The notes beneath the pieces are model-generated. The model ran no database searches, was not told where the DNA came from, and worked only from the letters and a program-made list of their open reading frames with translations. Shown in pieces: positions 1-64,000 of a DNA stretch of 64,000 bases. Both the position numbers and the translations under genes were made by a program. The stretch's first letter is position 1, and the number at the start of each line of letters is the position of its first letter. The stretch is from Poseidonibacter ostreae (lineage in GTDB: Bacteria > Campylobacterota > Campylobacteria > Campylobacterales > Arcobacteraceae), in assembly GCF_009208075.1 (NCBI RefSeq), contig NZ_WFKJ01000011.1, positions 1 to 64,000 on the forward strand. The letters run 5' to 3'.

Positions 1-2
1 AA

Positions 3-296
3 AAGCTTTACGAGGGAGTTATTAAATATTTATCTTTTGTAAAAAGTGCAATTGAAGATGAAAATATTGAAGCAAAATTTACATATATCAATAAAGCAAT
101 TGCAATATTTGATGAATTAAGAAATGTTCTTGATTTTGATGGTGGAGATGTTGCTTATTATTTAGATGGTTTATATTTATATCAAATAGAAACACTATTC
201 TCTGCAGGAGTTGATGATAATGTTAACTCAATAAATCAAGTAATAAAAGTTACTCAAGGACTAATAGACGCATGGAAAGACGAGACTGGTCTGTAA
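3..296 (+). CDS. fliS: Flagellar export chaperone FliS (5' end outside window)
   Basis: This open frame enters from the left edge and stops at TAA 294-296. The visible 97 residues start with KLYEGVIKYL and contain two predicted helices, AFTYINKAIAIFDEL-like and YYLDGLYLYQIETLF-like, which match the helical bundle of FliS. FliS binds the C-terminal disordered region of flagellin in the cytoplasm and prevents its premature polymerisation. Roughly 30 N-terminal residues are missing because of the window edge. The next gene starts inside its 3' end, which suggests translational coupling. I am confident of the family from the sequence pattern and from the flagellar context of Campylobacterota. Confidence 0.85.
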   Translation, partial: KLYEGVIKYLSFVKSAIEDENIEAKFTYINKAIAIFDELRNVLDFDGGDVAYYLDGLYLYQIETLFSAGVDDNVNSINQVIKVTQGLIDAWKDETGL

Positions 297-541
297 AAGC
301 TCTTAAAGAATTAATTTATATTGATTCTTTAGACTCTAAAGATAAAGCTGATTCTTTAGTAAGATGGCATACTAAGCACCTAGAAGAAAACACAATTGAA
401 GATTTCGATTTAGAAATTGAAGATTTAAAATACTTAAAAGAACTTTTTTTTAAAAATATTAATTTTTTAAAAAACTATAAAGAAGAATCTAGATTAGAAC
501 TTATTAAAATGAAAAAAATAAAGAGATTTCTAAAGAACTAA
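272..541 (+). CDS. Small protein following fliS (FliT-position, function unknown)
   Basis: An 89-residue, highly charged, mostly helical protein that begins 25 bases before the end of fliS in another frame and so is probably translated by coupling. It is rich in Lys, Glu and Leu and has no signal peptide or membrane segment. In Campylobacterota a short uncharacterised gene commonly follows flaG-fliD-fliS, and in enterobacteria the same position is held by the chaperone FliT. A role as a flagellar export chaperone is therefore an inference from position only; I see no diagnostic motif. Its last 12 bases overlap the end of the convergent tilS gene. Confidence 0.7.
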   Translation: MERRDWSVKALKELIYIDSLDSKDKADSLVRWHTKHLEENTIEDFDLEIEDLKYLKELFFKNINFLKNYKEESRLELIKMKKIKRFLKN

Positions 542-1510
542 ATCTTTTAGCTCAATTTCTTTTTCTTTTATATACGCTCTAATATTTTTAGGTATTTTTT
601 GTACTCTACACTTTTCCTTAAATTTTTTATCCATAATCTGCTGTGATTTTGGAGATATCCAAAGAAAATCTTTTTTTATACTAATACAAACTTTATCAGA
701 TATAGTAATTTCTTTTTGTCTTAAAACTTCATATCTTTGAGCTTGTGAAAGTAAAATTCCTCTTTTCTTTAAAGATAAATCAATAAGTCTTATATTTAAA
801 TTTTCATCATTTAAATTTTTATATATTTCTAATTGAAATATTTTATAAAGAGGTTTAATTGAAATATTTAATGAGTTTACATCTTTTTCTAAGTATTTAA
901 AGGAATTTTTTACACCCTCTTTATACTCATCTAAAAATCTGTCTGAAAAATTATGTCTAAAATAGTTTCTTTTATATTTTTCATCATAATTACTTTTATC
1001 TATGAAATACTTAATGCTATTTTCTTTAAGAAAACTCTTTAGTTCATCTTTTGAAACATCAAGTAAGGGTTTGTATGAAATATAAGATTCTAGCTCTTCA
1101 TATTCCTTAAAAGCAATAAGTTCAACTAATCCTGCACCTTTGCTTAGTTGCATTAAAAACCATTCTAGTTTATCATTGAGTTGATGAGCTGTTATTAAAG
1201 TGTTATAAGAGTTTGCCTTGATTACTTCTTTAAAGAAATTATATCGGATATCTCTTGCAGTTTTTTCAAAATTGGATTTTGATTCTAAGTGTACTTCCTT
1301 GTAAAATATTTCTTTATTATATTTTAAAGCTAAATCTTTTGCGTATTGAAGTTCTTCTTTTGATTCTTCTCTTAAGTTATAATTTACAATTACAATATCA
1401 AAATCAATATTTTCTTTTAATAGTAAAAAAAATAGTGCAGTAGAATCAATACCAGCAGAAAATGCTAGTAAATTTTTTGACTCTTTTATTACAGAAAAAT
1501 CTAAGTTCAT
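530..1510 (-). CDS. tilS: tRNA(Ile)-lysidine synthase TilS
   Basis: A 326-residue PP-loop ATPase. The N-terminal motif SAGIDSTALFFLL near residue 18 is the ATP-pyrophosphatase loop, here with Ala where many family members have Gly. The AHQLNDKLEWFLM stretch near residue 108 is the second conserved block of TilS. The enzyme attaches lysine to C34 of the AUA-decoding tRNA-Ile in the cytoplasm. The length is at the short end for the family, as in other Campylobacterota. It lies 11 bases downstream of rimO on the same strand, so the two are probably co-transcribed. No good Shine-Dalgarno sequence precedes the ATG. Confidence 0.93.
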   Translation of the reverse strand: MNLDFSVIKESKNLLAFSAGIDSTALFFLLLKENIDFDIVIVNYNLREESKEELQYAKDLALKYNKEIFYKEVHLESKSNFEKTARDIRYNFFKEVIKANSYNTLITAHQLNDKLEWFLMQLSKGAGLVELIAFKEYEELESYISYKPLLDVSKDELKSFLKENSIKYFIDKSNYDEKYKRNYFRHNFSDRFLDEYKEGVKNSFKYLEKDVNSLNISIKPLYKIFQLEIYKNLNDENLNIRLIDLSLKKRGILLSQAQRYEVLRQKEITISDKVCISIKKDFLWISPKSQQIMDKKFKEKCRVQKIPKNIRAYIKEKEIELKDLVL

Positions 1511-1521
1511 AAATCTATAAT

Positions 1522-2871
1522 CTATTTAATTACTGTTGCTAGTAATTTATCTCCAGATAGCTCAGTAACTCTTACTGAATAAATTTTCCCAAACTCAAGT
1601 TGTTTAGGATTATTTTCATCATATAATTCATTATCATTTATATAAATCTCACCATCAATATCAGGAGCCCAAGTAGTTTTTCTAGCACTTAGTAAAAATT
1701 CATGCTCATCGCTTTCTCCATCAATATAAACTTCAAAAGTTTTTCCAACTTCAGCTTCAAGTGATTCTTGTGTAGTTTGTGCAATAATTTCACCAATTTC
1801 ATCTGCTCTATTATCTATTACTTCTTGCTCAATTAGCATATCTGATTTAGCAGCTGTTGTTCCTTCTTCAGTTGAGTAAGAAAATACATTAGCTCTATCA
1901 AATTTATAGTTTTTAATATATTCACATAAAGCTTCATGGTCTTCTATTGTCTCTCCTGGGTGACCTGCAATAAATGTTGTTCTTACAAAAGAGTTTGGTT
2001 TTGATTTCATATGATCCATTAATTCAATTAACTTTTCAACACCTTTTCCTCTTTTCATGATTTTAAGCATTGAAGGAGTTATATGTTGAAGTGGCATATC
2101 AAAATAATTTTGGAAAACTTTTGAATCTGCAATTTTATCAATTAAATCTAAAGTTGTAGTTGATGGATAAAGATATAAAATTCTTGCAGTTTTAATACCT
2201 TCGATTTTTTCAACTTCAGATATAAGTTGTTCTAAGCCATCTTTTTGGTCTTGGTCTCTTAAAAACGATGAAGAGTCTTGAGAAATAAAAGTAAAGTCAG
2301 TATAACCTTTTGATACTAGTGAACTTACCTCTTTTACAAGTGATTGAAGTGTTCTAGAGTGAAGTTTACCTTTAAAACTAGGAATTGCACAGAATGAACA
2401 TGCTTGATTACATCCTTCACTTAATTTTACATAAGCATGATAAGAAGAACCTGTTATTACTCTTTCATTTGTATCTGATGCTAAAAATACTTGATTTGTA
2501 AAAGCACTTCTTTTTTCATTTACAAGCTCATCAATTTTGTCATAATCCCCAACACCTGTAAAAATATCAACTTCAGGTATCTCTTTTTGTAACTCTTCTT
2601 GATATCTTTGTGTTAAACAACCAGCAACAACAAGAACTGATTCTTCTTTTCTTTGGTCATGTAAATCTAAAATAGTATTAATACTCTCTTCTTTAGCAGA
2701 GTCAATAAAACCACAAGTATTAACAATTAATACATCAGCACTTGTTGCATCATCGCTTATTTTATACTCTTTTAGTTTTCCTAGCATAATTTCAGAATCA
2801 ACAAGATTTTTCGTACATCCAAGAGATACTAAATGTAAAGATTTTTCAGGATTTTGTGTAGTAAATTTCAT
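1522..2871 (-). CDS. rimO: Ribosomal protein S12 methylthiotransferase RimO
   Basis: A 449-residue radical-SAM methylthiotransferase. The N-terminal UPF0004 domain starts with the LGCTKNLVDSE block and holds three cluster cysteines. The radical-SAM CxxxCxxC motif is in SEGCNQACSFCAIP near residue 150, and a TRAM domain ends the protein. RimO adds a methylthio group to an aspartate of ribosomal protein S12. The CTKNLVDSE signature separates it from MiaB, which is also present in this window at 54626-55936. It is the first gene of a likely rimO-tilS unit. Confidence 0.95.
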   Translation of the reverse strand: MKFTTQNPEKSLHLVSLGCTKNLVDSEIMLGKLKEYKISDDATSADVLIVNTCGFIDSAKEESINTILDLHDQRKEESVLVVAGCLTQRYQEELQKEIPEVDIFTGVGDYDKIDELVNEKRSAFTNQVFLASDTNERVITGSSYHAYVKLSEGCNQACSFCAIPSFKGKLHSRTLQSLVKEVSSLVSKGYTDFTFISQDSSSFLRDQDQKDGLEQLISEVEKIEGIKTARILYLYPSTTTLDLIDKIADSKVFQNYFDMPLQHITPSMLKIMKRGKGVEKLIELMDHMKSKPNSFVRTTFIAGHPGETIEDHEALCEYIKNYKFDRANVFSYSTEEGTTAAKSDMLIEQEVIDNRADEIGEIIAQTTQESLEAEVGKTFEVYIDGESDEHEFLLSARKTTWAPDIDGEIYINDNELYDENNPKQLEFGKIYSVRVTELSGDKLLATVIK

Positions 2872-2929
2872 ATAAAGTAGTTACCTTAGTTTTTATGCAA
2901 TTTTAACATAAAACTAATAATATAAGATA

Positions 2930-2962
2930 AAATAAAGAATAGAGCTTATCTATTCTTTATTT
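2930..2962 (-). terminator. Hairpin terminator downstream of yceI
   Basis: A perfect 13-bp stem (arms 2930-2942 and 2950-2962) with a 7-base loop lies just beyond the yceI stop. The arms are AT-rich with an AAATAAAGAATAG core. It probably ends yceI transcription before rimO. Confidence 0.6.
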
Positions 2963-2970
2963 ATAAAGTG

Positions 2971-3537
2971 TTATTTAGCTTGAATACCTTCAATTTCAAT
3001 ATCAAGTTTGATTTCGTTTCCAACAGTTAATCCACCAGCTTCTAATACTTTATTCCAAGTAATACCAAAGTCTGTTCTGTCTATTTTTCCACTTAAAGCA
3101 AATCCTGCTCTATTATTTCCCCATGGATCTTTAATCGTTCCACCATTATCAAACTCTAACTTGATGTTTTTTGTAACACCTTTCATTGTAAAGTCACCAT
3201 AAACATCATCTCCATCAACTTTTGTTAATTTAAATGTAATTAATGGGAATTTAGCTGCATCAAATAATTCTGGTTCTTTTAAGTGTGCATCTCTTTTTGC
3301 ATTGTCAGTATTAATTGAAGCTGTTTGAATCTCTCCATTTAAAGATACTAATTTTTTTGTTTTTTCATCATATTCAAATGAACCAGTAAAGTCATTGAAG
3401 TTTCCTTTTACATTTGAAATCATTAAGTGTTTAACTTTAAATCCCATATTTGAATGACTTTTATCTACATTATAAGTACCTGCAAATAATGTTGAAACTA
3501 ATAGTGCTGAAACAAGTGTTAATTTTTTTAAATTCAT
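2971..3537 (-). CDS. Periplasmic YceI-family lipid/isoprenoid-binding protein
   Basis: A 188-residue exported protein. Residues 1-19 form a signal peptide ending in LFAGT, followed by the YceI hallmark start YNVDKSHSNMGFKVKHLM and the conserved segment GDFTMKGVTKNIKLEF. YceI proteins are periplasmic lipocalin-like beta barrels that bind isoprenoids or amides; the physiological role is often unclear. It is transcribed divergently from a MarR regulator across a 97-base region with a perfect palindrome at 3598-3611, which suggests control by that regulator. An ATCATA (minus-strand TATGAT) at 3576-3581 could be its -10 element. Confidence 0.9.
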   Translation of the reverse strand: MNLKKLTLVSALLVSTLFAGTYNVDKSHSNMGFKVKHLMISNVKGNFNDFTGSFEYDEKTKKLVSLNGEIQTASINTDNAKRDAHLKEPELFDAAKFPLITFKLTKVDGDDVYGDFTMKGVTKNIKLEFDNGGTIKDPWGNNRAGFALSGKIDRTDFGITWNKVLEAGGLTVGNEIKLDIEIEGIQAK

Positions 3538-3597
3538 ATTTTTATCCTTAATTAAATTATTATAATTAAAAATATATCATAGAAAAACTTAAAAATA

Positions 3598-3611
3598 TCT
3601 TTCTAGAAAGA
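3598..3611. promoter_or_regulatory. Perfect 14-bp palindrome, candidate MarR operator
   Basis: TCTTTCTAGAAAGA is fully self-complementary and lies between yceI and the marR-type gene. It ends 7 bases before a perfect TATAAT (3619-3624) reading towards marR and overlaps the expected -35 position for both directions. MarR dimers bind such palindromes in divergent promoter regions. The assignment is an inference. Confidence 0.6.
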
Positions 3612-3618
3612 CACTTGT

Positions 3619-3624
3619 TATAAT
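3619..3624 (+). promoter_or_regulatory. TATAAT -10 element of the marR-type gene
   Basis: A consensus TATAAT ends 10 bases before the first ATG (3635) and 25 bases before the next in-frame ATG (3650). A transcript would start near 3631, leaving almost no leader. No Shine-Dalgarno sequence precedes either ATG. Confidence 0.55.
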
Positions 3625-3634
3625 CTTATTTTTT

Positions 3635-4138
3635 ATGTATAATAAATTTATGAAAATAGAAGAATTAGATAGTGATATTAAAAGACACAAAATTAAATCT
3701 CCAAATACTTATCATGATATTATAAATGTAACGGTTCCTTTTTATATGTTATATGGGAAACTTTTAAATGCAATTACATCAGTACAAGAACAGAAATTTA
3801 ATATCTCAAATAGTGAATTAGATGTTTTAGGTTCTTTAAAAATGTCTGGAGGAGTTGATTGTACTTTAAGTCCTACTGCACTGTATGAAAGATTATTATT
3901 CTCTTCTGGTGGGATGACAAAGGTTCTAAAAAAGCTTGAAGAAAAAGGGTTTATTGAAAGAGTACATAACAGTAATGATAAAAGAAGCAAATTAGTTAAA
4001 TTAACACAAAAAGGTGCTCTGATTTTAGATAAAACATTAAAAGCAGTTATTCAAGAAGAAAATAAAGTTTTTGCAAATTTAAATGATGAAGATAGAATAG
4101 TTTTCAAAAACCTTTTAGTAAAAGCACTAAAAGATTAA
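3635..4138 (+). CDS. MarR-family transcriptional regulator
   Basis: A 167-residue winged-helix protein. The recognition region reads LLFSSGGMTKVLKKLEEKGFIERVHNSNDKRS, which has the MarR wing signature (DxRS/DKRS) after the recognition helix. Dimerisation helices are predicted at both ends. It faces yceI divergently across a palindromic site and probably regulates yceI and itself. The start is uncertain: ATG 3635 is the first possible, ATG 3650 (MKIEELD) the alternative. Neither has a ribosome-binding site, and the nearby -10 box suggests a leaderless or near-leaderless message. The inducing ligand cannot be read from the sequence. Confidence 0.88.
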   Translation: MYNKFMKIEELDSDIKRHKIKSPNTYHDIINVTVPFYMLYGKLLNAITSVQEQKFNISNSELDVLGSLKMSGGVDCTLSPTALYERLLFSSGGMTKVLKKLEEKGFIERVHNSNDKRSKLVKLTQKGALILDKTLKAVIQEENKVFANLNDEDRIVFKNLLVKALKD

Positions 4139-4154
4139 AAGAAAATATTGAAAA

Positions 4155-4973
4155 CTAAAGCCAAATATTATCTAATAGTCTTGTTTTCCCAAATCTTACT
4201 ACTATTAGAATAATACTATTTTTTAATTCAATTTCATTTATTTCATTAAACTCTCTATCTACGATAGCTACATATTCTACATCTAAGTTTTTCATAATCT
4301 CAAGTATTTTATTTTTTATAATAGTTGTATTTAATTCACCTTTAGCTACTAAAGCTCCTGCTGAATATAAAGATTTTGAGATTAATAATGCTTCACTTCT
4401 TTGTTCAGTACTTAAGTATACATTTCTAGAACTAAGTGCTAATCCGTCATTTTCTCTTACTATTTCACAAGGAACAATATTGATTGGAAGAAATAAATTT
4501 TTTACCATTTGAGAAATCAATGAAAGTTGTTGCGCATCTTTTTTACCAAAATATGCATTTGTAGCTTGAACAATTCCAAATAGTTTTAAAACAACTTGTA
4601 AGACACCATCAAAATGTCCAGGTCTAGTAAGTCCTTCTAAAATATAGCTTTTATTTGGAGCTTTAATTAAAACTTCTTCTTTTGAATACATAGTTGAAAT
4701 TTCAGGCATAAATAAATAATCAACTTTACAAAGTTCACATATTCTTTTATCTGCTTCATCACGTCTAGGATATGCATCTAAATCTTCTCCTGGAAGAAAC
4801 TGTGTAGGATTTACAAAAATTGAAACAATTACGATTTCATTTTCTAATCGGGCTTTTTTTATAAGTGAAATATGTCCATCATGTAAAGCTCCCATAGTTG
4901 GAACAAAACCAACATTTGAACTTATTGTTTTTCGTATATTTTGTAATTGTTCAATAGTTTTTAATATTTGCAA
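4155..4973 (-). CDS. panC: Pantothenate synthetase PanC
   Basis: A 272-residue enzyme that condenses pantoate and beta-alanine with ATP to form pantothenate, the coenzyme A precursor. The ATP-binding block [16 protein letters not shown] near residue 22 includes the HIGH-like HDGH, and FGKKDAQQL and LSSRNVYLS are further conserved family blocks. The length is normal. The start is a TTG at 4971-4973 preceded by AAGGA at a 7-base spacing. It lies alone, with panB and panD not in the window. Confidence 0.96.
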
Positions 4974-5005
4974 AAAATCATCCTTATTTTAGAATTGAGA
5001 TTATA

Positions 5006-5566
5006 TCAATTTTGAGTTTTACTTTCAATATTTTTTAATATACCTATTAATATGTATCCAAAACCAATTTCTATAATACAAAGTGTTTGACTAAAAAATC
5101 TAAGTTGTTCTGAATTTAGAAACATTGATAGAAACAATAAAAATATAGAAGTTAAAAATAATACATTTGCGTGTAGTTCATAAATTTTTGTTTTTATTAA
5201 GTACGAAAGAATTAATGAGAATATGGAAATTATAAAAATCCATAAAGTATAAACAAAACTATATTCATCAATTTTTAAAGATAAGATACTAAAAATACTC
5301 ATAAAAATAAAAATACTAATAGCTATTTTAAAAATAAATATTTGCATGGAAGTAAAGTTTTTAATTTGCATTAATAGGTTTTGTTTTTTTGTTAATCTGT
5401 AATCAATAAAGAGTCCAAGAAAGATAAAAAGAGTTATAAATACAATACCAAAAACTAAAGAATAAGATAAAAGAGTTTGAGAAAATGTAAATAAAAAACT
5501 AGCAATTACTCCCCAAGTAATTAAAGCCCTATAATCATAGGGAATAAGATTCTTATTTCCCATCAT
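5006..5566 (-). CDS. Polytopic membrane protein of unknown function
   Basis: A 186-residue hydrophobic protein with about six predicted membrane segments and no soluble domain. I do not recognise the family. Its start (tandem ATG ATG) overlaps the end of the upstream ABC permease gene by 14 bases, so it is very likely co-translated with that gene and may work with it. Phe, Ile, Leu and Ser dominate the composition. There are no conserved charged motifs that would mark a transporter class. Confidence 0.75.
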   Translation of the reverse strand: MMGNKNLIPYDYRALITWGVIASFLFTFSQTLLSYSLVFGIVFITLFIFLGLFIDYRLTKKQNLLMQIKNFTSMQIFIFKIAISIFIFMSIFSILSLKIDEYSFVYTLWIFIISIFSLILSYLIKTKIYELHANVLFLTSIFLLFLSMFLNSEQLRFFSQTLCIIEIGFGYILIGILKNIESKTQN

Positions 5567-6512
5567 AGTTTGGATTTAATTTAAGTAGAACTAAATCCGC
5601 AATCATATTTCCAATTAATGTTAAAAATGCTCCAATAATTAATATTCCCATAATGACTGGATAATCATGACTTAAGGCACTTTGAAAAAATAATAATCCC
5701 ATTCCATCTATTGAAAAAATAGTTTCAAGTATTACTGAACCTCCAATAATTCCTGGAAGTGAAAGTCCTAAAAGTGTAATAACAGGAGGATATAAATTTG
5801 GTAAAATATAATATCTTAAAATTTGTTTATTGCTTAGACCACGAGAACGTGCAAAAAATATGTAATCAGATTTTAGTATTTCAATTGTAAGTGAACGAAT
5901 ATACAGAGTCAAACTACCAATTCCTCCAAAAACAATAATTGTAATTGGCAAAATTAAATGCCAAGCATAATCTAAATAGTAATTTAAACTTCCATCATCT
6001 GGAACTGAATGTAATCCTGCAATTGGTAAAACCTCAAAAGTTATTGAAAATATTAAAACAGCTAAAAGTGCAAGATAAAAAGAGGGCATTGAAAAACTAA
6101 TAAGTGATAATTGACCTGTAAATTTATCAAAAAAACTGTTTTTATTTAAAGCTGCTTTAATTCCTAGGTATAAAGATAAGACAAAGATTAGAAGCATTGA
6201 TATTATATTAATAATTAAAGTTATTGGTATTCGTGTTAATATCTCATCTTTTACCATTGAACCACTAGCAAAAGATATCCCAAAATCTAATTGGATTATT
6301 GCTATAACCCATGAGTAAAATTGCATATACAAGGGTTTATCAAGACCATAAATTGCTTTTAATTGTGCTACAGATTCTTCTGTTATGTTAGGGTTTAATG
6401 CACCACTTGCAAAAAAAGAGTTAGGAGCTAAATTAATTGCTAAAAAAGATATTAGGCTAATAATAAAAAGCATAACAAGTAAATATAAAATCTTTTTAAA
6501 AAATAATTTCAA
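5553..6512 (-). CDS. ABC transporter permease, DppB/OppB type
   Basis: A 319-residue inner-membrane permease of the dipeptide/oligopeptide/nickel type. The N-terminal membrane segment is followed by the typical YGLDKPLYMQFYSW block. The EAA-like coupling loop ARSRGLSNKQILRYYILPN near residue 225 contacts the ATPase. About six membrane segments are predicted. TTG 6510-6512 is the start, with an AGGAG upstream. Unusually no second permease (DppC), ATPase or binding protein is adjacent; the only partner gene is an unknown membrane protein. The substrate cannot be named. Confidence 0.88.
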   Translation of the reverse strand: MKLFFKKILYLLVMLFIISLISFLAINLAPNSFFASGALNPNITEESVAQLKAIYGLDKPLYMQFYSWVIAIIQLDFGISFASGSMVKDEILTRIPITLIINIISMLLIFVLSLYLGIKAALNKNSFFDKFTGQLSLISFSMPSFYLALLAVLIFSITFEVLPIAGLHSVPDDGSLNYYLDYAWHLILPITIIVFGGIGSLTLYIRSLTIEILKSDYIFFARSRGLSNKQILRYYILPNLYPPVITLLGLSLPGIIGGSVILETIFSIDGMGLLFFQSALSHDYPVIMGILIIGAFLTLIGNMIADLVLLKLNPNYDGK

Positions 6513-6593
6513 GTACTTTTACTCTCCTGTAATATCTAGACTATATAAATATATATTTATAAGAAAGAGTATTCTACCATTTGTTATGTTATT

Positions 6594-9500
6594 TTATTCT
6601 AATAGGCTTTTTATTGAAGCTTTAATATATTTAAATAAAAGTTCTTTTTCTTTATGTTCTAACTTTTTATTCTCTAGTTTTTCTAAGGATTTACAAATAT
6701 CATCTAATGATACATTTAAACAAGAGTTTTTAATATAGTGAGCTTTAAAAGATATATTCTCTACATCTTTTTTTTGTATATTCTCTTCTAATTCTTTAAT
6801 ATCTTTTTCAATATTCTCTTTGAATTTATTAATAATCAAACCAACAATACTTTCACTAATCCCAAGTTTATTGATAATTTTATTTTTATCAAAGGATGTT
6901 TTTTTAGTCAGTTTTGCTGATTCTTGCTTTAAGAATTTTTCAAATATATTTTTAAGCTCTTTTATCTTTATAGGTTTACTTAAATAATCATCCATCCCAA
7001 TATTAAGAAACTTCTCTTTGTCTCCTTTAATTGCATTTGCAGTTAATGCAATTATTGGTGTAGTTTCAAGATTATTCTCTTTTTCATATAGTCTAATTTG
7101 TTTGAATGCTTCTATCCCATCCATAATTGGCATATTTATATCAGTTAATATAAGACTGTATTTACTTTTTTTGTACTCTTCTAAAGCTTCTAGTCCATTA
7201 TCTTTTATATTAAATTCTAAACCAAAATCTTCAAGAATATATTTTATTAGTTCTTGATTTGCCAAATTATCTTCAGCAACAAGTATCTTTCCTTTGTACT
7301 GTTGTTTTTCAATAATTTCTTTATTTTCTAACTGTACTTTATTTTTTTTGCTAAGTAAATTTTGTAAGCAATCATTTAATTTTGATGGATAAAAAGGTAG
7401 TGATATAATCTCTTCATTTCTTAGTTTATTGATTTTTTGAATGCTATTTTCATTTTCTACAAGAATTAATAATGTATTATTTGGATGTTTTTCTCTAAGA
7501 GTATTTAACTTCTCTTCAGAAGTAAAGCAAGTAAGTAAGACATCAAAGTTTTTATCTTCATTATTTATGTTGCCAAATAAATCTATATATCTTTTTATAT
7601 ACTCAAATAACTTATCTTCTTTATTATCAATTTTAAATTTAATATTAGAGATAAACTCTTTTTGTGATAAATCACTATCTTCACAAACTTCAAAAGCTAA
7701 GGTGAAACTAAAAATTGAACCTTCATTTATTCTACTTTGAACTTCTATTTTTGAACCTAAAGAGTTAATAATATGATTAGAAATACTTAGTCCTAAGCCT
7801 GTTCCTGAGAATTTTTTATTTGAGTTATTATCTAATTGTATAAATGGATCAAAAATTGACTGTAGTTTTTCTTCTTTAATCCCAATTCCAGAGTCTTCAA
7901 TTTTAAATTTTAAAGTAGCTATATTTTCTTCAAGTTTTTCTAGTAAAATACTAATATGTACAGTTCCTTCTTCAGGAGTAAATTTAATAGCATTACTAAT
8001 TAAATTTGATAAAACTTGCTTTAATCTTAAGCCATCTGTCTTAATATATAAAGGAACCTCTTTATCTATATCAAAAACTAATTTAATATTTTTTTCATTA
8101 GCTCTTCTAGAAAACAACTCTATTACATGCTCACTAATAAAATAAATATCACTTTTTTCATAAGTAAGATTAAAATTACCACTTTTTATTTTTGATACAT
8201 CTAAAATATCATTAATTATTACAAGCAGTGAATTTGCACTACTATTTATAATATCTGCTTGTTTCTGATTTTGATTGGCTAGTTGTTTTGAATTACTTAA
8301 TAAATCAGAAAAACCAATTATTGCATTTAAAGGAGTTCTTATTTCATGTGACATATTAGCCAAGAAAGTTGATTTTGCCTCATCTGCTCTTTGTGCTTTT
8401 TCTAAGGCATTGTATTGAGTTTGTAATAAGGATTTTATACTACTTGCCATCTTATTAAAAGAGTTTTCTAGTTTTCCTATTTCATCATTTGAAGTTATAG
8501 GAATTCTATATTCAAAATCATTTTCTGAAAATTTCTTAGTACCTAGTAAAATATTTTCTAATTTTGAAGTAATATAATTAGAAATCCAAAGTGCAATTAT
8601 AATTATTAGAATTATCATTATAAATGTAACTACTGATAATTCATTAATTAATGATTTAATAAATTGTTCAATTTCAATTTTATTATCATTTACAATCTCT
8701 TGCATTTGATTAGTTTGCTTATGTAAAATCTTTGTTACATTACTTTTTGTTTTATTTGCTGCTGCATGAAACTCATCAACATTCGCCCCAATTGTAACAA
8801 AACCAAAACCTCTTTTTGTTTTTCCATATTTGCCTGTATAGTATGGAATAGAAGCTGCAGTTGATAGTTTCCAAACTTTACTCCAATAGATAATAAAAGA
8901 GCCATATCCTCCATTTTGTGTTAATTCCATCCAGCCTTTACACTGAGGTGCAAAGTTTAAATAACGACAATCCAAGCCAACATTTCCATCTTTTAATAGT
9001 TGAGAAATATTTGGCTTTTTCTTTAAACTTTGTTCTTCAAATGTAGGATAGTCTTTTAGAAAATCATTTATCTCTTTATTAGAGTTTTCAAATTTTAAAG
9101 CTAAATCAGAACTTAGCCAAGGCATTTGTCTTTTTCCTGTTTCTTTATCAAACCCAGCTATAAAATAATCTCTTGGATGTGAAATATTTCTACCTTCAAA
9201 ATCCCACATAAAAGCATAATTTCCTTTACTTGCATCAGAAATATTTTGTGTTGGATCTGCAGTTGTTGGATCTTTTGTATCTGTAAATTGCATTAAGTGT
9301 TCATGATCTAAGGCAAGTGAAATATATCCTACTTTTTTGTTCTCTTTAAATACTGGTGTAATAAATCTTACTATTGCTTCAAATTTTTTTCCATTAGGGT
9401 TTTCTTTTCCTGCGTAAGCATGATTCTGTGGATTAAAATCAATATTTAGTTTTTTTGCTTTTTCTTTTGTAAAGCTACCAATTACATTTGATTTTACATA

Positions 9501-10217
9501 CTCTCCAATTACTTCAGAAACATATATTTCATCTTTTTTTAGTTTTTTAATTTCTTTAAAATAAGTCTCTGAATTAATATAAGTATTGTTTTTATTTGAA
9601 ATATCTTTTAAGTTGTTATCAATTTGAGATATTTTATAAAGCTCTTTTCCTCTTAAATTAAAATATGAAACTTCTTTATAAATAGGAATTGATTTTTTTT
9701 GTAAAATAAGAGGATCTGTGAAGTTAAACTCTTTTTCATTATCTTTTAATACGGATTTTTCATTTTCTCTTTTTACCTTTTTAGGTACTTTTGAACTTAT
9801 CCATTTACTATTTTTTTCATCATAAATATAATCTTCATGAATTATTATATCTCTATTTTTTGTTGTATAAAAGCTCTTAAGAATTTCATTATTTAGAGGG
9901 ATTTTTGATAAAAATAGTATATCTTTATCTCTTTCATATAAAAAATCTGCAACTTTACTTGCAATTTCAAAGGATATTTTTTCTATAGCATATTGAGATT
10001 TTTTGTCTAAGTTTTTTATACTATCTTCAATAGATGCATTTGCAGTATTTAAAACAATTTCTTTATTTTTATTAAAAAGATAACGTGTACTATTTTGTAC
10101 ATATTTTTCAAGGTTAAGCACTCCAATATAAGCAATATATGCAATGAGAAGTAAAGGAATTATTTTTATAACAATAAAAAGTAAAATTAGCTTTATTTTA
10201 ATACTTAAATTTTTCAA
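6594..10217 (-). CDS. Large hybrid sensor histidine kinase with periplasmic sensor, REC and HPt domains
   Basis: A 1207-residue membrane kinase. Order: membrane segment (about 10-31), a roughly 500-residue periplasmic sensor region with Cache-like character, second membrane segment (about 529-547), HAMP linker, HisKA with phosphoacceptor His in FLANMSHEIRTPLNAI (about 624), HATPase with N and G boxes, a degenerate receiver-like region, a receiver with phosphoacceptor Asp in LTDINMPIMDG (about 1025), and an HPt domain with His in KAHYIKNSCLN (about 1158). It starts at TTG (10215-10217) behind AGGA, 21 bases after a frameshifted HD-GYP response regulator, and the two probably form one signalling unit. 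The signal is unknown. Its kinase-REC-HPt tail closely resembles that of the kinase at 12193-14850. Confidence 0.92.
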   Translation of the reverse strand: MKNLSIKIKLILLFIVIKIIPLLLIAYIAYIGVLNLEKYVQNSTRYLFNKNKEIVLNTANASIEDSIKNLDKKSQYAIEKISFEIASKVADFLYERDKDILFLSKIPLNNEILKSFYTTKNRDIIIHEDYIYDEKNSKWISSKVPKKVKRENEKSVLKDNEKEFNFTDPLILQKKSIPIYKEVSYFNLRGKELYKISQIDNNLKDISNKNNTYINSETYFKEIKKLKKDEIYVSEVIGEYVKSNVIGSFTKEKAKKLNIDFNPQNHAYAGKENPNGKKFEAIVRFITPVFKENKKVGYISLALDHEHLMQFTDTKDPTTADPTQNISDASKGNYAFMWDFEGRNISHPRDYFIAGFDKETGKRQMPWLSSDLALKFENSNKEINDFLKDYPTFEEQSLKKKPNISQLLKDGNVGLDCRYLNFAPQCKGWMELTQNGGYGSFIIYWSKVWKLSTAASIPYYTGKYGKTKRGFGFVTIGANVDEFHAAANKTKSNVTKILHKQTNQMQEIVNDNKIEIEQFIKSLINELSVVTFIMIILIIIIALWISNYITSKLENILLGTKKFSENDFEYRIPITSNDEIGKLENSFNKMASSIKSLLQTQYNALEKAQRADEAKSTFLANMSHEIRTPLNAIIGFSDLLSNSKQLANQNQKQADIINSSANSLLVIINDILDVSKIKSGNFNLTYEKSDIYFISEHVIELFSRRANEKNIKLVFDIDKEVPLYIKTDGLRLKQVLSNLISNAIKFTPEEGTVHISILLEKLEENIATLKFKIEDSGIGIKEEKLQSIFDPFIQLDNNSNKKFSGTGLGLSISNHIINSLGSKIEVQSRINEGSIFSFTLAFEVCEDSDLSQKEFISNIKFKIDNKEDKLFEYIKRYIDLFGNINNEDKNFDVLLTCFTSEEKLNTLREKHPNNTLLILVENENSIQKINKLRNEEIISLPFYPSKLNDCLQNLLSKKNKVQLENKEIIEKQQYKGKILVAEDNLANQELIKYILEDFGLEFNIKDNGLEALEEYKKSKYSLILTDINMPIMDGIEAFKQIRLYEKENNLETTPIIALTANAIKGDKEKFLNIGMDDYLSKPIKIKELKNIFEKFLKQESAKLTKKTSFDKNKIINKLGISESIVGLIINKFKENIEKDIKELEENIQKKDVENISFKAHYIKNSCLNVSLDDICKSLEKLENKKLEHKEKELLFKYIKASIKSLLE

Positions 10218-10238
10218 ATAATATCCTAGTATATTTAT

Positions 10239-11281
10239 TTATGCTTCTATAAATGAGTTATAAATTTTGCTAACTTCCTCTATGTTCTTTACAAATAAAT
10301 CTACTAAATCAGGATCAAAATGCTTTGAACTCTCTTCTTGTAGAAACTCTAAGGCTTTTTCGAAATCCCAAGCTTTTTTATATGGTCTATGTGATGTTAG
10401 TGCATCAAAAACATCAGCAATCGCAACAATTCTTCCATAAATATGAATATCATCTGCTTTAGAACCTTTTGGATAACCTGAACCATCAAATTTTTCATGA
10501 TGATGTAATGCAATAGTTGCACCTGCTTTTAAATAATCACTTTTAGAATCTTTTAAAATCTCATATCCGATTAAAGCATGAGTTTTCATTATTTCAAATT
10601 CATCTTCATCTAATCTACCAGGTTTTAAAAGAATTTTATCTTCAATTCCTACTTTTCCTAAATCATGAAATGGAGCTGCATGAAATATCAAATCTTGCTC
10701 TTTTTCGCTAAGTCCATACTCTTTTGCTAAAAGTTTTGAATAATGAGATACTCTAGCAACATGAGATGCAGTTTCTGGATCTTTATATTCAGCAGTTTTT
10801 CCTAAAATTTTTAGTGTTTCATGTTCTCTTTTTATAAGATCTTTTGTGGCTTTTTCAACTTCACTTTCTAAGAGTTTTGCTTTTGATTCTAATAATATTT
10901 TGTTTTGATAGTTTGATAATAAGTTTTCTACTCTTGCTTCAAAAACTAGAGCATTTACAGGTTTACTTAAAAAATCACTAACTCCTAAATCAAAAGCTTT
11001 TTTATGAATATTCTCGTCATCTCCTGCTGCTGTAATCATTATTATTGGTATATTTTTTTGTTTTTTCTAAACTCTTCAATAAATTCTAAACCATTAATAT
11101 TTGGCATCATGTAATCTATCAATATCATGTCTACATTATTTTGTAAACAGTACATTAAAGCTTCAAGAGGTTCCATAAAACTTTTTACATTTAAATTCAT
11201 ATCATTACATATTATTTCAATAGAAAAAAGATTATTTTCATTATCATCGATTGAAACAATATTCATATTTTCAAAACTCAC
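10239..11281 (-). pseudogene. Response regulator with HD-GYP c-di-GMP phosphodiesterase domain, split by a one-base frameshift
   Basis: Two frames together encode one protein. The first (11281 to 11042, GTG start behind AAAGG) gives the first two thirds of a receiver domain with Asp in MILIDYMMPNINGLEF. It stops after KNKKIYQ. The second frame, one base back, resumes with PIIMITAAGDDEN, LSKPVNA and then an HD-GYP domain: HDLGKVG, HHEKFDGSGYPKG. Adding a single A to the seven-A run (T run at 11053-11059) restores KNKKNIPIIMITA, exactly the expected receiver sequence. HD-GYP proteins hydrolyse cyclic di-GMP. It may be a genuine pseudogene, a slippage-dependent gene or a sequencing error. It precedes the 1207-residue hybrid kinase in the same unit. 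Confidence 0.85.
11053..11059 (-). other. Seven-A homopolymer at the frameshift point of the HD-GYP regulator
   Basis: On the coding (minus) strand the run is AAC AAA AAA ATA. A -1 ribosomal slip, or transcription slippage adding one A, would join the receiver and HD-GYP frames. Confidence 0.7.
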
Positions 11282-11372
11282 AAGAAAGCCTTTGTAGGTT
11301 ATTTTTTATATATAATATAGTTTTTTCTTTTAAAATACAATATAACAACTGTTAACTTAACCTATAATTTGG

Positions 11373-11378
11373 TATAAT
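11373..11378 (+). promoter_or_regulatory. TATAAT -10 element upstream of the solute-binding protein gene
   Basis: A consensus TATAAT lies 24 bases before the ATG of the solute-binding protein/kinase pair; an AAGG ribosome-binding site sits between. The -35 region is weak (TTAACT-like). Confidence 0.5.
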
Positions 11379-11402
11379 TAGTTAAAAACTAAGGTTACAT
11401 GT

Positions 11403-12206
11403 ATGAGCTCATTTAAAGTTATTTTTGTTTTTATGATATTAATTTCTTCTTTTTCTTATGCAAAAGCAAAAACTGAACTTCTCTTTTATATAGGGATTAC
11501 AATGGTTAATCCAATTAAAGAGTTATCAAATAATTTTGAAAAAAAATATGATTGTAAAATTAATATTCTTCAAGGTGGAAGTGAAGATTTATATAATAGT
11601 ATAAAATCAAGTAATCAAGGTGATTTATATCTTCCTGGTTCTTTGTCATATAGAACTAAATATTTAAAAGAAAAGCTTTTATTAGATTCAAAATTTGTAG
11701 GTTTTAATAAACTTTCATTACTTGTAAAAAAAGGTAATCCAAAAAATATAAAAGCATCACTTAGTGAACTTACGAATGAAAATTTAAATGTAGTCTTAGG
11801 AAATGACCAAAGTAGCAGTGTAGGAAAAGCTTCTAAAAAAGTTTTAGTAAAAAATAAATTATATAAAAAAGCAATTTTAAATACTCTATTTTTGGCTTCT
11901 GATTCAAGAAATTTGATAAATTCTATTAAAGAAGGAAAAGCTGATTTAATTTTAAATTGGCATGCTACTACATTTTGGGATGGAAATAAAAACTTTGTTG
12001 AACCTTTAGTACTAGAAGATAAATATACAAATAAATCTGCACTTGTATTGAATCTTTTAGAAACTTCTACAAATAAAGAATTAACAAGAAAATTTATGGA
12101 TTATGCTTCTTCACTTGAGGGAAGAAAAGTTTTTGAAAAATACGGTTTTCTTGATATTAATGATATAAATAACTTTGAAAAGATAGCTTTAGATGTTGAA
12201 AAATAA
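11403..12206 (+). CDS. Periplasmic solute-binding protein coupled to a sensor kinase
   Basis: A 267-residue type-2 periplasmic binding protein. Residues 1-22 form a signal peptide. The mature protein has ModA-like features: FYIGITMVNPIKELSNNFEKKY at the start, ILQGGSEDLYNSI, and GKADLILNWHATTFW near the ligand cleft. No ABC permease or ATPase follows. Instead its end overlaps by 14 bases the start of a hybrid histidine kinase. This arrangement suggests a sensory receptor that presents its ligand to the kinase, as in LuxP-LuxQ or TorT-TorS. The ligand is not known; an oxyanion or small acid is possible. ATG 11403 follows AAGG at an 8-base spacing. Confidence 0.85.
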   Translation: MSSFKVIFVFMILISSFSYAKAKTELLFYIGITMVNPIKELSNNFEKKYDCKINILQGGSEDLYNSIKSSNQGDLYLPGSLSYRTKYLKEKLLLDSKFVGFNKLSLLVKKGNPKNIKASLSELTNENLNVVLGNDQSSSVGKASKKVLVKNKLYKKAILNTLFLASDSRNLINSIKEGKADLILNWHATTFWDGNKNFVEPLVLEDKYTNKSALVLNLLETSTNKELTRKFMDYASSLEGRKVFEKYGFLDINDINNFEKIALDVEK

Positions 12207-14850
12207 TACAATATATCAAGGTTTAACGGCTTTAATAATAACTTTCTTTTTAGGGTATGTTGGAATTATCATAATTCATAATGTATTCTCAGATATTGTA
12301 AAAACACTTGATTATAATGTGAAAAATGAGTATTCAAGATATAAAATAGGTGAGTATGTTTTAAAAGAAATTGCTTCAATTGAAACTAATTATTATAAGA
12401 TGGGACTTATTACAAAAATTAGAGCAATTAAGCCTATTCAAGAAAAAATTAATGATGAAATTGAAGATATAAAAAATGCAATAAGAGTTTTAGAAGTTGG
12501 TGGTACTCTTAATAATCATATAAAATTAAATCTACTAGAAGCCGAAATAGTTACAGATAGAGTATATTTTAATGTAGATAATTCAATAAAACATTATACT
12601 TTTGAATCAATAGATCTTCTTCCTAAACTTGATGAGCTAACTCTTAAACTTTCAAAAATGGAAGATATTATGAAGATCAAACTTGCATATACTTCAAATA
12701 AAAATATAGAAATATCAGAAGATGAGATATTTAAAGTAAAACTTTTTTTTAAACAATTACCTACTTTGTTTATTAGAATGAAAGAGAATGCAAGTAGACT
12801 TTTACATGATAGTAAAAAAAATATTGACCTACTTGAAAAAAATATAACTGAGGAAAAAGTTTATTATAGAAAGCTTGAATACTTATTTACTTTTTTTGTA
12901 ATGACAATTGTTTTATTACTTGGAATTTTTGTTATAAAGCAAATTCTTAATAAAAGTAAAGAGTTAGAAGAAATTACAAAAAAGGCAAAATTATCAGAGC
13001 AAGAAGCTTTAAAAGCAAACCAATCAAAATCTCAATTTCTTGCAAATATGTCACATGAAATACGAACACCACTAAATGCGATTATAGGTTTTTCAAATAT
13101 ATTAGCAAAATCAGAATTAGAAAAAAAAGATAAAGAAAAAGCAAATATTATTTCAAAGAGTGCAACTGCATTATTAAATATAATAAATGATATTTTAGAT
13201 ATTTCAAAAGTTGAAAGTGGAAAATTTGAGATTTCAAAAACAGAATTTAATCTTAGAGATTTTTTAGAACAAATAGTACATTTATACTCTATTACTACAA
13301 AAGAAAAAAATATCAGATTTGTATATTTATTTGATAGTAAAATACCAAATTTTATAACAAGTGATGAAACAAAATTAAAGCAAGTACTTTCAAATATTTT
13401 AAGTAATGCAATAAAATTCACACCAAAAGATGGAAAAGTCTTATTTGAAGTAAAATTAATAAAATTAGAAGATGATATTGCAAAAATAGAATTTTCTGTT
13501 AAAGATGAGGGAATTGGTATATCTTTAGATGATCAAAAGAAAATTTTTGAGCCTTTTTCTCAAGCAGATGGATCAATTTCAAGAAAATTTGGTGGTACTG
13601 GTTTAGGTTTAGCAATTAGTTTAAGTATTGTAAAAATGCTTGGTTCTGAAATCAAACTTGAAAGCCAAATAGATGAAGGTAGTAGATTCTATTTTGATTT
13701 AGATCTTCAAGTATCAAAAGAAAATTTAGAAGAGAAAAAGTTAAAATATCATTTTGCACTATGTAATATTATTAACGATAAAGAAAATATTAGAAATCAT
13801 TTAAAAGATGTTCTTAAAGAGTTTGGAGTAATTCATGATAATGATGAAGATATTGAAAAGAGTGAATATATTGATTTAATCTTTTGTTTTGGAGACCCAC
13901 AGTTTTTTGAAAAACTTTCAAGAAGAAAAAAAAGATTTAATTGTCCTGTAGTATATGTAGGAAATATGGAAAAAATAGACAATAACAATATAATGAAACC
14001 TTTGATGGATTATTATTTAGATGTACCTATTTATGGCTCAAAAGTATTTAATATTTTAGCTGAAGCTAAATCAATAGAAAAAACAAAAGAGAAAGAAAAT
14101 CAAGAGTATATTTTTAATGCAAAGGTTTTAGTTGCAGAAGATAATACAAATAATCAGTTATTAATAGAGTTGATACTTAAAGATTTAGGTTTAGATGTTT
14201 GTATTGTAGAAAATGGTAAGTTAGCTTATGAAAAATATAAAGAAGAAAAGTTTGACTTAGTTTTCTTAGATATAAATATGCCAATAATGGATGGCTTAGA
14301 ATCTCTAAAATTAATAAGAGAGTATGAAAAAATCAATAAGAACTATACACCAATAATTGCACTAACTGCTAACTCAATAAAAGGTGATAAGCAAAAATAC
14401 TTAAAAGCAGGAATGGATTTTTATTTAAGTAAGCCTATTGTAAATGAAGAACTTGTAAAGATTTTATCTACTTATTTAGAAAAAAAAGTGATTAAAGAAA
14501 CAAAGGTGATAAGCAATGATATTGTAGAATATGCTATTACAGACATTAATATAGAACTTGTTGCAAAAAAGATTGGAATGAGTGAAAATATAGCAATAAA
14601 AATAATAGATAAATTCAAATCAAATATTGTAAAAGATATGAAGGATTTTGAAAATATTATTAAAAATGAAGATAAAAATGAGATATCACAAAAAGCACAT
14701 TATTTAAAAAACTCATGTCTTAATGTTGCTTTAGATAATGCTTGTAAAATACTAGAGGAACTAGAAGCAGTAGAAATATCAAACTTATCAGTTATTCAAA
14801 TAGAAGAGAAGTTTGAAAATTTAAAGACATTGCTTTTTAGCAATAAATAA
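12193..14850 (+). CDS. Hybrid sensor histidine kinase with REC and HPt domains
   Basis: An 885-residue membrane kinase. Membrane segments are at about 10-32 and 232-252, enclosing a 200-residue, mainly helical periplasmic region. Then come HisKA with His at about 288 (MSHEIRTPLNAI), HATPase with GGTGLGLAIS, a receiver-like region lacking the usual phosphoacceptor, a receiver with Asp at about 693 (FLDINMPIMDG), and an HPt domain with His at about 836 (KAHYLKNSCLN). The periplasmic part probably contacts the product of the overlapping solute-binding protein gene. The cytoplasmic half is paralogous to that of the 1207-residue kinase nearby. It is followed 13 bases later by acpS. Confidence 0.93.
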   Translation: MLKNNTIYQGLTALIITFFLGYVGIIIIHNVFSDIVKTLDYNVKNEYSRYKIGEYVLKEIASIETNYYKMGLITKIRAIKPIQEKINDEIEDIKNAIRVLEVGGTLNNHIKLNLLEAEIVTDRVYFNVDNSIKHYTFESIDLLPKLDELTLKLSKMEDIMKIKLAYTSNKNIEISEDEIFKVKLFFKQLPTLFIRMKENASRLLHDSKKNIDLLEKNITEEKVYYRKLEYLFTFFVMTIVLLLGIFVIKQILNKSKELEEITKKAKLSEQEALKANQSKSQFLANMSHEIRTPLNAIIGFSNILAKSELEKKDKEKANIISKSATALLNIINDILDISKVESGKFEISKTEFNLRDFLEQIVHLYSITTKEKNIRFVYLFDSKIPNFITSDETKLKQVLSNILSNAIKFTPKDGKVLFEVKLIKLEDDIAKIEFSVKDEGIGISLDDQKKIFEPFSQADGSISRKFGGTGLGLAISLSIVKMLGSEIKLESQIDEGSRFYFDLDLQVSKENLEEKKLKYHFALCNIINDKENIRNHLKDVLKEFGVIHDNDEDIEKSEYIDLIFCFGDPQFFEKLSRRKKRFNCPVVYVGNMEKIDNNNIMKPLMDYYLDVPIYGSKVFNILAEAKSIEKTKEKENQEYIFNAKVLVAEDNTNNQLLIELILKDLGLDVCIVENGKLAYEKYKEEKFDLVFLDINMPIMDGLESLKLIREYEKINKNYTPIIALTANSIKGDKQKYLKAGMDFYLSKPIVNEELVKILSTYLEKKVIKETKVISNDIVEYAITDINIELVAKKIGMSENIAIKIIDKFKSNIVKDMKDFENIIKNEDKNEISQKAHYLKNSCLNVALDNACKILEELEAVEISNLSVIQIEEKFENLKTLLFSNK

Positions 14851-14863
14851 AATTAGGTTAAAA

Positions 14864-15214
14864 ATGACAGGTATCGATATAACTTCAATAAATAGAATTA
14901 AGAAAATGTATGAAAAGTTTGGTAGACGAGCTTATGAAAAATTTTTAAGTGAAGAAGAAATAGAATTAGTAAAAAGACCCGAAACTGCTGCTGGTTTTTG
15001 GGCTGCGAAAGAGGCTGCTAGTAAAGCAATTGGTACAGGAATTGGAGCTGATTGTTCTTTTCATGATATAAAAATTACAAAGACAGCTAAAGGTGCTCCA
15101 AAACTAAAGTATAAAAAAAAGGTACGTAAAAAGTTTAATATTAAAGAATCTCATGTTTCAATAACACATGATGAAGGATTTGCAATAGCTGTTGTAAATA
15201 ACATCTTGAAATAA
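14864..15214 (+). CDS. acpS: Holo-[acyl-carrier-protein] synthase AcpS
   Basis: A 116-residue enzyme that transfers 4'-phosphopantetheine from coenzyme A to acyl carrier protein. The two Mg/CoA-binding blocks are plain: GIDITSINRI at the N-terminus and FWAAKEAASKAIGTG near residue 45. The length is normal. It starts 13 bases after the hybrid kinase and may be read from the same transcript, although the functions are unrelated. Convergent with the TonB-dependent receptor gene. Confidence 0.95.
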   Translation: MTGIDITSINRIKKMYEKFGRRAYEKFLSEEEIELVKRPETAAGFWAAKEAASKAIGTGIGADCSFHDIKITKTAKGAPKLKYKKKVRKKFNIKESHVSITHDEGFAIAVVNNILK

Positions 15215-15236
15215 TTCATCATGCTTTTTGGGAGTG

Positions 15237-17294
15237 TTAGAAAGTAGCTTTTAAACCTGTATAGAAATATGTTCCAATATTTGTACCTAAATCTTCATCA
15301 ATTTGTTCATCAAAGATATTATCAATTCCTCCATATACTTGAACATGCTTATTGATTTTATAACTAGCACCTAGATCAACAAGATTATATGAATCTGCTT
15401 TTGTAGTATTTAAAGTATCAGTATATTGCTCCCCTATATATCTAAGCATTAAATTTGTTGCTAAGTTTTGAGTAATTTTATAGTTTGAATTTAAAGATGC
15501 AGAAATGTCTGGCGTGTATGTAAGCTCTTTAGAATTACTTTCATTTTCTGTTTTTAAATAAGTTAGATTAAATCCTATATCAAAATTATCACTAAAATCA
15601 TATCCTAAAGCTAATTCTGTTCCTTTTATATCCACTTGTGAAAGATTCTCAGAAGTATAATATTTAGCTGCTCCTGAACCATAAGAAACTAATGAAATTT
15701 TGTCTTTTATTTTATTGTTAAATAATGTAAGCTCCGATGTGAATGAATTAAATCTATTAGATAATGAAACTTCAAAAGTCTCTGATTGCTCTGGTTTTAA
15801 ATCATAAGCTGTAGTTTTTGGTCCAAAGATAACATCCGAACCAAATCTTTTACCGTCTTTAAACAAAGGAGAAACAACATATAGCTCCGCAATATCAGGT
15901 GATCTATATCCTTGTGCATAATTAACTCTTAAGTTTGTATTATCGTTTAAGTTTTTTATAATTCCTGCTTGGAACGTGATTTTATTTTCAGCATTTGAAA
16001 TATTGTCATATCTTGCACCAATTGTGGCATTTAATGTATCAGAAAATTCAATTTCATCTTGTACAAAAAGAGATTTATACTCAATAGTTTTTGTAATAAA
16101 TTCACTTGAAGCAGGATTTGGATTTATTGCTCCTGATTCTCTCTTTTCTTTTCTATATTCAATTCCTGATGTAATAAAGTTTGAATCATTTAAAGCATAT
16201 TTTAAATTTGAATCAAGTGTATCTATTGTTACATTTGCACTAAACTTTTTATTTGTTGGACCAGAAAAATTAATAGGATCAGTTTCATTTCTTTTTTTAT
16301 AATAAGATCTATATACTTTGGTATCTATAGATAAATCATCATTTATAATATAATCTAAATCAAAAGAAGCATCAATTCTTCTATTTTTATCTTTTGAATT
16401 TACAGGAGTATTTTTAATTAAAGCAAGACCACCACTTGTAGTTTTTGCATTTCCCATATATTGTCCTTCAGTATTTTCAATAAAATAGTTTAAATCCATT
16501 CCTATTTTTAAATCATCACTTAAATCTTTTTCTAATCTTGTACCAATTGTTTTAACAGTAGATTCATCTCTATAAGTGACAGCTTGTTTTCCTGCTATAT
16601 TATCCAAAGCATGAGCATTATTAGCTGCACCACTTGTAGGATCTGTTGCTTGTTGTGAATAAGATTTTGATACTGTAAATGGACTTGTATCATTTATAGA
16701 ACCATAAACTTTATATTTTATGCTTTCATTTTTACCCATCGTGTTAAAATTAATATTTTTATTTCTAGCTTCATTATTTTTATTTGCACCATATTTCATA
16801 TCTATTGATGTAGTATTATGATCTATTTTCTTTGTGATGATATTTATTACACCACCAATTGCATCAGAACCATATAAAGTTGACATAGAACCTTTTACAA
16901 TCTCAATTCTCTCTATCATAGAAGCAGAAATTCTTGTCATTTCATAAGGACTTTCAGTCTCTGCTGATAACCTTTTCCCATCAATTAAGATAAGTGTTCC
17001 ATTAGCACCAACACCTCTTAGTGAAATAGAAGCTTTTGATTTTGCACTTGGATGTGGAAAGTTTCCAAATTGGGCATTTATAGAAGGTATTTTTTTAAGT
17101 ACAGTATCTAGTGTTGAAGCACCTGTTTTTTCTATATCTTCTTTACTTATAACTATAATAGAAGCACTAACCCCATCTATAGATTTTTCTGTTTTTGTTG
17201 CAGTTGTAACTTTGATTTCTTCTAATTGTGCAGCGTAGGTATTAGTAAGTAAACTAAGACAAGTGATTGTTGAAAGTAATATTTTCTTATGCAT
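15237..17294 (-). CDS. TonB-dependent outer-membrane receptor
   Basis: A 685-residue receptor with signal peptide 1-22 (ending TYAAQ), a plug domain (residues about 30-150, with VISKEDIEKTGASTLDTVLKKIP and YGSDAIGGVINIITKK) and a 22-strand barrel ending in a C-terminal Phe after YTGLKAT. It resembles the CirA/FepA/BtuB group that imports siderophores, haem or cobalamin. The upstream region has two Fur-box-like sites (17314-17326 and 17368-17380), so iron-dependent repression is likely. It is divergent from the solute-binding protein/ABC/NnrS gene cluster and probably brings that system's substrate across the outer membrane. The substrate is unknown. Confidence 0.93.
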   Translation of the reverse strand: MHKKILLSTITCLSLLTNTYAAQLEEIKVTTATKTEKSIDGVSASIIVISKEDIEKTGASTLDTVLKKIPSINAQFGNFPHPSAKSKASISLRGVGANGTLILIDGKRLSAETESPYEMTRISASMIERIEIVKGSMSTLYGSDAIGGVINIITKKIDHNTTSIDMKYGANKNNEARNKNINFNTMGKNESIKYKVYGSINDTSPFTVSKSYSQQATDPTSGAANNAHALDNIAGKQAVTYRDESTVKTIGTRLEKDLSDDLKIGMDLNYFIENTEGQYMGNAKTTSGGLALIKNTPVNSKDKNRRIDASFDLDYIINDDLSIDTKVYRSYYKKRNETDPINFSGPTNKKFSANVTIDTLDSNLKYALNDSNFITSGIEYRKEKRESGAINPNPASSEFITKTIEYKSLFVQDEIEFSDTLNATIGARYDNISNAENKITFQAGIIKNLNDNTNLRVNYAQGYRSPDIAELYVVSPLFKDGKRFGSDVIFGPKTTAYDLKPEQSETFEVSLSNRFNSFTSELTLFNNKIKDKISLVSYGSGAAKYYTSENLSQVDIKGTELALGYDFSDNFDIGFNLTYLKTENESNSKELTYTPDISASLNSNYKITQNLATNLMLRYIGEQYTDTLNTTKADSYNLVDLGASYKINKHVQVYGGIDNIFDEQIDEDLGTNIGTYFYTGLKATF

Positions 17295-17313
17295 TTTTTT
17301 CCTTTAATGTGAT

Positions 17314-17326
17314 ATTGATTATCAAT
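17314..17326. promoter_or_regulatory. Fur-box-like palindrome upstream of the TonB receptor
   Basis: ATTGATTATCAAT is an inverted repeat around a central T and resembles the Fur core NATGATNATCATN. It lies 20 bases before the receptor start codon. Confidence 0.55.
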
Positions 17327-17367
17327 GATGAATACTAGCAATAGTTTTCTTAAATTAATATAATTTC

Positions 17368-17380
17368 GATAATCATTATT
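17368..17380. promoter_or_regulatory. Fur-box-like site between receptor and binding-protein genes
   Basis: GATAATCATTATT matches 12 of 13 bases of the right half of the Fur consensus (GATAATCATTATC). It lies in the divergent promoter region and could serve both directions. Confidence 0.6.
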
Positions 17381-17439
17381 ATAATTAAATGTAATTTAAG
17401 ATGTTTTGTATTAGTATTCAAAAAAACAAAGGATTGAAA

Positions 17440-18417
17440 ATGTTAAAAAAGATAATTATATCATTTGCTTTACTTCTTGTAGTAAATATAAATGCAGACG
17501 AAAAACTAGAAAAAATAGTTTTAAGTGGTCCAGTTGCTTCTGTTTCTCATCCACTTATCCATATGGTAAAAACAGGTGCGTTAAATGACATTGCAAAAAA
17601 TGTTGAATTTAAACTTTGGAAAAATCCAGATGAATTAAGAGCTTTAACTTTAAGAAATAGAGCAGACTTTATTGCAGTTCCTATAAATGTAGCAGCAAAT
17701 CTTCATAATAAAGGTGTAGATATAAAACTTCTGAATGTTTCAGTTTGGGGGATATTAGGAATGATTACAAGAGATAAAACACTTAAAACTCTTGCAGACT
17801 TTAAAGGAAAAGAAATAGCAATGCCTTTTAGAGCTGATATGCCTGATATTATTTTTGAAGAACTTGTAAGAGCTCAAGGAATGGATCCTAAAAAAGATTT
17901 TAAACTCAAATATATGAGTAATCCTTTTGATGCTATGCAAAATTTAATTTTAAGACAAGTTGATCATGCACTTTTAGCAGAACCTGCAATTTCAATTGCT
18001 TTAAAGAAAACAGGTTCATTTCCTTTAAAACTAATTGCACCTGATTTATACAGAAGTGCTGATTTACAAGATGAGTGGGGGAAAGTTTTTAATGTAGAAG
18101 CAAAAGTTCCACAAGCGGGTATGTCTGTTATTGGAGATATGATTTTAAATAAAAAGGTAATAAAAAGATTTAATGAAGAGTATGAAAAATCATTAAACTG
18201 GTATAAAAACAATCCAAAAGAAGCTGCAAAAATGGTTGTTGAAGAAATGCCAATGCTTGATGAATTAGGAGTTGAAGAGAGTATTAAACATGTGCAACTA
18301 AATACAGTAAGCGCACAAGATTCAAAAGCTGATTTAGAGTTTTTCTATAAATTATTAGAAAAAAACAATCCTAAGACAATAGGTGGAAAACTACCTAGTG
18401 ATAGTTTTTACTTCTAG
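17440..18417 (+). CDS. ABC transporter substrate-binding protein, NitT/TauT (SsuA) type
   Basis: A periplasmic binding protein of about 325 residues. I chose ATG 17440 because AAAGGA precedes it at a 6-base spacing and because MLKKIIISFALLLVVNINA is then a normal signal peptide; the in-frame ATG at 17401 would add 13 residues before it. Conserved NMT1/SsuA-type features include LTLRNRADFIAVPINVAANL and FKGKEIAMPFRADMPDIIFEEL. The matching permease and ATPase lie at 18954-20521. Fur-like sites on either side suggest metal regulation, so the substrate may be a metal complex or metallophore rather than a sulfonate. Confidence 0.85.
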   Translation: MLKKIIISFALLLVVNINADEKLEKIVLSGPVASVSHPLIHMVKTGALNDIAKNVEFKLWKNPDELRALTLRNRADFIAVPINVAANLHNKGVDIKLLNVSVWGILGMITRDKTLKTLADFKGKEIAMPFRADMPDIIFEELVRAQGMDPKKDFKLKYMSNPFDAMQNLILRQVDHALLAEPAISIALKKTGSFPLKLIAPDLYRSADLQDEWGKVFNVEAKVPQAGMSVIGDMILNKKVIKRFNEEYEKSLNWYKNNPKEAAKMVVEEMPMLDELGVEESIKHVQLNTVSAQDSKADLEFFYKLLEKNNPKTIGGKLPSDSFYF

Positions 18418-18422
18418 TAATC

Positions 18423-18836
18423 ATGACATTATTTATCACAGCAAAAATTATACATATTTTATCAGCGATTTTTTTTATAGGTGTTGTGAGTTTTAGAACA
18501 TTCATAATGCCTGTATTAAAAAATACATATGATAAAAGTGCTTATCAAAAGATTGATATGATGATAGGAATAAGAGCTAGAAATATTATAAAAATTAATA
18601 ATATATTTCTTATTATTAGTGGGCTTTACTTACTTAGTTTTCATTTAGATGCTTTTACAATATTATTATTTTTTAAAGCTCTTGTAGGTTTAATAGTAGC
18701 ACTTGGCTTTTATTTTGTGCCTGTTATTATGAAGAGGTTTACGCATATAGTTTGGTTTTCTCCTTTCTTTCATTATCTATATTTTAGTTTGATGATTTGT
18801 GTTGTTATAATTTCTCAAATTGTGTTTTATATATAA
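18423..18836 (+). CDS. Small CopD-like/DUF2269-like membrane protein
   Basis: A 137-residue integral membrane protein with four predicted helices. The start TAKIIHILSAIFFIGVVSFRTFIMP has a helix-1 His that recalls the CopD and DUF2269 families, some of which are linked to copper or haem. It starts 5 bases after the binding-protein gene, so it is part of the same transcript. Two further His residues (HIVWFSPFFHY) lie in the last loop-helix region. The function is not established; metal or haem binding is an inference from the histidines and the location. Confidence 0.7.
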   Translation: MTLFITAKIIHILSAIFFIGVVSFRTFIMPVLKNTYDKSAYQKIDMMIGIRARNIIKINNIFLIISGLYLLSFHLDAFTILLFFKALVGLIVALGFYFVPVIMKRFTHIVWFSPFFHYLYFSLMICVVIISQIVFYI

Positions 18837-18896
18837 ACAATGTAAATATTGATATTAATCAAGGAAAGAATAAATATCTTTAGATAAGATTTTAAG

Positions 18897-18909
18897 AATG
18901 ATTATCATT
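18897..18909. promoter_or_regulatory. Fur-box-like palindrome upstream of ABC permease
   Basis: AATGATTATCATT is palindromic apart from its central base and matches the Fur core AATGATAATCATT except at that base. It lies 44 bases before the GTG start of the permease and suggests a second Fur-controlled promoter inside the cluster. Confidence 0.65.
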
Positions 18910-18953
18910 AACATATTTATCGTAATGATAAAACTACAGATTAAGGACTTTTA

Positions 18954-19736
18954 GTGAAATTTATTATAAAAATATTAAAAGATTTTCCCGCATATTTATG
19001 GAGTGGTTGGGGAGCAATTGCTGCAATATTTCTTTTCATTGCTTCATGGGATGTCGGAAATCAAGTTTATGGAAATCTTGTACTTCCCTCACCACTAGAA
19101 ACTTTTCAAACTTTATATTTAATGCTTCAAGATGAATTAGTAATCCAAGAGATAAAAACTACTTTATATCGAGCAGGAGTTGGTTTTGGAAGTTCTTTAA
19201 TTTTTGGTTCTATTTTAGGACTTCTTGCAGGTTTCTTTGCAACAGCTTCTATGATGAGTCGACCTATTGTTACTATTTTAATGGGAATGCCTCCAATTGC
19301 TTGGATTGTTTTAGCAATGATTTGGTTTGGAATGGGTGATGAAACGGTTATCTTTACAGTTATCATAGCTTCTTTTCCTATTATTTTTGTTGGAGCCTTA
19401 CAAGGAACTAGAACTTTAGAGGGTGATTTAAAAGAGATGGCGGATAGCTTTAATCTGCCTTGGCATATGAAGTTTATGGATATTTATTTTCCACATATCT
19501 TTTCTTATATTTTCCCAGCTTGGGTAAGTGGTCTTGGAATGGCTTGGAAGATAGTTATTATGGCTGAATTACTTGCAACTTCAGATGGTATTGGAGCTTC
19601 ACTTGCAGTTGCTAGAAGCCAACTTGACACTCCAACAGCTTTAGCACTGGTTACTATTATGATTAGCTCACTGATGTTTATTGAATATATTATTTTAGAA
19701 CCAATTAAAAGAGAGGTTGAGTTATGGCGAAGCTAG
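18954..19736 (+). CDS. ABC transporter permease, NitT/TauT (SsuC) type
   Basis: A 260-residue inner-membrane permease with about six helices. The family blocks LVLPSPLETFQTL near the start and LKEMADSFNLPWHMKFMDIYFPHIFSYI (the EAA loop, near residue 160) identify the SsuC/TauC group. The GTG start at 18954 is preceded by AAGGA. The ATPase gene begins 13 bases before its end. It is separated from the binding-protein gene by the CopD-like gene and a Fur-like site. The substrate is unknown. Confidence 0.9.
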   Translation: MKFIIKILKDFPAYLWSGWGAIAAIFLFIASWDVGNQVYGNLVLPSPLETFQTLYLMLQDELVIQEIKTTLYRAGVGFGSSLIFGSILGLLAGFFATASMMSRPIVTILMGMPPIAWIVLAMIWFGMGDETVIFTVIIASFPIIFVGALQGTRTLEGDLKEMADSFNLPWHMKFMDIYFPHIFSYIFPAWVSGLGMAWKIVIMAELLATSDGIGASLAVARSQLDTPTALALVTIMISSLMFIEYIILEPIKREVELWRS

Positions 19737-20521
19737 AAGAAGCAAATAATCTAAATAATGCAATTAATAAAGAAGTGGAAAGCCTAGAAGTAGAAAGATT
19801 AAATCATAACTTTGGTTTTACACAAATACTAAAAGATATAAACTTTTCTATAAAAAAAGGCGAGGTTTTATCTGTAGTTGGACCCTCAGGTGGTGGAAAA
19901 ACTACTTTGATGCACTTATGTGCAAATCTTCTTGATGTTGAAGAAGGAAGTATTAAAAACTCTTTTACAAGTTCAGCTTTTGCTTTTCAAGAGGCAAGAC
20001 TGCTACCATGGAAAAATGTTATTGATAATATTTCACTTGGACTAATTGCAAAAGGTACTAAAGCCAATATTGCAAAGAAAATGTCTGAAGAAATAGCTTT
20101 AAAGTTTGGTTTAGAAGAAGAAGATTTTGATAAATTTCCAAAAGATTTAAGTGGAGGAATGAAACAAAGAGTCTCTTTTGCAAGAGCTTTAGTGGTTGAA
20201 CCTTCATTGCTTTTTTTAGATGAACCTTTTTCAGCTTTAGATATAGGTTTAAAAATGGAATTGCAAGCACATTTAATCCAAATGGTAAAAGAGAAAAATT
20301 TAACTATTTTATTTATTACCCATGATTTAATGGAAGCAATTAGACTAAGTGATAAGATACTTTTACTAGAAGCTGATCCTGGGCATATAATAAAAGAATT
20401 TACTTATGATTTAGCACAAGAAAGTAGAGATGATAAATTTGTTTATAACCAAACTGCAAAAATATTGCAAGATGAGACTATTATAAATACTTTTGAACTA
20501 CAAGGAATAGGATTTAAATAA
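19724..20521 (+). CDS. ABC transporter ATP-binding protein, NitT/TauT (SsuB) type
   Basis: A 265-residue ATPase with Walker A VGPSGGGKTTL (about residue 47), Q-loop AFQEARLLPW, signature LSGGMKQR (about 143) and Walker B LLFLDEPFSALD followed by the H-loop FITHD. EARLLPW is typical of the SsuB/TauB/NrtC group. It overlaps the permease gene upstream, and its stop overlaps the start of the NnrS-like gene (TAATG). It powers import by the permease encoded just before it. Confidence 0.93.
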   Translation: MAKLEEANNLNNAINKEVESLEVERLNHNFGFTQILKDINFSIKKGEVLSVVGPSGGGKTTLMHLCANLLDVEEGSIKNSFTSSAFAFQEARLLPWKNVIDNISLGLIAKGTKANIAKKMSEEIALKFGLEEEDFDKFPKDLSGGMKQRVSFARALVVEPSLLFLDEPFSALDIGLKMELQAHLIQMVKEKNLTILFITHDLMEAIRLSDKILLLEADPGHIIKEFTYDLAQESRDDKFVYNQTAKILQDETIINTFELQGIGFK

Positions 20522-21786
20522 TGGCAAATGAATTAAATGAAAATAAATTAAATAAAGAGCAGCCTTTACATGCTACAAATCACTATTTGTATTATCCTGA
20601 TGAAAAAAATATACCTCCTTATTTAGCATATGGATTTAGACCTGTATTTTTATTACTAGCTCCTTATATGGTAATTTCAATGATATTATGGGGATTAGTT
20701 TGGAGTGGAGTTTTAAGTATACCTTTTATGAATGACACTTTAACTTGGCATATTTATGAAATGTTATTTGGAATATTAACAGCTGGAGTTATGGCATTTT
20801 TAACAACAGGAATACCTGAACTTTTTCCAGGAATGGTTCCTTTTGTTGGACGAAGATTAAAAATTATAGTTGTTTTATGGATTTTAAGTCGTATTAGTTT
20901 TTGGACAATTGATATTACAGGTATTTATTTAGCTGCAATTTTAAATATTGGAATGCTTGTTTGGTTATTGTGGTTTGCAAAAGAAGCAGTTTTAGATCCA
21001 CTTCAAAGACATGCAAGTTTAGGATATAGCTTAATAGTTATTTTAGCAATTGAAGTATGGTTTTTTTCATCAATGTTAGGCTTTGCAAGTACAAATGGAC
21101 TTTCTATCTTAACTGTAGCAATTGGTGCAATTGTAATCCTAGTTTTACTTGCTTTAAGAAGAGTAAACATGGAAGCTGTAAATGAGTTGATGGAAGATAA
21201 GGGTATTGATGATATTTATATTTCAAGACCACCTTTAACAAATCTTGCTATTTTTTGTGTAGCTATTTTTACTATTGTAGAATTTTTATATCCACAAAAT
21301 AGTGCTTTAGGATGGATAGGACTTGCAACTGCTGCTTCAATACTAGCTCTTACAAGTGATTATATTTTAAAAGATAAATTCATCTTAAATCAAGGCTATG
21401 TAATATATTTAGCACTAATTCCAATCTTACTAAGCATAGGATACGCTTTAATGGGATGGGATTTATTAAACGATGATTTCTATGCAATCAATCACTTTAG
21501 ACACTTTATTACAAGTGGGGGAATTGGCTTGTCTTATTTAGTTATTATGATGATAATTGGATATATACACTCTGGAAGACACTTAACAGTAAATATTTAT
21601 ACAAATATGATGGTGTTTTTAATAGTATTAGCTACTTGTATGAGAAGTTTAATACCGTTTTTTGAAAACTATACACATGAAATGTATCTTTATTCTTCAA
21701 TACTTTGGGCAATTCCCTTTGCTATTTATATGAAAGTATTTTATAGTTTTTTACTAAATCCAAGAGCGGATGGAATAAAAGGGTAA
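20521..21786 (+). CDS. nnrS: NnrS-family membrane protein
   Basis: A 421-residue protein with about 12 membrane helices. It starts with the family pattern GFRPVFLLLAPY, then WHIYEMLFGILTAGVMAFLTTGIPEL and an LWILSR block, as in NnrS haem/copper proteins, which are associated with nitric oxide tolerance and denitrification. The start codon overlaps the stop of the ABC ATPase gene, so it is certainly in the same operon. Its presence with a receptor and importer is unusual and may point to haem, copper or NO-related chemistry. Conserved histidines (in WHIYE, NHFRHF and SGRHL) could bind metal. Confidence 0.85.
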   Translation: MANELNENKLNKEQPLHATNHYLYYPDEKNIPPYLAYGFRPVFLLLAPYMVISMILWGLVWSGVLSIPFMNDTLTWHIYEMLFGILTAGVMAFLTTGIPELFPGMVPFVGRRLKIIVVLWILSRISFWTIDITGIYLAAILNIGMLVWLLWFAKEAVLDPLQRHASLGYSLIVILAIEVWFFSSMLGFASTNGLSILTVAIGAIVILVLLALRRVNMEAVNELMEDKGIDDIYISRPPLTNLAIFCVAIFTIVEFLYPQNSALGWIGLATAASILALTSDYILKDKFILNQGYVIYLALIPILLSIGYALMGWDLLNDDFYAINHFRHFITSGGIGLSYLVIMMIIGYIHSGRHLTVNIYTNMMVFLIVLATCMRSLIPFFENYTHEMYLYSSILWAIPFAIYMKVFYSFLLNPRADGIKG

Positions 21787-21794
21787 AAAAATAT

Positions 21795-22175
21795 TTATTG
21801 TCTGCCAAGATATCTTTCTAAGATAATCTTAGCAGCAATAGAATCAATTCTTCCATCTCTTTTGTATTTAATATCACCTTTCATTAAATCTTCTGCTTCA
21901 ATTGAACTCATATTTTCTTCTTGAAGTTCATATGGAATTTCTAACTCTAAAAGTGCTACAAAATGTTTTATTCTTTTTTGCATATCTTCACTTGAACTAG
22001 GATATCCAACTACAAGTTTTTTGATATCCCACTCTTTTAAAAAAGTATTTACATCTCGTGCAGCTTGATTTCTATTTTTTCTTAAAATTGCATCTTTTGG
22101 TGTTACAATATTTGAGCTAACACAAATAGCAACTCCAATTCTTTTAAGACCCACATCAATAGAAGCTAGACTCAA
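21795..22175 (-). CDS. ruvX: Putative pre-16S rRNA nuclease YqgF/RuvX
   Basis: A 126-residue RNase H-fold protein. The N-terminal SLASIDVGLKRIGVAI has the catalytic Asp, VVGYPSS is the second block and the DGRIDSIAAKIIL segment near the end holds the last acidic residue. It processes pre-16S rRNA ends or resolves Holliday junctions. It begins with TTG 22173-22175, overlapping the stop of the MTHFR-like gene. Confidence 0.9.
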   Translation of the reverse strand: MSLASIDVGLKRIGVAICVSSNIVTPKDAILRKNRNQAARDVNTFLKEWDIKKLVVGYPSSSEDMQKRIKHFVALLELEIPYELQEENMSSIEAEDLMKGDIKYKRDGRIDSIAAKIILERYLGRQ

Positions 22176-23083
22176 GAAATTACTTCATTTGCAACATCAA
22201 ATCTATTAGCAGTCATTAAATGTATTTTTGGATGAATTTTTCTAATTTCTTTATAAATATCTTGGCTTAAACGCATTCCAACTTTATACTCTTCTTCTGG
22301 TGATATTTTATGAGCATTTTCAAGTTGGTCAATCCAGTATTGTGGCACATGAATACCTGGAACTTGTGCTTCTAAAAATAGCGCAGTTCTTAGTTTTGTA
22401 ATAGGGAATAATCCAAAAATTAATTGAGATTTTTTCTTATCACCTTCGACATCAGCTTTTGCTTTATCAAATGACTCAAGTAATTTCTTTGCATTATCAA
22501 TATCAAATACAGGTTGAGAAATAATTCCTAAAGAACCATTTTGTATTTTATTATGCATTTTCTTTTCTAGTGTTGCGAAGTTTTTTGCATAAGAGTTTAC
22601 AACTGAAAAAGGAAATATTTGCTTTGGTTCAATTTTAAAAGGATGACCTGCAAAATCCATTCCATAGTTAAAAGATTTTATAATTTTTAAAAGCATTAAT
22701 GAGTTTGATTCAAATACACCTTTTGAGTGTGGTTGATCACTCATTTTAGCAGGATCTCCAGTTAGTGCTAAAATAGCACGTACATCAAAATCACTAGCAC
22801 CTAATAAATCAGATTGTAAAGCAATTTTATTTCTATCTCTCATACTCATAGTTGCAATAACAGGTTTTTCAAATTCCATTTGTAATTTAAGGGATGCAAA
22901 TAGTGCATTATATTTTAATTTTGCAAGTGGATTATCTGTACAAGAAAACCCATCTACTTTATTTTGTAATTTAAATTTTTTAATTCTTTCAATAATATTA
23001 TGCATAGATGGTTCATGTTGTGGTGTTGTTTCTAATGTTAAATAATTATCTTCTTGAAGTTTTTGTAGTAGTGTTTCAAACAT
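22172..23083 (-). CDS. Methylenetetrahydrofolate reductase-like protein
   Basis: A protein of 303 residues in the MTHFR TIM-barrel family. The VDGFSCTDNPLAKLKYN, ATMSMRDRNKIALQSDLLGA and ILALTGDPAK blocks match the flavin- and folate-binding strands of the family as found in divergent MetF-like proteins. It would reduce methylene-THF to methyl-THF for methionine synthesis. I placed the start at ATG 23081-23083; an upstream TTG at 23093-23095 abuts the AGGA site directly and would add four residues. It overlaps ruvX by 4 bases. Confidence 0.82.
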   Translation of the reverse strand: MFETLLQKLQEDNYLTLETTPQHEPSMHNIIERIKKFKLQNKVDGFSCTDNPLAKLKYNALFASLKLQMEFEKPVIATMSMRDRNKIALQSDLLGASDFDVRAILALTGDPAKMSDQPHSKGVFESNSLMLLKIIKSFNYGMDFAGHPFKIEPKQIFPFSVVNSYAKNFATLEKKMHNKIQNGSLGIISQPVFDIDNAKKLLESFDKAKADVEGDKKKSQLIFGLFPITKLRTALFLEAQVPGIHVPQYWIDQLENAHKISPEEEYKVGMRLSQDIYKEIRKIHPKIHLMTANRFDVANEVIS

Positions 23084-23164
23084 AGTGAAAAACAATCCTT
23101 TTAGTATATTTAGTTTAATTTAGATAATATTATATCCTTAAAAGACTAAAACTAGGGAAAATTA

Positions 23165-23785
23165 ATGAAATTAGCTGTTTTTGATTTTGATTCAACACTT
23201 ATGGATGGAGAGACAATTGACTTTCTAGCAGATGAGTTAGGAATAGGGCAAGAAGTTGCACATATAACTGAAGAGGCAATGTCTGGACGACTTGATTTCT
23301 TTGAATCTTTAACTACAAGAGTAGGTTTATTAAAAGGCTTAGAGTATAAAAAAGCTGTTGATATTTGTAAAGAATTACCATTAATGAAAGGTGCAAAAGA
23401 ATTAATTCCAGCATTAAAAGAAAAAGGCTACAAAGTAGTTTGTTTTTCAGGTGGATTTAGAATAGGAACTAGTCCTGCAAAAGACGTACTAGGACTTGAT
23501 GCAGACTTTTCAAATGTTTTACATGAAAAAGATGGAATTTTAACAGGACTTGTTGGTGGAGATATGATGTTCTCTCACTCAAAGGGTGATATGATTCAAA
23601 GACTTCAATCACTTTTAGGAGTTACTCGTGCAGATACTTTAGTATGTGGTGATGGAGCTAATGATTTATCTATGTTTGCTCATGCTGATACAAGAATTGC
23701 ATTTTGTGCAAGAGATGTATTAAAAAAAGAAGCAAATATTATCATAGATGAAAAAGATTTAACAAAAATTTTAGAAAAAATATAA
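23165..23785 (+). CDS. serB: Phosphoserine phosphatase SerB
   Basis: A 206-residue HAD phosphatase. The nucleophile motif FDFDSTLMDGE is at residues 6-16, the SGGFR motif II near residue 99, and CGDGANDLSMF near residue 159. It makes the last step of serine synthesis. AGGGAAAATT precedes the ATG. The transaldolase gene follows after 9 bases, suggesting co-transcription. It lacks an N-terminal ACT extension, as in other short SerB proteins. Confidence 0.94.
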   Translation: MKLAVFDFDSTLMDGETIDFLADELGIGQEVAHITEEAMSGRLDFFESLTTRVGLLKGLEYKKAVDICKELPLMKGAKELIPALKEKGYKVVCFSGGFRIGTSPAKDVLGLDADFSNVLHEKDGILTGLVGGDMMFSHSKGDMIQRLQSLLGVTRADTLVCGDGANDLSMFAHADTRIAFCARDVLKKEANIIIDEKDLTKILEKI

Positions 23786-23794
23786 GGAAAATAG

Positions 23795-24787
23795 ATGAGT
23801 TTAAAAGAAGATATTAATTACTCTTTATGGTGTGATTTTATAGAAAGAGACTTTTTAGAAAATAGATTTCAAGAGATAATAAAAGATAAAACTATTCAAG
23901 GTGCTACATCAAATCCTGCAATTTTTGAATCATCAATTTCAAATTCTGTTGCATATAAACAACAACTTGATATGTTACAAGCAAATAATGCAAAAACAAT
24001 TTATGAAGAGTTAGCACTAACTGATATTAAAAGAGCAGCTGAGTTACTTTCACCCTTACATAAAGAAGATGCAGATGATGGATTTATTTCTATTGAAGTT
24101 GACCCTTTATTATGTGATGATGCACAAGGAACTATTGAAGAGGGCTTAAGGTTACACTCTTCAATAAATGCTGATAATGTGATGATTAAAGTACCTGCAA
24201 CTGATGCTGGTTATATTGCAATGAGAGAATTAACTTCAAGAGGTATTCACGTAAATGCAACATTAATTTTTTCTCCAAAGCAAGCTATTAAATGTGCACA
24301 AGCACTTAATGAAGGTATTATAGAATCAAATAAAGATATTAAAGCAGTTGTTTCTGTTTTTGTTTCTAGATTTGACAGAATGTGTGATGGTGAGTTTATT
24401 ACAAAAAATTTAGAAGCATCTAAATTAGGTATTATAAATGCTACTAAGTGTTATCATGAAATTAATAAGTTTAAGAACTCAAATATTAGAACACTATTTG
24501 CAAGTACTGGTGTTAAGGGAAATGAATTAGCTCCAAGTTATTATATTGATAATCTAATCTTTCCAAACTCTGTAAATACTGCACCTTTATCAACTATTGA
24601 AGATTGGTTAAAAGATGGAGTTAAAGAAGAGACTGAAATTATAAGTGAAGAAGAGTGTAATGAATATTTTGAAGAAATAAAAAACAAAAAAGTTAATATG
24701 GAAAAAGTTTATACTGACCTTTTAACGCAAGGTTTAGATGCATTCAAAGTTTCATTTAAAGATTTATTAGCAAAGTTAATTAATTAA
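23795..24787 (+). CDS. tal: Transaldolase
   Basis: A 330-residue TIM-barrel enzyme of the pentose phosphate pathway. The GATSNPAIFESSIS block near residue 36 and the Schiff-base lysine in NVMIKVPATDAGY near residue 135 are clear. It swaps a dihydroxyacetone unit between sedoheptulose 7-phosphate and glyceraldehyde 3-phosphate. AAGGAAAAT precedes the ATG. It probably supplies erythrose 4-phosphate for the DAHP synthase encoded next, although there is a 104-base gap between the two. Confidence 0.95.
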   Translation: MSLKEDINYSLWCDFIERDFLENRFQEIIKDKTIQGATSNPAIFESSISNSVAYKQQLDMLQANNAKTIYEELALTDIKRAAELLSPLHKEDADDGFISIEVDPLLCDDAQGTIEEGLRLHSSINADNVMIKVPATDAGYIAMRELTSRGIHVNATLIFSPKQAIKCAQALNEGIIESNKDIKAVVSVFVSRFDRMCDGEFITKNLEASKLGIINATKCYHEINKFKNSNIRTLFASTGVKGNELAPSYYIDNLIFPNSVNTAPLSTIEDWLKDGVKEETEIISEEECNEYFEEIKNKKVNMEKVYTDLLTQGLDAFKVSFKDLLAKLIN

Positions 24788-24891
24788 GTTAACATATTTA
24801 TTAATCTAGATTACAAGTTAGTAACAAAAATATCTAATTTCATTAAGATATTTTTGGATAACATTTTAAAAATATAAGAAAAAGGCAAAAA

Positions 24892-26256
24892 ATGAAGAAG
24901 TGGCAACCAAATAGCTGGAGAGATTTTCCAATAAAACAACAACCAACTTATACAGACTTAGAAAAGTTGAAAAAAGTTGAAAAAGAGTTAGGCTCATATC
25001 CTCCACTTATTTTTGCAGGTGAAGCTTTGAATTTAAAAAATCAATTAGCTGATGTTGTAAATGGTAAAGCATTTTTACTTCAAGGTGGAGATTGTGCTGA
25101 ATCTTTTGCTTCATTTGATGCAAACAATATAAAAAACTTATTTAAAGTTATGATGCAAATGTCAGTTGTTTTGACATTTTCAGGTGGTTGTCCTGTTGTA
25201 AAAGTAGGACGAGTAGCTGGACAATTTGCAAAACCTAGATCTTCTGATTTTGAAGAAGTTAATGGAATTTCATTACCTTCATATAGAGGAGATATTGTAA
25301 ATGATATTGAATTTTCTGAAAAAGCTAGAGGTTCAAAGCCAAAGAAATTATTAAAAGCATATAATCAAAGTGCTGCAACAATGAATTTACTTCGTGCATT
25401 TTCACGTGGTGGAATGGCTGATTTAAATCAAGTTCATTTATGGAATACAGATTTTGTAAAAGATAATACTTTAGGTGAAAAATATGATGAGGTATCTTCT
25501 AAAATTACAGAAGCTCTTAATTTCATGAAAGCTTGTGGAATTACAAGTGAGACTACACCAAACTTAGCACAAACTAATCTATTTACTTCACATGAAGCAT
25601 TATTATTAAACTATGAGCAAGCTTTAACAAGAAAAGATTCAATAACAGGTGATTGGTATAACTGTGCTGCTCATATGTTGTGGATTGGTGATAGAACAAG
25701 AGATTTAAAAGATGCTCATATTGAATACTTTAGAGGTATTAAAAACCCTATTGGATGTAAAGTAGGACCATCTATGAAAGAAGATGAATTAATCCAATTA
25801 ATTGATACTTTAAATCCAGAAAATGAAGCAGGAAGACTTAACTTAATTGTACGAATGGGTGCAAACAAAGTTGGGGATTTTTATCCAAAATTACTTGAAA
25901 GAGTAAAAAGAGAAGGTAAAAATGTATTATGGTCATGTGATCCAATGCATGGAAATACTATTAAAGCTGATAATGGTTATAAAACTAGAGATTTTGAAGC
26001 AATATTAAGTGAAGTTAAGCAATTTTTCCAAATCCATAAAGCTGAGGGAACTTATGCTGGTGGAATCCATCTAGAAATGACAGGTCAAGATGTAACAGAG
26101 TGTACAGGAAGTGCTAGTTCTGCTGTTACAACTGAGGGCTTAGCTTCTAGATATCATACTCAGTGTGATCCAAGATTAAATGCTGATCAAGCTTTAGAAT
26201 TATCATTTATGATTGCTGATACACTTAAAGAAGCTAGAAAAGATTTAATTATATAA
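24892..26256 (+). CDS. Class II (plant-type) 3-deoxy-7-phosphoheptulonate synthase
   Basis: A 454-residue enzyme that condenses phosphoenolpyruvate with erythrose 4-phosphate at the entry to the shikimate pathway. It opens with [17 protein letters not shown] and carries the metal-binding [11 protein letters not shown] block (Cys near residue 67), ending with [14 protein letters not shown] and [19 protein letters not shown], all diagnostic of class II. No regulatory extension is visible. A strong symmetric terminator follows at 26277-26310. Confidence 0.95.
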
Positions 26257-26276
26257 ACATATATTTTATTAGATAT

Positions 26277-26310
26277 AAAAAAAGGGAAGTTAGATAACTT
26301 CCCCTTTTTT
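26277..26310. terminator. Bidirectional rho-independent terminator
   Basis: Stem GGGAAGTT/AACTTCCC (8 bp, 26284-26303, loop AGAT), with seven A before and a T run after. The A/T flanks make it work for both the DAHP synthase gene and the convergent ArsC-like gene. Confidence 0.9.
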
Positions 26311-26324
26311 ATTGATTAAGTATT

Positions 26325-26666
26325 TTATAAAAAAGTTTCTTTATAAATATCTTCATTAAAAGCTACTAAAACTTTTCCATCATATTCAACTACCGGTCTT
26401 TTAAAAAGCATAGGCTCTTTTTTTAACCATTCTGTTTTTCCATCATCATCTAAATTTAACTCTTTTAATTTTAAAGTTCTATATTTAGTCCCTCTAGAAT
26501 TAAATAGTAAGTTTAAATCAGATTTTTCTATCCATGTGTCTACTAGATCTGAGCTTGGTGATTCTTTTTTAAAATCAAAAAAATCAACTTCTATTTCGTT
26601 GTCCTTAAAAAACCTTAAGGCTTTTCTAACAGAGTCACAGGTTTTTATTCCATAAACCTTTAACAT
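26325..26666 (-). CDS. ArsC/Spx/YffB-family thioredoxin-fold protein
   Basis: A 113-residue thioredoxin-fold protein starting MLKVYGIKTCDSVRKALRFF, with Cys10 in the TCDS motif. The tail has the expected FNSRGTKYR and MLFKRPVVEYDGK blocks. The YffB group is glutathione- or thiol-dependent reductase-like; arsenate reduction is not demonstrated for it. It follows gatC by 8 bases on the same strand and may be co-transcribed. Confidence 0.85.
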   Translation of the reverse strand: MLKVYGIKTCDSVRKALRFFKDNEIEVDFFDFKKESPSSDLVDTWIEKSDLNLLFNSRGTKYRTLKLKELNLDDDGKTEWLKKEPMLFKRPVVEYDGKVLVAFNEDIYKETFL

Positions 26667-26674
26667 CTTTCTTC

Positions 26675-26965
26675 CTATTCTATAATTTTTGGTACTACAA
26701 AGTACCCATTTTCACTTTTTGGTGCATGTTTTAAAATGTGATTTGATAACTCTAAATCTTGACTAGCAACATCTTCTCGAAGTGGACTTCCACCTTCAAT
26801 TGTACTAAATGTTGCTTCAATACCTGATACATCAATCTCTTTTAAATTCTCAACAAAATTAATAATATCAGCAAGTTCTGCTTTTAAATTCTCTTTTTTT
26901 GACTCATCTATTTCTAAACTAGATAGTTTTGATAGTTTTGTAATTAAGTTATCATCAACAGTCAT
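26675..26965 (-). CDS. gatC: Asp-tRNA(Asn)/Glu-tRNA(Gln) amidotransferase subunit C
   Basis: A 96-residue helical protein with KLSSLEIDESKKENLKAEL at the N-terminus and the PLREDVASQD segment near residue 76, both typical of GatC. It stabilises GatA and GatB in the enzyme that amidates mischarged Asn- and Gln-tRNAs. The other subunits are outside the window. The ATG is preceded by AAGGAAG. Confidence 0.92.
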   Translation of the reverse strand: MTVDDNLITKLSKLSSLEIDESKKENLKAELADIINFVENLKEIDVSGIEATFSTIEGGSPLREDVASQDLELSNHILKHAPKSENGYFVVPKIIE

Positions 26966-27029
26966 ATTCTTCCTTATAATTTCTAATATTTTTTCATTTT
27001 AACATAAAAATAAAAAATCTTCTTTTAAT

Positions 27030-28151
27030 CTACGATCTTTTAGCGTAAAACTCTTTTTTAAACTCAATCCAGTTATCAGCTAAAATAGCTTCTCTAGCTT
27101 GTGTCATAAGATTTAAATAGTAGTGAATATTATGCATTGAACCTAATCTAAAGTATGTCATTTCACCAGCTCTATAAAGATGATTTAAATACCCTCTTGA
27201 GAAGTTTTTACATGTATAACAATCACATAAAGGATCAATAGGTCCCTCGTCTTCTTTAAATACGGCATTTCTTACATTTATTCTTCCAAATGATGTAAAA
27301 AGTGTTCCATTTCTAGCATTTCTTGTAGGCATTACACAATCAAACATATCAACACCACGTTCAATATTTTCAATTAAATCTTCAGGAGTTCCAACACCCA
27401 TTAAATATCTAGGTTTATCTTTTGGCATAAAATCTGTAGTCCACTCAACCGTTTCATACATATCAGCATTAGGTTCCCCAACACTTAACCCACCAATTGC
27501 AAAACCATCATAGTCTTCCATTGCACATAATTGTGTAGCACTCATTTCTCTAAATTTTTTACTAGTTCCACCTTGGATAATTGCAAAAATATTTTGATTA
27601 ACTCCAATACCTTTTGCTTGTTGCTCTTTGTGATAAGTAATTGCTTCTTGTGCCCAAGAAGTTGTTCTTTGAATTGATTTTTCAATTCTTTCATCTGTAT
27701 TTGGTAAGGCTACTAAATCATCCAATATCATCATAATATCAGAACCTAAATCATACTGAGTATCAAGTACACTTTGTGGTGTAAAGAAGTGCTTACTTCC
27801 ATCAATATGTGATTTAAACATAATTCCATCTTCATGTTGTTTCGTATTTTTACTAAGTGAGAAAGCTTGGAAGCCTCCTGAGTCTGTTAAAAAAGAGTTA
27901 GGAAATTTTGAAAAGCCATGAAGTCCTCCAAATTTTTTAACTATTTTACTTCCTGGTCTTAAGTATAAATGGTATGTATTTCCTAAGATGATTTTTGCAC
28001 CCATTTCTAACATGTCATTTGCATCAAGAGTTTTAACTGTTCCTTGTGTTCCAACTGGCATAAATACTGGTGTTTGAATTGTACTATGAGCTGTTTTAAT
28101 TGTACAAGCTCTAGTTTTGTGGTGTGATGTTGCGTCTATTTTAAATTCCAT
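27030..28151 (-). CDS. tgt: Queuine tRNA-ribosyltransferase Tgt
   Basis: A 373-residue TIM-barrel enzyme that exchanges guanine 34 for preQ1 in GUN-anticodon tRNAs. The catalytic Asp lies in [12 protein letters not shown] (about residue 89), the nucleophilic Asp in [13 protein letters not shown] (about 265), and the zinc site in [16 protein letters not shown] near residue 303. The length is normal. It is monocistronic. Confidence 0.97.
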
Positions 28152-28273
28152 TAAATATAGTAACCTTTCTTTAAATTAAAAGAATTATATCTAAAGTTGA
28201 TTAATATATAAATTTATAATTATTAATTTTATACATAGCTTCCTAAGTTGCTTTATTCTAATTATTTATTTCT

Positions 28274-28303
28274 TTGCATTTTTTAGTTATACTTTAATAT
28301 TAT
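28274..28303 (+). promoter_or_regulatory. Candidate promoter of the interrupted TolC-like gene
   Basis: TTGCAT (28274-28279) and TATTAT (28298-28303) at an 18-base spacing lie 19 bases before the original ATG at 28323, with AAGGAAATAA as ribosome-binding site. Confidence 0.4.
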
Positions 28304-28348
28304 AAATTTGACAAGGAAATAAATGAAATTATTATTATCTTTATTATT

Positions 28349-28364
28349 GAGCCACTTGCAGATT
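28349..28364 (+). repeat. Left terminal inverted repeat of the IS
   Basis: Pairs with 29825-29840 over 16 bases with one mismatch; the outer 12 (GAGCCACTTGCA) are identical. Confidence 0.93.
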
Positions 28365-28475
28365 ATAAAAAACAACCCGTAATTTAAGCTGATTTAAATT
28401 TTAAAAAGTTGAATTGAACTTCAGATAAGTTATAATTTTTTACTACAAAAATTTAACAGAAGAGCGATTCAACTT

Positions 28476-29651
28476 ATGGAAACTATTTTACCAAAAATAT
28501 CTTCAAGTCTATCTAAAATATGGACTAAGGTTTTAAATCTTGAAAACTCACTTTTTCCTGCTTTAAAAGAGGAACTTAGATTAGATGAGTTATCAAATAA
28601 AGAGCAAAAACTTATCAAGATATTAGATTTTGCACAAATTGAGAAAAATGTTATAGTAGTATCTCTCACAAATACTCCAAAGGATAGGGAAGAGATTGCG
28701 AGAGCTTTTATAGCAAAAAGTGTTTATAATCTCCAAACAACACGAGACCTTATAGATAGACTTCGTATTGACAGAACACTACGAGTATTGTGTGGATGGA
28801 GATATACAAATGATATTCCAAGTGAATCGAAATTTAGTAGAGTATTCAAAGAATTAAGTGATTTAAATATAGCTCAGAAGACTCATGAACAGTTTGTCAA
28901 AGAGTATCTAAGTCAAAAGACATTTTTTTATAATGCAACAGATGCCACAAAAATACCACTCAGAGAAAAAGCTGTAAAAAAAGAGAAAGTAAAAAAGGTC
29001 AAGAGAAAAGCTGGTCGTCCTAAAAAAGGCGAAGCAAGAGAAGCAATAAAACCAAAGATATTAGAACAACAAAAAGAAATGCAAACAGTAGAAGAGATGC
29101 TATGTTTAGTCTCTACAGAGTGCGGAGTTGGTATAAAACAAAATTCCAAAGGCAATAAAGAAGTATGGATAGGCGGTAAACTGCATATTAGTGCAGTAGA
29201 TGGAGATATACCAATAATAGCATTTTATTCAGGTGCTAATGTACATGACTCATCAGTATCACTCCCTTTGATACAAGAAACAAGCAAAAGAGTGAACTAT
29301 CTTTATGACTTACAAGATGCAGGATATGATGCAGATATTATTAGAGAGTTTTCAACTGCATTAGGACATCGTCCAATCATAGACATCAATCCTAAAAACT
29401 CGAAAGAACTCAAAGTAAAAATAGAAGTTCAAAAAGATGAACAAAAGAAGTTTGAAATGTTAAGCCTTGTTCAAAGTTCTGATACACATCACTATAACCA
29501 AAGAAGTATGGTTGAGCGAGTAAATAAATACCTCAAAGAAGATTTCGGGTGTAATACAATTTACTATCAAGGAGCTACAAAAGTAGCTTCCGTCCTAGCA
29601 TTTGGAATACTTTCAGTTTGTATTCATCAGAGTTTGAAACTGGTGACATGA
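28476..29651 (+). CDS. DDE transposase of the IS
   Basis: A 391-residue transposase. The N-terminal region (RTLRVLCGWRYTNDIPSESKFSRVF, about 105-130) matches the DUF772 DNA-binding part. The catalytic triad is probably Asp in NATDATKI (about 154), Asp in LQDAGYDADI (about 288) and Glu in RSMVERVNKYLKE (about 347). A lysine-rich segment near 165-195 with a GRPKKG AT-hook-like motif may bind AT-rich DNA. The gene is complete with no frameshift, so the element may be active. Confidence 0.92.
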   Translation: METILPKISSSLSKIWTKVLNLENSLFPALKEELRLDELSNKEQKLIKILDFAQIEKNVIVVSLTNTPKDREEIARAFIAKSVYNLQTTRDLIDRLRIDRTLRVLCGWRYTNDIPSESKFSRVFKELSDLNIAQKTHEQFVKEYLSQKTFFYNATDATKIPLREKAVKKEKVKKVKRKAGRPKKGEAREAIKPKILEQQKEMQTVEEMLCLVSTECGVGIKQNSKGNKEVWIGGKLHISAVDGDIPIIAFYSGANVHDSSVSLPLIQETSKRVNYLYDLQDAGYDADIIREFSTALGHRPIIDINPKNSKELKVKIEVQKDEQKKFEMLSLVQSSDTHHYNQRSMVERVNKYLKEDFGCNTIYYQGATKVASVLAFGILSVCIHQSLKLVT

Positions 29652-29824
29652 CTTTTAGCTAAACACACTAAAATTAGCTCACTTTTACAACGCGACCATC
29701 AAGCACGCACCCAATAAAAGCTTTTAACTAAAATTGACCCATAAAGCAGTAAAATGATTAAAAGTTAAAAAGATCTGGTTGAGAAGTTCGGTAGTCTTAC
29801 AAATTCACTAGTTTATGATGGTTG

Positions 29825-29840
29825 AATTTGCAAGTGGCTC
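29825..29840 (-). repeat. Right terminal inverted repeat of the IS
   Basis: Reverse complement of the left end with one mismatch. It lies inside the restart frame of the TolC-like gene and supplies the codons LQVAL to the alternative leader. Confidence 0.93.
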
Positions 29841-31244
29841 TATTATGTTCAAGTATAATATTTGCTCAAACAAAAGAGTTTACATTAAAAGAAGCAATAA
29901 ATATTGCTTTACAAAACAATCATCAAAGTAAGATTTCAAAAGTTGCTTTAGAAATTGCAAATGCCCAATATAATCAGGCACTTAGTGCAAATTACCCAGC
30001 TATAAATGCAATGGTTGTAGGACAAAGACTTAAAGAAGATGTTGTTTTTCAACAACGAGGTGAATTTGCACTTTCCCCAGAAATGGTTGGATTATTTAGT
30101 CAATTATCAGGAGGTGCTGTGAGTATTACAACTACACCAGCAAATATTGATACAACAGCATTAGGTCGAGATACAGTAAAGGGGTCATTAAACCTTTTAT
30201 ATCCTTTATTTACAGGTGGAAAGATATCTTCTGTTATTGAACAAGCTAAATTAAATAAATTATTAGCAATGAATACAATTAAAAGAAATGATTTAACAGT
30301 TGTTTATGATATTAAAAAATATTTTTATGGATATGTTTTAACAAATGAATTATACGAAATTGCAAAATCTACACTTGATAGAATGAATTATGTTTCTGAT
30401 TTAACAAAGCAGTTTTATGAAAGTGGTAGTTCATTAAATGTAAAAAAAACTGATTATTTATCAATTCAAGTTACAGTTGCTCTAATTGAATCAATTGTTG
30501 CAAAAATTGAAGCAAATAGATTTATGGTAAAATCAGCATTAGCCAATGCTATGGGTTTAGCATGGGATAGTGAAATAAATCCAAAATATACAAATAACGA
30601 ATTATTACCTCCAGAATACTCTTTATCAAAATTAGTTCAAGATGCATATAAAACAAATAGTGATATTAGAAAAATGGATATTGCTTTAAAAATATCAAAA
30701 GAACAAATAAAAGAACAAAAAGCTGGTCATTATCCAAGTGTTGCATTAATGGGTGAGCTTTCTCATACTTATAACTCTTATGAATTTGGATACTTATCTG
30801 ATGATAAAGAGAACTCTTGGAATGTAGGATTTGCTGCTGAAATTCCACTTTTTGATGGTTTTAAAACAACAAATATGGTAAATGAAAAGAAGTTAGAAAA
30901 AAAGAAACTATATTTATTACAAGATATGTTAAAAGAGGGTGTTGCTCTACAAATTAAAAATGAACTTAATAATGCTCTTCTTGGTTTTAAACAAATCCAA
31001 ACACTAAAAAAAGCTAAAAAACTAGCACGTGATAGTAGAGAATTGAATATAAGAGGTTATCAAATTGATGCTATTACTCCACAAAAAGTAATAGAATCAC
31101 AATATATAGAATCTTATGTAAAAGCTGATTATTTAAAATATGTTCATGATTATTTATTATCATTAGCAAAAATTGATAACTTAATAGGTAAAGAAGTAAA
31201 GTGAAAAATTAGCTTTATTTCTGCTGTTATTAATTTAAAAAAGA

Positions 31245-31250
31245 TATAAT
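31245..31250 (+). promoter_or_regulatory. TATAAT -10 element directly before the COG3400 gene
   Basis: A consensus TATAAT ends only 6 bases before the ATG at 31257, so transcription would begin at or beside the start codon. No Shine-Dalgarno sequence is visible. Confidence 0.55.
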
Positions 31251-31256
31251 GTCCAA

Positions 31257-32687
31257 ATGAAAAAAATCTTGATTATTTTAGACGGTATTGTTGCAAAAAA
31301 ATTAATGCACAGAATCGTAGAAGCAAATACTGGCGATAATGCTTATGATATTATATACATGAGTGATGTTATCCTACCTGTTCAAAAACCTTCGAATTTT
31401 ACATTTTATAAGTTTGATCCGACATCAAAATCAAAATTAGCAATGGTTTTAGATAAAAATATTCATACTGAAGTATTAATTGCTCTTAATTCAAAAGATG
31501 AGATGATTAATGTAACTAAGAATATTAGAAGTCATAAACAAAATTTACAAATGACTGTACTAGATTATTGGGGATTGGATTTTAAAGACCAATATATTAA
31601 TGTTTATAAAGGTATCGAAGTTCTTGCAAATGGAATGGTTGAAAGACTTCCAAATATTCCTGTAGTTGCTCAAAATATTGGTTTAAAACAGGGTGAAATC
31701 ATGGAGATTAGAGTTCCTTTTGGAAGCTCTTATGCTTACAGATATTTAGGCTCAATTGAACAAAAAGAGTGGAAAATATTTGCACTTTATAGAAATCAAC
31801 AACTTGTAAATATCAAACCATCTTTAGTACTAAAACCAAATGATGTAATTTTAGTAGTTGGAAAACCTTATGTTTTAATGCAAGTATATAATGCAATTGG
31901 AAAAACACAAGGGCAATTTCCTATGCCTTTTGGACACAATATTTACTTATATTTAGATCTGTATTTACAAGATGAATTAAGTGTGAAAAAAGCTATTGAT
32001 GAAGCAAAAACCTTAAATCAAAAATTAAAAAACAATAAATTAATTATTAGAATTACAAGACCTACAACACCTGCGATTATGAATTACATAAAAGAGAAAT
32101 TAAAATATTTTGATAGCATTGTTGTAAGAATTGATTATTCAAGTAAGGGATTTAATAAAATTCTAAAAGAAGACTTTAGGAAATATGATATTGGAATGAT
32201 GATTTTAACACAAGAAATGTTTAAAGAAAAAGACTCTCTAACAAAGATAATTGACTTTAAAGTTCCTATTTTTAAGCTAGGAAATGAAAGCTTAAAATCT
32301 ATAAAACAAACTGTTGTTTTATTAAATGATACTCACTCTTATGAGCAAATATCTCCAATAGTATTTGATGTTGCAAGTCAGATAAAAACAAAAACAAGAA
32401 TTTTTGATTTAGACCCAATTGGTGAAGAAGAAGATAAAACAAACCTTTTAGATCATTTTGAGAATTTAGCAAAAATATTTAATGAGAAAATTGAGATTGT
32501 TTCAAATAATCAAAATCCAATTAGAGAGTTAAAAAAAGAAAAAAACATGCTACAAATCTTACCTTTAAAACAAGAGATGCTTAAAAAAAGATTTTCATGG
32601 AAATTCTTCTATACAAATACTGATTTTATATCTTTTGATATGAATAAATATAATCAATTATTAGTTCCAATAGTTGAAGAACAATAG
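31257..32687 (+). CDS. COG3400-family protein with TrkA-N/TrkA-C-like domains
   Basis: A 476-residue soluble protein known mainly from Campylobacterota. The N-terminus (MKKILIILDGIVAKKLMHRIVEAN) resembles a Rossmann-type TrkA-N domain, and residues about 140-210, with IMEIRVPFGSSYAYRYLGSI and LVLKPNDVILVVGKP, look like a TrkA-C (RCK C) ligand domain. The C-terminal 250 residues lack a recognisable motif. RCK domains gate potassium channels and transporters; no channel gene is nearby. The function is unproven. A -10 box abutting the ATG suggests a leaderless message. Confidence 0.8.
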   Translation: MKKILIILDGIVAKKLMHRIVEANTGDNAYDIIYMSDVILPVQKPSNFTFYKFDPTSKSKLAMVLDKNIHTEVLIALNSKDEMINVTKNIRSHKQNLQMTVLDYWGLDFKDQYINVYKGIEVLANGMVERLPNIPVVAQNIGLKQGEIMEIRVPFGSSYAYRYLGSIEQKEWKIFALYRNQQLVNIKPSLVLKPNDVILVVGKPYVLMQVYNAIGKTQGQFPMPFGHNIYLYLDLYLQDELSVKKAIDEAKTLNQKLKNNKLIIRITRPTTPAIMNYIKEKLKYFDSIVVRIDYSSKGFNKILKEDFRKYDIGMMILTQEMFKEKDSLTKIIDFKVPIFKLGNESLKSIKQTVVLLNDTHSYEQISPIVFDVASQIKTKTRIFDLDPIGEEEDKTNLLDHFENLAKIFNEKIEIVSNNQNPIRELKKEKNMLQILPLKQEMLKKRFSWKFFYTNTDFISFDMNKYNQLLVPIVEEQ

Positions 32688-32705
32688 AAATCAAGGAAAA
32701 ATTAA

Positions 32706-33836
32706 ATGAATTTTGAAAAATACCCTTTTGAAAGATTAGCAGAAACTTTAGCTGATATTACACCAAATGAAAAGTATGAATTATCAGCTTTAACTATTGG
32801 TGAACCAAAGTTTGAGACACCAGACTTTATTCAAGAAGAGTTGCAAAAGTCTACTTCTTTATTGAAAAAATATCCAGCATCAGCAGGAATCCCTGAATTA
32901 AAAGATGCAATGATAAACTTTGTAAATAAAAGATTTAATCTTACTTTAGACTATACACAAATTATTCCAACTTTTGGAACAAGAGAAGTATTATTTAACT
33001 TTCCTCAATTTGCTTTATTTGATAAGAAAAATCCTACTATTGCTTTTACAAATCCTTTTTATCAAATTTATGAAGGTGCTGCAATAGCTAGTAGGGCAGA
33101 AGTTATTCATATTGATTTAACAAAAGAGAATGATTTTAAAGCAGAACTTAGCGTTGAGCAATTAAAAAAATGTGATTTAGTTGTACTTAACTTTCCAAAT
33201 AACCCAACATCTGCATCTATGAGTAAAGAAGAGTTAGGGGAATGGGTTGAAAAAGCATTAAAATATGATTTTATTTTAATAAATGATGAGTGTTATTCTG
33301 AAATCTATTTTGATGAGAATAATAAACCAGCTTCACTTTTAGAAGCTAGTATTTTAGTTGGAAATGATAAGTTTAAAAATGTTTTAGTGATGAACTCAAT
33401 TTCAAAAAGAAGTAGTGCACCTGGTTTACGAAGTGGATTTATCGCAGGTGATGCAAAAATACTTAAAAGTTATATGCAATATAGAACTTATGTAGGTTGT
33501 GCATCTCCTGTTCCTTTACAACAAGCAGCTGCAGCTGCTTGGAATGAAGAGAGTCATGTAGAATATTTTAGAAGTATTTATAAGAAAAATTTTGAATTAG
33601 CACGTGACATTTTAGGAGTACAAACTCCACAAGCAACATTTTATATTTGGCTAGAAGTTGATGATGAAATAGAGTTTACAAGAGAATTATACAGACAAAA
33701 AAACATTAAAGTATTACCAGGGTCTTTTTTAGGTAGAGAAGGTATTGGAAAAGGTTATGTAAGAATTGCACTAGTTGAAAATGCAGCAAAAACAGAAGAA
33801 GTATTAAAAAGATTAAAGGATTTTATTGATGGATAA
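32706..33836 (+). CDS. dapC: Class I/II aminotransferase, likely succinyldiaminopimelate transaminase
   Basis: A 376-residue PLP enzyme. The PLP-binding lysine lies in NSISKRSSAPGLRSGF (about residue 236). ALTIGEPKFETPDFI and PNNPTSASMSKEEL are fold-type I landmarks, and GLRSGFIAGD the substrate arginine region. The sequence fits the Campylobacterota DapC group for lysine/peptidoglycan synthesis, consistent with murC two genes downstream. The ATG follows AAGGAAAAATTA. Related aspartate aminotransferases are the main alternative. Confidence 0.85.
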   Translation: MNFEKYPFERLAETLADITPNEKYELSALTIGEPKFETPDFIQEELQKSTSLLKKYPASAGIPELKDAMINFVNKRFNLTLDYTQIIPTFGTREVLFNFPQFALFDKKNPTIAFTNPFYQIYEGAAIASRAEVIHIDLTKENDFKAELSVEQLKKCDLVVLNFPNNPTSASMSKEELGEWVEKALKYDFILINDECYSEIYFDENNKPASLLEASILVGNDKFKNVLVMNSISKRSSAPGLRSGFIAGDAKILKSYMQYRTYVGCASPVPLQQAAAAAWNEESHVEYFRSIYKKNFELARDILGVQTPQATFYIWLEVDDEIEFTRELYRQKNIKVLPGSFLGREGIGKGYVRIALVENAAKTEEVLKRLKDFIDG

Positions 33837-34410
33837 AGAGCAATTAAATGATGCAAGAACAAATCCAGACTTTCTAAAGTATTTAGAAGAGGCTAGAGTT
33901 AAATCTATTGCAGAAAAGAATATAAATGTAATGTATGAAACATTAGATTCAATGTTAATTTTAGATTTAGATGAAGAAAAAATTAATAAACTTTATGAAG
34001 AGATTTTAAAAACTTCTTTTGAAAATGTTGAAAAAATAGTAAATAAGAATGAAAAACTAAAACTAGAAAATGAAAACTTACTTTATGTAAGAGCATTTTA
34101 TGAACATGCAATTGAAAAATGGTCATATGATAATTTTGATGGTGCAAAAGAGCTAGTTTTTGTTTTAGCAAATATTACTGATGATGAACCATTAGAAAAA
34201 GCTTTAAATGTCTTATTAATCGTTTTATCAACAAGAAATCAATTAGACTTTTTCTATGATACAAGTGTTGACCATGAAAAAGAGAGTAGTGAAGAAAAAT
34301 ATGGTTACTTTATTATGAATTTCAAATTCAATACAGATGAATTTTTAAATGATAATAAAGAAACATTAGAAAAAGAGTATAAAAATTTAAAACACTTATT
34401 GGATAGCTAA
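33829..34410 (+). CDS. Conserved helical protein between dapC and murC, function unknown
   Basis: A 193-residue acidic, helical, soluble protein rich in Glu, Lys, Leu and Asn. I chose ATG 33829, which has AAGGA at an 8-base spacing and overlaps the dapC end; an upstream in-frame TTG at 33826 is less likely. Its stop overlaps the start of murC (TAATG). It has no signal peptide, membrane segment or motif I recognise. The tight dapC-this-murC arrangement suggests a role linked to cell wall synthesis, which is inference only. Confidence 0.8.
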   Translation: MDKEQLNDARTNPDFLKYLEEARVKSIAEKNINVMYETLDSMLILDLDEEKINKLYEEILKTSFENVEKIVNKNEKLKLENENLLYVRAFYEHAIEKWSYDNFDGAKELVFVLANITDDEPLEKALNVLLIVLSTRNQLDFFYDTSVDHEKESSEEKYGYFIMNFKFNTDEFLNDNKETLEKEYKNLKHLLDS

Positions 34411-35714
34411 TGAAAGTACATTTTATAGGAATAGGTGGAATTGGACTTTCTGCCTTAGCACGATTTTTAAATAATGATGGTCATGAAATATCTGGTTCTG
34501 ATATGAAAGATTCACCTATTACAAAAGAGCTTCAAAATGAAGGTATAAAAGTTTCTTGTCCTCAAGAAGCAAAGAACATAAAAGATGATTTTGATTTAGT
34601 AATATACTCAGCTGCAGTTACAGATGAAAACCCTGAATTAATTCAAGCTAGACTTAATCAAATTAGGACACTTTCTAGAAAAGAAGCACTACCAATTGTC
34701 TTAGGAGATAAGAAAAACTATTGTGTTGCTGGTGCTCATGGTAAATCAACTACAACAGCGATTTTAGCTTCGATTTTACAAAGCTCAGCTTTAATTGGTG
34801 CAATTTCAAAAGATTTTGGTTCAAATTTTAGATATGTAAATGATTTAGTTGCTTTTGAAGCGGATGAATCTGATGCTTCTTTTTTACTTTCAAATCCATA
34901 CTGTGCAATTGTTACAAATGCAGAGCCTGAGCATATGGAATATTATCATTATGATTATGATAAGTTTTATTCAGCTTATGAAAGTTTTATTGCACTTGCT
35001 AAAAAAAGAGTATTAAATGGTGAAGATAAAGATATTGCTAAATTGAAAATAGAAGAAGCTACTTATTTATATCCAAGTGTTGATATTAAAAATTTATCAT
35101 ATACATTAAAAGATAAAGAGCCTTGTACTAGATTTGATTTAAAAGATTTAGGTACTTTTGAAGTTTGGGGCTTTGGATATCATATCGCAGTTGATGCATC
35201 TTTAGCAATAATGGCTGCTTTAAATGAACTTGATGTTGAAAGTATAAGAACTAACCTTTTAAAATATAAAGGTATTAAAAAAAGATTTGATGTTGTTCAA
35301 GCAAATGATAAGTTTGTTGTAATTGATGACTATGCTCATCATCCAACTGAAATTGAAGTAACTATGAAATCAGTTGAGTTATATGATAACTTAACAAATT
35401 TAAATAATAGAATTGTATTATGGCAACCACATAAATATTCAAGAACAAGTGATAATCTTGAAGGTTTTAAGAAATGTTTTAGAAGATGTGATGAGTTAAT
35501 TATCCTTCCTATTTGGACAATTCCTGGTGAGCAAAAAATAGATATTGACTTTGAAAAAGAATTTGCCTCATATAATCCAATTTTTGCTGATAGAATCTCT
35601 TCAACAAATGGAAGAATAGATTTAATAAAAGATGAAAAGATTATAAAAAGTTATGATGAGGGAATATTCTTAGGCGTTGGTGCTGGAGATATTACTTATC
35701 AACTTAGACACTAA
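34410..35714 (+). CDS. murC: UDP-N-acetylmuramate--L-alanine ligase MurC
   Basis: A 434-residue Mur ligase. The N-terminal UDP-binding Rossmann motif HFIGIGGIGLSALARFL, the ATP P-loop AGAHGKSTTTAILAS near residue 110 and the C-terminal VIDDYAHHPTEIE are all present. It adds the first residue of the peptidoglycan stem peptide in the cytoplasm. It overlaps the preceding unknown gene by one base. A hairpin follows at 35721-35750. Confidence 0.96.
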   Translation: MKVHFIGIGGIGLSALARFLNNDGHEISGSDMKDSPITKELQNEGIKVSCPQEAKNIKDDFDLVIYSAAVTDENPELIQARLNQIRTLSRKEALPIVLGDKKNYCVAGAHGKSTTTAILASILQSSALIGAISKDFGSNFRYVNDLVAFEADESDASFLLSNPYCAIVTNAEPEHMEYYHYDYDKFYSAYESFIALAKKRVLNGEDKDIAKLKIEEATYLYPSVDIKNLSYTLKDKEPCTRFDLKDLGTFEVWGFGYHIAVDASLAIMAALNELDVESIRTNLLKYKGIKKRFDVVQANDKFVVIDDYAHHPTEIEVTMKSVELYDNLTNLNNRIVLWQPHKYSRTSDNLEGFKKCFRRCDELIILPIWTIPGEQKIDIDFEKEFASYNPIFADRISSTNGRIDLIKDEKIIKSYDEGIFLGVGAGDITYQLRH

Positions 35715-35720
35715 TTTTTT

Positions 35721-35750
35721 AAACTGCTTTAATATTTAATAAAGCAGTTT
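35721..35750 (+). terminator. Hairpin after murC
   Basis: A perfect 10-bp stem (AAACTGCTTT / AAAGCAGTTT) with a 10-base AT loop lies 6 bases after the murC stop. The trailing T run is short (three T), so termination may be partial. Confidence 0.55.
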
Positions 35751-35790
35751 ATACTAAAATTATATATCAAGCTTTAAAAAGGCAGGTATT

Positions 35791-36981
35791 ATGAAAGTTT
35801 TAGTTAGAAAATTTTTACAAAAAGAATCAACATCAGGCATTATCTTAATGGCTGTTACTGTTCTTGCTTTAATATTTAGTAATACATTTTTATCAGAATT
35901 TTATACAAACTTTTTACATACAAATATTGAATTTAAAATAGGAAGTATTTTAGAAATATCAAAACCTTTAATCCTATGGGTAAATGATGGTTTGATGGCT
36001 ATTTTCTTTCTTCTTATTGGTTTAGAGATAAAAAGAGAACTCTTACTTGGACATCTTTCTACTTTCTCAAAGATTGCTCTTCCTGCAATTGCTGCAGTTG
36101 GTGGAATGCTAATTCCCGCTTTAATCTACGTTTTTTTTAATTATAATGATGAGTTTGCTTTAAGAGGTTGGGCAATTCCAACTGCAACTGATATTGCTTT
36201 TGCTTTAGGTATTGTTTCTCTTTTAGGAAAAAGAGTACCCGTTTCACTTAAAATATTTTTAATGGCTTTAGCAATTTTTGATGATTTAGGAGCTATTTTA
36301 ATTATTGCGTTTTTCTATACTTCAAGCTTATCTCTTAGCTCTTTATTCTTTGCATTAATTTGTATAATAATATTAATTACAATGAATAAAATGCAAATAA
36401 CTCTAGTAAGTGCTTATGCTTTAGTTGGCTTAGTTTTATGGGTTTTTGTACTTAAATCTGGTGTTCATGCAACTTTAGCTGGAATTATACTAGCTTTTAC
36501 AATTCCTCTTAATGCAATTAATGAAAGAAGAAAACGTGTATCCCCTGTAAAAAGTTTACAACACTATATACATTTTTGGGTTGCATTTTATATTTTGCCA
36601 ATCTTTGCATTTGTGAATGCAGGAATAGATTTAAGAACATTAGAAATGAGTCAAGTTTTTAATCCTGTATCTTTAGGAATTATCTTAGGACTTTTTGTAG
36701 GTAAGCAAGTTGGTGTAATGCTATTTGTTTATTTAGCGGTTAAGTTTAATTTTGCAAAATTACCTAGATGTACAACTTGGGCTCAAATATATGGAATAAG
36801 TGTACTTACTGGTATTGGATTTACTATGAGTTTATTTGTAGATTCACTAGCTTTTGAAGACTCATCCCAGTTTTTTTATACAGATAAATTAGCTATTTTA
36901 ATAGGCTCAATATTATCAGGTCTTGTGGGCTATTTAGTTTTATTAAAATCAAAAGGGAAAAAGCATTGCTCTATTTCTTAA
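35791..36981 (+). CDS. nhaA: Na+/H+ antiporter NhaA
   Basis: A 396-residue membrane protein with about 11-12 helices. It contains the ion-binding pair of aspartates in ALAIFDDLGAILIIA (about residue 163) and the family blocks SGIILMAVTVLALIFSN, FFLLIGLEIKRELLLG and PTATDIAFALGI. It exports sodium in exchange for protons at alkaline pH or high salt. AAGGCAGGT precedes the ATG. Its stop overlaps by 3 bases the stop of convergent dprA. Confidence 0.95.
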   Translation: MKVLVRKFLQKESTSGIILMAVTVLALIFSNTFLSEFYTNFLHTNIEFKIGSILEISKPLILWVNDGLMAIFFLLIGLEIKRELLLGHLSTFSKIALPAIAAVGGMLIPALIYVFFNYNDEFALRGWAIPTATDIAFALGIVSLLGKRVPVSLKIFLMALAIFDDLGAILIIAFFYTSSLSLSSLFFALICIIILITMNKMQITLVSAYALVGLVLWVFVLKSGVHATLAGIILAFTIPLNAINERRKRVSPVKSLQHYIHFWVAFYILPIFAFVNAGIDLRTLEMSQVFNPVSLGIILGLFVGKQVGVMLFVYLAVKFNFAKLPRCTTWAQIYGISVLTGIGFTMSLFVDSLAFEDSSQFFYTDKLAILIGSILSGLVGYLVLLKSKGKKHCSIS

Positions 36982-37754
36982 CTTAGAGAAACTCTTGCAT
37001 TGTTAATTACTATTTTTCCCTCTAGTTCATATTCAAGTACTCTATTTCCAAATTTTAAAATAGCTTCTTCATAACTTGGGCTACTTTCACAAAAAAGTAG
37101 AAATTCATCTTTTGTTTTTTCAATCTTATTAGTATTTGTAACTTGTGATATGAACTCATCTATATCATATATAGGTTCAATTAAACCTTTTTTCACAAGC
37201 TCTTGTGTTCCTAAACTCTCACCAATTCTGTGTGGTAAAGTATAGATTTTTTTCTTCATTTTTAAGGCATATTGTACAGAGGTAAGACTTCCTGAGTTTA
37301 AATCAGCCTGTGTTACTATTAAAATATCTCCTAAAGCAACTACTATTTCATTTCTTAAAACAAAGGTATAGTTTCTGGCTTTTTCACCCTCTTTATATGC
37401 AGATAATACTAAACCTTTTTGTTCTATATTTGAAATAAGATTTTTATTTACACTTGGATATCTTATATCTAAGCCATTTGCTACAACAGCGATTGTATTT
37501 TCAGGCTTTGCTGCAAGATGAGATATTGCATCTACACCCATTGCAGCTCCACTTACAATACAAATATCTAATGAAGAAAGCTTATGTGCTAACTTATGAG
37601 TAAACTCTTTTGTATATGAGTTTGGTCTTCTTGTTCCAATAATTGATATTTTTTTCTTTTTTAAAAGTTCCTTTTTCCCAATATAAAAAAGTTCACTAGG
37701 ATATTTTTTCATATTTTCTAACTCTTCAATTTTAAAGTTTACTTTATTTATCAT
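36978..37754 (-). CDS. dprA: DNA-processing protein DprA
   Basis: A 258-residue Rossmann-type protein. It has the GTRRPNSYTKEF, VSGAAMGVDAISHLAA and VLSAYKEGEKARNYTFVLRNEIV blocks of DprA. It protects incoming single-stranded DNA and loads RecA during natural transformation. It has the short Campylobacterota form with no clear C-terminal winged-helix domain. The gene stands alone, facing nhaA. Confidence 0.93.
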   Translation of the reverse strand: MINKVNFKIEELENMKKYPSELFYIGKKELLKKKKISIIGTRRPNSYTKEFTHKLAHKLSSLDICIVSGAAMGVDAISHLAAKPENTIAVVANGLDIRYPSVNKNLISNIEQKGLVLSAYKEGEKARNYTFVLRNEIVVALGDILIVTQADLNSGSLTSVQYALKMKKKIYTLPHRIGESLGTQELVKKGLIEPIYDIDEFISQVTNTNKIEKTKDEFLLFCESSPSYEEAILKFGNRVLEYELEGKIVINNARVSLS

Positions 37755-37857
37755 GATACTTCTTTGCTTATAAAATAATAATTAATATTATAACTTTAAA
37801 AGCTTAAATAAAAGGTTTTATTATATAATAAAATAATAGGAAGATAAAGGTGTTGTA

Positions 37858-38493
37858 TTGAAGATTATTTTTACACAAAGTGATAGTATAGATGAATTTA
37901 AAAGACAATTAGAAGAGATAATAAAAGGTTCAAAATCAATATTAATACTTTCATGTGATGAAAATAATTATAATTTAGAATTAATGAATAATATATTGTC
38001 TAAATATAATACTCCAATATTTGGTGGAATTTTTCCTCAAATAATATACAAAAATAAAGCATATAAAAAAGGTGTTATTTTTATATCTTTAGATGATGAA
38101 ATAGATGTTTTTTATATAGAGAATTACTCTAAAAAACATATAAATGAATTAAATTACTTAATAGAAGAAAATTATGGTTTTTTAGAAGAGATAAAAACAA
38201 TGTTTGTATTTATTGATGGTTTAAGTAAAAGCATAGATAAGATACTAATTTCACTTTTTGATAACTTTGGATTAACAATTAATTATATTGGAGCAGGAAC
38301 AGGAAGTTTAAGTTTCGAACAAAAACCTTCAGTTTTTACAAATAAAGGTTTACTTTATGATGCCATGTTATTAGCAACAAGTAAATTAGATAGTTCTTTA
38401 AGTGTAAAGCATGGCTGGGATACTATTTCTTCCCCTTTAAAAATCACTTACTCAAGTGATAATATTATACATGAAATGAGTATGAAAATGTAG
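37858..38493 (+). CDS. FIST N-terminal domain protein (first part of a split FIST sensor)
   Basis: A 211-residue protein starting at TTG 37858 behind AAAGG. It contains the FIST-N pattern: ILILSCDENNYN, NTPIFGGIFPQIIY, FIDGLSKSIDKIL and IGAGTGSL near residue 140, ending in the HGWDTISSPLKITYSSDNIIHEM region that normally leads straight into the FIST-C domain. Instead it stops. The next frame, one base back, supplies the missing half. FIST domains are signal-sensing modules that probably bind small ligands such as amino acids. Inserting one base near 38485 (giving SMENVVKKYKSIV) would rejoin the halves. Confidence 0.8.
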   Translation: MKIIFTQSDSIDEFKRQLEEIIKGSKSILILSCDENNYNLELMNNILSKYNTPIFGGIFPQIIYKNKAYKKGVIFISLDDEIDVFYIENYSKKHINELNYLIEENYGFLEEIKTMFVFIDGLSKSIDKILISLFDNFGLTINYIGAGTGSLSFEQKPSVFTNKGLLYDAMLLATSKLDSSLSVKHGWDTISSPLKITYSSDNIIHEMSMKM

Positions 38494-38969
38494 TGAAAAA
38501 ATATAAGAGTATAGTTGAAACTTTATGTGGGAAAACAATAAATAGTAATAATTTTTATGAAATATCACAGTATTATCCTTTTGGAATAAATAAACTCTCT
38601 GGAGAAGTAATTGTAAGAGATTTAATAAAAATTGAAGATAATAATATTATTACAGTAGGAAATATATCTGAAAATTGTTTTATTTCTATTTTAAATAGTG
38701 ATGAAGAAAAATTAATAAAAGCTGCAAAAATTGCTAAAAATGAAGTATCTATGGAAAAAGATAATTTTACTTTTGTAATTGATTGTATATCAAGAGCTTT
38801 AATATTAGAGGATAGTTTTCAAAAAGAGTTAGATATTTTATATGAAAAAGGCGAAGTTTTAGTAGGTGCTCTAACTTTAGGTGAAATTGCTAATAATAAG
38901 AACAAATATTTAGAATTCTATAATAAGACGATAGTCGTATCAAAAATAGAGAAAAAAAATGACAAATAA
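38493..38969 (+). CDS. FIST C-terminal domain protein (second part of the split FIST sensor)
   Basis: A 158-residue protein whose GTG overlaps the TAG of the first half by one base. FYEISQYYPFGINKLSGEVIVRDLI and LVGALTLGEIANNKNKYLEFYNKTIVV match the FIST-C domain ending. With the preceding gene it makes a full FIST protein of about 370 residues. Either a one-base deletion split the gene, or the halves are made separately by TAGTG stop-start coupling. It overlaps the histidine kinase gene downstream by 11 bases, so FIST and kinase form one signalling unit. Confidence 0.78.
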   Translation: MKKYKSIVETLCGKTINSNNFYEISQYYPFGINKLSGEVIVRDLIKIEDNNIITVGNISENCFISILNSDEEKLIKAAKIAKNEVSMEKDNFTFVIDCISRALILEDSFQKELDILYEKGEVLVGALTLGEIANNKNKYLEFYNKTIVVSKIEKKNDK

Positions 38970-40137
38970 CCAATTACATAATGCACTCTTTGAATTATTA
39001 CTAAATATTGGAACATCTTTTGATTTTAAGGAATCTGCAAATAACGCTTTACTTAGTTATATTCAGCAATTAGATTGTGCAGGAATAATTTTATATGAAA
39101 AAAATGATAAAGAATATAATCCTATAGTATATAAACCAAAAGTTTTACAAAGAGATATTTTTCATAAAAAAGTTTTTGAAATATTTATAAAAAAGTTAGA
39201 TACTGAAAGTGATTTATTCAAAGATAATTTACCTTTTATAATAAATAAAAATAAAACAAATTATTATATCTACAAATTAGAAAATTTCGGATTTTTACTA
39301 TTTATAAAGAATGCAATAGCTTTTGAAAACCACATTATTAAAGCATTAAGAACTGTAAATGATAAGTTTGCTAAATCATTAGAATCTTGCAGAAACCTAG
39401 AGCAAATTAGGCAAAAAGATAAAATGATATTTAGACAATCAAAGATGGCAGCAATGGGTGAGGTTATTGAAAATATAACTCACCAATGGAGACAACCTTT
39501 ATCTTTAATATCATCAACTGCAAGTGGAATAAATATTTTGATGGATTATGGTAAGTTTGATGAAAAAGAACTAAAACCATTACTTAATGATATAGTTGAT
39601 AAAACAAGCTATTTATCTCAGACAATTGAAGATTTTAAATCATATTTTAATAATGATGTATCAAAATCAAATTTCTTTATAAACTCGCTTTTTATAAAGA
39701 CTTCAAATTTTTTGTATTCAAGACTAAAAAAAGCAAATATAGAATTTATACTAAATAATACAAATGATATAGAAATCTATTCATATAAGAACCAATTAAT
39801 GCAAATTATTATGAATATTCTTAATAATGCAATCGATGAATTAGAAAAATTAGATTTAGAAAGAAAACTTATCATAATAGATATTACTAATGAAGAGGGT
39901 TTTGCTGTTGTCTCAATAAAAGATAATGCTTTTGGAATTCCATCTTCTTTATTAAATAAAGTTTTTAATCCTTATTTTACTCGCAAAGAAAAAGGTACAG
40001 GATTAGGTCTTTCAATGTCAAAAGAGATTTTAGAAAAATATATAAAAGGAACAATAATTGTAAGTAATCTTGATTTTGTATTTGATGAAAAAGAATATAA
40101 AGGTGCTAACTTTACTCTTAAAATACCTATAAACTAA
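38959..40137 (+). CDS. Cytoplasmic sensor histidine kinase partnered with FIST protein
   Basis: A 392-residue kinase without membrane segments. The N-terminal 140 residues look GAF-like. The phosphoacceptor box KMAAMGEVIENITHQWRQPLSLI is near residue 170 (HQWRQPL variant common in Arcobacter-type kinases). The ATPase domain follows with an N-box (MNILNNAIDEL) and the G-box KGTGLGLSMSKEILEKY. No response regulator gene is adjacent. It probably reads the state of the FIST sensor encoded just upstream. Confidence 0.9.
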   Translation: MTNNQLHNALFELLLNIGTSFDFKESANNALLSYIQQLDCAGIILYEKNDKEYNPIVYKPKVLQRDIFHKKVFEIFIKKLDTESDLFKDNLPFIINKNKTNYYIYKLENFGFLLFIKNAIAFENHIIKALRTVNDKFAKSLESCRNLEQIRQKDKMIFRQSKMAAMGEVIENITHQWRQPLSLISSTASGINILMDYGKFDEKELKPLLNDIVDKTSYLSQTIEDFKSYFNNDVSKSNFFINSLFIKTSNFLYSRLKKANIEFILNNTNDIEIYSYKNQLMQIIMNILNNAIDELEKLDLERKLIIIDITNEEGFAVVSIKDNAFGIPSSLLNKVFNPYFTRKEKGTGLGLSMSKEILEKYIKGTIIVSNLDFVFDEKEYKGANFTLKIPIN

Positions 40138-40140
40138 ATA

Positions 40141-41256
40141 TTATAGATATGGAAGTTTATTTATAAAGATTGGTTCAATACCTTTTAATAGATGTTTTGA
40201 TTCTTTTAATACTTTTATTGTCATTGAATAAGGATGTCCAATTGCAATAGCATAACCTCTTTTTCTTGCAATTTTTATAGCTTTTTTTAATTGGTTTTGA
40301 ATATATTCAAAATTTCTTTCATTATCAAGAAATGTATTTCTTACAATATATGGCATTCCATATTTTTTAGCATATTTTTTAGCAACACTTTTAGCAGTTG
40401 TTCTACTATCTACAAAGACAAAATTATATTTTTTTAAAGCTCGAAATAGTTTATCCATAGCATCATCATTTTGTGTAAATACTGAACCTGTATGGTTATT
40501 TGTATATTTTGCTTTTGGATATTGTTGTCTTAATTTTTTTACAATACCTTCAATTTTTGCATAAGAATCATTAATAGTTAGTGTAATCTTCTCTTTAGAT
40601 TTAAATTTAGGTGAAGCTTGCATTGGAAAATGAATCATATGAACAGGCAAGTCTTGTGCAATTTTAGCAGATTGAGAATGACCTTTTTGTGGAGGAAGAA
40701 AAGCCATAGTAACATCATATCCAATATCTAAGATGGCTTGTTTTTGTCTATTGCTACTTACATCATCAATTATTATTGCAAGCTTTGGTTTAGTTTGATT
40801 GTTATATTTATATAAATCTTTTTTGCTTTTTATATTATTTGTTTGTTTTGCTTCTTCTTTTTTAACTTTTGTAATTTCTTTTTTTATTTTTTCTTTCTTA
40901 GTATCTTTAGTTTGAGGTTTTTCTTCTTCATCTATATGAACTTTTTCAAACTCTTCTGTTTGCTCTTCAAACTTCTCTTTTGAAGGTTCAATTTTATCAA
41001 AGTATTCATCTAGTTTTTCATTTTGGAATTTTTTTAGGTCATTTATTGCAGGTGTAGTTTTTTGCAGTTTTTCTTTTTTAAGAATATCATTAATATTTTT
41101 ATTTGAATTTTCATTAGGGTTTTCATTTTTCATTATAAAATAGCTCAAGCCACTAGCTATAAATGCAAATAAAAATATTAGTAGAAAGATTTTTACTAAT
41201 TTAGATTTAGGAATTGATGATGATTGTTTTTTTCTTTTAGTTTGTTTTTTACTCAT
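40141..41256 (-). CDS. Divergent polysaccharide deacetylase (YibQ family)
   Basis: A 371-residue protein. It has an N-terminal membrane anchor (about 22-43, LVKIFLLIFLFAFIASGLSYFI), then a highly charged Lys/Glu linker to about 150, and a C-terminal NodB-like domain: KLAIIIDDVSSNRQ, MIHFPMQASP, NNHTGSVFT and AIAIGHPY. The divergent polysaccharide deacetylase family is periplasmic or envelope-associated and its substrate is not established. Convergent with the kinase gene, with only 3 bases between stops. Confidence 0.87.
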   Translation of the reverse strand: MSKKQTKRKKQSSSIPKSKLVKIFLLIFLFAFIASGLSYFIMKNENPNENSNKNINDILKKEKLQKTTPAINDLKKFQNEKLDEYFDKIEPSKEKFEEQTEEFEKVHIDEEEKPQTKDTKKEKIKKEITKVKKEEAKQTNNIKSKKDLYKYNNQTKPKLAIIIDDVSSNRQKQAILDIGYDVTMAFLPPQKGHSQSAKIAQDLPVHMIHFPMQASPKFKSKEKITLTINDSYAKIEGIVKKLRQQYPKAKYTNNHTGSVFTQNDDAMDKLFRALKKYNFVFVDSRTTAKSVAKKYAKKYGMPYIVRNTFLDNERNFEYIQNQLKKAIKIARKRGYAIAIGHPYSMTIKVLKESKHLLKGIEPIFINKLPYL

Positions 41257-41267
41257 AATTTAAAAGT

Positions 41268-41296
41268 AAATAAGAAGAGAAATTCTCTTCTTATTT
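41268..41296 (-). terminator. Hairpin after ilvC
   Basis: A perfect 13-bp stem (AAATAAGAAGAGA / TCTCTTCTTATTT) with a 3-base loop directly beyond the ilvC stop. Its AT-rich outer arm may act as the U-tract. Confidence 0.7.
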
Positions 41297-41301
41297 TAAT
41301 A

Positions 41302-42348
<1,047 letters not shown>

Positions 42349-42457
42349 TTAGAGATTATACTGAAAAAAAGTTAAAAACTTGGTAATTCATTATAAAAAA
42401 GAGTAATACTCAAGATATTTTAGCTAGGATTACAAGATATATATACAAGGAATAAAA

Positions 42458-44311
42458 TTGCTAAAAGAGCTTTTTACAAAGATACAAACACAAAATAATA
42501 GCTATAGTAAAATTGAATTAATTGAAATTGAGAAATTTATAAAAAAAGGTATTATTATAAAATTAGATAATGATTTCTATGAACTTAATTCAAAATATAA
42601 AGTTGCAATTGTTAATGTAGGAAAAAACTTAGTAATACTAGAAGATTTAGTAAGTGAACACAAAAATATTAAAATAGAGTTTGATAATTTAAATGGTGCA
42701 TACAATGGAGATTTAGTATTAGCTAAAAGAGTTTTTAATCCAAGGTCAAGAATCAAAGCTAATATTATTGAAATCTTAGATGGTAAAAAAAATGATATTT
42801 TAGTTTATATAAAAGATAAATCTTTTTATACAGTAAAAGAGAATATAAAATTAGAAAACAAAGGTGCATTACAATATAAAGAAGGAGATGTTCTTCTTGT
42901 TGTTAATCAATCTTTAGATTTAGTAAAAAACTTAGGAAATATAGAAGATCCTAAAGTCGATGAGTTAATATCGTTACACTTATACCATGAAGAGATAAGA
43001 TTAGAAAAACCTTTAGAAGTTGATGCGAAAATGGATGATAAAAATCAAAGAGTTGATTTAACACATCTTCCTTTTTGTACAATTGACCCAAACTCTGCAA
43101 AAGATCACGATGATGCGATTTATTATGATGAGGAAGAAAAAGTATTATATGTAGCTATTGCTGATGTATCTTATTTTGTAAAAGAGGGAACTGCTCTTGA
43201 TAGACTTGCATTTTTAAAATCTACTTCAGTTTATCTACCAGGAAAAGTATTACCAATGCTTCCAAATGAATTAAGTGAAGATATGTGTTCTTTAAAAGAA
43301 GGCGTAAATAGGTACTCTTTTGTATTTAAAATATATTTAGATTTACAAAATAAAAAAGCAAAAAAAGCACAACTTTTTGAAGCAATTATAAATTCACATA
43401 AAAAATTCTCTTATGGAAGAATTGATAGGGTATTAGAAGGACATTTAGACCAGTATTCAAGTGTTGATAAAACAATTTTTGATTATTTACTTCCTTTATA
43501 TGAAATTACAAAAAGTTTTAGAGCTAAGAGATTAGAAAAAGGCTATGATTTTAGAACAACAGAATTACGGCAAAAACTAAAGAATTTTAAAATAGTTGCA
43601 GTTGAAAGTGAAAGTTCAACTGCTTCTCATCAACTAATTGAAGAGTGTATGCTTTTAGCAAATATAGAAGCTAGTAAAAAAGTAAATACAGTTGGAATTT
43701 ATAGAATACATGAAGAACCATCTTTAAAATCAATTTCAAGACTAGTTGATGATGTAAATATTTTAGGTGTAAAAGTTAAAATACAAAGTGATGTTCATGA
43801 TACAATTACTCATATTCAAAAGAAAGCAAAAGCTTCTATGATGAGTGAAGAGATTGATGAACTTATTATTCAATCACAAACTCAAGCTAAATATTCTTCA
43901 AAAAACTTAGGACATTTTGGTTTAGGATTTTCTTCATATTCTCATTTTACATCTCCTATTAGAAGATATTCAGATTTAGTGTTACATAGAATGCTAAAAT
44001 CAAAACAAACACCTAAAGATATTGATGATATTTGTTCTCATATTTCACTAAATGAAAGAAAAGTTGATCAACTTGTTTGGGATTTTGAAGATAGAAAATA
44101 TGCGCGATGGGCCAATGATAATATTGGAGCAATGATAAAAGTAAAAATCGTAGATACTGAAAGAAGTAGAGCAGTTTCTTATGATGCTATTTCTGGATTA
44201 AAAGTAACTATTGATAATATAAAAGGTCAAAAACTTTTTACAAAATTAAAAGTTAAAATTAAAGAAGTAGATATAGTTACAAAACAAATTATTGCAAGTA
44301 TTAAGTATTAA
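42458..44311 (+). CDS. rnr: RNase R-like exoribonuclease
   Basis: A 617-residue RNB-domain 3'-5' exoribonuclease. The catalytic block TIDPNSAKDHDDAIYYDEE is near residue 210, HFGLGFSSYSHFTSPIRRYSDLVLHRML near 490, and a C-terminal S1 domain ends the protein. It is shorter than E. coli RNase R, as in Helicobacter and Campylobacter. The start is TTG 42458 with AAGGA upstream. In H. pylori rnr is next to holA and rpsF, as here. Confidence 0.92.
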   Translation: MLKELFTKIQTQNNSYSKIELIEIEKFIKKGIIIKLDNDFYELNSKYKVAIVNVGKNLVILEDLVSEHKNIKIEFDNLNGAYNGDLVLAKRVFNPRSRIKANIIEILDGKKNDILVYIKDKSFYTVKENIKLENKGALQYKEGDVLLVVNQSLDLVKNLGNIEDPKVDELISLHLYHEEIRLEKPLEVDAKMDDKNQRVDLTHLPFCTIDPNSAKDHDDAIYYDEEEKVLYVAIADVSYFVKEGTALDRLAFLKSTSVYLPGKVLPMLPNELSEDMCSLKEGVNRYSFVFKIYLDLQNKKAKKAQLFEAIINSHKKFSYGRIDRVLEGHLDQYSSVDKTIFDYLLPLYEITKSFRAKRLEKGYDFRTTELRQKLKNFKIVAVESESSTASHQLIEECMLLANIEASKKVNTVGIYRIHEEPSLKSISRLVDDVNILGVKVKIQSDVHDTITHIQKKAKASMMSEEIDELIIQSQTQAKYSSKNLGHFGLGFSSYSHFTSPIRRYSDLVLHRMLKSKQTPKDIDDICSHISLNERKVDQLVWDFEDRKYARWANDNIGAMIKVKIVDTERSRAVSYDAISGLKVTIDNIKGQKLFTKLKVKIKEVDIVTKQIIASIKY

Positions 44312-44346
44312 AAAAGGGAAGATATTTATTATCTTCCCTTTTTTTT
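44310..44346. terminator. Bidirectional rho-independent terminator
   Basis: Stem GGGAAGATA/TATCTTCCC (44316-44338, 5-base loop) flanked by six A and eight T. It separates rnr from the convergent repeat-protein gene. Confidence 0.92.
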
Positions 44347-44367
44347 AATCTTTAATCTTCTAAGTGA

Positions 44368-44724
44368 TTAACAAGAAGTTTGAACTCTAGTATCTACATT
44401 TTCTTCTGGATAAAAAGCAGTTAAAGTACAATGTTCAATTGAACTTTTTGCAAGTGTTTGAAAAACTTCACCTTTGTTATCACTAAAGCTTGCTAAATAA
44501 TCTGGTGTATCATTGTTTTCAAGTGGATAAAAAGATGCAAATGTATTATCTTGTGTTGATGCTTTTGATAATGTTTGATAAGCTTCTACTTTGCTATTAT
44601 CTAATAAATAAGATGGAGTATCGTTATTCTCAAGAGGGTAAAAACTTGAGAAATTATCATTTGCACTTAATGCACTACCTACTACTAAACTTAATCCTAT
44701 AATTGTTGTTGTTAATTTTTTCAT
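44368..44724 (-). CDS. Small secreted protein with three FYPxENxDT repeats, unknown
   Basis: A 118-residue protein with a signal peptide (1-20, ending ALSAND). The mature part is made of three copies of a motif: FSSFYPLENNDTPSYL, FASFYPLENNDTPDYL and LTAFYPEENVDTRVQT. They are separated by 25-29-residue linkers holding YQTLSKAS, FQTLAKSS or similar. The last part has two Cys (HCTLT and the C-terminal TSC). I do not recognise the family. Its position behind fliW, with its own signal peptide and a terminator below, suggests a periplasmic or secreted protein. Confidence 0.8.
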   Translation of the reverse strand: MKKLTTTIIGLSLVVGSALSANDNFSSFYPLENNDTPSYLLDNSKVEAYQTLSKASTQDNTFASFYPLENNDTPDYLASFSDNKGEVFQTLAKSSIEHCTLTAFYPEENVDTRVQTSC

Positions 44725-44847
44725 TTTTAAAATCCTTAATTTTATATTGTTTTATATTTTGTAGTTGAATTATAGGATTTCTTTGTGAAGCTTACGTAAA
44801 GGGTTCGTTTACTCTTTGTGTAGTAGAAGAAATGATTGTTAGTATAA

Positions 44848-45225
44848 TTAAATACTAACTTCACTTAATGTTGTAAGTAATCTAGGGATTCTATCTTTTA
44901 TAACATATTGTCCAATTAATTTATCTTTTTCATTTATTAAAACAGGAGCTGCAAGATTTACAATAGAATCTTCAATTGGCTTTTGCATAACAACACAGAA
45001 AAATATTTTGAAATCTTCTAAGTTTTTAATATTCATTATTTCTAAAGTTTCATCATCAATATTAAAATTAAATTTTGCTTCTTTAAAATAGTTTATACTT
45101 ACAAGGTTAATATTTAAACTTTTCTCATTATTTAACTCTAGTGTAACAAAATTATCATCAACAGATTTAATATCTAACTCTTTTATATCCTCAAAACCAA
45201 GTAGTGGAAGTTCTATTTTATACAT
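44848..45225 (-). CDS. fliW: Flagellar assembly factor FliW
   Basis: A 125-residue protein matching FliW by its opening LPLLGFEDIKELDI and by the PIEDSIVNLAAPVLINEKDKLIGQYVI segment near the end. FliW binds flagellin and antagonises CsrA, tuning flagellin translation. The ATG at 45225 is preceded by AAAGGTTAT. It stands alone, divergent from holA. Confidence 0.9.
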   Translation of the reverse strand: MYKIELPLLGFEDIKELDIKSVDDNFVTLELNNEKSLNINLVSINYFKEAKFNFNIDDETLEIMNIKNLEDFKIFFCVVMQKPIEDSIVNLAAPVLINEKDKLIGQYVIKDRIPRLLTTLSEVSI

Positions 45226-45286
45226 AAATAACCTTTCATTGTTAGATGAATTTTATTGAAAGATAACTTAGGATAAGATATACCCT

Positions 45287-46267
45287 ATGTATAAAAACGA
45301 ATTTGATAATCATTTAAGACAAAATAAAAAATTTAATGCTTATATGTTCTATGGACAATCAACATTTTTAGTTGAGCATTATTCTAATATGGTAATAGCT
45401 TCTCTTGGTCAAAAAGATGAAATTGAAAAGTTGTATTTTGATGAATATGATTTTAAATATGCAAAAGATAAATTACTTCAATCTTCACTATTTTCATCGA
45501 ATAATATTTTATTAATAAAATGTGATAAAAAAATACCTAAAAAAGAAGTGGATATTTTAGTTGAGGCTTGTAATACAAATCCTGATAGCACAGTTGTGTT
45601 TTCATGTATTGGTGATACAGATTTTAGGTCAATGGAAAAAAGTTTTACTGCTAAAACAAACTCAGCTGTTGTAAGAATGTTCTCTCCAAATGATAATGAA
45701 GCAGTTAGAATAATTGAAAATGAAGCTAAAAAACTAAATATTAATTATGAACTCTCAGCACTAAACCACTTATATTTTATGCATAAAAATGACTTGTCTT
45801 TATGTATTAATGATTTATCTAAACTATCTATTTTAGATGAAAAAATAAGTTCAAATACAATAAATGCCCATTGCTTTGGAATAGGGGCTGTTTCTTTTGA
45901 GGACTTTTTACATAACTTATTAAGTGGAAAAGATATTTCAAATGATTTAACACTTCTTTTAGAAGAGGGAGTTAATGAAATATTTTTAATAAATCAAGTA
46001 ACTTCTTTTATTCAACAACTGTTTATGATATCTTCATATGCAAGAGCAATAGGAGCTCCAAATCCTAAAGAGATATTAGGATTTATTCCTCCTAAAAATA
46101 TTTGGGAAAAGAAATCAAAATTAGCAATTAATATTAAACCGGAAAAATTTCAAGAAATGCTAGAATATTTATTAAGTATCGAGCTAGAACTCAAATCTTC
46201 AAAAATTGATAACTCAAATCTATATTTACAAGCAACTCTAAGAAAGTTTACAGTTTTATTTGGATGA
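45287..46267 (+). CDS. holA: DNA polymerase III delta subunit HolA
   Basis: A 326-residue clamp-loader subunit of the Campylobacterota type: NAYMFYGQSTFLVEHY, NILLIKCDKKIPKKEVDILV and VSFEDFLHNLLSGKD match the HolA AAA+ fold without ATPase residues. It opens the beta clamp during replication. The last 27 bases, including the first base of the stop codon, are duplicated at 48472-48498. The stop is TGA here, but the second copy continues into TAA, so the 3' end was probably altered by an insertion. Confidence 0.9.
   Translation: MYKNEFDNHLRQNKKFNAYMFYGQSTFLVEHYSNMVIASLGQKDEIEKLYFDEYDFKYAKDKLLQSSLFSSNNILLIKCDKKIPKKEVDILVEACNTNPDSTVVFSCIGDTDFRSMEKSFTAKTNSAVVRMFSPNDNEAVRIIENEAKKLNINYELSALNHLYFMHKNDLSLCINDLSKLSILDEKISSNTINAHCFGIGAVSFEDFLHNLLSGKDISNDLTLLLEEGVNEIFLINQVTSFIQQLFMISSYARAIGAPNPKEILGFIPPKNIWEKKSKLAINIKPEKFQEMLEYLLSIELELKSSKIDNSNLYLQATLRKFTVLFG
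46239..46265. repeat. 27-bp direct repeat, copy 1 (holA 3' end)
   Basis: Identical over 27 bases to 48472-48498. It encodes the holA C-terminus (KFTVLFG) up to the first base of the stop codon. Confidence 0.9.
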
Positions 46268-46273
46268 TATTTT

Positions 46274-47371
46274 TTAATTATAACTTGGGTAATCAGTATA
46301 ACCAACTTCATCTCTTCCTCCAAATAGAGTATGAGAATCTTTAATTTCAGTTAAAGGCCAGTTGTTTTTAAATCTTTCAACTAAATCAGGATTTGAAATA
46401 TAATATCTACCAAAACCTACAATATCAACTAAATCTTTATTTATAACTTCATTTGCTTTCTTAAGAGTATATCCACCTGTAGCTATAATAGTATTTTTGA
46501 ATTTTTTTCTTAATACTTTTCTAAAGTCTTCAGGTATCTGCGGAGCATCATCCCAATCAGCTTCACATAGATGGATATATGCAATGTCAAGTTGATTTAA
46601 CTCTTTGGCTAGAATCATAAAAGTATCAAGAATTTCAGGGTCTTTCATATCTTTAAACTTGATAAAAGGTGAAAGCCTAATTCCTGTTTTATCCGCACCA
46701 ATTTCTTCTATTACTTTTTTTGTTATTTCTAATAAGAGTTTGATTCTATTTTCTTTACTTCCTCCATAACTATCTTCTCTTTTATTTGAATTACTTCTTA
46801 AAAATTGATCAAGTAGATATCCATTTACTGCATGTATTTCAACACCATCAAATCCAGTATCAATTGCATTTCTTGATGCTTGTTTAAATTCTTTAATAAC
46901 CTGTAATAAATCATCCTTATTCATGGCTCTTGGACTTTCTACTGGTATCATAGTTGCATCTTTACTTGTTGGTGTATTAAAGACATAAACTTTTGTATCT
47001 TTTGCAATCAGTGCAGATGGAGCGATAGGTTGTAATCCATTGACTTTTGAACTTGAAACTCTTCCCACATGCCAAAGTTGTAAGATGATTTTCCCACCTT
47101 TTTCATGAACAGCTTTTGTAACTAGTTTCCAACTATTTATTTGATCTTCTGAATAGATACCCGGTGTATTAGAATATCCCTGTCCTTGTAATGATATCTG
47201 AGTTGCTTCAGATATTATAAGGCCAGCAGTAGCTCTTTGTTCATAATAATTTGTGATTATGTTATTAACTATACTATTTCCCCCACTTCTGGATCTTGTC
47301 ATAGGTGCCATTAAAACTCTGTTTTTTAAAGAGATGTTTTTCATTTTATATTTATCAAAAATATTTTTCAT
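46274..47371 (-). CDS. Old yellow enzyme-family NADH:flavin oxidoreductase
   Basis: A 365-residue FMN TIM-barrel ene-reductase. Characteristic blocks are RVLMAPMTRSRS at the start, ILQLWHVGRVS, EIHAVNGYLLDQFL followed by REDSYGGSKENR, and the FMN phosphate-binding ATGGYT near the end. The family (NemA, OPR-like) reduces activated alkenes, N-ethylmaleimide and nitro compounds using NAD(P)H. AAAGGATAAATAT precedes the ATG. It is divergent from an AraC regulator that probably controls it, both inside the repeat-flanked module. Confidence 0.93.
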   Translation of the reverse strand: MKNIFDKYKMKNISLKNRVLMAPMTRSRSGGNSIVNNIITNYYEQRATAGLIISEATQISLQGQGYSNTPGIYSEDQINSWKLVTKAVHEKGGKIILQLWHVGRVSSSKVNGLQPIAPSALIAKDTKVYVFNTPTSKDATMIPVESPRAMNKDDLLQVIKEFKQASRNAIDTGFDGVEIHAVNGYLLDQFLRSNSNKREDSYGGSKENRIKLLLEITKKVIEEIGADKTGIRLSPFIKFKDMKDPEILDTFMILAKELNQLDIAYIHLCEADWDDAPQIPEDFRKVLRKKFKNTIIATGGYTLKKANEVINKDLVDIVGFGRYYISNPDLVERFKNNWPLTEIKDSHTLFGGRDEVGYTDYPSYN

Positions 47372-47546
47372 ATATTTATCCTTTTAATTTTAAAATAGAA
47401 ATCAAAGTTGATTCTATAATGTTATTTGATATAAAAAAATAGATATCTTGTGAACTTTATATATCATTTGTGCTATTTTGATGATCAAGCATATTCTTCT
47501 TTTTAATTTTAAGCTTATAATTTTTTATATAGATGTATAATTGATT

Positions 47547-48425
47547 ATGAAAAAAGCAATGACTACAAAATCACACTTTGAACAAATTAATCTTGCATTA
47601 GTGTATGTACAAAATAATTTTAACTCAATTATTACTGTTGAAGAATTAGCGAAAATTAGTGCTTATTCAGTATTTCATTTTCATAGAATATTTAAAGAGG
47701 TTACAGGACAGAGTGTAAATAACTATATACGGAATACAAGATTAGAGAAAGCATCAAATTTATTACTTTATAATAATCATAAAAGTATTCAAATGATTGC
47801 ATTAGAATGTGGCTTTTCAACTGCAACTAGTTTTACTCAAGCTTTTAAAAAAATGTTTTCAATGACTCCAAAAGATTGGAAAAAGGGAGGATATACTCAA
47901 AAAAATTCAAAAAAAACTTTTTCAATGATAGAGGCTGATGAATCAATTATTATTAATCCTCCTGAAATAGTTAATAGTGAAAATATTCCTATTTTATACA
48001 CTAGAGTATATAAATATGAAAATGATATAAGTTTAATTTGGCATGAAATGCATGAGTGGTGTGAAGCTATGAATATTTTAGAAAAACCACATAAGTATAT
48101 AGGGCTTTTTCATAATCACCCATCTTTTCTTTCTTATAATACGATGAGATATTCAGCTTGTATACGAACGGATGAAGACATAAATCCTTCAGGAAAAGTT
48201 GGGAGATGTAATTTAAGTTGTGGAAAATTTGCAAAATTTAAATTTAATTGTTCTCACCAAGAATTATATAAAATGATGCATTTGGCTTATATAAATTGGT
48301 TGCAAGGTTCTAAATATGAAGTAAGAAATTTTCCAGCTTATGTAGAGTACAAAAATCCAGAATATCTTATGTGTAATGGAGTTTTAGAAGTAGATTTCTA
48401 TCTACCAATTCAAATAATTTTATAA
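47547..48425 (+). CDS. AraC-family regulator with GyrI-like effector domain
   Basis: A 292-residue regulator. The N-terminal AraC HTH pair (about 10-115) contains AKISAYSVFHFHRIFKEVTG and the signature ALECGFSTATSFTQAFKKMFSMTPKDW. The C-terminal half resembles GyrI/BmrR-type effector domains. ATG 47547 is preferred; the in-frame TTG 47541 adds two residues. No clear ribosome-binding site is present. It is divergent from the old yellow enzyme gene, its likely target. Confidence 0.87.
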   Translation: MKKAMTTKSHFEQINLALVYVQNNFNSIITVEELAKISAYSVFHFHRIFKEVTGQSVNNYIRNTRLEKASNLLLYNNHKSIQMIALECGFSTATSFTQAFKKMFSMTPKDWKKGGYTQKNSKKTFSMIEADESIIINPPEIVNSENIPILYTRVYKYENDISLIWHEMHEWCEAMNILEKPHKYIGLFHNHPSFLSYNTMRYSACIRTDEDINPSGKVGRCNLSCGKFAKFKFNCSHQELYKMMHLAYINWLQGSKYEVRNFPAYVEYKNPEYLMCNGVLEVDFYLPIQIIL

Positions 48426-48471
48426 AATATTTTTGTAGCTTACTAAATTTTTAAGAACAAAAAGATAATTA

Positions 48472-48498
48472 TAAGAAAGTTTACAGTTTTATTTGGAT
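48472..48498. repeat. 27-bp direct repeat, copy 2
   Basis: Duplicate of the holA 3' end placed 2233 bases away, followed by AA so that a TAA stop is formed. It is probably the original 3' end of holA before the insertion. Confidence 0.9.
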
Positions 48499-48529
48499 AA
48501 AATCCATGACTTTATAAAAAAGTACCCTT

Positions 48530-48559
48530 GCTGATATTAGTGAAAACTAGAATACCGGC
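48530..48559 (+). promoter_or_regulatory. Candidate S6:S18 autoregulatory leader hairpin upstream of rpsF
   Basis: The leader folds as a GAAA-tetraloop hairpin (TAGT/ACTA inner stem) and an outer GCTG/CGGC helix with AC bulged beside the ACCGGC segment. A bulged CCG next to a hairpin is the known binding site of the S6:S18 complex in rpsF leaders. The downstream operon encodes both S6 and S18. Structure and role are inferred. Confidence 0.4.
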
Positions 48560-48581
48560 ATAATCTAAAAGGAGAAAATAG

Positions 48582-48935
48582 ATGAGTAAATTAAGACATT
48601 ATGAAACAATGTTTATTATTAAGCCTACGTTAACTGAAGAAGAAACTGTAGCTCAAATTGATGCTGTTAAAGCAACAATTGAAAAGAATGGTGGAGAAAT
48701 TGTTGCATGCGACAATATGGGTTCAAGACAGTTAGCTTACGAAATTGAAAAGCACAAAAGAGGTTACTACTTCTTAGCATATTTCAAAGGTGAACCTGCA
48801 GGAATTGCTGAAATCGAAAGAAATTACAGAATCAATGAAAATATCATTAGATTCATTTTCATTAAATATGAAAATAAAAAAGAGATTGCAGCATGGACAT
48901 ATATGAGTAACGAAGCGGCTAAAAAAGCTAACTAA
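48582..48935 (+). CDS. rpsF: 30S ribosomal protein S6
   Basis: A 117-residue ribosomal protein with the S6 pattern [44 protein letters not shown] and [13 protein letters not shown]. It pairs with S18 in the platform of the 30S subunit. The ATG follows AAAAGGAGAAAATAG, a strong ribosome-binding site. ssb and rpsR follow at spacings of 21 and 17 bases, the conserved rpsF-ssb-rpsR operon. Confidence 0.97.
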
Positions 48936-48956
48936 TTAAAAGTATAGGGATTTAGT

Positions 48957-49484
48957 ATGTATAATAAAGTAATTATGGTAGGAAATTTAACAAGAGATAT
49001 TGAGCTAAGATATTTACCATCTGGTGCAGCAATAGCAAAATCTGCAATTGCAACATCATTTAAGTTTAAATCTGCAGCTGGAGAACAAAAAGATGAAGTT
49101 TGTTTTTTAGATTTTAATATGTTTGGAAGATCTGCTGAGGTTGCTAATCAATACTTACGAAAAGGTTCTAAAGTTTTATTAGAAGGTAGACTTGTATTTG
49201 AACAATGGACAGCACAAGATGGAACTAACAGAAATAGACACTCATTAAGAGTTGAAACTATGAAAATGTTAGATTCAAAAAGTGATTCAATGAACAATAA
49301 TGCTGGGGACAACCAAGGTTATAATCCTCAAGGATCGTATAATCAACCAGCACAAAATCAATACAATAATACTTCGAATACTCAAAATGCTCAAAGTAAC
49401 TATGGTGGTAATAATCAAGCAGCAAAAATGCCTGAACAAAAGATACCTGAAATAGATATAGACGAAGACGAAATACCGTTTTAG
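48957..49484 (+). CDS. ssb: Single-stranded DNA-binding protein
   Basis: A 175-residue protein with an OB fold (1-110: [55 protein letters not shown]), a Gln/Asn/Gly-rich disordered linker and the acidic tip DIDEDEIPF, which recruits repair partners. It binds single-stranded DNA in replication and repair. It is the middle gene of rpsF-ssb-rpsR. Confidence 0.97.
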
Positions 49485-49501
49485 AAATAAAGGAAAACGA
49501 C

Positions 49502-49759
49502 ATGGCTGAAAGAAGAAAATACGGAAAAAAATATTGTAAATATACTGAAATGAAAGTTACTTTCATTGATTATAAAAACTCTGATTTATTAAAGATTTCT
49601 ATGAGTGAAAGAGGTAAAATTATGCCTAGAAGACTTACAGGAAACTCTAAAAACTCTCAAGAGATGGTTGAAACTGCAATCAAAAGAGCTAGACATATGG
49701 CACTAGTTCCATACATTGTTAACACTAAAAATGTTACTGATGCAGCTTTTGCTAGATAA
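49502..49759 (+). CDS. rpsR: 30S ribosomal protein S18
   Basis: An 85-residue basic ribosomal protein. [23 protein letters not shown] matches the S18 N-terminus and [33 protein letters not shown] its rRNA-binding core. The ATG follows AAAGGAAAACGAC. It forms a dimer with S6. The operon ends at the terminator 49778-49813. Confidence 0.96.
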
Positions 49760-49777
49760 TCTCTAGATAAAGTTAAT

Positions 49778-49813
49778 AAAAAAGGGAAGAAGTTTTACTT
49801 CTTCCCTTTTTTT
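49778..49813. terminator. Bidirectional rho-independent terminator
   Basis: Stem GGGAAGAAGT/ACTTCTTCCC (49784-49806, loop TTT) flanked by six A and seven T. It separates rpsR from the convergent reductase gene and overlaps the last codon of that gene. Confidence 0.93.
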
Positions 49814-51542
49814 ATGCTTGCATAATATAAGTTTTATTTAAAAGAGCATCTTCTTTTGATTCTTTTTTATTCCAAAGTGAAGATGATAAAAATTTTATTG
49901 CTTCTTCAAAATCCTCTTCAATATAATCCATAAAACTTTCATTTACAAAATTATTTTCTAAAAGTTCTTTATAATCTTCAGTATCTAAATATATTGTTTT
50001 TTTAGTATAGTATTTTGCAAGAAACCAAAGATTTAAAAAACTATCACTAAATTTATGTAAAACTTCTCTTGCAAAACTTTCAAAAGTTTTATAGCCACTA
50101 TTTTCAAACTCATCTATAATAATTTCAAGTATCTTTTTTAAACTATTTATTGGCACTGCATTAAATACTTTTTTTGCAGTTTTTTCTCCCTTTGTATATA
50201 AAGCACCTAGATAAATTCTTGCAGTTTTTTCTCTTTGTCCATAAATATTAGACTTTAAACCCACTAATCCTATATCACTATGTTGGTGTTTTGCACAGCC
50301 TTTTAGACATCCTGAAAAGCCAAGTATAAGATTATGCTCTTCAATTTTTTCTAGAGGTAAAAAGGATATTTCATCTTTTATATTCCAATAAGCATAAGGG
50401 CAATATTCACTTCCTGCACAAGCTATTATTGTTCTATTTTCATTATAGTTATCTAATGAAATATTTCTTTCTTTTAGGTTTAAAAGATATATTTGCTGGT
50501 CTGTTCCTATTCTTACTTCTAAATCTTCTCTACTTGCATATTGTGAAATATTTAATAATTCATCACTATTTATTCTTGCAAATTCAGTACGATAGCAAAA
50601 GCTAAAAGTCCCATTATTTAGTTCTTCATATTCATCAAAAGAGACCTTTTCTAGTAAAGTTTCTCCTTTTGTAGAAATTTTTTTTTCATACTTATCTTGT
50701 AAATAAGTTCTAAATTGTGTAATCCCAATATCTTCTAATAGATGAAAAAGTCTTGTTCTTTCTCTATCTAATCTTAATCCATATTTATTAAATACATTTA
50801 TGATAATTTTAAAAATATCTAAAACTTCATTTTCTTTTATAAATATATTTGCACATTTAGCTAATTCGCTATTTTTCCCACCTAAATATAAGTTAAACCC
50901 ATATATATCATTTTTCTTTGCTAAGGCAAAATATATATCACTTGCAAAAAATGAAGATGAGTTTCCATATGAACCTGATATTGCTGTTGAAAGTCTTCTT
51001 GGCAGTAATCCAACCAACTCTTCATTTTTTAGAATATATTTTTGCATTTGTTGAATATATGGATAAACTTCAATAATATTATATTTTCCTATCCCATCAA
51101 AAATATCTGTAGTAATATTTCTAATATTATCTCCAAAACTTTGCCATGTATTTATTCCAATAGTTTCTAAAGTCTTAAATACTTCTAATATATTTGTTGA
51201 ATCTAGTTTATGTAATTGTATTCCAGCACGAGCAGTTAAAATTATGTCAAGATTATATTTTTTACAAATTAAACTAAGAGTTCTAAGCTCTAAATTAGTG
51301 ATTCTTCCTGCAGGAAATCGAAGCCTTAGCATAAATTCATCGTCATTTAATTCATTATTATAAATACCAAAATCTTGTAATAATAGAATATCACTTAGGC
51401 ATAAATTGTCAAAATCTAAACTGGAGATAGTTTTGTAATAATCATAAGGTCTAATTGCTTTTTTAAGTTTTTCACGAATATTAAAGGATTCAAAATCTTC
51501 TTTAGTATTCATTTCAACTGAGTTTACTTCTACTTTACTCAT
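49812..51542 (-). CDS. Nitrite/sulfite reductase, sirohaem-[4Fe-4S] type
   Basis: A 576-residue cytoplasmic reductase. The two cysteine pairs holding the coupled cluster and sirohaem are C-x5-C (IACAGSEYCPYAYWN, near residue 380) and C-x3-C (FSGCLKGCAKHQHSDIGLVG, near 420). FPAGRITNLELR and LTARAGIQLH near residue 80-115 are the sirohaem-binding part of the ferredoxin-like half. It makes six-electron reductions of nitrite to ammonia or sulfite to sulfide; which substrate is used cannot be read from the sequence. A C-terminal extension of about 100 residues is acidic and helical. Confidence 0.9.
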   Translation of the reverse strand: MSKVEVNSVEMNTKEDFESFNIREKLKKAIRPYDYYKTISSLDFDNLCLSDILLLQDFGIYNNELNDDEFMLRLRFPAGRITNLELRTLSLICKKYNLDIILTARAGIQLHKLDSTNILEVFKTLETIGINTWQSFGDNIRNITTDIFDGIGKYNIIEVYPYIQQMQKYILKNEELVGLLPRRLSTAISGSYGNSSSFFASDIYFALAKKNDIYGFNLYLGGKNSELAKCANIFIKENEVLDIFKIIINVFNKYGLRLDRERTRLFHLLEDIGITQFRTYLQDKYEKKISTKGETLLEKVSFDEYEELNNGTFSFCYRTEFARINSDELLNISQYASREDLEVRIGTDQQIYLLNLKERNISLDNYNENRTIIACAGSEYCPYAYWNIKDEISFLPLEKIEEHNLILGFSGCLKGCAKHQHSDIGLVGLKSNIYGQREKTARIYLGALYTKGEKTAKKVFNAVPINSLKKILEIIIDEFENSGYKTFESFAREVLHKFSDSFLNLWFLAKYYTKKTIYLDTEDYKELLENNFVNESFMDYIEEDFEEAIKFLSSSLWNKKESKEDALLNKTYIMQA

Positions 51543-51629
51543 TTAAAATACCTTAAATTTTTATGGAAGTATATCTTAAGTAAAGCTTTTTTTTATAGAC
51601 TTGTATCAATTTTATTTGGTAAAAAGTAT

Positions 51630-53033
51630 TTAAACTTTTTCCCAAACAACACCTGCTGGTGTATCCATTATTGAAATTCCAAGAGCAGTGATTTCATCTC
51701 TTACTTTATCAGCAGCTTCGAAATTTTTAGCTTTTTTAGCTTCAGTTCTTTTTTCAAGTAGTTTTTCAATAGTAGTTTTTTCTTCTTCGCTTATTCCAAA
51801 TTGGAAATAAGAATAGGCATCAGAAGAACCAATTCCTAGAATATCAGAGATAAACTCTATATTTGAAACTAGTTCTTTTTTTAATGCTTTATCTTTTGGG
51901 TTAATATCAAGTTTATCATTTGCACTTGAAATCATCTCATCAATATACGAAATAGCTTTTGATGTATTTATATCATCATTTAAAGAAGTAAATATCTTTT
52001 CTTTAAACTCTTTATTTACCAGTGATGCTGCGCCACCATAAACCCTTTTTTTAACTCTATAAAGTTTGTCTAATCGTTTTTTTGAAGATAATAAATCTTC
52101 TTCATTAAAGTTAAAATCAGTTCTATAATGAGCTGTTAATAAATAAAATCTAATAACTTCTCCACTATAAGATTTTAGAACATCTTTTAGGAAAAATGAA
52201 TTTCCTAAAGATTTACTCATCTTTTCTCCATCAATATTTACAAAACCATTGTGCATCCAATATTTTGCAATTTCTTGGTTTGAAGAACATCTTGTTTGTG
52301 CTGCTTCATTCTCATGATGTGGAAAAAGTAAATCAGCTCCTCCTCCATGAATATCTATTTGATAAGGTGAGTCTTTATATGCTAAATGTTTTTCTATCAT
52401 AGCTGAACACTCTATATGCCAACCAGGACGACCGTTACCAAAATTTGCTTCAAAAATAACATCTTCATCTTTTGCAAATTTCCATAATGCAAAATCTGAT
52501 GAGTTTCTTTTTTCATTATTTACTTCAACTCTAGCTTGTGAATTTTCATCACTTGCCCTATTTGAAATAGAACCATAAGTATTATCTTTTGATGTATCAA
52601 AATATACACCATTTGAAATTACATAAGCCATATCTTTAGAGATTAGGTTATTAATCATCTCTTTCATAACTTCAAGATTTTCAGTGGCTTTTGGTTCTAT
52701 TGTATTATCTAAAACATTTAAAGCTTTCATATCAGCTTTGTATGTATTGATATATTCACTTGTAATATCTTCAAGTGTTCTTGACGTTTCATACATTTTT
52801 TTTATGATTTTATCATCTATATCAGTGAAATTTTTTGTCATTGTTACTTCATAGTCGTTCATTTTTAGAATTCTATGAAGTAAGTCAAAGGCAATAGCTG
52901 ATCTTGCATGACCTAGGTGTGAATCATCATATACTGTTGGTCCACACACATAAATCTTTGCTTTTTTTTCTTCAATTGATTCGAATAAAACTTTCTCTTT
53001 TTTTACTGAATCATAAATATATAGTTCTTTCAT
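51630..53033 (-). CDS. cysS: Cysteinyl-tRNA synthetase
   Basis: A 467-residue class I synthetase. The zinc-binding and HIGH region CGPTVYDDSHLGHARSAIAFD is near residue 30, HIECSAM and HGGGADLLFPHHENE near residue 210-240 complete the zinc site, and KMSKSLGN lies near 271. It ligates cysteine to its tRNA. It follows nusA with one base between and is probably in its transcript. Confidence 0.97.
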   Translation of the reverse strand: MKELYIYDSVKKEKVLFESIEEKKAKIYVCGPTVYDDSHLGHARSAIAFDLLHRILKMNDYEVTMTKNFTDIDDKIIKKMYETSRTLEDITSEYINTYKADMKALNVLDNTIEPKATENLEVMKEMINNLISKDMAYVISNGVYFDTSKDNTYGSISNRASDENSQARVEVNNEKRNSSDFALWKFAKDEDVIFEANFGNGRPGWHIECSAMIEKHLAYKDSPYQIDIHGGGADLLFPHHENEAAQTRCSSNQEIAKYWMHNGFVNIDGEKMSKSLGNSFFLKDVLKSYSGEVIRFYLLTAHYRTDFNFNEEDLLSSKKRLDKLYRVKKRVYGGAASLVNKEFKEKIFTSLNDDINTSKAISYIDEMISSANDKLDINPKDKALKKELVSNIEFISDILGIGSSDAYSYFQFGISEEEKTTIEKLLEKRTEAKKAKNFEAADKVRDEITALGISIMDTPAGVVWEKV

Positions 53034-53034
53034 C

Positions 53035-54207
53035 TTATTTAAATAAAGCTTCTAATGATGATGTATCAGTTGTTTTCTCTTCTCGTCTTTCGTTATTACC
53101 TTCAACAGTAGGAGCAGAACCTTCAATTTCAATTAATTCAATTTCGTATTTAGTAAGCATTGATGCAAGTCTAATATTTAAACCAGCTTTTCCAATTGCT
53201 TTTGATTTTTGATCACTTGGAATTGTTACAGTTGCTTTACCTTTGTCATTAAAAGTTGGTGCTTGTGTAATTTCAACTTTTGAAATAATTGCAGGTGATA
53301 AAGCACGAGATATAAACATTTCAGGAATTGCTGAATATTCAACACAATCAATATTCTCTCCACTTAACTGAAAAGATACTGCAGAAATTCTAATACCTTT
53401 AACACCAACAACTGCACCAATTGGATCAATTTGTGGGTCAATACTTGTTAATGCAATTTTAGCTCTAGATCCTGGAATTCTTGCACTTGCTTCAATAATT
53501 ACTTTTTCATCTTTAAGCTCTGGAACTTCAAGTGCTAATAAACACTCTAAGAATTTTGGACTAGTTCTTGAAATATCAATAATTAAACCATTCGTTTTAT
53601 CAATGTTAACTCCACGAACAACTGCTTTTACAGTATCTCCAACTTTAAAAGTTTCACCTTTAATTCTACTTTTTCGCTGTAACATACCTTTTACTTCACC
53701 AATTTCGATGTAAGTATTTTCTTGCCTATCAACTCTAGTAACTACTCCAGATACAACTTTTCCAATTTTATCTTTGTATTTACCAAGTAGGTTTTCTTCT
53801 ATAAATCTTTGTATTTTATATTCAAAATTATTATGTAAAATTGTTGCAGCATTTCTTCCCATATTTTCAAATTCAAGATCATAATCAATAAAATCTCCAA
53901 TCTCTAAATCTTCATCAATCTCTTTTGCTTCATCTAAATCTATAAAGTTTTCGGCATTAATTTCATTTCCATATTCATCTTCAACTTCACCAGTTAATCT
54001 TTCATCTCCAACTGCTAAAACTTCTATTTTCTGTGATAATTGTAATTTTTTATTTTCTCTATCAATATTTGCATCAAATCTTAATGTTTCATCTACCATT
54101 TTTTCTGCTGTTTTGATTAATGCTTCTTTTAATGCATTTTCAACATTTTCTATTTGTAGACCTTTTTCATATGCAATTGAGTCTAAAATATCTATAATTT
54201 TGTCCAT
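53035..54207 (-). CDS. nusA: Transcription termination/antitermination factor NusA
   Basis: A 390-residue protein: an N-terminal RNA polymerase-binding domain (1-125), an S1 domain (about 135-200: GKVVSGVVTRVDRQENTYIEI) and KH domains (RIPGSRAKIALTS, GVKGIRISAVSFQLSGENIDCVEY, KAIGKAGLNIRLAS). It lacks the acidic repeats of enterobacterial NusA, as usual in Campylobacterota. It modulates pausing and termination. Its promoter lies in the region divergent from the HP0268-like gene. Confidence 0.95.
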   Translation of the reverse strand: MDKIIDILDSIAYEKGLQIENVENALKEALIKTAEKMVDETLRFDANIDRENKKLQLSQKIEVLAVGDERLTGEVEDEYGNEINAENFIDLDEAKEIDEDLEIGDFIDYDLEFENMGRNAATILHNNFEYKIQRFIEENLLGKYKDKIGKVVSGVVTRVDRQENTYIEIGEVKGMLQRKSRIKGETFKVGDTVKAVVRGVNIDKTNGLIIDISRTSPKFLECLLALEVPELKDEKVIIEASARIPGSRAKIALTSIDPQIDPIGAVVGVKGIRISAVSFQLSGENIDCVEYSAIPEMFISRALSPAIISKVEITQAPTFNDKGKATVTIPSDQKSKAIGKAGLNIRLASMLTKYEIELIEIEGSAPTVEGNNERREEKTTDTSSLEALFK

Positions 54208-54237
54208 TAATAACCTTTAATAATCTTTTATTTGTTG

Positions 54238-54268
54238 ACATTGAAATGTAATGTTATGAATTCAATGT
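54238..54268. promoter_or_regulatory. Inverted repeat between nusA and the HP0268-like gene
   Basis: ACATTGAA and TTCAATGT face each other across 15 bases, and a consensus TTGACA (54235-54240) overlaps the left arm. This could be an operator or the 5' hairpin of a transcript. No -10 box at an ideal distance is obvious, so the role is uncertain. Confidence 0.35.
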
Positions 54269-54364
54269 AGTGTAGACAGATATTATATCTAAAACTCCTT
54301 TTATGAAAATAAAAGTAATTTTAAGATAGAATATTTAGCTAATTAAAAAGAAAAGGTTTACTAT

Positions 54365-54610
54365 ATGGAATTATTAATTGCAAGAGAAGAATTAAGCAAA
54401 AAACCAAAAAAAATGCAACTAGATAAGATTAAAGAAGAATTAAAAAAAGGTTCAAATGCAGAACTATTGTATTTTGACAGAGACAACTCACATAAAGATA
54501 TGATGGCATTAGTTGATGCACTTGAAGATGATGACTATAATGTTTACTTTAGAGAAGTAAAATATGGTTTAGCAGATGATGAGTATATGTATGAGGTTCA
54601 TGCACTTTAA
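54365..54610 (+). CDS. HP0268-like small protein (putative nicking nuclease family)
   Basis: An 81-residue protein. Its LLYFDRDNSHKDMMALVDALEDDDYNVYFREVKYGLADDEYMYEV core is strongly conserved in Campylobacterota; H. pylori HP0268, an SMR-like fold reported to nick DNA and cut RNA, is the named homologue. As in H. pylori it is followed by miaB, here after 15 bases. The biological role is unclear. ATG 54365 follows AAAAGGTTTACTAT. Confidence 0.8.
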   Translation: MELLIAREELSKKPKKMQLDKIKEELKKGSNAELLYFDRDNSHKDMMALVDALEDDDYNVYFREVKYGLADDEYMYEVHAL

Positions 54611-54625
54611 TCAAGTGATAAAGCT

Positions 54626-55936
54626 ATGAGTTCAAATAAAAAACTATTTATTCAAACACTTGGTTGTCAGATGAATGACACAGATAGTCAACATATCGCA
54701 GCTGAGTTAGAAAAACATAAAGATTATTCACAAACTGATGTTATGGAAGATGCTGATTTAATTATTATTAACACATGTTCTGTAAGAGAAAAACCTGTTC
54801 AGAAGCTATTTTCTGAAATTGGTCAGTTTAATAAAAAGAAAAAAGATGGCGCTAAAATTGGTGTTTGTGGATGTACTGCATCGCATTTAGGAAAAGATAT
54901 TATTAAAAGAGCACCTTATGTTGATTTTGTTGTAGGTGCAAGAAATATATCTAAAATAAAAGATGTTGTAGATATTAAAGGTTCAGTTGAAATTTCAATT
55001 GATAATGATGATTCTATGTATGAATTTGCAACAGCTAAAACAAACCAATATAGAGCAAGTGTAAATATTTCTGTTGGATGTGATAAGAAATGTACTTATT
55101 GTATCGTACCAAGTACTAGAGGAGAAGAGCTTTCAATTCCTGTTGAAATGATTGTTGACCAAGTTCAAAAATCAGTTGATCAAGGTGCAGTTGAAGTAAT
55201 GCTTTTAGGGCAAAATGTTAACTCTTATGGTAGAAGATTCTCTGATGGTAGAGAAAAGTCTACTTTTACAAAACTTTTACAAGAAGTTTCAAAAGTAGAA
55301 GGTTTAGAGAGAATTAGATTTACCTCTCCTCATCCTTTACATATGGATGATGAATTCATTGAAGAGTTTGCAAAAAATAAAAAAATATCAAGATGTATTC
55401 ATATGCCTTTACAAAGTGGTTCAACATCAATTTTAAAAGCAATGAAAAGAGGATATACAAAAGAATGGTTCTTAAACAGAACAGAAAAAATAAGATCATT
55501 AGTACCTGATTTAAGAATTACTACTGATATTATTGTTGCATTTCCAGGTGAGTCTGAAGAAGATTATTTAGATACTTTAGATGTAGTAAAACAAGCAAAA
55601 TTTGATCAAATATTTAACTTTAAGTACTCTCCAAGACCTGGAACAGAAGCTTTAAATATGGAAGATTTAGCAGTGCCAGATAAAATTGGAAGTGCTAGAT
55701 TAATTGAATTAATCGAACTACACAAAAGACATTTAGAAGCTATTATGCCTACATATGTTGGACAAACTTTTTCTGTATTAGTTGAGAGTTTAAAAGCAAA
55801 TGGAGAAGTTTGTGGTTTCACTGATAATTATTTACAAGTATTTACAAAAGGAAGTGATGAACTTCTTGGTAAATTTGTAAATGTTAAAATTACTAGTAAT
55901 TCAAGAACATCGTTAAAAGGTGAAATAGTTCAGTAA
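54626..55936 (+). CDS. miaB: tRNA-2-methylthio-N6-dimethylallyladenosine synthase MiaB
   Basis: A 436-residue radical-SAM enzyme. The N-terminal LGCQMNDTDSQHIAAEL and NTCSVREKPVQKLF contain cluster cysteines, GCDKKCTYCIVPSTRGEE is the radical-SAM motif near residue 152, and a TRAM domain lies at the C-terminus. It adds a methylthio group to i6A37 of tRNAs. The stop overlaps the next start (TAATG), so it is co-translated with the acyltransferase-like gene. Confidence 0.95.
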   Translation: MSSNKKLFIQTLGCQMNDTDSQHIAAELEKHKDYSQTDVMEDADLIIINTCSVREKPVQKLFSEIGQFNKKKKDGAKIGVCGCTASHLGKDIIKRAPYVDFVVGARNISKIKDVVDIKGSVEISIDNDDSMYEFATAKTNQYRASVNISVGCDKKCTYCIVPSTRGEELSIPVEMIVDQVQKSVDQGAVEVMLLGQNVNSYGRRFSDGREKSTFTKLLQEVSKVEGLERIRFTSPHPLHMDDEFIEEFAKNKKISRCIHMPLQSGSTSILKAMKRGYTKEWFLNRTEKIRSLVPDLRITTDIIVAFPGESEEDYLDTLDVVKQAKFDQIFNFKYSPRPGTEALNMEDLAVPDKIGSARLIELIELHKRHLEAIMPTYVGQTFSVLVESLKANGEVCGFTDNYLQVFTKGSDELLGKFVNVKITSNSRTSLKGEIVQ

Positions 55937-56550
55937 TGAAAAAATATTTTAAGACAAATATTTTACCTTACATATTATATTTTCTTGTAAAATTTATTTA
56001 TTTTACAAACAAAAAAGTTTTTCATCACTCTAAAATTAGCAGTGATGAATCTTTTATCTTTGTTGCATGGCACGGAGATTTACTAGCTCAACCTACTAAT
56101 TATTTTAAATTCAGACCAAATGGCACTGTAAAAGCAATGATAAGTCATAATAAAGATGGTGAAATTATTGCAAAAATTTATGCTCTTTTAGGAACAGGAT
56201 TAATAAGAGGTTCTTCTTCTAAAGGTGCAGCTAAAGCTTTAATTAGTACAATTAAAGAAATCAAAGCAGGTTCAGACGTAGCCTTAACACCAGATGGTCC
56301 TAGAGGTCCAAGATTTAGTGTTGCTCCTGGGGTTGTTGCAATTGCTCAAAAGAGTAATGCAAAGATTATTGTTTTAAATTCAAAGCCATCTAAATATTGG
56401 CAGTTTAGTTCATGGGATAAATTTATTTTGCCAAAGCCTTTTGGAAAAATAGATTTTTATTTATCGCAGCCTTTTAGTATTGAAGGCTTAGAATTAGAAG
56501 AGGCAAAAGAGCTTATCAAAGATAAAATGATGGCTCATTCAATGCCTTAA
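55936..56550 (+). CDS. Lysophospholipid acyltransferase-like protein (DUF374)
   Basis: A 204-residue protein. FVAWHGDLLAQPTNYF holds the H-x4-D-like acyltransferase motif, LGTGLIRGSSSKGAAKALISTIKEIKAGSDVALTPDGPRGPRF the second conserved block. DUF374 proteins resemble LpxL/PlsC-type acyltransferases and probably acylate lipid A or a phospholipid. An N-terminal hydrophobic segment (about 10-25) anchors it in the membrane. It follows miaB with one base overlap. Confidence 0.87.
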   Translation: MKKYFKTNILPYILYFLVKFIYFTNKKVFHHSKISSDESFIFVAWHGDLLAQPTNYFKFRPNGTVKAMISHNKDGEIIAKIYALLGTGLIRGSSSKGAAKALISTIKEIKAGSDVALTPDGPRGPRFSVAPGVVAIAQKSNAKIIVLNSKPSKYWQFSSWDKFILPKPFGKIDFYLSQPFSIEGLELEEAKELIKDKMMAHSMP

Positions 56551-56570
56551 AAAGTTTAAATAGGAAGTAT

Positions 56571-58124
56571 ATGTTTACTAAAGAGTCTTTATATATTAAT
56601 GCTATTAAATATGACACGCAATTAAAACTTGATTATAAAAAACTAAGTGATAATGAAATCACTGAAGCTAATAATTCTGTTTTTTTAGTTGATGATGAAA
56701 TTTTAGCACATGATATTGCTCATAAATTAAATACTTCACAAAAAGAGATTAATAACACTTATATCTCAACACTTTTAATTAGTGATACAACTAAGTTAGT
56801 TCCAAAATCAATATCTTCAAAATTAAAAGATTGTGAAATTGCTGAACTTAATAGTGAATTTGATATTGCTGTTTTAAAAACAACTCTTTTTGAAACTAAA
56901 AACTATTTTGATAAAACAGGTGTTGATTTTATCTATTCTGCTTTTCATATATTAAATTTACATATTGAACAAAATATTTGTAAAAATCAATTATTGATTT
57001 TTCTATTTAATAATAAAGCATTTATTCTAATTTTAGGAGATGATGCTTCTATTGTATTTAATAAAACAGTAGATTTACCAACTTTTGAATCGATTAAAAA
57101 AACACATTTTTATGAAGATGATATTGCAGGACAAAAACTTTTTGATGAAATTTATTATTTAGAATTAAATGAAATAATTCATAATAATCTTAATGAATTT
57201 TATGAGAAATCTAAAAATGTATTTGTAGAAAAAATTGTAATTTTATATGCAATAAAAGAGCTATCAAATGAGCAAATTGAACAATTAAGTGATGAATTAC
57301 TAGTACCAATTGATTATCATCCCATAAATATTGATGAAGAGATTTTTGAACTATCAAAAGATAAGCATTTAAAAAAGAGTTTTATCAAACCTAGAAAAAA
57401 AGCTAAAAAAACTAATTTTAACAATCTGTTCATTTTAATATTTTTCTTAGCTGCTTTTTTTGGTATTTATAAATTATTTATAAATATGGAAGAGAAACAA
57501 GAAGTAGAAAAGCAAGAAATCAAAAAGTTTGTAAAGCTACCAGATCATATAAATATAAATGATAAAATTGATAAGCGTATAAAATCAGTTTTTAAAAGAA
57601 TACCTTATGATATTGTTGTAAAAAACTTAAAACTTGAAAAAGATAGCTTAGAAATTAATGCAACACTATTAGCTGATGATACTTTTATAAAATCTGTAAA
57701 ACCATCTTTAGATGATATTTATAAGCAAATAGATATTAAAGTTGAAGATGATAAAAAGAATATGATATCAGCTAAAATTACTGCAAAAGAAGCTTTAGAA
57801 TTAGAAAATATTGTTTATAAAACATATACTGATAAATATATAACAGATGAGTTTTTACCAATTTCTAGAGTTAGTGAGCAATTAAAAATATTATTCCCTG
57901 AAGATACTATTGTAAAGTTTAATTCTAGTAAAAATGAAGATATTACAAAATTTTTCTATTCTGTAAGTATGTTAGTAAAAACTCCAGCAGAGTTTTTTAA
58001 TACAATTAAGATGTTAAATAATGAATTATATTCTATTAATATTATGTATCCTGTAATAATGACAAAAAATATAGATGGTTTTTTAGAAATAGAGTTTAAG
58101 TTAGTATTTAATCAGCCAAAATAA
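56571..58124 (+). CDS. Bitopic membrane protein, possibly GspL/PilM-PilN-like
   Basis: A 517-residue protein with one membrane segment at about 284-303 (NLFILIFFLAAFFGIYKLFI), preceded by a basic KPRKKAKK stretch that places the N-terminal 280 residues in the cytoplasm and the C-terminal 210 in the periplasm. I do not recognise the family. The layout (cytoplasmic domain with LFNNKAFILILGDDASIV, one helix, periplasmic alpha/beta domain) resembles GspL or a PilM-PilN fusion of type II secretion and type IV pilus systems. It follows the acyltransferase gene by 20 bases, so it is the last gene of the miaB operon. Confidence 0.75.
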   Translation: MFTKESLYINAIKYDTQLKLDYKKLSDNEITEANNSVFLVDDEILAHDIAHKLNTSQKEINNTYISTLLISDTTKLVPKSISSKLKDCEIAELNSEFDIAVLKTTLFETKNYFDKTGVDFIYSAFHILNLHIEQNICKNQLLIFLFNNKAFILILGDDASIVFNKTVDLPTFESIKKTHFYEDDIAGQKLFDEIYYLELNEIIHNNLNEFYEKSKNVFVEKIVILYAIKELSNEQIEQLSDELLVPIDYHPINIDEEIFELSKDKHLKKSFIKPRKKAKKTNFNNLFILIFFLAAFFGIYKLFINMEEKQEVEKQEIKKFVKLPDHININDKIDKRIKSVFKRIPYDIVVKNLKLEKDSLEINATLLADDTFIKSVKPSLDDIYKQIDIKVEDDKKNMISAKITAKEALELENIVYKTYTDKYITDEFLPISRVSEQLKILFPEDTIVKFNSSKNEDITKFFYSVSMLVKTPAEFFNTIKMLNNELYSINIMYPVIMTKNIDGFLEIEFKLVFNQPK

Positions 58125-58159
58125 GTAAAAAATTGTAAGAAGTTATAAACTAAAAACTT

Positions 58160-59221
58160 TTACCAAGTTTTTAGTTCATTGTAAATTGAATCTCTCTCAA
58201 CAGGAGTAAATCCAGTATTTTTAATCAAGTCAACAAACTCTTTTAATGCAACTCCTTTTGCACTAGTTGCACCTGCTGCACTTTGAATTGATTCTTTCTC
58301 AATTGTTCCATCAACATCGTTTGAACCAAACTCTTGAGCTATTAAAGCTAATTTAACAGTTGATGTTGCCCAGTATGCTTTTATATTAGAAATATTATCT
58401 AAAACAATTCTAGCAATTGCATAAGTTTTTAAAATCTCAACACCTGTTAACGGTGCTTTGATTTTTAAGTAATTATTCTCAGTTTGATACACAAGTGGAA
58501 TAAAGGCATTAAAACCACCTGTTTCATCTTGTAAGTCTCTTAGTCTAATCATATGATCAATTCTATTATCTCGGCTTTCTACATGTCCAAATAGCATTGT
58601 GGCATTACTTTGTTTTCCAGCTTTATGCCAAGTTTTATGAATTTCAATCCATTGATCAGAAGTAACTTTTCCACCACAGATTTTTTTTCTAACTTTTTCA
58701 TCAAAAATTTCTGCACCACCACCTGGCATAGAATCTATTCCATGTTCAATCATCATATTGATTAACTCTTGATATGTAAGATTATACTCAGTACTTAAAA
58801 AGTGAATCTCAGCAGCTGTTAATGCTTTTACATGAATAGAGGGAAAATTCTCTTTTATTTTTTTAAATACATCCATATACCATTGTAAACCAGTATCAGG
58901 GTTATGTGCTGATACAATATGAACTTCTTTAATATCATTTTTAGAAGAATTTTTTACAATTTCAAGTATCTCTTCATGAGTCATTGTATATTGTAAGGGA
59001 TTTTTTCTACTTGCACTATAAGCACAAAACTGACAAACATCTTTACAAATATTTGTTGGATTTATATGTCTATTAATATTAAAATATGTTTTTTTACCAT
59101 GTTTATTTACTCTAATTCTATTTGCATATTTTGCAAGTGTAAATAAATCTAAATCATAAAGTTTAATAGCATCTTCATACTCTAATCGTTCATTATTTTC
59201 TAATTTTTCTATAATACTCAT
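58160..59221 (-). CDS. mqnE: Aminofutalosine synthase MqnE
   Basis: A 353-residue radical-SAM enzyme of the futalosine route to menaquinone. The cluster motif NPTNICKDVCQFCAYSASR, then HIVSAHNPDTGLQWY, HVKALTAAEI and SNATMLFGHVESRDNRIDHMIRLRDLQDETGGFNAFIPL match MqnE; the close relative MqnC is the alternative. I chose ATG 59221, which has AGGAA at a 4-base spacing; the in-frame upstream start at 59242 would reach into the preceding gene. Menaquinone is the main respiratory quinone in Campylobacterota. Confidence 0.9.
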   Translation of the reverse strand: MSIIEKLENNERLEYEDAIKLYDLDLFTLAKYANRIRVNKHGKKTYFNINRHINPTNICKDVCQFCAYSASRKNPLQYTMTHEEILEIVKNSSKNDIKEVHIVSAHNPDTGLQWYMDVFKKIKENFPSIHVKALTAAEIHFLSTEYNLTYQELINMMIEHGIDSMPGGGAEIFDEKVRKKICGGKVTSDQWIEIHKTWHKAGKQSNATMLFGHVESRDNRIDHMIRLRDLQDETGGFNAFIPLVYQTENNYLKIKAPLTGVEILKTYAIARIVLDNISNIKAYWATSTVKLALIAQEFGSNDVDGTIEKESIQSAAGATSAKGVALKEFVDLIKNTGFTPVERDSIYNELKTW

Positions 59222-59228
59222 TTTATTC

Positions 59229-59549
59229 CTATTTACAGTCAAAGTCTTTAGTATTTTTATTATATCTACCCATATGAATAAAACCTATACATGTTTTATT
59301 TATGTCATTATCATAAAATCTAACTTTATATACTTTACTTTTATATCTTGTTTCTTTATCTTCAACACTTAATTTATTAATTACTTCAATTTGATTAATA
59401 TTACCATGTCCCAAAGTTGCTAAAATTTCAGTCATCTTATCTTGCTTTAGTGTTTTTAAAATTGTAAATACAGCAATACCTGCAAGAATTAATACTGTTA
59501 TAATAACAATAGTTCTTCTTGGTAATCTTCTTATCTCACTATTACTCAT
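59229..59549 (-). CDS. Small membrane-anchored protein, unknown
   Basis: A 106-residue protein with one N-terminal membrane segment (about 13-31, TIVIITVLILAGIAVFTIL) and a periplasmic domain that holds one Cys in NKTCIGFIHMGRY and another in the C-terminal DFDCK. I do not know the family. I chose ATG 59549 because GGA precedes it at a suitable distance and it overlaps only the carbonic anhydrase stop; earlier starts at 59555 or 59591 add residues inside that gene. It lies between carbonic anhydrase and mqnE. Confidence 0.7.
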   Translation of the reverse strand: MSNSEIRRLPRRTIVIITVLILAGIAVFTILKTLKQDKMTEILATLGHGNINQIEVINKLSVEDKETRYKSKVYKVRFYDNDINKTCIGFIHMGRYNKNTKDFDCK

Positions 59550-60192
59550 TATCATTTTCCACAAGTGGTAAGAATGAACATTTCTCACCATCGTAAGACT
59601 CTAATGTTCCATCTTCAATTCTATAATACCAACCATGAATTTGTAAACTTCCATCTTTAATCTTTCTTTCAACATCTGGGAATGTAAGTAAGTTTTCCAT
59701 TTGGTGAACTACTGAAATTCTTTCAGTTGCTCTATATAGTTTTTCTTTATCACTTTTATCTTGAATAGCTAGAAGTGTATACTCTTTTGCTCTTTTCCCT
59801 AGTTCTAACCATTTTTTAACATGGATTAAATCAGGTGAATCTCCAATATCTTGATATAAACTTTTACAAGCACCACAATGTGAATGTCCACAAATAATGA
59901 TATGTTTTACGCCTAATACAGATACTGCATATTCAATAGCAGCAGAACTACCATGGAAATCATCATCAGGACTATATGGAGGTACAAAGTTTCCTACATT
60001 TCTTAAAATAAACATATCTCCAGGTTTTGTATCAAGCATCAAATCAGGTGTAATTCTACTATCACTACAACCTACAAAAAGAATTTCTGGCTTTTGACCA
60101 TTTTCTACTAAGTCTTGTACATTTCCTTGAAATTTAGGGAAAGAAACTTCTCTAAATTTTTGGTTACCTTTTATTAAATCATTTATTATCAT
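59542..60192 (-). CDS. Beta-class carbonic anhydrase
   Basis: A 216-residue zinc enzyme that interconverts CO2 and bicarbonate. The zinc ligands lie in FVGCSDSRITPDLM (Cys and Asp-Arg dyad) and in IICGHSHCGACKSL (His-x2-Cys), with GDMFILRNVGNFVPPY between them. It is cytoplasmic, and bicarbonate supply matters for capnophilic Campylobacterota. It overlaps the bioF-like gene upstream by 4 bases and the next gene downstream. Confidence 0.95.
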   Translation of the reverse strand: MIINDLIKGNQKFREVSFPKFQGNVQDLVENGQKPEILFVGCSDSRITPDLMLDTKPGDMFILRNVGNFVPPYSPDDDFHGSSAAIEYAVSVLGVKHIIICGHSHCGACKSLYQDIGDSPDLIHVKKWLELGKRAKEYTLLAIQDKSDKEKLYRATERISVVHQMENLLTFPDVERKIKDGSLQIHGWYYRIEDGTLESYDGEKCSFLPLVENDNE

Positions 60193-61283
60193 TTTAATTC
60201 CTTTAGAATTTTACATACTTTTATTAAATCATCTTCATTTATATCTATTTTAGCAATAAGTCTAATAATTGCACTTTTAACAGTCGGCTGTCTAATGGCT
60301 CCAACTAAGTAATTTTTATCTTGTAAAACTGCTTGTATTTCTTTTACTTTTTTATTATCTCCTATATCAATAGGAATAATTAAACTTTTTGATTTGATAT
60401 TTAAAATATTATGTATAATAGTTAAATTCTTATTTATCTTTTCTTTTAAGTCTTTTTTATTTTCAATTATATATTTTAATGATTCTAATCCAAGTGCAAT
60501 ATCAAATAATGATGGTGCAGTTGAATAGATAATAGGCTTAGCTCTATTTACTAAAAAATCAATGATTTCTTTTGAAGCTAAGATATAAGCTCCATAAGAA
60601 CCATAGGCTTTTCCAAGAGTTCCCATTTTTACATGATATTTATTTGGTTTTATTTTATAATAATCAAAAAGACCTAATAAATTATCTCCAATAACTCCAG
60701 AACTATGAGCTTCATCAACTAATAAAATAGCTTCATATTTAGATGATACATCAAAAAATTCTTTTGGCGCAACATCCCCACCCATAGAGTAAACACCCTC
60801 AATAGCAATAACTTTTCTACCACTTCTTGTATTAGATAAAATCTTTTCTTCTAAATCTTTATAATCATTATGCTTAAAGACAATAACTTGTTCAGGTTTT
60901 AAAAGTTTAGTGCTAAGTATTCCACTTGCATGATACTCTTCATCAATAAATAAAGTGTCATTTTTTCTACATAAAGCTTCAATCATAGCTATGTTTGCAA
61001 GAAAACCAGAACCAACTGCAACGCCTGCTTCAAAGTTATTAACTTTACATAAAGTATCTTCAAAATCTTTATGTATTTGATTATATCCATTTACAAGCAT
61101 AGATGCTTTTGGACTTGTATACTGTTCTTGAAGTACTCTTTCATAAGCTTTTTGAAAAATGTTTTTATTGACAGATAATCCTAAATAGTCATTTGAAGCT
61201 AAGTCAATTATATTTTTATTAAATATTTCTCGAGTTCTAAAACGGTTTGATTTTTTAATAGATGATAGTTCTTTTGAATACAA
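60189..61283 (-). CDS. bioF: 8-amino-7-oxononanoate synthase-like PLP enzyme (BioF family)
   Basis: A 364-residue alpha-oxoamine synthase. IDLASNDYLGLSVNK at the start, LLVDEAHSSGVIG with the cofactor Asp near residue 190, and the PLP lysine in KMGTLGKAYGSYGAYI near residue 223 are diagnostic of the group. BioF joins pimeloyl thioester and alanine in biotin synthesis; the related KBL and ALAS enzymes are less likely by length and context. It is first in the unit bioF-carbonic anhydrase-small protein-mqnE. Confidence 0.85.
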   Translation of the reverse strand: MYSKELSSIKKSNRFRTREIFNKNIIDLASNDYLGLSVNKNIFQKAYERVLQEQYTSPKASMLVNGYNQIHKDFEDTLCKVNNFEAGVAVGSGFLANIAMIEALCRKNDTLFIDEEYHASGILSTKLLKPEQVIVFKHNDYKDLEEKILSNTRSGRKVIAIEGVYSMGGDVAPKEFFDVSSKYEAILLVDEAHSSGVIGDNLLGLFDYYKIKPNKYHVKMGTLGKAYGSYGAYILASKEIIDFLVNRAKPIIYSTAPSLFDIALGLESLKYIIENKKDLKEKINKNLTIIHNILNIKSKSLIIPIDIGDNKKVKEIQAVLQDKNYLVGAIRQPTVKSAIIRLIAKIDINEDDLIKVCKILKELK

Positions 61284-61525
61284 AAAGTTCTCCGTAAGTG
61301 TTTAATTATATTAACTAAAAATTGCTAAATAAAACTTGAATAAATTGTTTGTAACAATGATGCTAGTTTAATGCTACTAATTGTTGTTATACTTTCTTTA
61401 CTAATTTTATATACAACCCAAAACAAAAAAGGTGGAAGTTTACTAACAACTTTTCTTTCACCTTTTATAATCCTAATAGCAATATTTTCCAAGACTTTTA
61501 ATACTTTATTTTGTAAGATACTCAA

Positions 61526-62362
61526 ATGACAGAAAATAACAATAGAATCTTTAAGATAAATGAATTACCTTACTTAGAATTAAAATATAGTACAACATTT
61601 TTTGAATGTCCTCAAAAGCATTACCATAATATGATATGTCTACTTGGATTAAAAGAAGGTAGTGCAAAATTTATCATAAATGAGAAAGAAATTATTCTTA
61701 AAAAAGATAAAATTGTTGTTATAAATCCTAATGAAGTTCATTATTCTATATCAGACGAGCAGAATCAAGATTATTATGTGATTTACATAAATAGAGATTG
61801 GTACAAGGCCTTACAAAATCAGATATTTGAGAGTGAAGATATAGTTTCAATGCCAAATATAATAAAGAATTTAAATATAAATAAAGATTTTTTTGTAGTA
61901 TTTGATTTTTTATATAAAGATAATGAAGTTATTGAAAAAGAGATGAAATTATTAGATTTTTTAAAAGCAATTTTTAATTTATCAATAGATGAAAATAAGT
62001 TTTTAAAAATAAAAGAGCAAACAAAAATTGCAAAAGATTTTAAGCAATATATTGAAAAGAATATCTCTTCAAAATTAACATTAACTTCTATTTCAAAAGA
62101 GTTAAATGTAAGTGCTTTTCATATTATTAGAGTTTGCAATCAAGATTTTGGATTATCAGCAAATGCATATATAGTAAATAAAAGAGTTCATAGAGCAAAA
62201 AAACTAATAAGTGAGGGTGTTGATATTTCCCTAGCTGCGGTTGAAGTAGGATTTTATGATCAAAGTCATTTAACAAATGTTTTTAAAAAAGTTTTTGCAA
62301 TGACTCCAAAAGCATATCAAAATGATATTTTAAAAAGTATACAAAGGGAAAAAATTGAATAG
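61526..62362 (+). CDS. AraC-family regulator with cupin-type sensor domain
   Basis: A 278-residue regulator. The N-terminal half (KYSTTFFECPQKHYHNMICLLGLKEGSAKFIIN, VINPNEVHYS) is a cupin-like AraC ligand domain. The C-terminal HTH pair includes SISKELNVSAFHIIRVCNQDFGLSANAYI and AAVEVGFYDQSHLTNVFKKVFAMTPKAYQ. It overlaps an MFS transporter gene by 8 bases, so it probably controls and is co-expressed with that exporter. Confidence 0.9.
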   Translation: MTENNNRIFKINELPYLELKYSTTFFECPQKHYHNMICLLGLKEGSAKFIINEKEIILKKDKIVVINPNEVHYSISDEQNQDYYVIYINRDWYKALQNQIFESEDIVSMPNIIKNLNINKDFFVVFDFLYKDNEVIEKEMKLLDFLKAIFNLSIDENKFLKIKEQTKIAKDFKQYIEKNISSKLTLTSISKELNVSAFHIIRVCNQDFGLSANAYIVNKRVHRAKKLISEGVDISLAAVEVGFYDQSHLTNVFKKVFAMTPKAYQNDILKSIQREKIE

Positions 62363-63539
62363 TTTAAATTTATTAGATAAAAATAAAAACTTTAATATTT
62401 TATTAGCAGGAATTATAGGTTTATTTATAGGTGTAGGAGTTGCAAGATTTTCTTATACTTCACTATTACCTTCAATGTTAGATGATAACTCTTTATCTTT
62501 AACTTTCTCAGGTGTTTTAGCATCACTAAATTATGCAGGATATTTATCAGGTTCAATTTTTGCAATTTTCATAAAAGATATTAATACTAAAGTAAAATAC
62601 TTTAGATTAGGTATTGTTTTATGTATTTTAACAACAATTATTATGGGAATTACTACAAATGAAGTTTTATGGTTACTTGGACGAATTATTGCAGGCTTTG
62701 GTGCAGCTATGGCTTTGGTTGTAGGAGCTGCAATAGTAATGACAAAATTAGATTTTGAAGATAAAACTAAAGCTATGGGAATATATTTTTCTGGTATTGG
62801 AATAGCTCTTGCCTTATCTGATGTAATAAGTAGATATGTTTTATATATCTCATCATGGCAAACATCATGGATAGTTTTAACTTTAAGTGGTGCATTAGTA
62901 GCTTTTTATCCTTTATATATTTTATCATTTGACAAGCAAATTACTGGAAATAATGAAAAACATCCTTTTAATAAAGCACTATTTTCTCCTTTTGTTGTAA
63001 TTTTAATTGCAGCATATTTTACTGAAGGTGTTGGTTTTGTTATTCAAGGAACATTTCTTCCTACTATTTTAAAATCGCTTCCTGGCTTAGAGCATGTTGC
63101 TGGATTGTCATGGTTATTAGTTGGACTTGCAGGAATTCCTGCTGCTATTATTTGGATGAAACTAGCACATAAATATGGAAGTGTAAATATAATTATAATT
63201 GCAATGTCTATTCAAATTGTGGGTATTTTAATTCCAACAATGACTAGTAATATATATTTAAATTTATTATGTGGAATTTTATATGGGGGAACATTTACAG
63301 GTTTAGTTGCTTTATTTATGAACTTAGGTGGTAGATTATCAGGTAAAAACCCAGTTATGTTAATGGGAGCATTAACAACTGCTTATGGAATAGGGCAAGT
63401 TACAGCTCCTTTATATGCAGTAAGTTTAACTGAGTGGACTGGTAATTATGATTATGCTTTATATGTTACAGCTATTATTGTATTTAGTGGAGTTATTATG
63501 CTTTTAGGTGCTAAAAAATTTAAAAGTTATGTTTCATAA
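62355..63539 (+). CDS. MFS transporter (YbfB/Cyanate-type)
   Basis: A 394-residue transporter with 12 predicted helices. AGIIGLFIGVGVARFSYTSLLPSML at the start is typical of YbfB-like MFS proteins, and LLGRIIAGFGAAMALVVGAA lies in helix 4. TTG 62355 is the start, with AAAGGGA upstream and 8 bases of overlap with the AraC gene. The substrate is unknown; regulation by the adjacent AraC protein is likely. Confidence 0.9.
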   Translation: MNSLNLLDKNKNFNILLAGIIGLFIGVGVARFSYTSLLPSMLDDNSLSLTFSGVLASLNYAGYLSGSIFAIFIKDINTKVKYFRLGIVLCILTTIIMGITTNEVLWLLGRIIAGFGAAMALVVGAAIVMTKLDFEDKTKAMGIYFSGIGIALALSDVISRYVLYISSWQTSWIVLTLSGALVAFYPLYILSFDKQITGNNEKHPFNKALFSPFVVILIAAYFTEGVGFVIQGTFLPTILKSLPGLEHVAGLSWLLVGLAGIPAAIIWMKLAHKYGSVNIIIIAMSIQIVGILIPTMTSNIYLNLLCGILYGGTFTGLVALFMNLGGRLSGKNPVMLMGALTTAYGIGQVTAPLYAVSLTEWTGNYDYALYVTAIIVFSGVIMLLGAKKFKSYVS

Positions 63540-63545
63540 AGTATT

Positions 63546-63878
63546 TTAAAGAGTGATATTTTCAAGTAGTTCAATTTGATTATCAACTACAATTATTACA
63601 TCAATACAGTATGCAACATCTAGTTTTTTAATTTGTAAGTAATACTCTGTGCTTCTTTTGATTTTTGATAATTTTGAGGGTGTTATATTGTTTACAGCAA
63701 CTTCATAATCATTTGCTGATTTAACTTCACAAAAGTGATAGATATTATTCTTTGTAGCAATAATATCTATTTCACCTAGTTTTTTAGCATAAAAATTTTG
63801 TTCGATTATTTTATAATCTAAATCTTCTAAAAAAGATATAGCTTTTTTTTCTGCTTCATCGCCTTTTTGTCTACTCAT
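63546..63878 (-). CDS. YraN-family (UPF0102) endonuclease-like protein
   Basis: A 110-residue protein of the restriction-endonuclease fold. GDEAEKKAISFLEDLDYKIIEQNF starts it and the catalytic-type core GEIDIIATKNNIYHFCEVKSA (D..ExK) is near residue 47. The cellular role is not established; DNA processing is proposed for the family. It is convergent with the MFS gene (6 bases apart) and lies 12 bases after thiS. Confidence 0.93.
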   Translation of the reverse strand: MSRQKGDEAEKKAISFLEDLDYKIIEQNFYAKKLGEIDIIATKNNIYHFCEVKSANDYEVAVNNITPSKLSKIKRSTEYYLQIKKLDVAYCIDVIIVVDNQIELLENITL

Positions 63879-63890
63879 AAAAGTATATTT

Positions 63891-64000
63891 TCAACCGCCA
63901 CCAACAAATTGAAGAAGTTCAATCTTGTCATTATCTTTTGGAATAAAATCTTTCCAATTGTCTTTTTTAACTATTTCCATATTAACAGCTGCTGCCATTA
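63891..64000 (-). CDS. thiS: Thiamine biosynthesis sulfur carrier ThiS (5' end outside window)
   Basis: The visible 35 codons on the minus strand end in IELLQFVGGG then TGA. MAAAVNMEIVKKDNW and the C-terminal di-glycine tail are typical of ThiS, which is adenylated and thiocarboxylated at the C-terminal Gly to carry sulfur for the thiazole ring. The N-terminal half, and probably the rest of the thiazole genes, lie to the right of the window. Confidence 0.85.
   Translation of the reverse strand, partial: MAAAVNMEIVKKDNWKDFIPKDNDKIELLQFVGGG

Follow-up and report, generated by a model that had tools for sequence, protein, structure and literature searches.

Exported FYP-repeat proteins of Poseidonibacter: a lineage-restricted family with a possible role in envelope and copper stress

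What does a short gene between rnr and a fliW-like gene of Poseidonibacter ostreae, encoding three FYPxENxDT blocks, do for the cell? The gene lies in a 64,000-nucleotide stretch of DNA (the window), and its features are collected in Table 1. As shown below, it is real, previously undescribed, multicopy, and narrow in distribution. We propose, with a probability of roughly 45%, that its product is an exported envelope-stress protein under the control of an OmpR/PhoB-family regulator, copper being the likeliest stress.

Table 1. Positions of the gene, protein, and transcription features within the window
Feature	Position	Strand	Remarks
Type I FYP-repeat gene, 118 aa	44368..44724	-	ATG 44724, stop 44368
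Sec-type signal peptide, residues 1-21, MKKLTTTIIGLSLVVGSALSA	44662..44724	-	Read by eye
Repeat core 1, FYPLENNDTPSYL, residues 28-40	44605..44643	-	
Repeat core 2, FYPLENNDTPDYL, residues 65-77	44494..44532	-	
Last repeat between Cys99 and Cys118, CTLTAFYPEENVDTRVQTSC	44371..44430	-	
TATAAT -10 element	44769..44774	-	Read from sequence; conserved in alignment of copies
TACAC-N6-TAAAC-N6-TTTAC-N6-TTCACA, four 11-bp-spaced half-sites	44784..44822	-	Proposed OmpR/PhoB-family array
Terminator hairpin, 15 pairs, between gene and rnr	44310..44344		Reported for + strand
Duplicated unit, 516 bp (promoter, gene, terminator)	44309..44824	-	Second copy at G000:C102

The open reading frame is complete, lies on the minus strand, is preceded by an AAGGA ribosome-binding site, and begins with a Sec-type N terminus, in agreement with the secreted protein described, with no strand named, in an initial annotation. 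Removal of MKKLTTTIIGLSLVVGSALSA, with the cleavage site set by eye, would leave a mature chain of 97 residues. The three FYP blocks, likewise described in that annotation, begin at residues 28, 65, and 104, and the internal repeat score is 108, compared with 49 for the best of 1000 shuffled sequences. As the block starts are spaced by 37 and 39 residues, the true repeat is 37 to 39 residues long. The 16-residue motif of the initial annotation therefore survives as a conserved core of ~13 to 16 residues within a longer unit, and the third unit (FYPEENVDTRVQTSC), with the core FYPEENVDT, is divergent rather than near-identical. The two C-terminal cysteines, Cys99 and Cys118, were correctly noted and flank the last core.

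Several observations bear on the nature of this protein. The dN/dS ratio was 0.20 to 0.33 in five closer pairs of relatives, which shows that the frame encodes a protein under purifying selection and does not merely appear coding by chance; other, more diverged pairs gave values of 0.24 to 0.66. The FYP chain is acidic (net charge of -10), and the mature window protein contains no Met, one His, and no Met-rich motif. Structure prediction with AlphaFold2 on 15 sequences yielded no confident model (pLDDT 39, pTM 0.16), so the check suggested with the initial annotation gave no fold. The low confidence obtained with 15 sequences may reflect either disorder or a shallow alignment.

The family to which the gene belongs is defined by a signal peptide followed by two or three FYPxENxDTPDYL-type units at the 37- to 39-residue spacing, all of which are present in the window copy. 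This copy matches the family profile with an E value of 4.7e-54, the profile having been built with this sequence included, and a single-sequence search with the window protein also recovers other members. Whole-genome searches detected relatives in 8 of 10 Poseidonibacter genomes, one of which (G007) holds a remnant only, and in one genome of another genus (G017). Ten of the 104 genomes of the bacterial family passed the threshold, as did 6 of 399 genomes in an order-wide sample. Both counts include G027, in which the match covers nothing but the signal peptide. Relatives were thus seen in Poseidonibacter and one other genus. Two branches can be distinguished: type I proteins of 117 to 120 aa, the kind encoded in the window, and type II proteins of 119 to 144 aa, which share 43 to 46% identity with type I. 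In the type II proteins of G017, G008, and G003, too, the last unit lies between two Cys; the 144-aa type II proteins carry the pair in the C-terminal tail. Divergent, partly truncated copies occur in G008 and G009 as well. At the site occupied by the window gene (site A), the loci L049 (G008) and L047 (G009) contain two tandem divergent copies in which the frame ends after the last FYPxEDxD core, so that the C-terminal Cys is lost; one of the G008 copies enters masked sequence.

Searches of Pfam, NCBIfam, PHROGs, PADLOC, PDB, Rfam, and plasmid, phage, and viral collections returned no convincing relative. The statement that no known family shows this pattern was upheld, and the concern that the frame might be a fragment of a known family found no support in these libraries or the PDB. 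Matches to LysM_RLK (E 0.04), to phrog_5676 (E 1e-4, covering 22 residues in a type II protein), and to a heme oxygenase model, well short of its cutoff, were judged to be due to chance or repeat driven. A match in G002 (E 1e-3 to 1e-4) was rejected as a relative, the frame encoding a porin-like protein; a G001 match in the same E value range lies in a frame of the same length. A precursor of multicore ribosomally synthesized, modified peptides (RiPPs) is disfavored, because the signal peptide is of the ordinary Sec type and no modifying enzyme was recognized beside the copies that were read.

Genomic context is most informative for the type II branch, whose genes lie in copper islands of G000, G001, G003, G008, and G017. 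The island at G000:C2 contains four tandem type II genes that encode identical proteins, the DNA of the array being 99 to 99.7% identical. Upstream of this array lie an ArsR-type regulator and a heavy-metal P-type ATPase, and downstream lie a thioredoxin-like gene, a Met-rich multicopper oxidase, CopB, and a His/Met-rich protein, followed by an OprD-like porin, an OmpR-family regulator, and a DUF411 gene (with Pfam assignments); more regulators, a porin, and a histidine kinase are found further on. The clusters of G003, G008, and G017 are comparable, the copper ATPase of G017 lying ~14 kb from its cluster on the same contig. Given this consistent genomic placement, a copper link of type II is well supported.

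The slot immediately downstream of the ATPase, on the same strand, was inspected at 30 ATPase loci. Among these, it is occupied by a type II gene in G000, G001, G003, and G008 and by a gene for a secreted, Met/His-rich protein of 69 to 74 aa in G027, G112, G107, and G076. The two kinds of protein share, besides the slot, similar signal peptides (up to 20 of 20 residues identical) and promoters with 11-bp repeats. In contrast, Met, His, and Cys together make up 12 to 17% of the Met/His-rich proteins but only 3 to 4% of the mature FYP proteins, and the mature type II and Met/His-rich chains show no similarity beyond chance except for isolated short matches. Derivation of the FYP repeat from the tail of the Met/His-rich proteins was considered and is unsupported by sequence comparison. 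The initial suggestion that the acidic blocks could bind metal thus receives indirect support, in that type II homologs are regular members of copper islands; the blocks themselves as ligands are unsupported, as is the binding of a polymer.

Two further observations were made at type II loci. A stretch of 5621 bp is 100% identical between two species (G000:C129, L033; G001:C34, L041) and contains a type II FYP gene, thioredoxin-like and DsbA/DsbB-like genes, a permease, and an ArsR-type regulator, with a transposase-like frame beyond the shared stretch in G001:C34. This identity could stem from a recent transfer, but also from a contaminant common to both or a problem of assembly. In G017 (L046), the type II upstream region and signal-peptide start are repeated with 97% identity at positions 4597-4733 and 5104-5240, the repeat preceding an adjacent gene for a His/Met-rich protein, which appears to be a sign of module shuffling.

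The promoters of the two branches have the same layout but different box letters. Aligned intact type I copies share TACAC-N6-TAAAC-N6-TTTAC-N6-TTCAC-like boxes followed by a TATAAT-like element, and the window promoter has these direct repeats, at ~11-bp spacing, next to the -10/-35 region. The type II and ATPase-slot promoters carry TTCC-type boxes, also with 11-bp spacing. Period-11 identity was 0.51 against 0.31 expected in the type I set (reached by 0 of 5000 column permutations) and 0.57 against 0.33 in the type II/slot set (2 of 5000); both sets were chosen after inspection and include related sequences, and the figures are descriptive. In pattern searches of 13 genomes, the type I box array with 0 to 1 mismatches occurred only at FYP genes, other matches having 2 to 3 mismatches. 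In Sulfurospirillum, repeats in the register of these boxes are the binding site of an OmpR-family regulator (PMC7755780). On the strength of homology and promoter architecture, we infer a copper link for the window gene as well. A further four-box, 11-bp-spaced promoter-like site with a TATAAT element, conserved in several Poseidonibacter genomes, faces the 3' end of mfd at G000:C69 (L065, 2417-2470, plus strand). No open frame of at least 80 aa lies behind it, and it possibly serves a small RNA or a short peptide gene.

We suggest the following course of events. An OmpR/PhoB-family response regulator would bind the four half-sites, which occupy the place of a -35 element, and would turn the gene on under envelope stress, most probably copper excess. 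The mature chain, with its three acidic repeats and the Cys pair around the last, would build up outside the cytoplasm, where the exported protein (periplasmic or released) would act in bulk, in a sacrificial or metal-buffering manner. As the chain is acidic and poor in Met, His, and Cys, copper handling, if any, would be unusual and might involve the Cys pair or bulk buffering. The type II branch, its sister, would do the same job inside copper islands, with the position and the style of signal peptide and promoter that Met/His-rich proteins have elsewhere. The window gene is a type I copy outside these islands, multiplied as a promoter-gene-terminator unit.

Some findings count against copper as the signal for type I. 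No type I gene was found inside a copper island, and the neighbors of the window gene show no linkage to copper transport or oxidation. Type I-like genes occur in G004 and G009 without this ATPase or a typical type II gene, and G002 presents the reverse, this ATPase but no FYP gene. Moreover, as the box letters of type I differ from those of type II, the signal may differ too. These findings suit an explanation that we consider a serious one while leaning against it, namely, that type I answers another signal, such as stationary phase or oxidative or nitrosative stress, through its own OmpR-family regulator and encodes a general periplasmic protective or chaperone-like protein, copper being confined to type II. 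In Campylobacter jejuni, for example, DccRS switches on periplasmic and membrane protein genes when cells are in late stationary phase (PMC9449129). However, given the common ancestry of the two branches and their shared promoter layout, a shared theme is simpler.

Type I genes are dispersed as promoter-gene-terminator units of ~516 to 560 bp. The hairpin that ends the window unit has its T run on the plus strand and an A-rich arm that could serve the minus strand. The unit is 99.8% identical to the copy at G000:C102 in the same genome, and the flanks are unrelated. The single-contig chromosome of G003 contains four copies that are 95 to 98% identical over ~550 bp, three of them encoding the same protein and the fourth differing by one residue. 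Site A is empty in G001 and G004, where rnr and the convergent fliW-like gene overlap at their stops, and site B is empty in G003, G005, and G007. Presence or absence can be read at these two sites only, as the flanks of sites C, D, and E are noncontiguous in relatives. In G007, site A holds an FYP remnant (L009, G007:C59, 1438-1602), the last 33 residues of which are fused to the start of the fliW-like frame.

In the phylogenetic tree, the site A copy of G003 groups with the C, D, and E copies of its own genome in the C clade (100/100), apart from the site A copies of G000 and G006, which indicates that copies within a genome have been homogenized. Gene conversion could account for this, as could repeated insertion, alone or in combination. 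The defined unit with unrelated flanks, its two to four near-identical copies, its absence from two loci in sister species, and a possible short duplication of AGTATTAAATACT, seen at site A only, could also mark a selfish small mobile element with the protein as incidental cargo. This seems improbable to us, as no inverted repeat spans the unit, no transposase was recognized in it, its ends are a promoter and a terminator, and the protein is under purifying selection; gene conversion between paralogs fits the homogeneity as well. Similarly, an adhesive, calcium-binding, or envelope-lining component of the surface or matrix, whose acidic, aromatic repeats would bind a polymer or non-copper divalent ions, would accord with the exported, acidic tandem repeats and with a copy number that differs between genomes, but it deserves little credence for so short a chain with no recognized anchor, adhesin domain, or surface-sorting signal and with a sister branch whose placement points to copper.

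The envelope-stress reading can be compared with known systems in Campylobacterota; for Poseidonibacter and copper, a literature search returned nothing relevant. Helicobacter pylori CrdA, under CrdRS, is a CopC/PcoC-like periplasmic copper protein (PMC9182242; PMC9449129), and CrdRS, like C. jejuni DccRS, has periplasmic proteins under its control (PMC9449129). The FYP proteins resemble CrdA in being small, exported, and tied to copper resistance and an OmpR-family two-component system, a tie that for type I would run through the proposed regulator. However, CrdA has the Met-rich motif MMXEMPGMXXMXEM and no His, whereas the window protein has FYPxENxDT repeats and a Cys pair instead; homology to CrdA, CopC, or PcoC is unsupported, as the Met-rich copper site is absent from the mature window protein and Pfam and PDB gave no match. 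With Sulfurospirillum RR2, the window promoter would share OmpR-family regulation and direct repeats separated by six bases close to the -35 region (PMC7755780), and with DccRS the OmpR-family control of accessory or periplasmic genes (PMC9449129). Differences lie in the half-site letters and in the four boxes, and the regulator of the window gene is a proposed one.

A more far-reaching scenario, which we regard as unlikely in its entirety, is that the FYP proteins form a new copper-responsive exported class. Their protective effect would depend not on Met/His motifs but on the acidic, aromatic FYPxENxDTPDYL repeat, with an end closed by Cys. Such proteins would have replaced the Met/His-rich proteins in the Poseidonibacter copper island and then spread through genomes as an autonomous unit of promoter, gene, and terminator, with concerted evolution preserving its uniformity.

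Overall, the proposed envelope-stress function provides a first testable role for a lineage-restricted and previously unnamed protein family. The presence of type II in the slot of the Met/His-rich proteins suggests that one protective protein was swapped for an unrelated one, the export and promoter signals of the two being similar. The type I copies offer a compact case of a gene that was dispersed and homogenized within genomes together with its promoter and terminator, sister species having empty sites.
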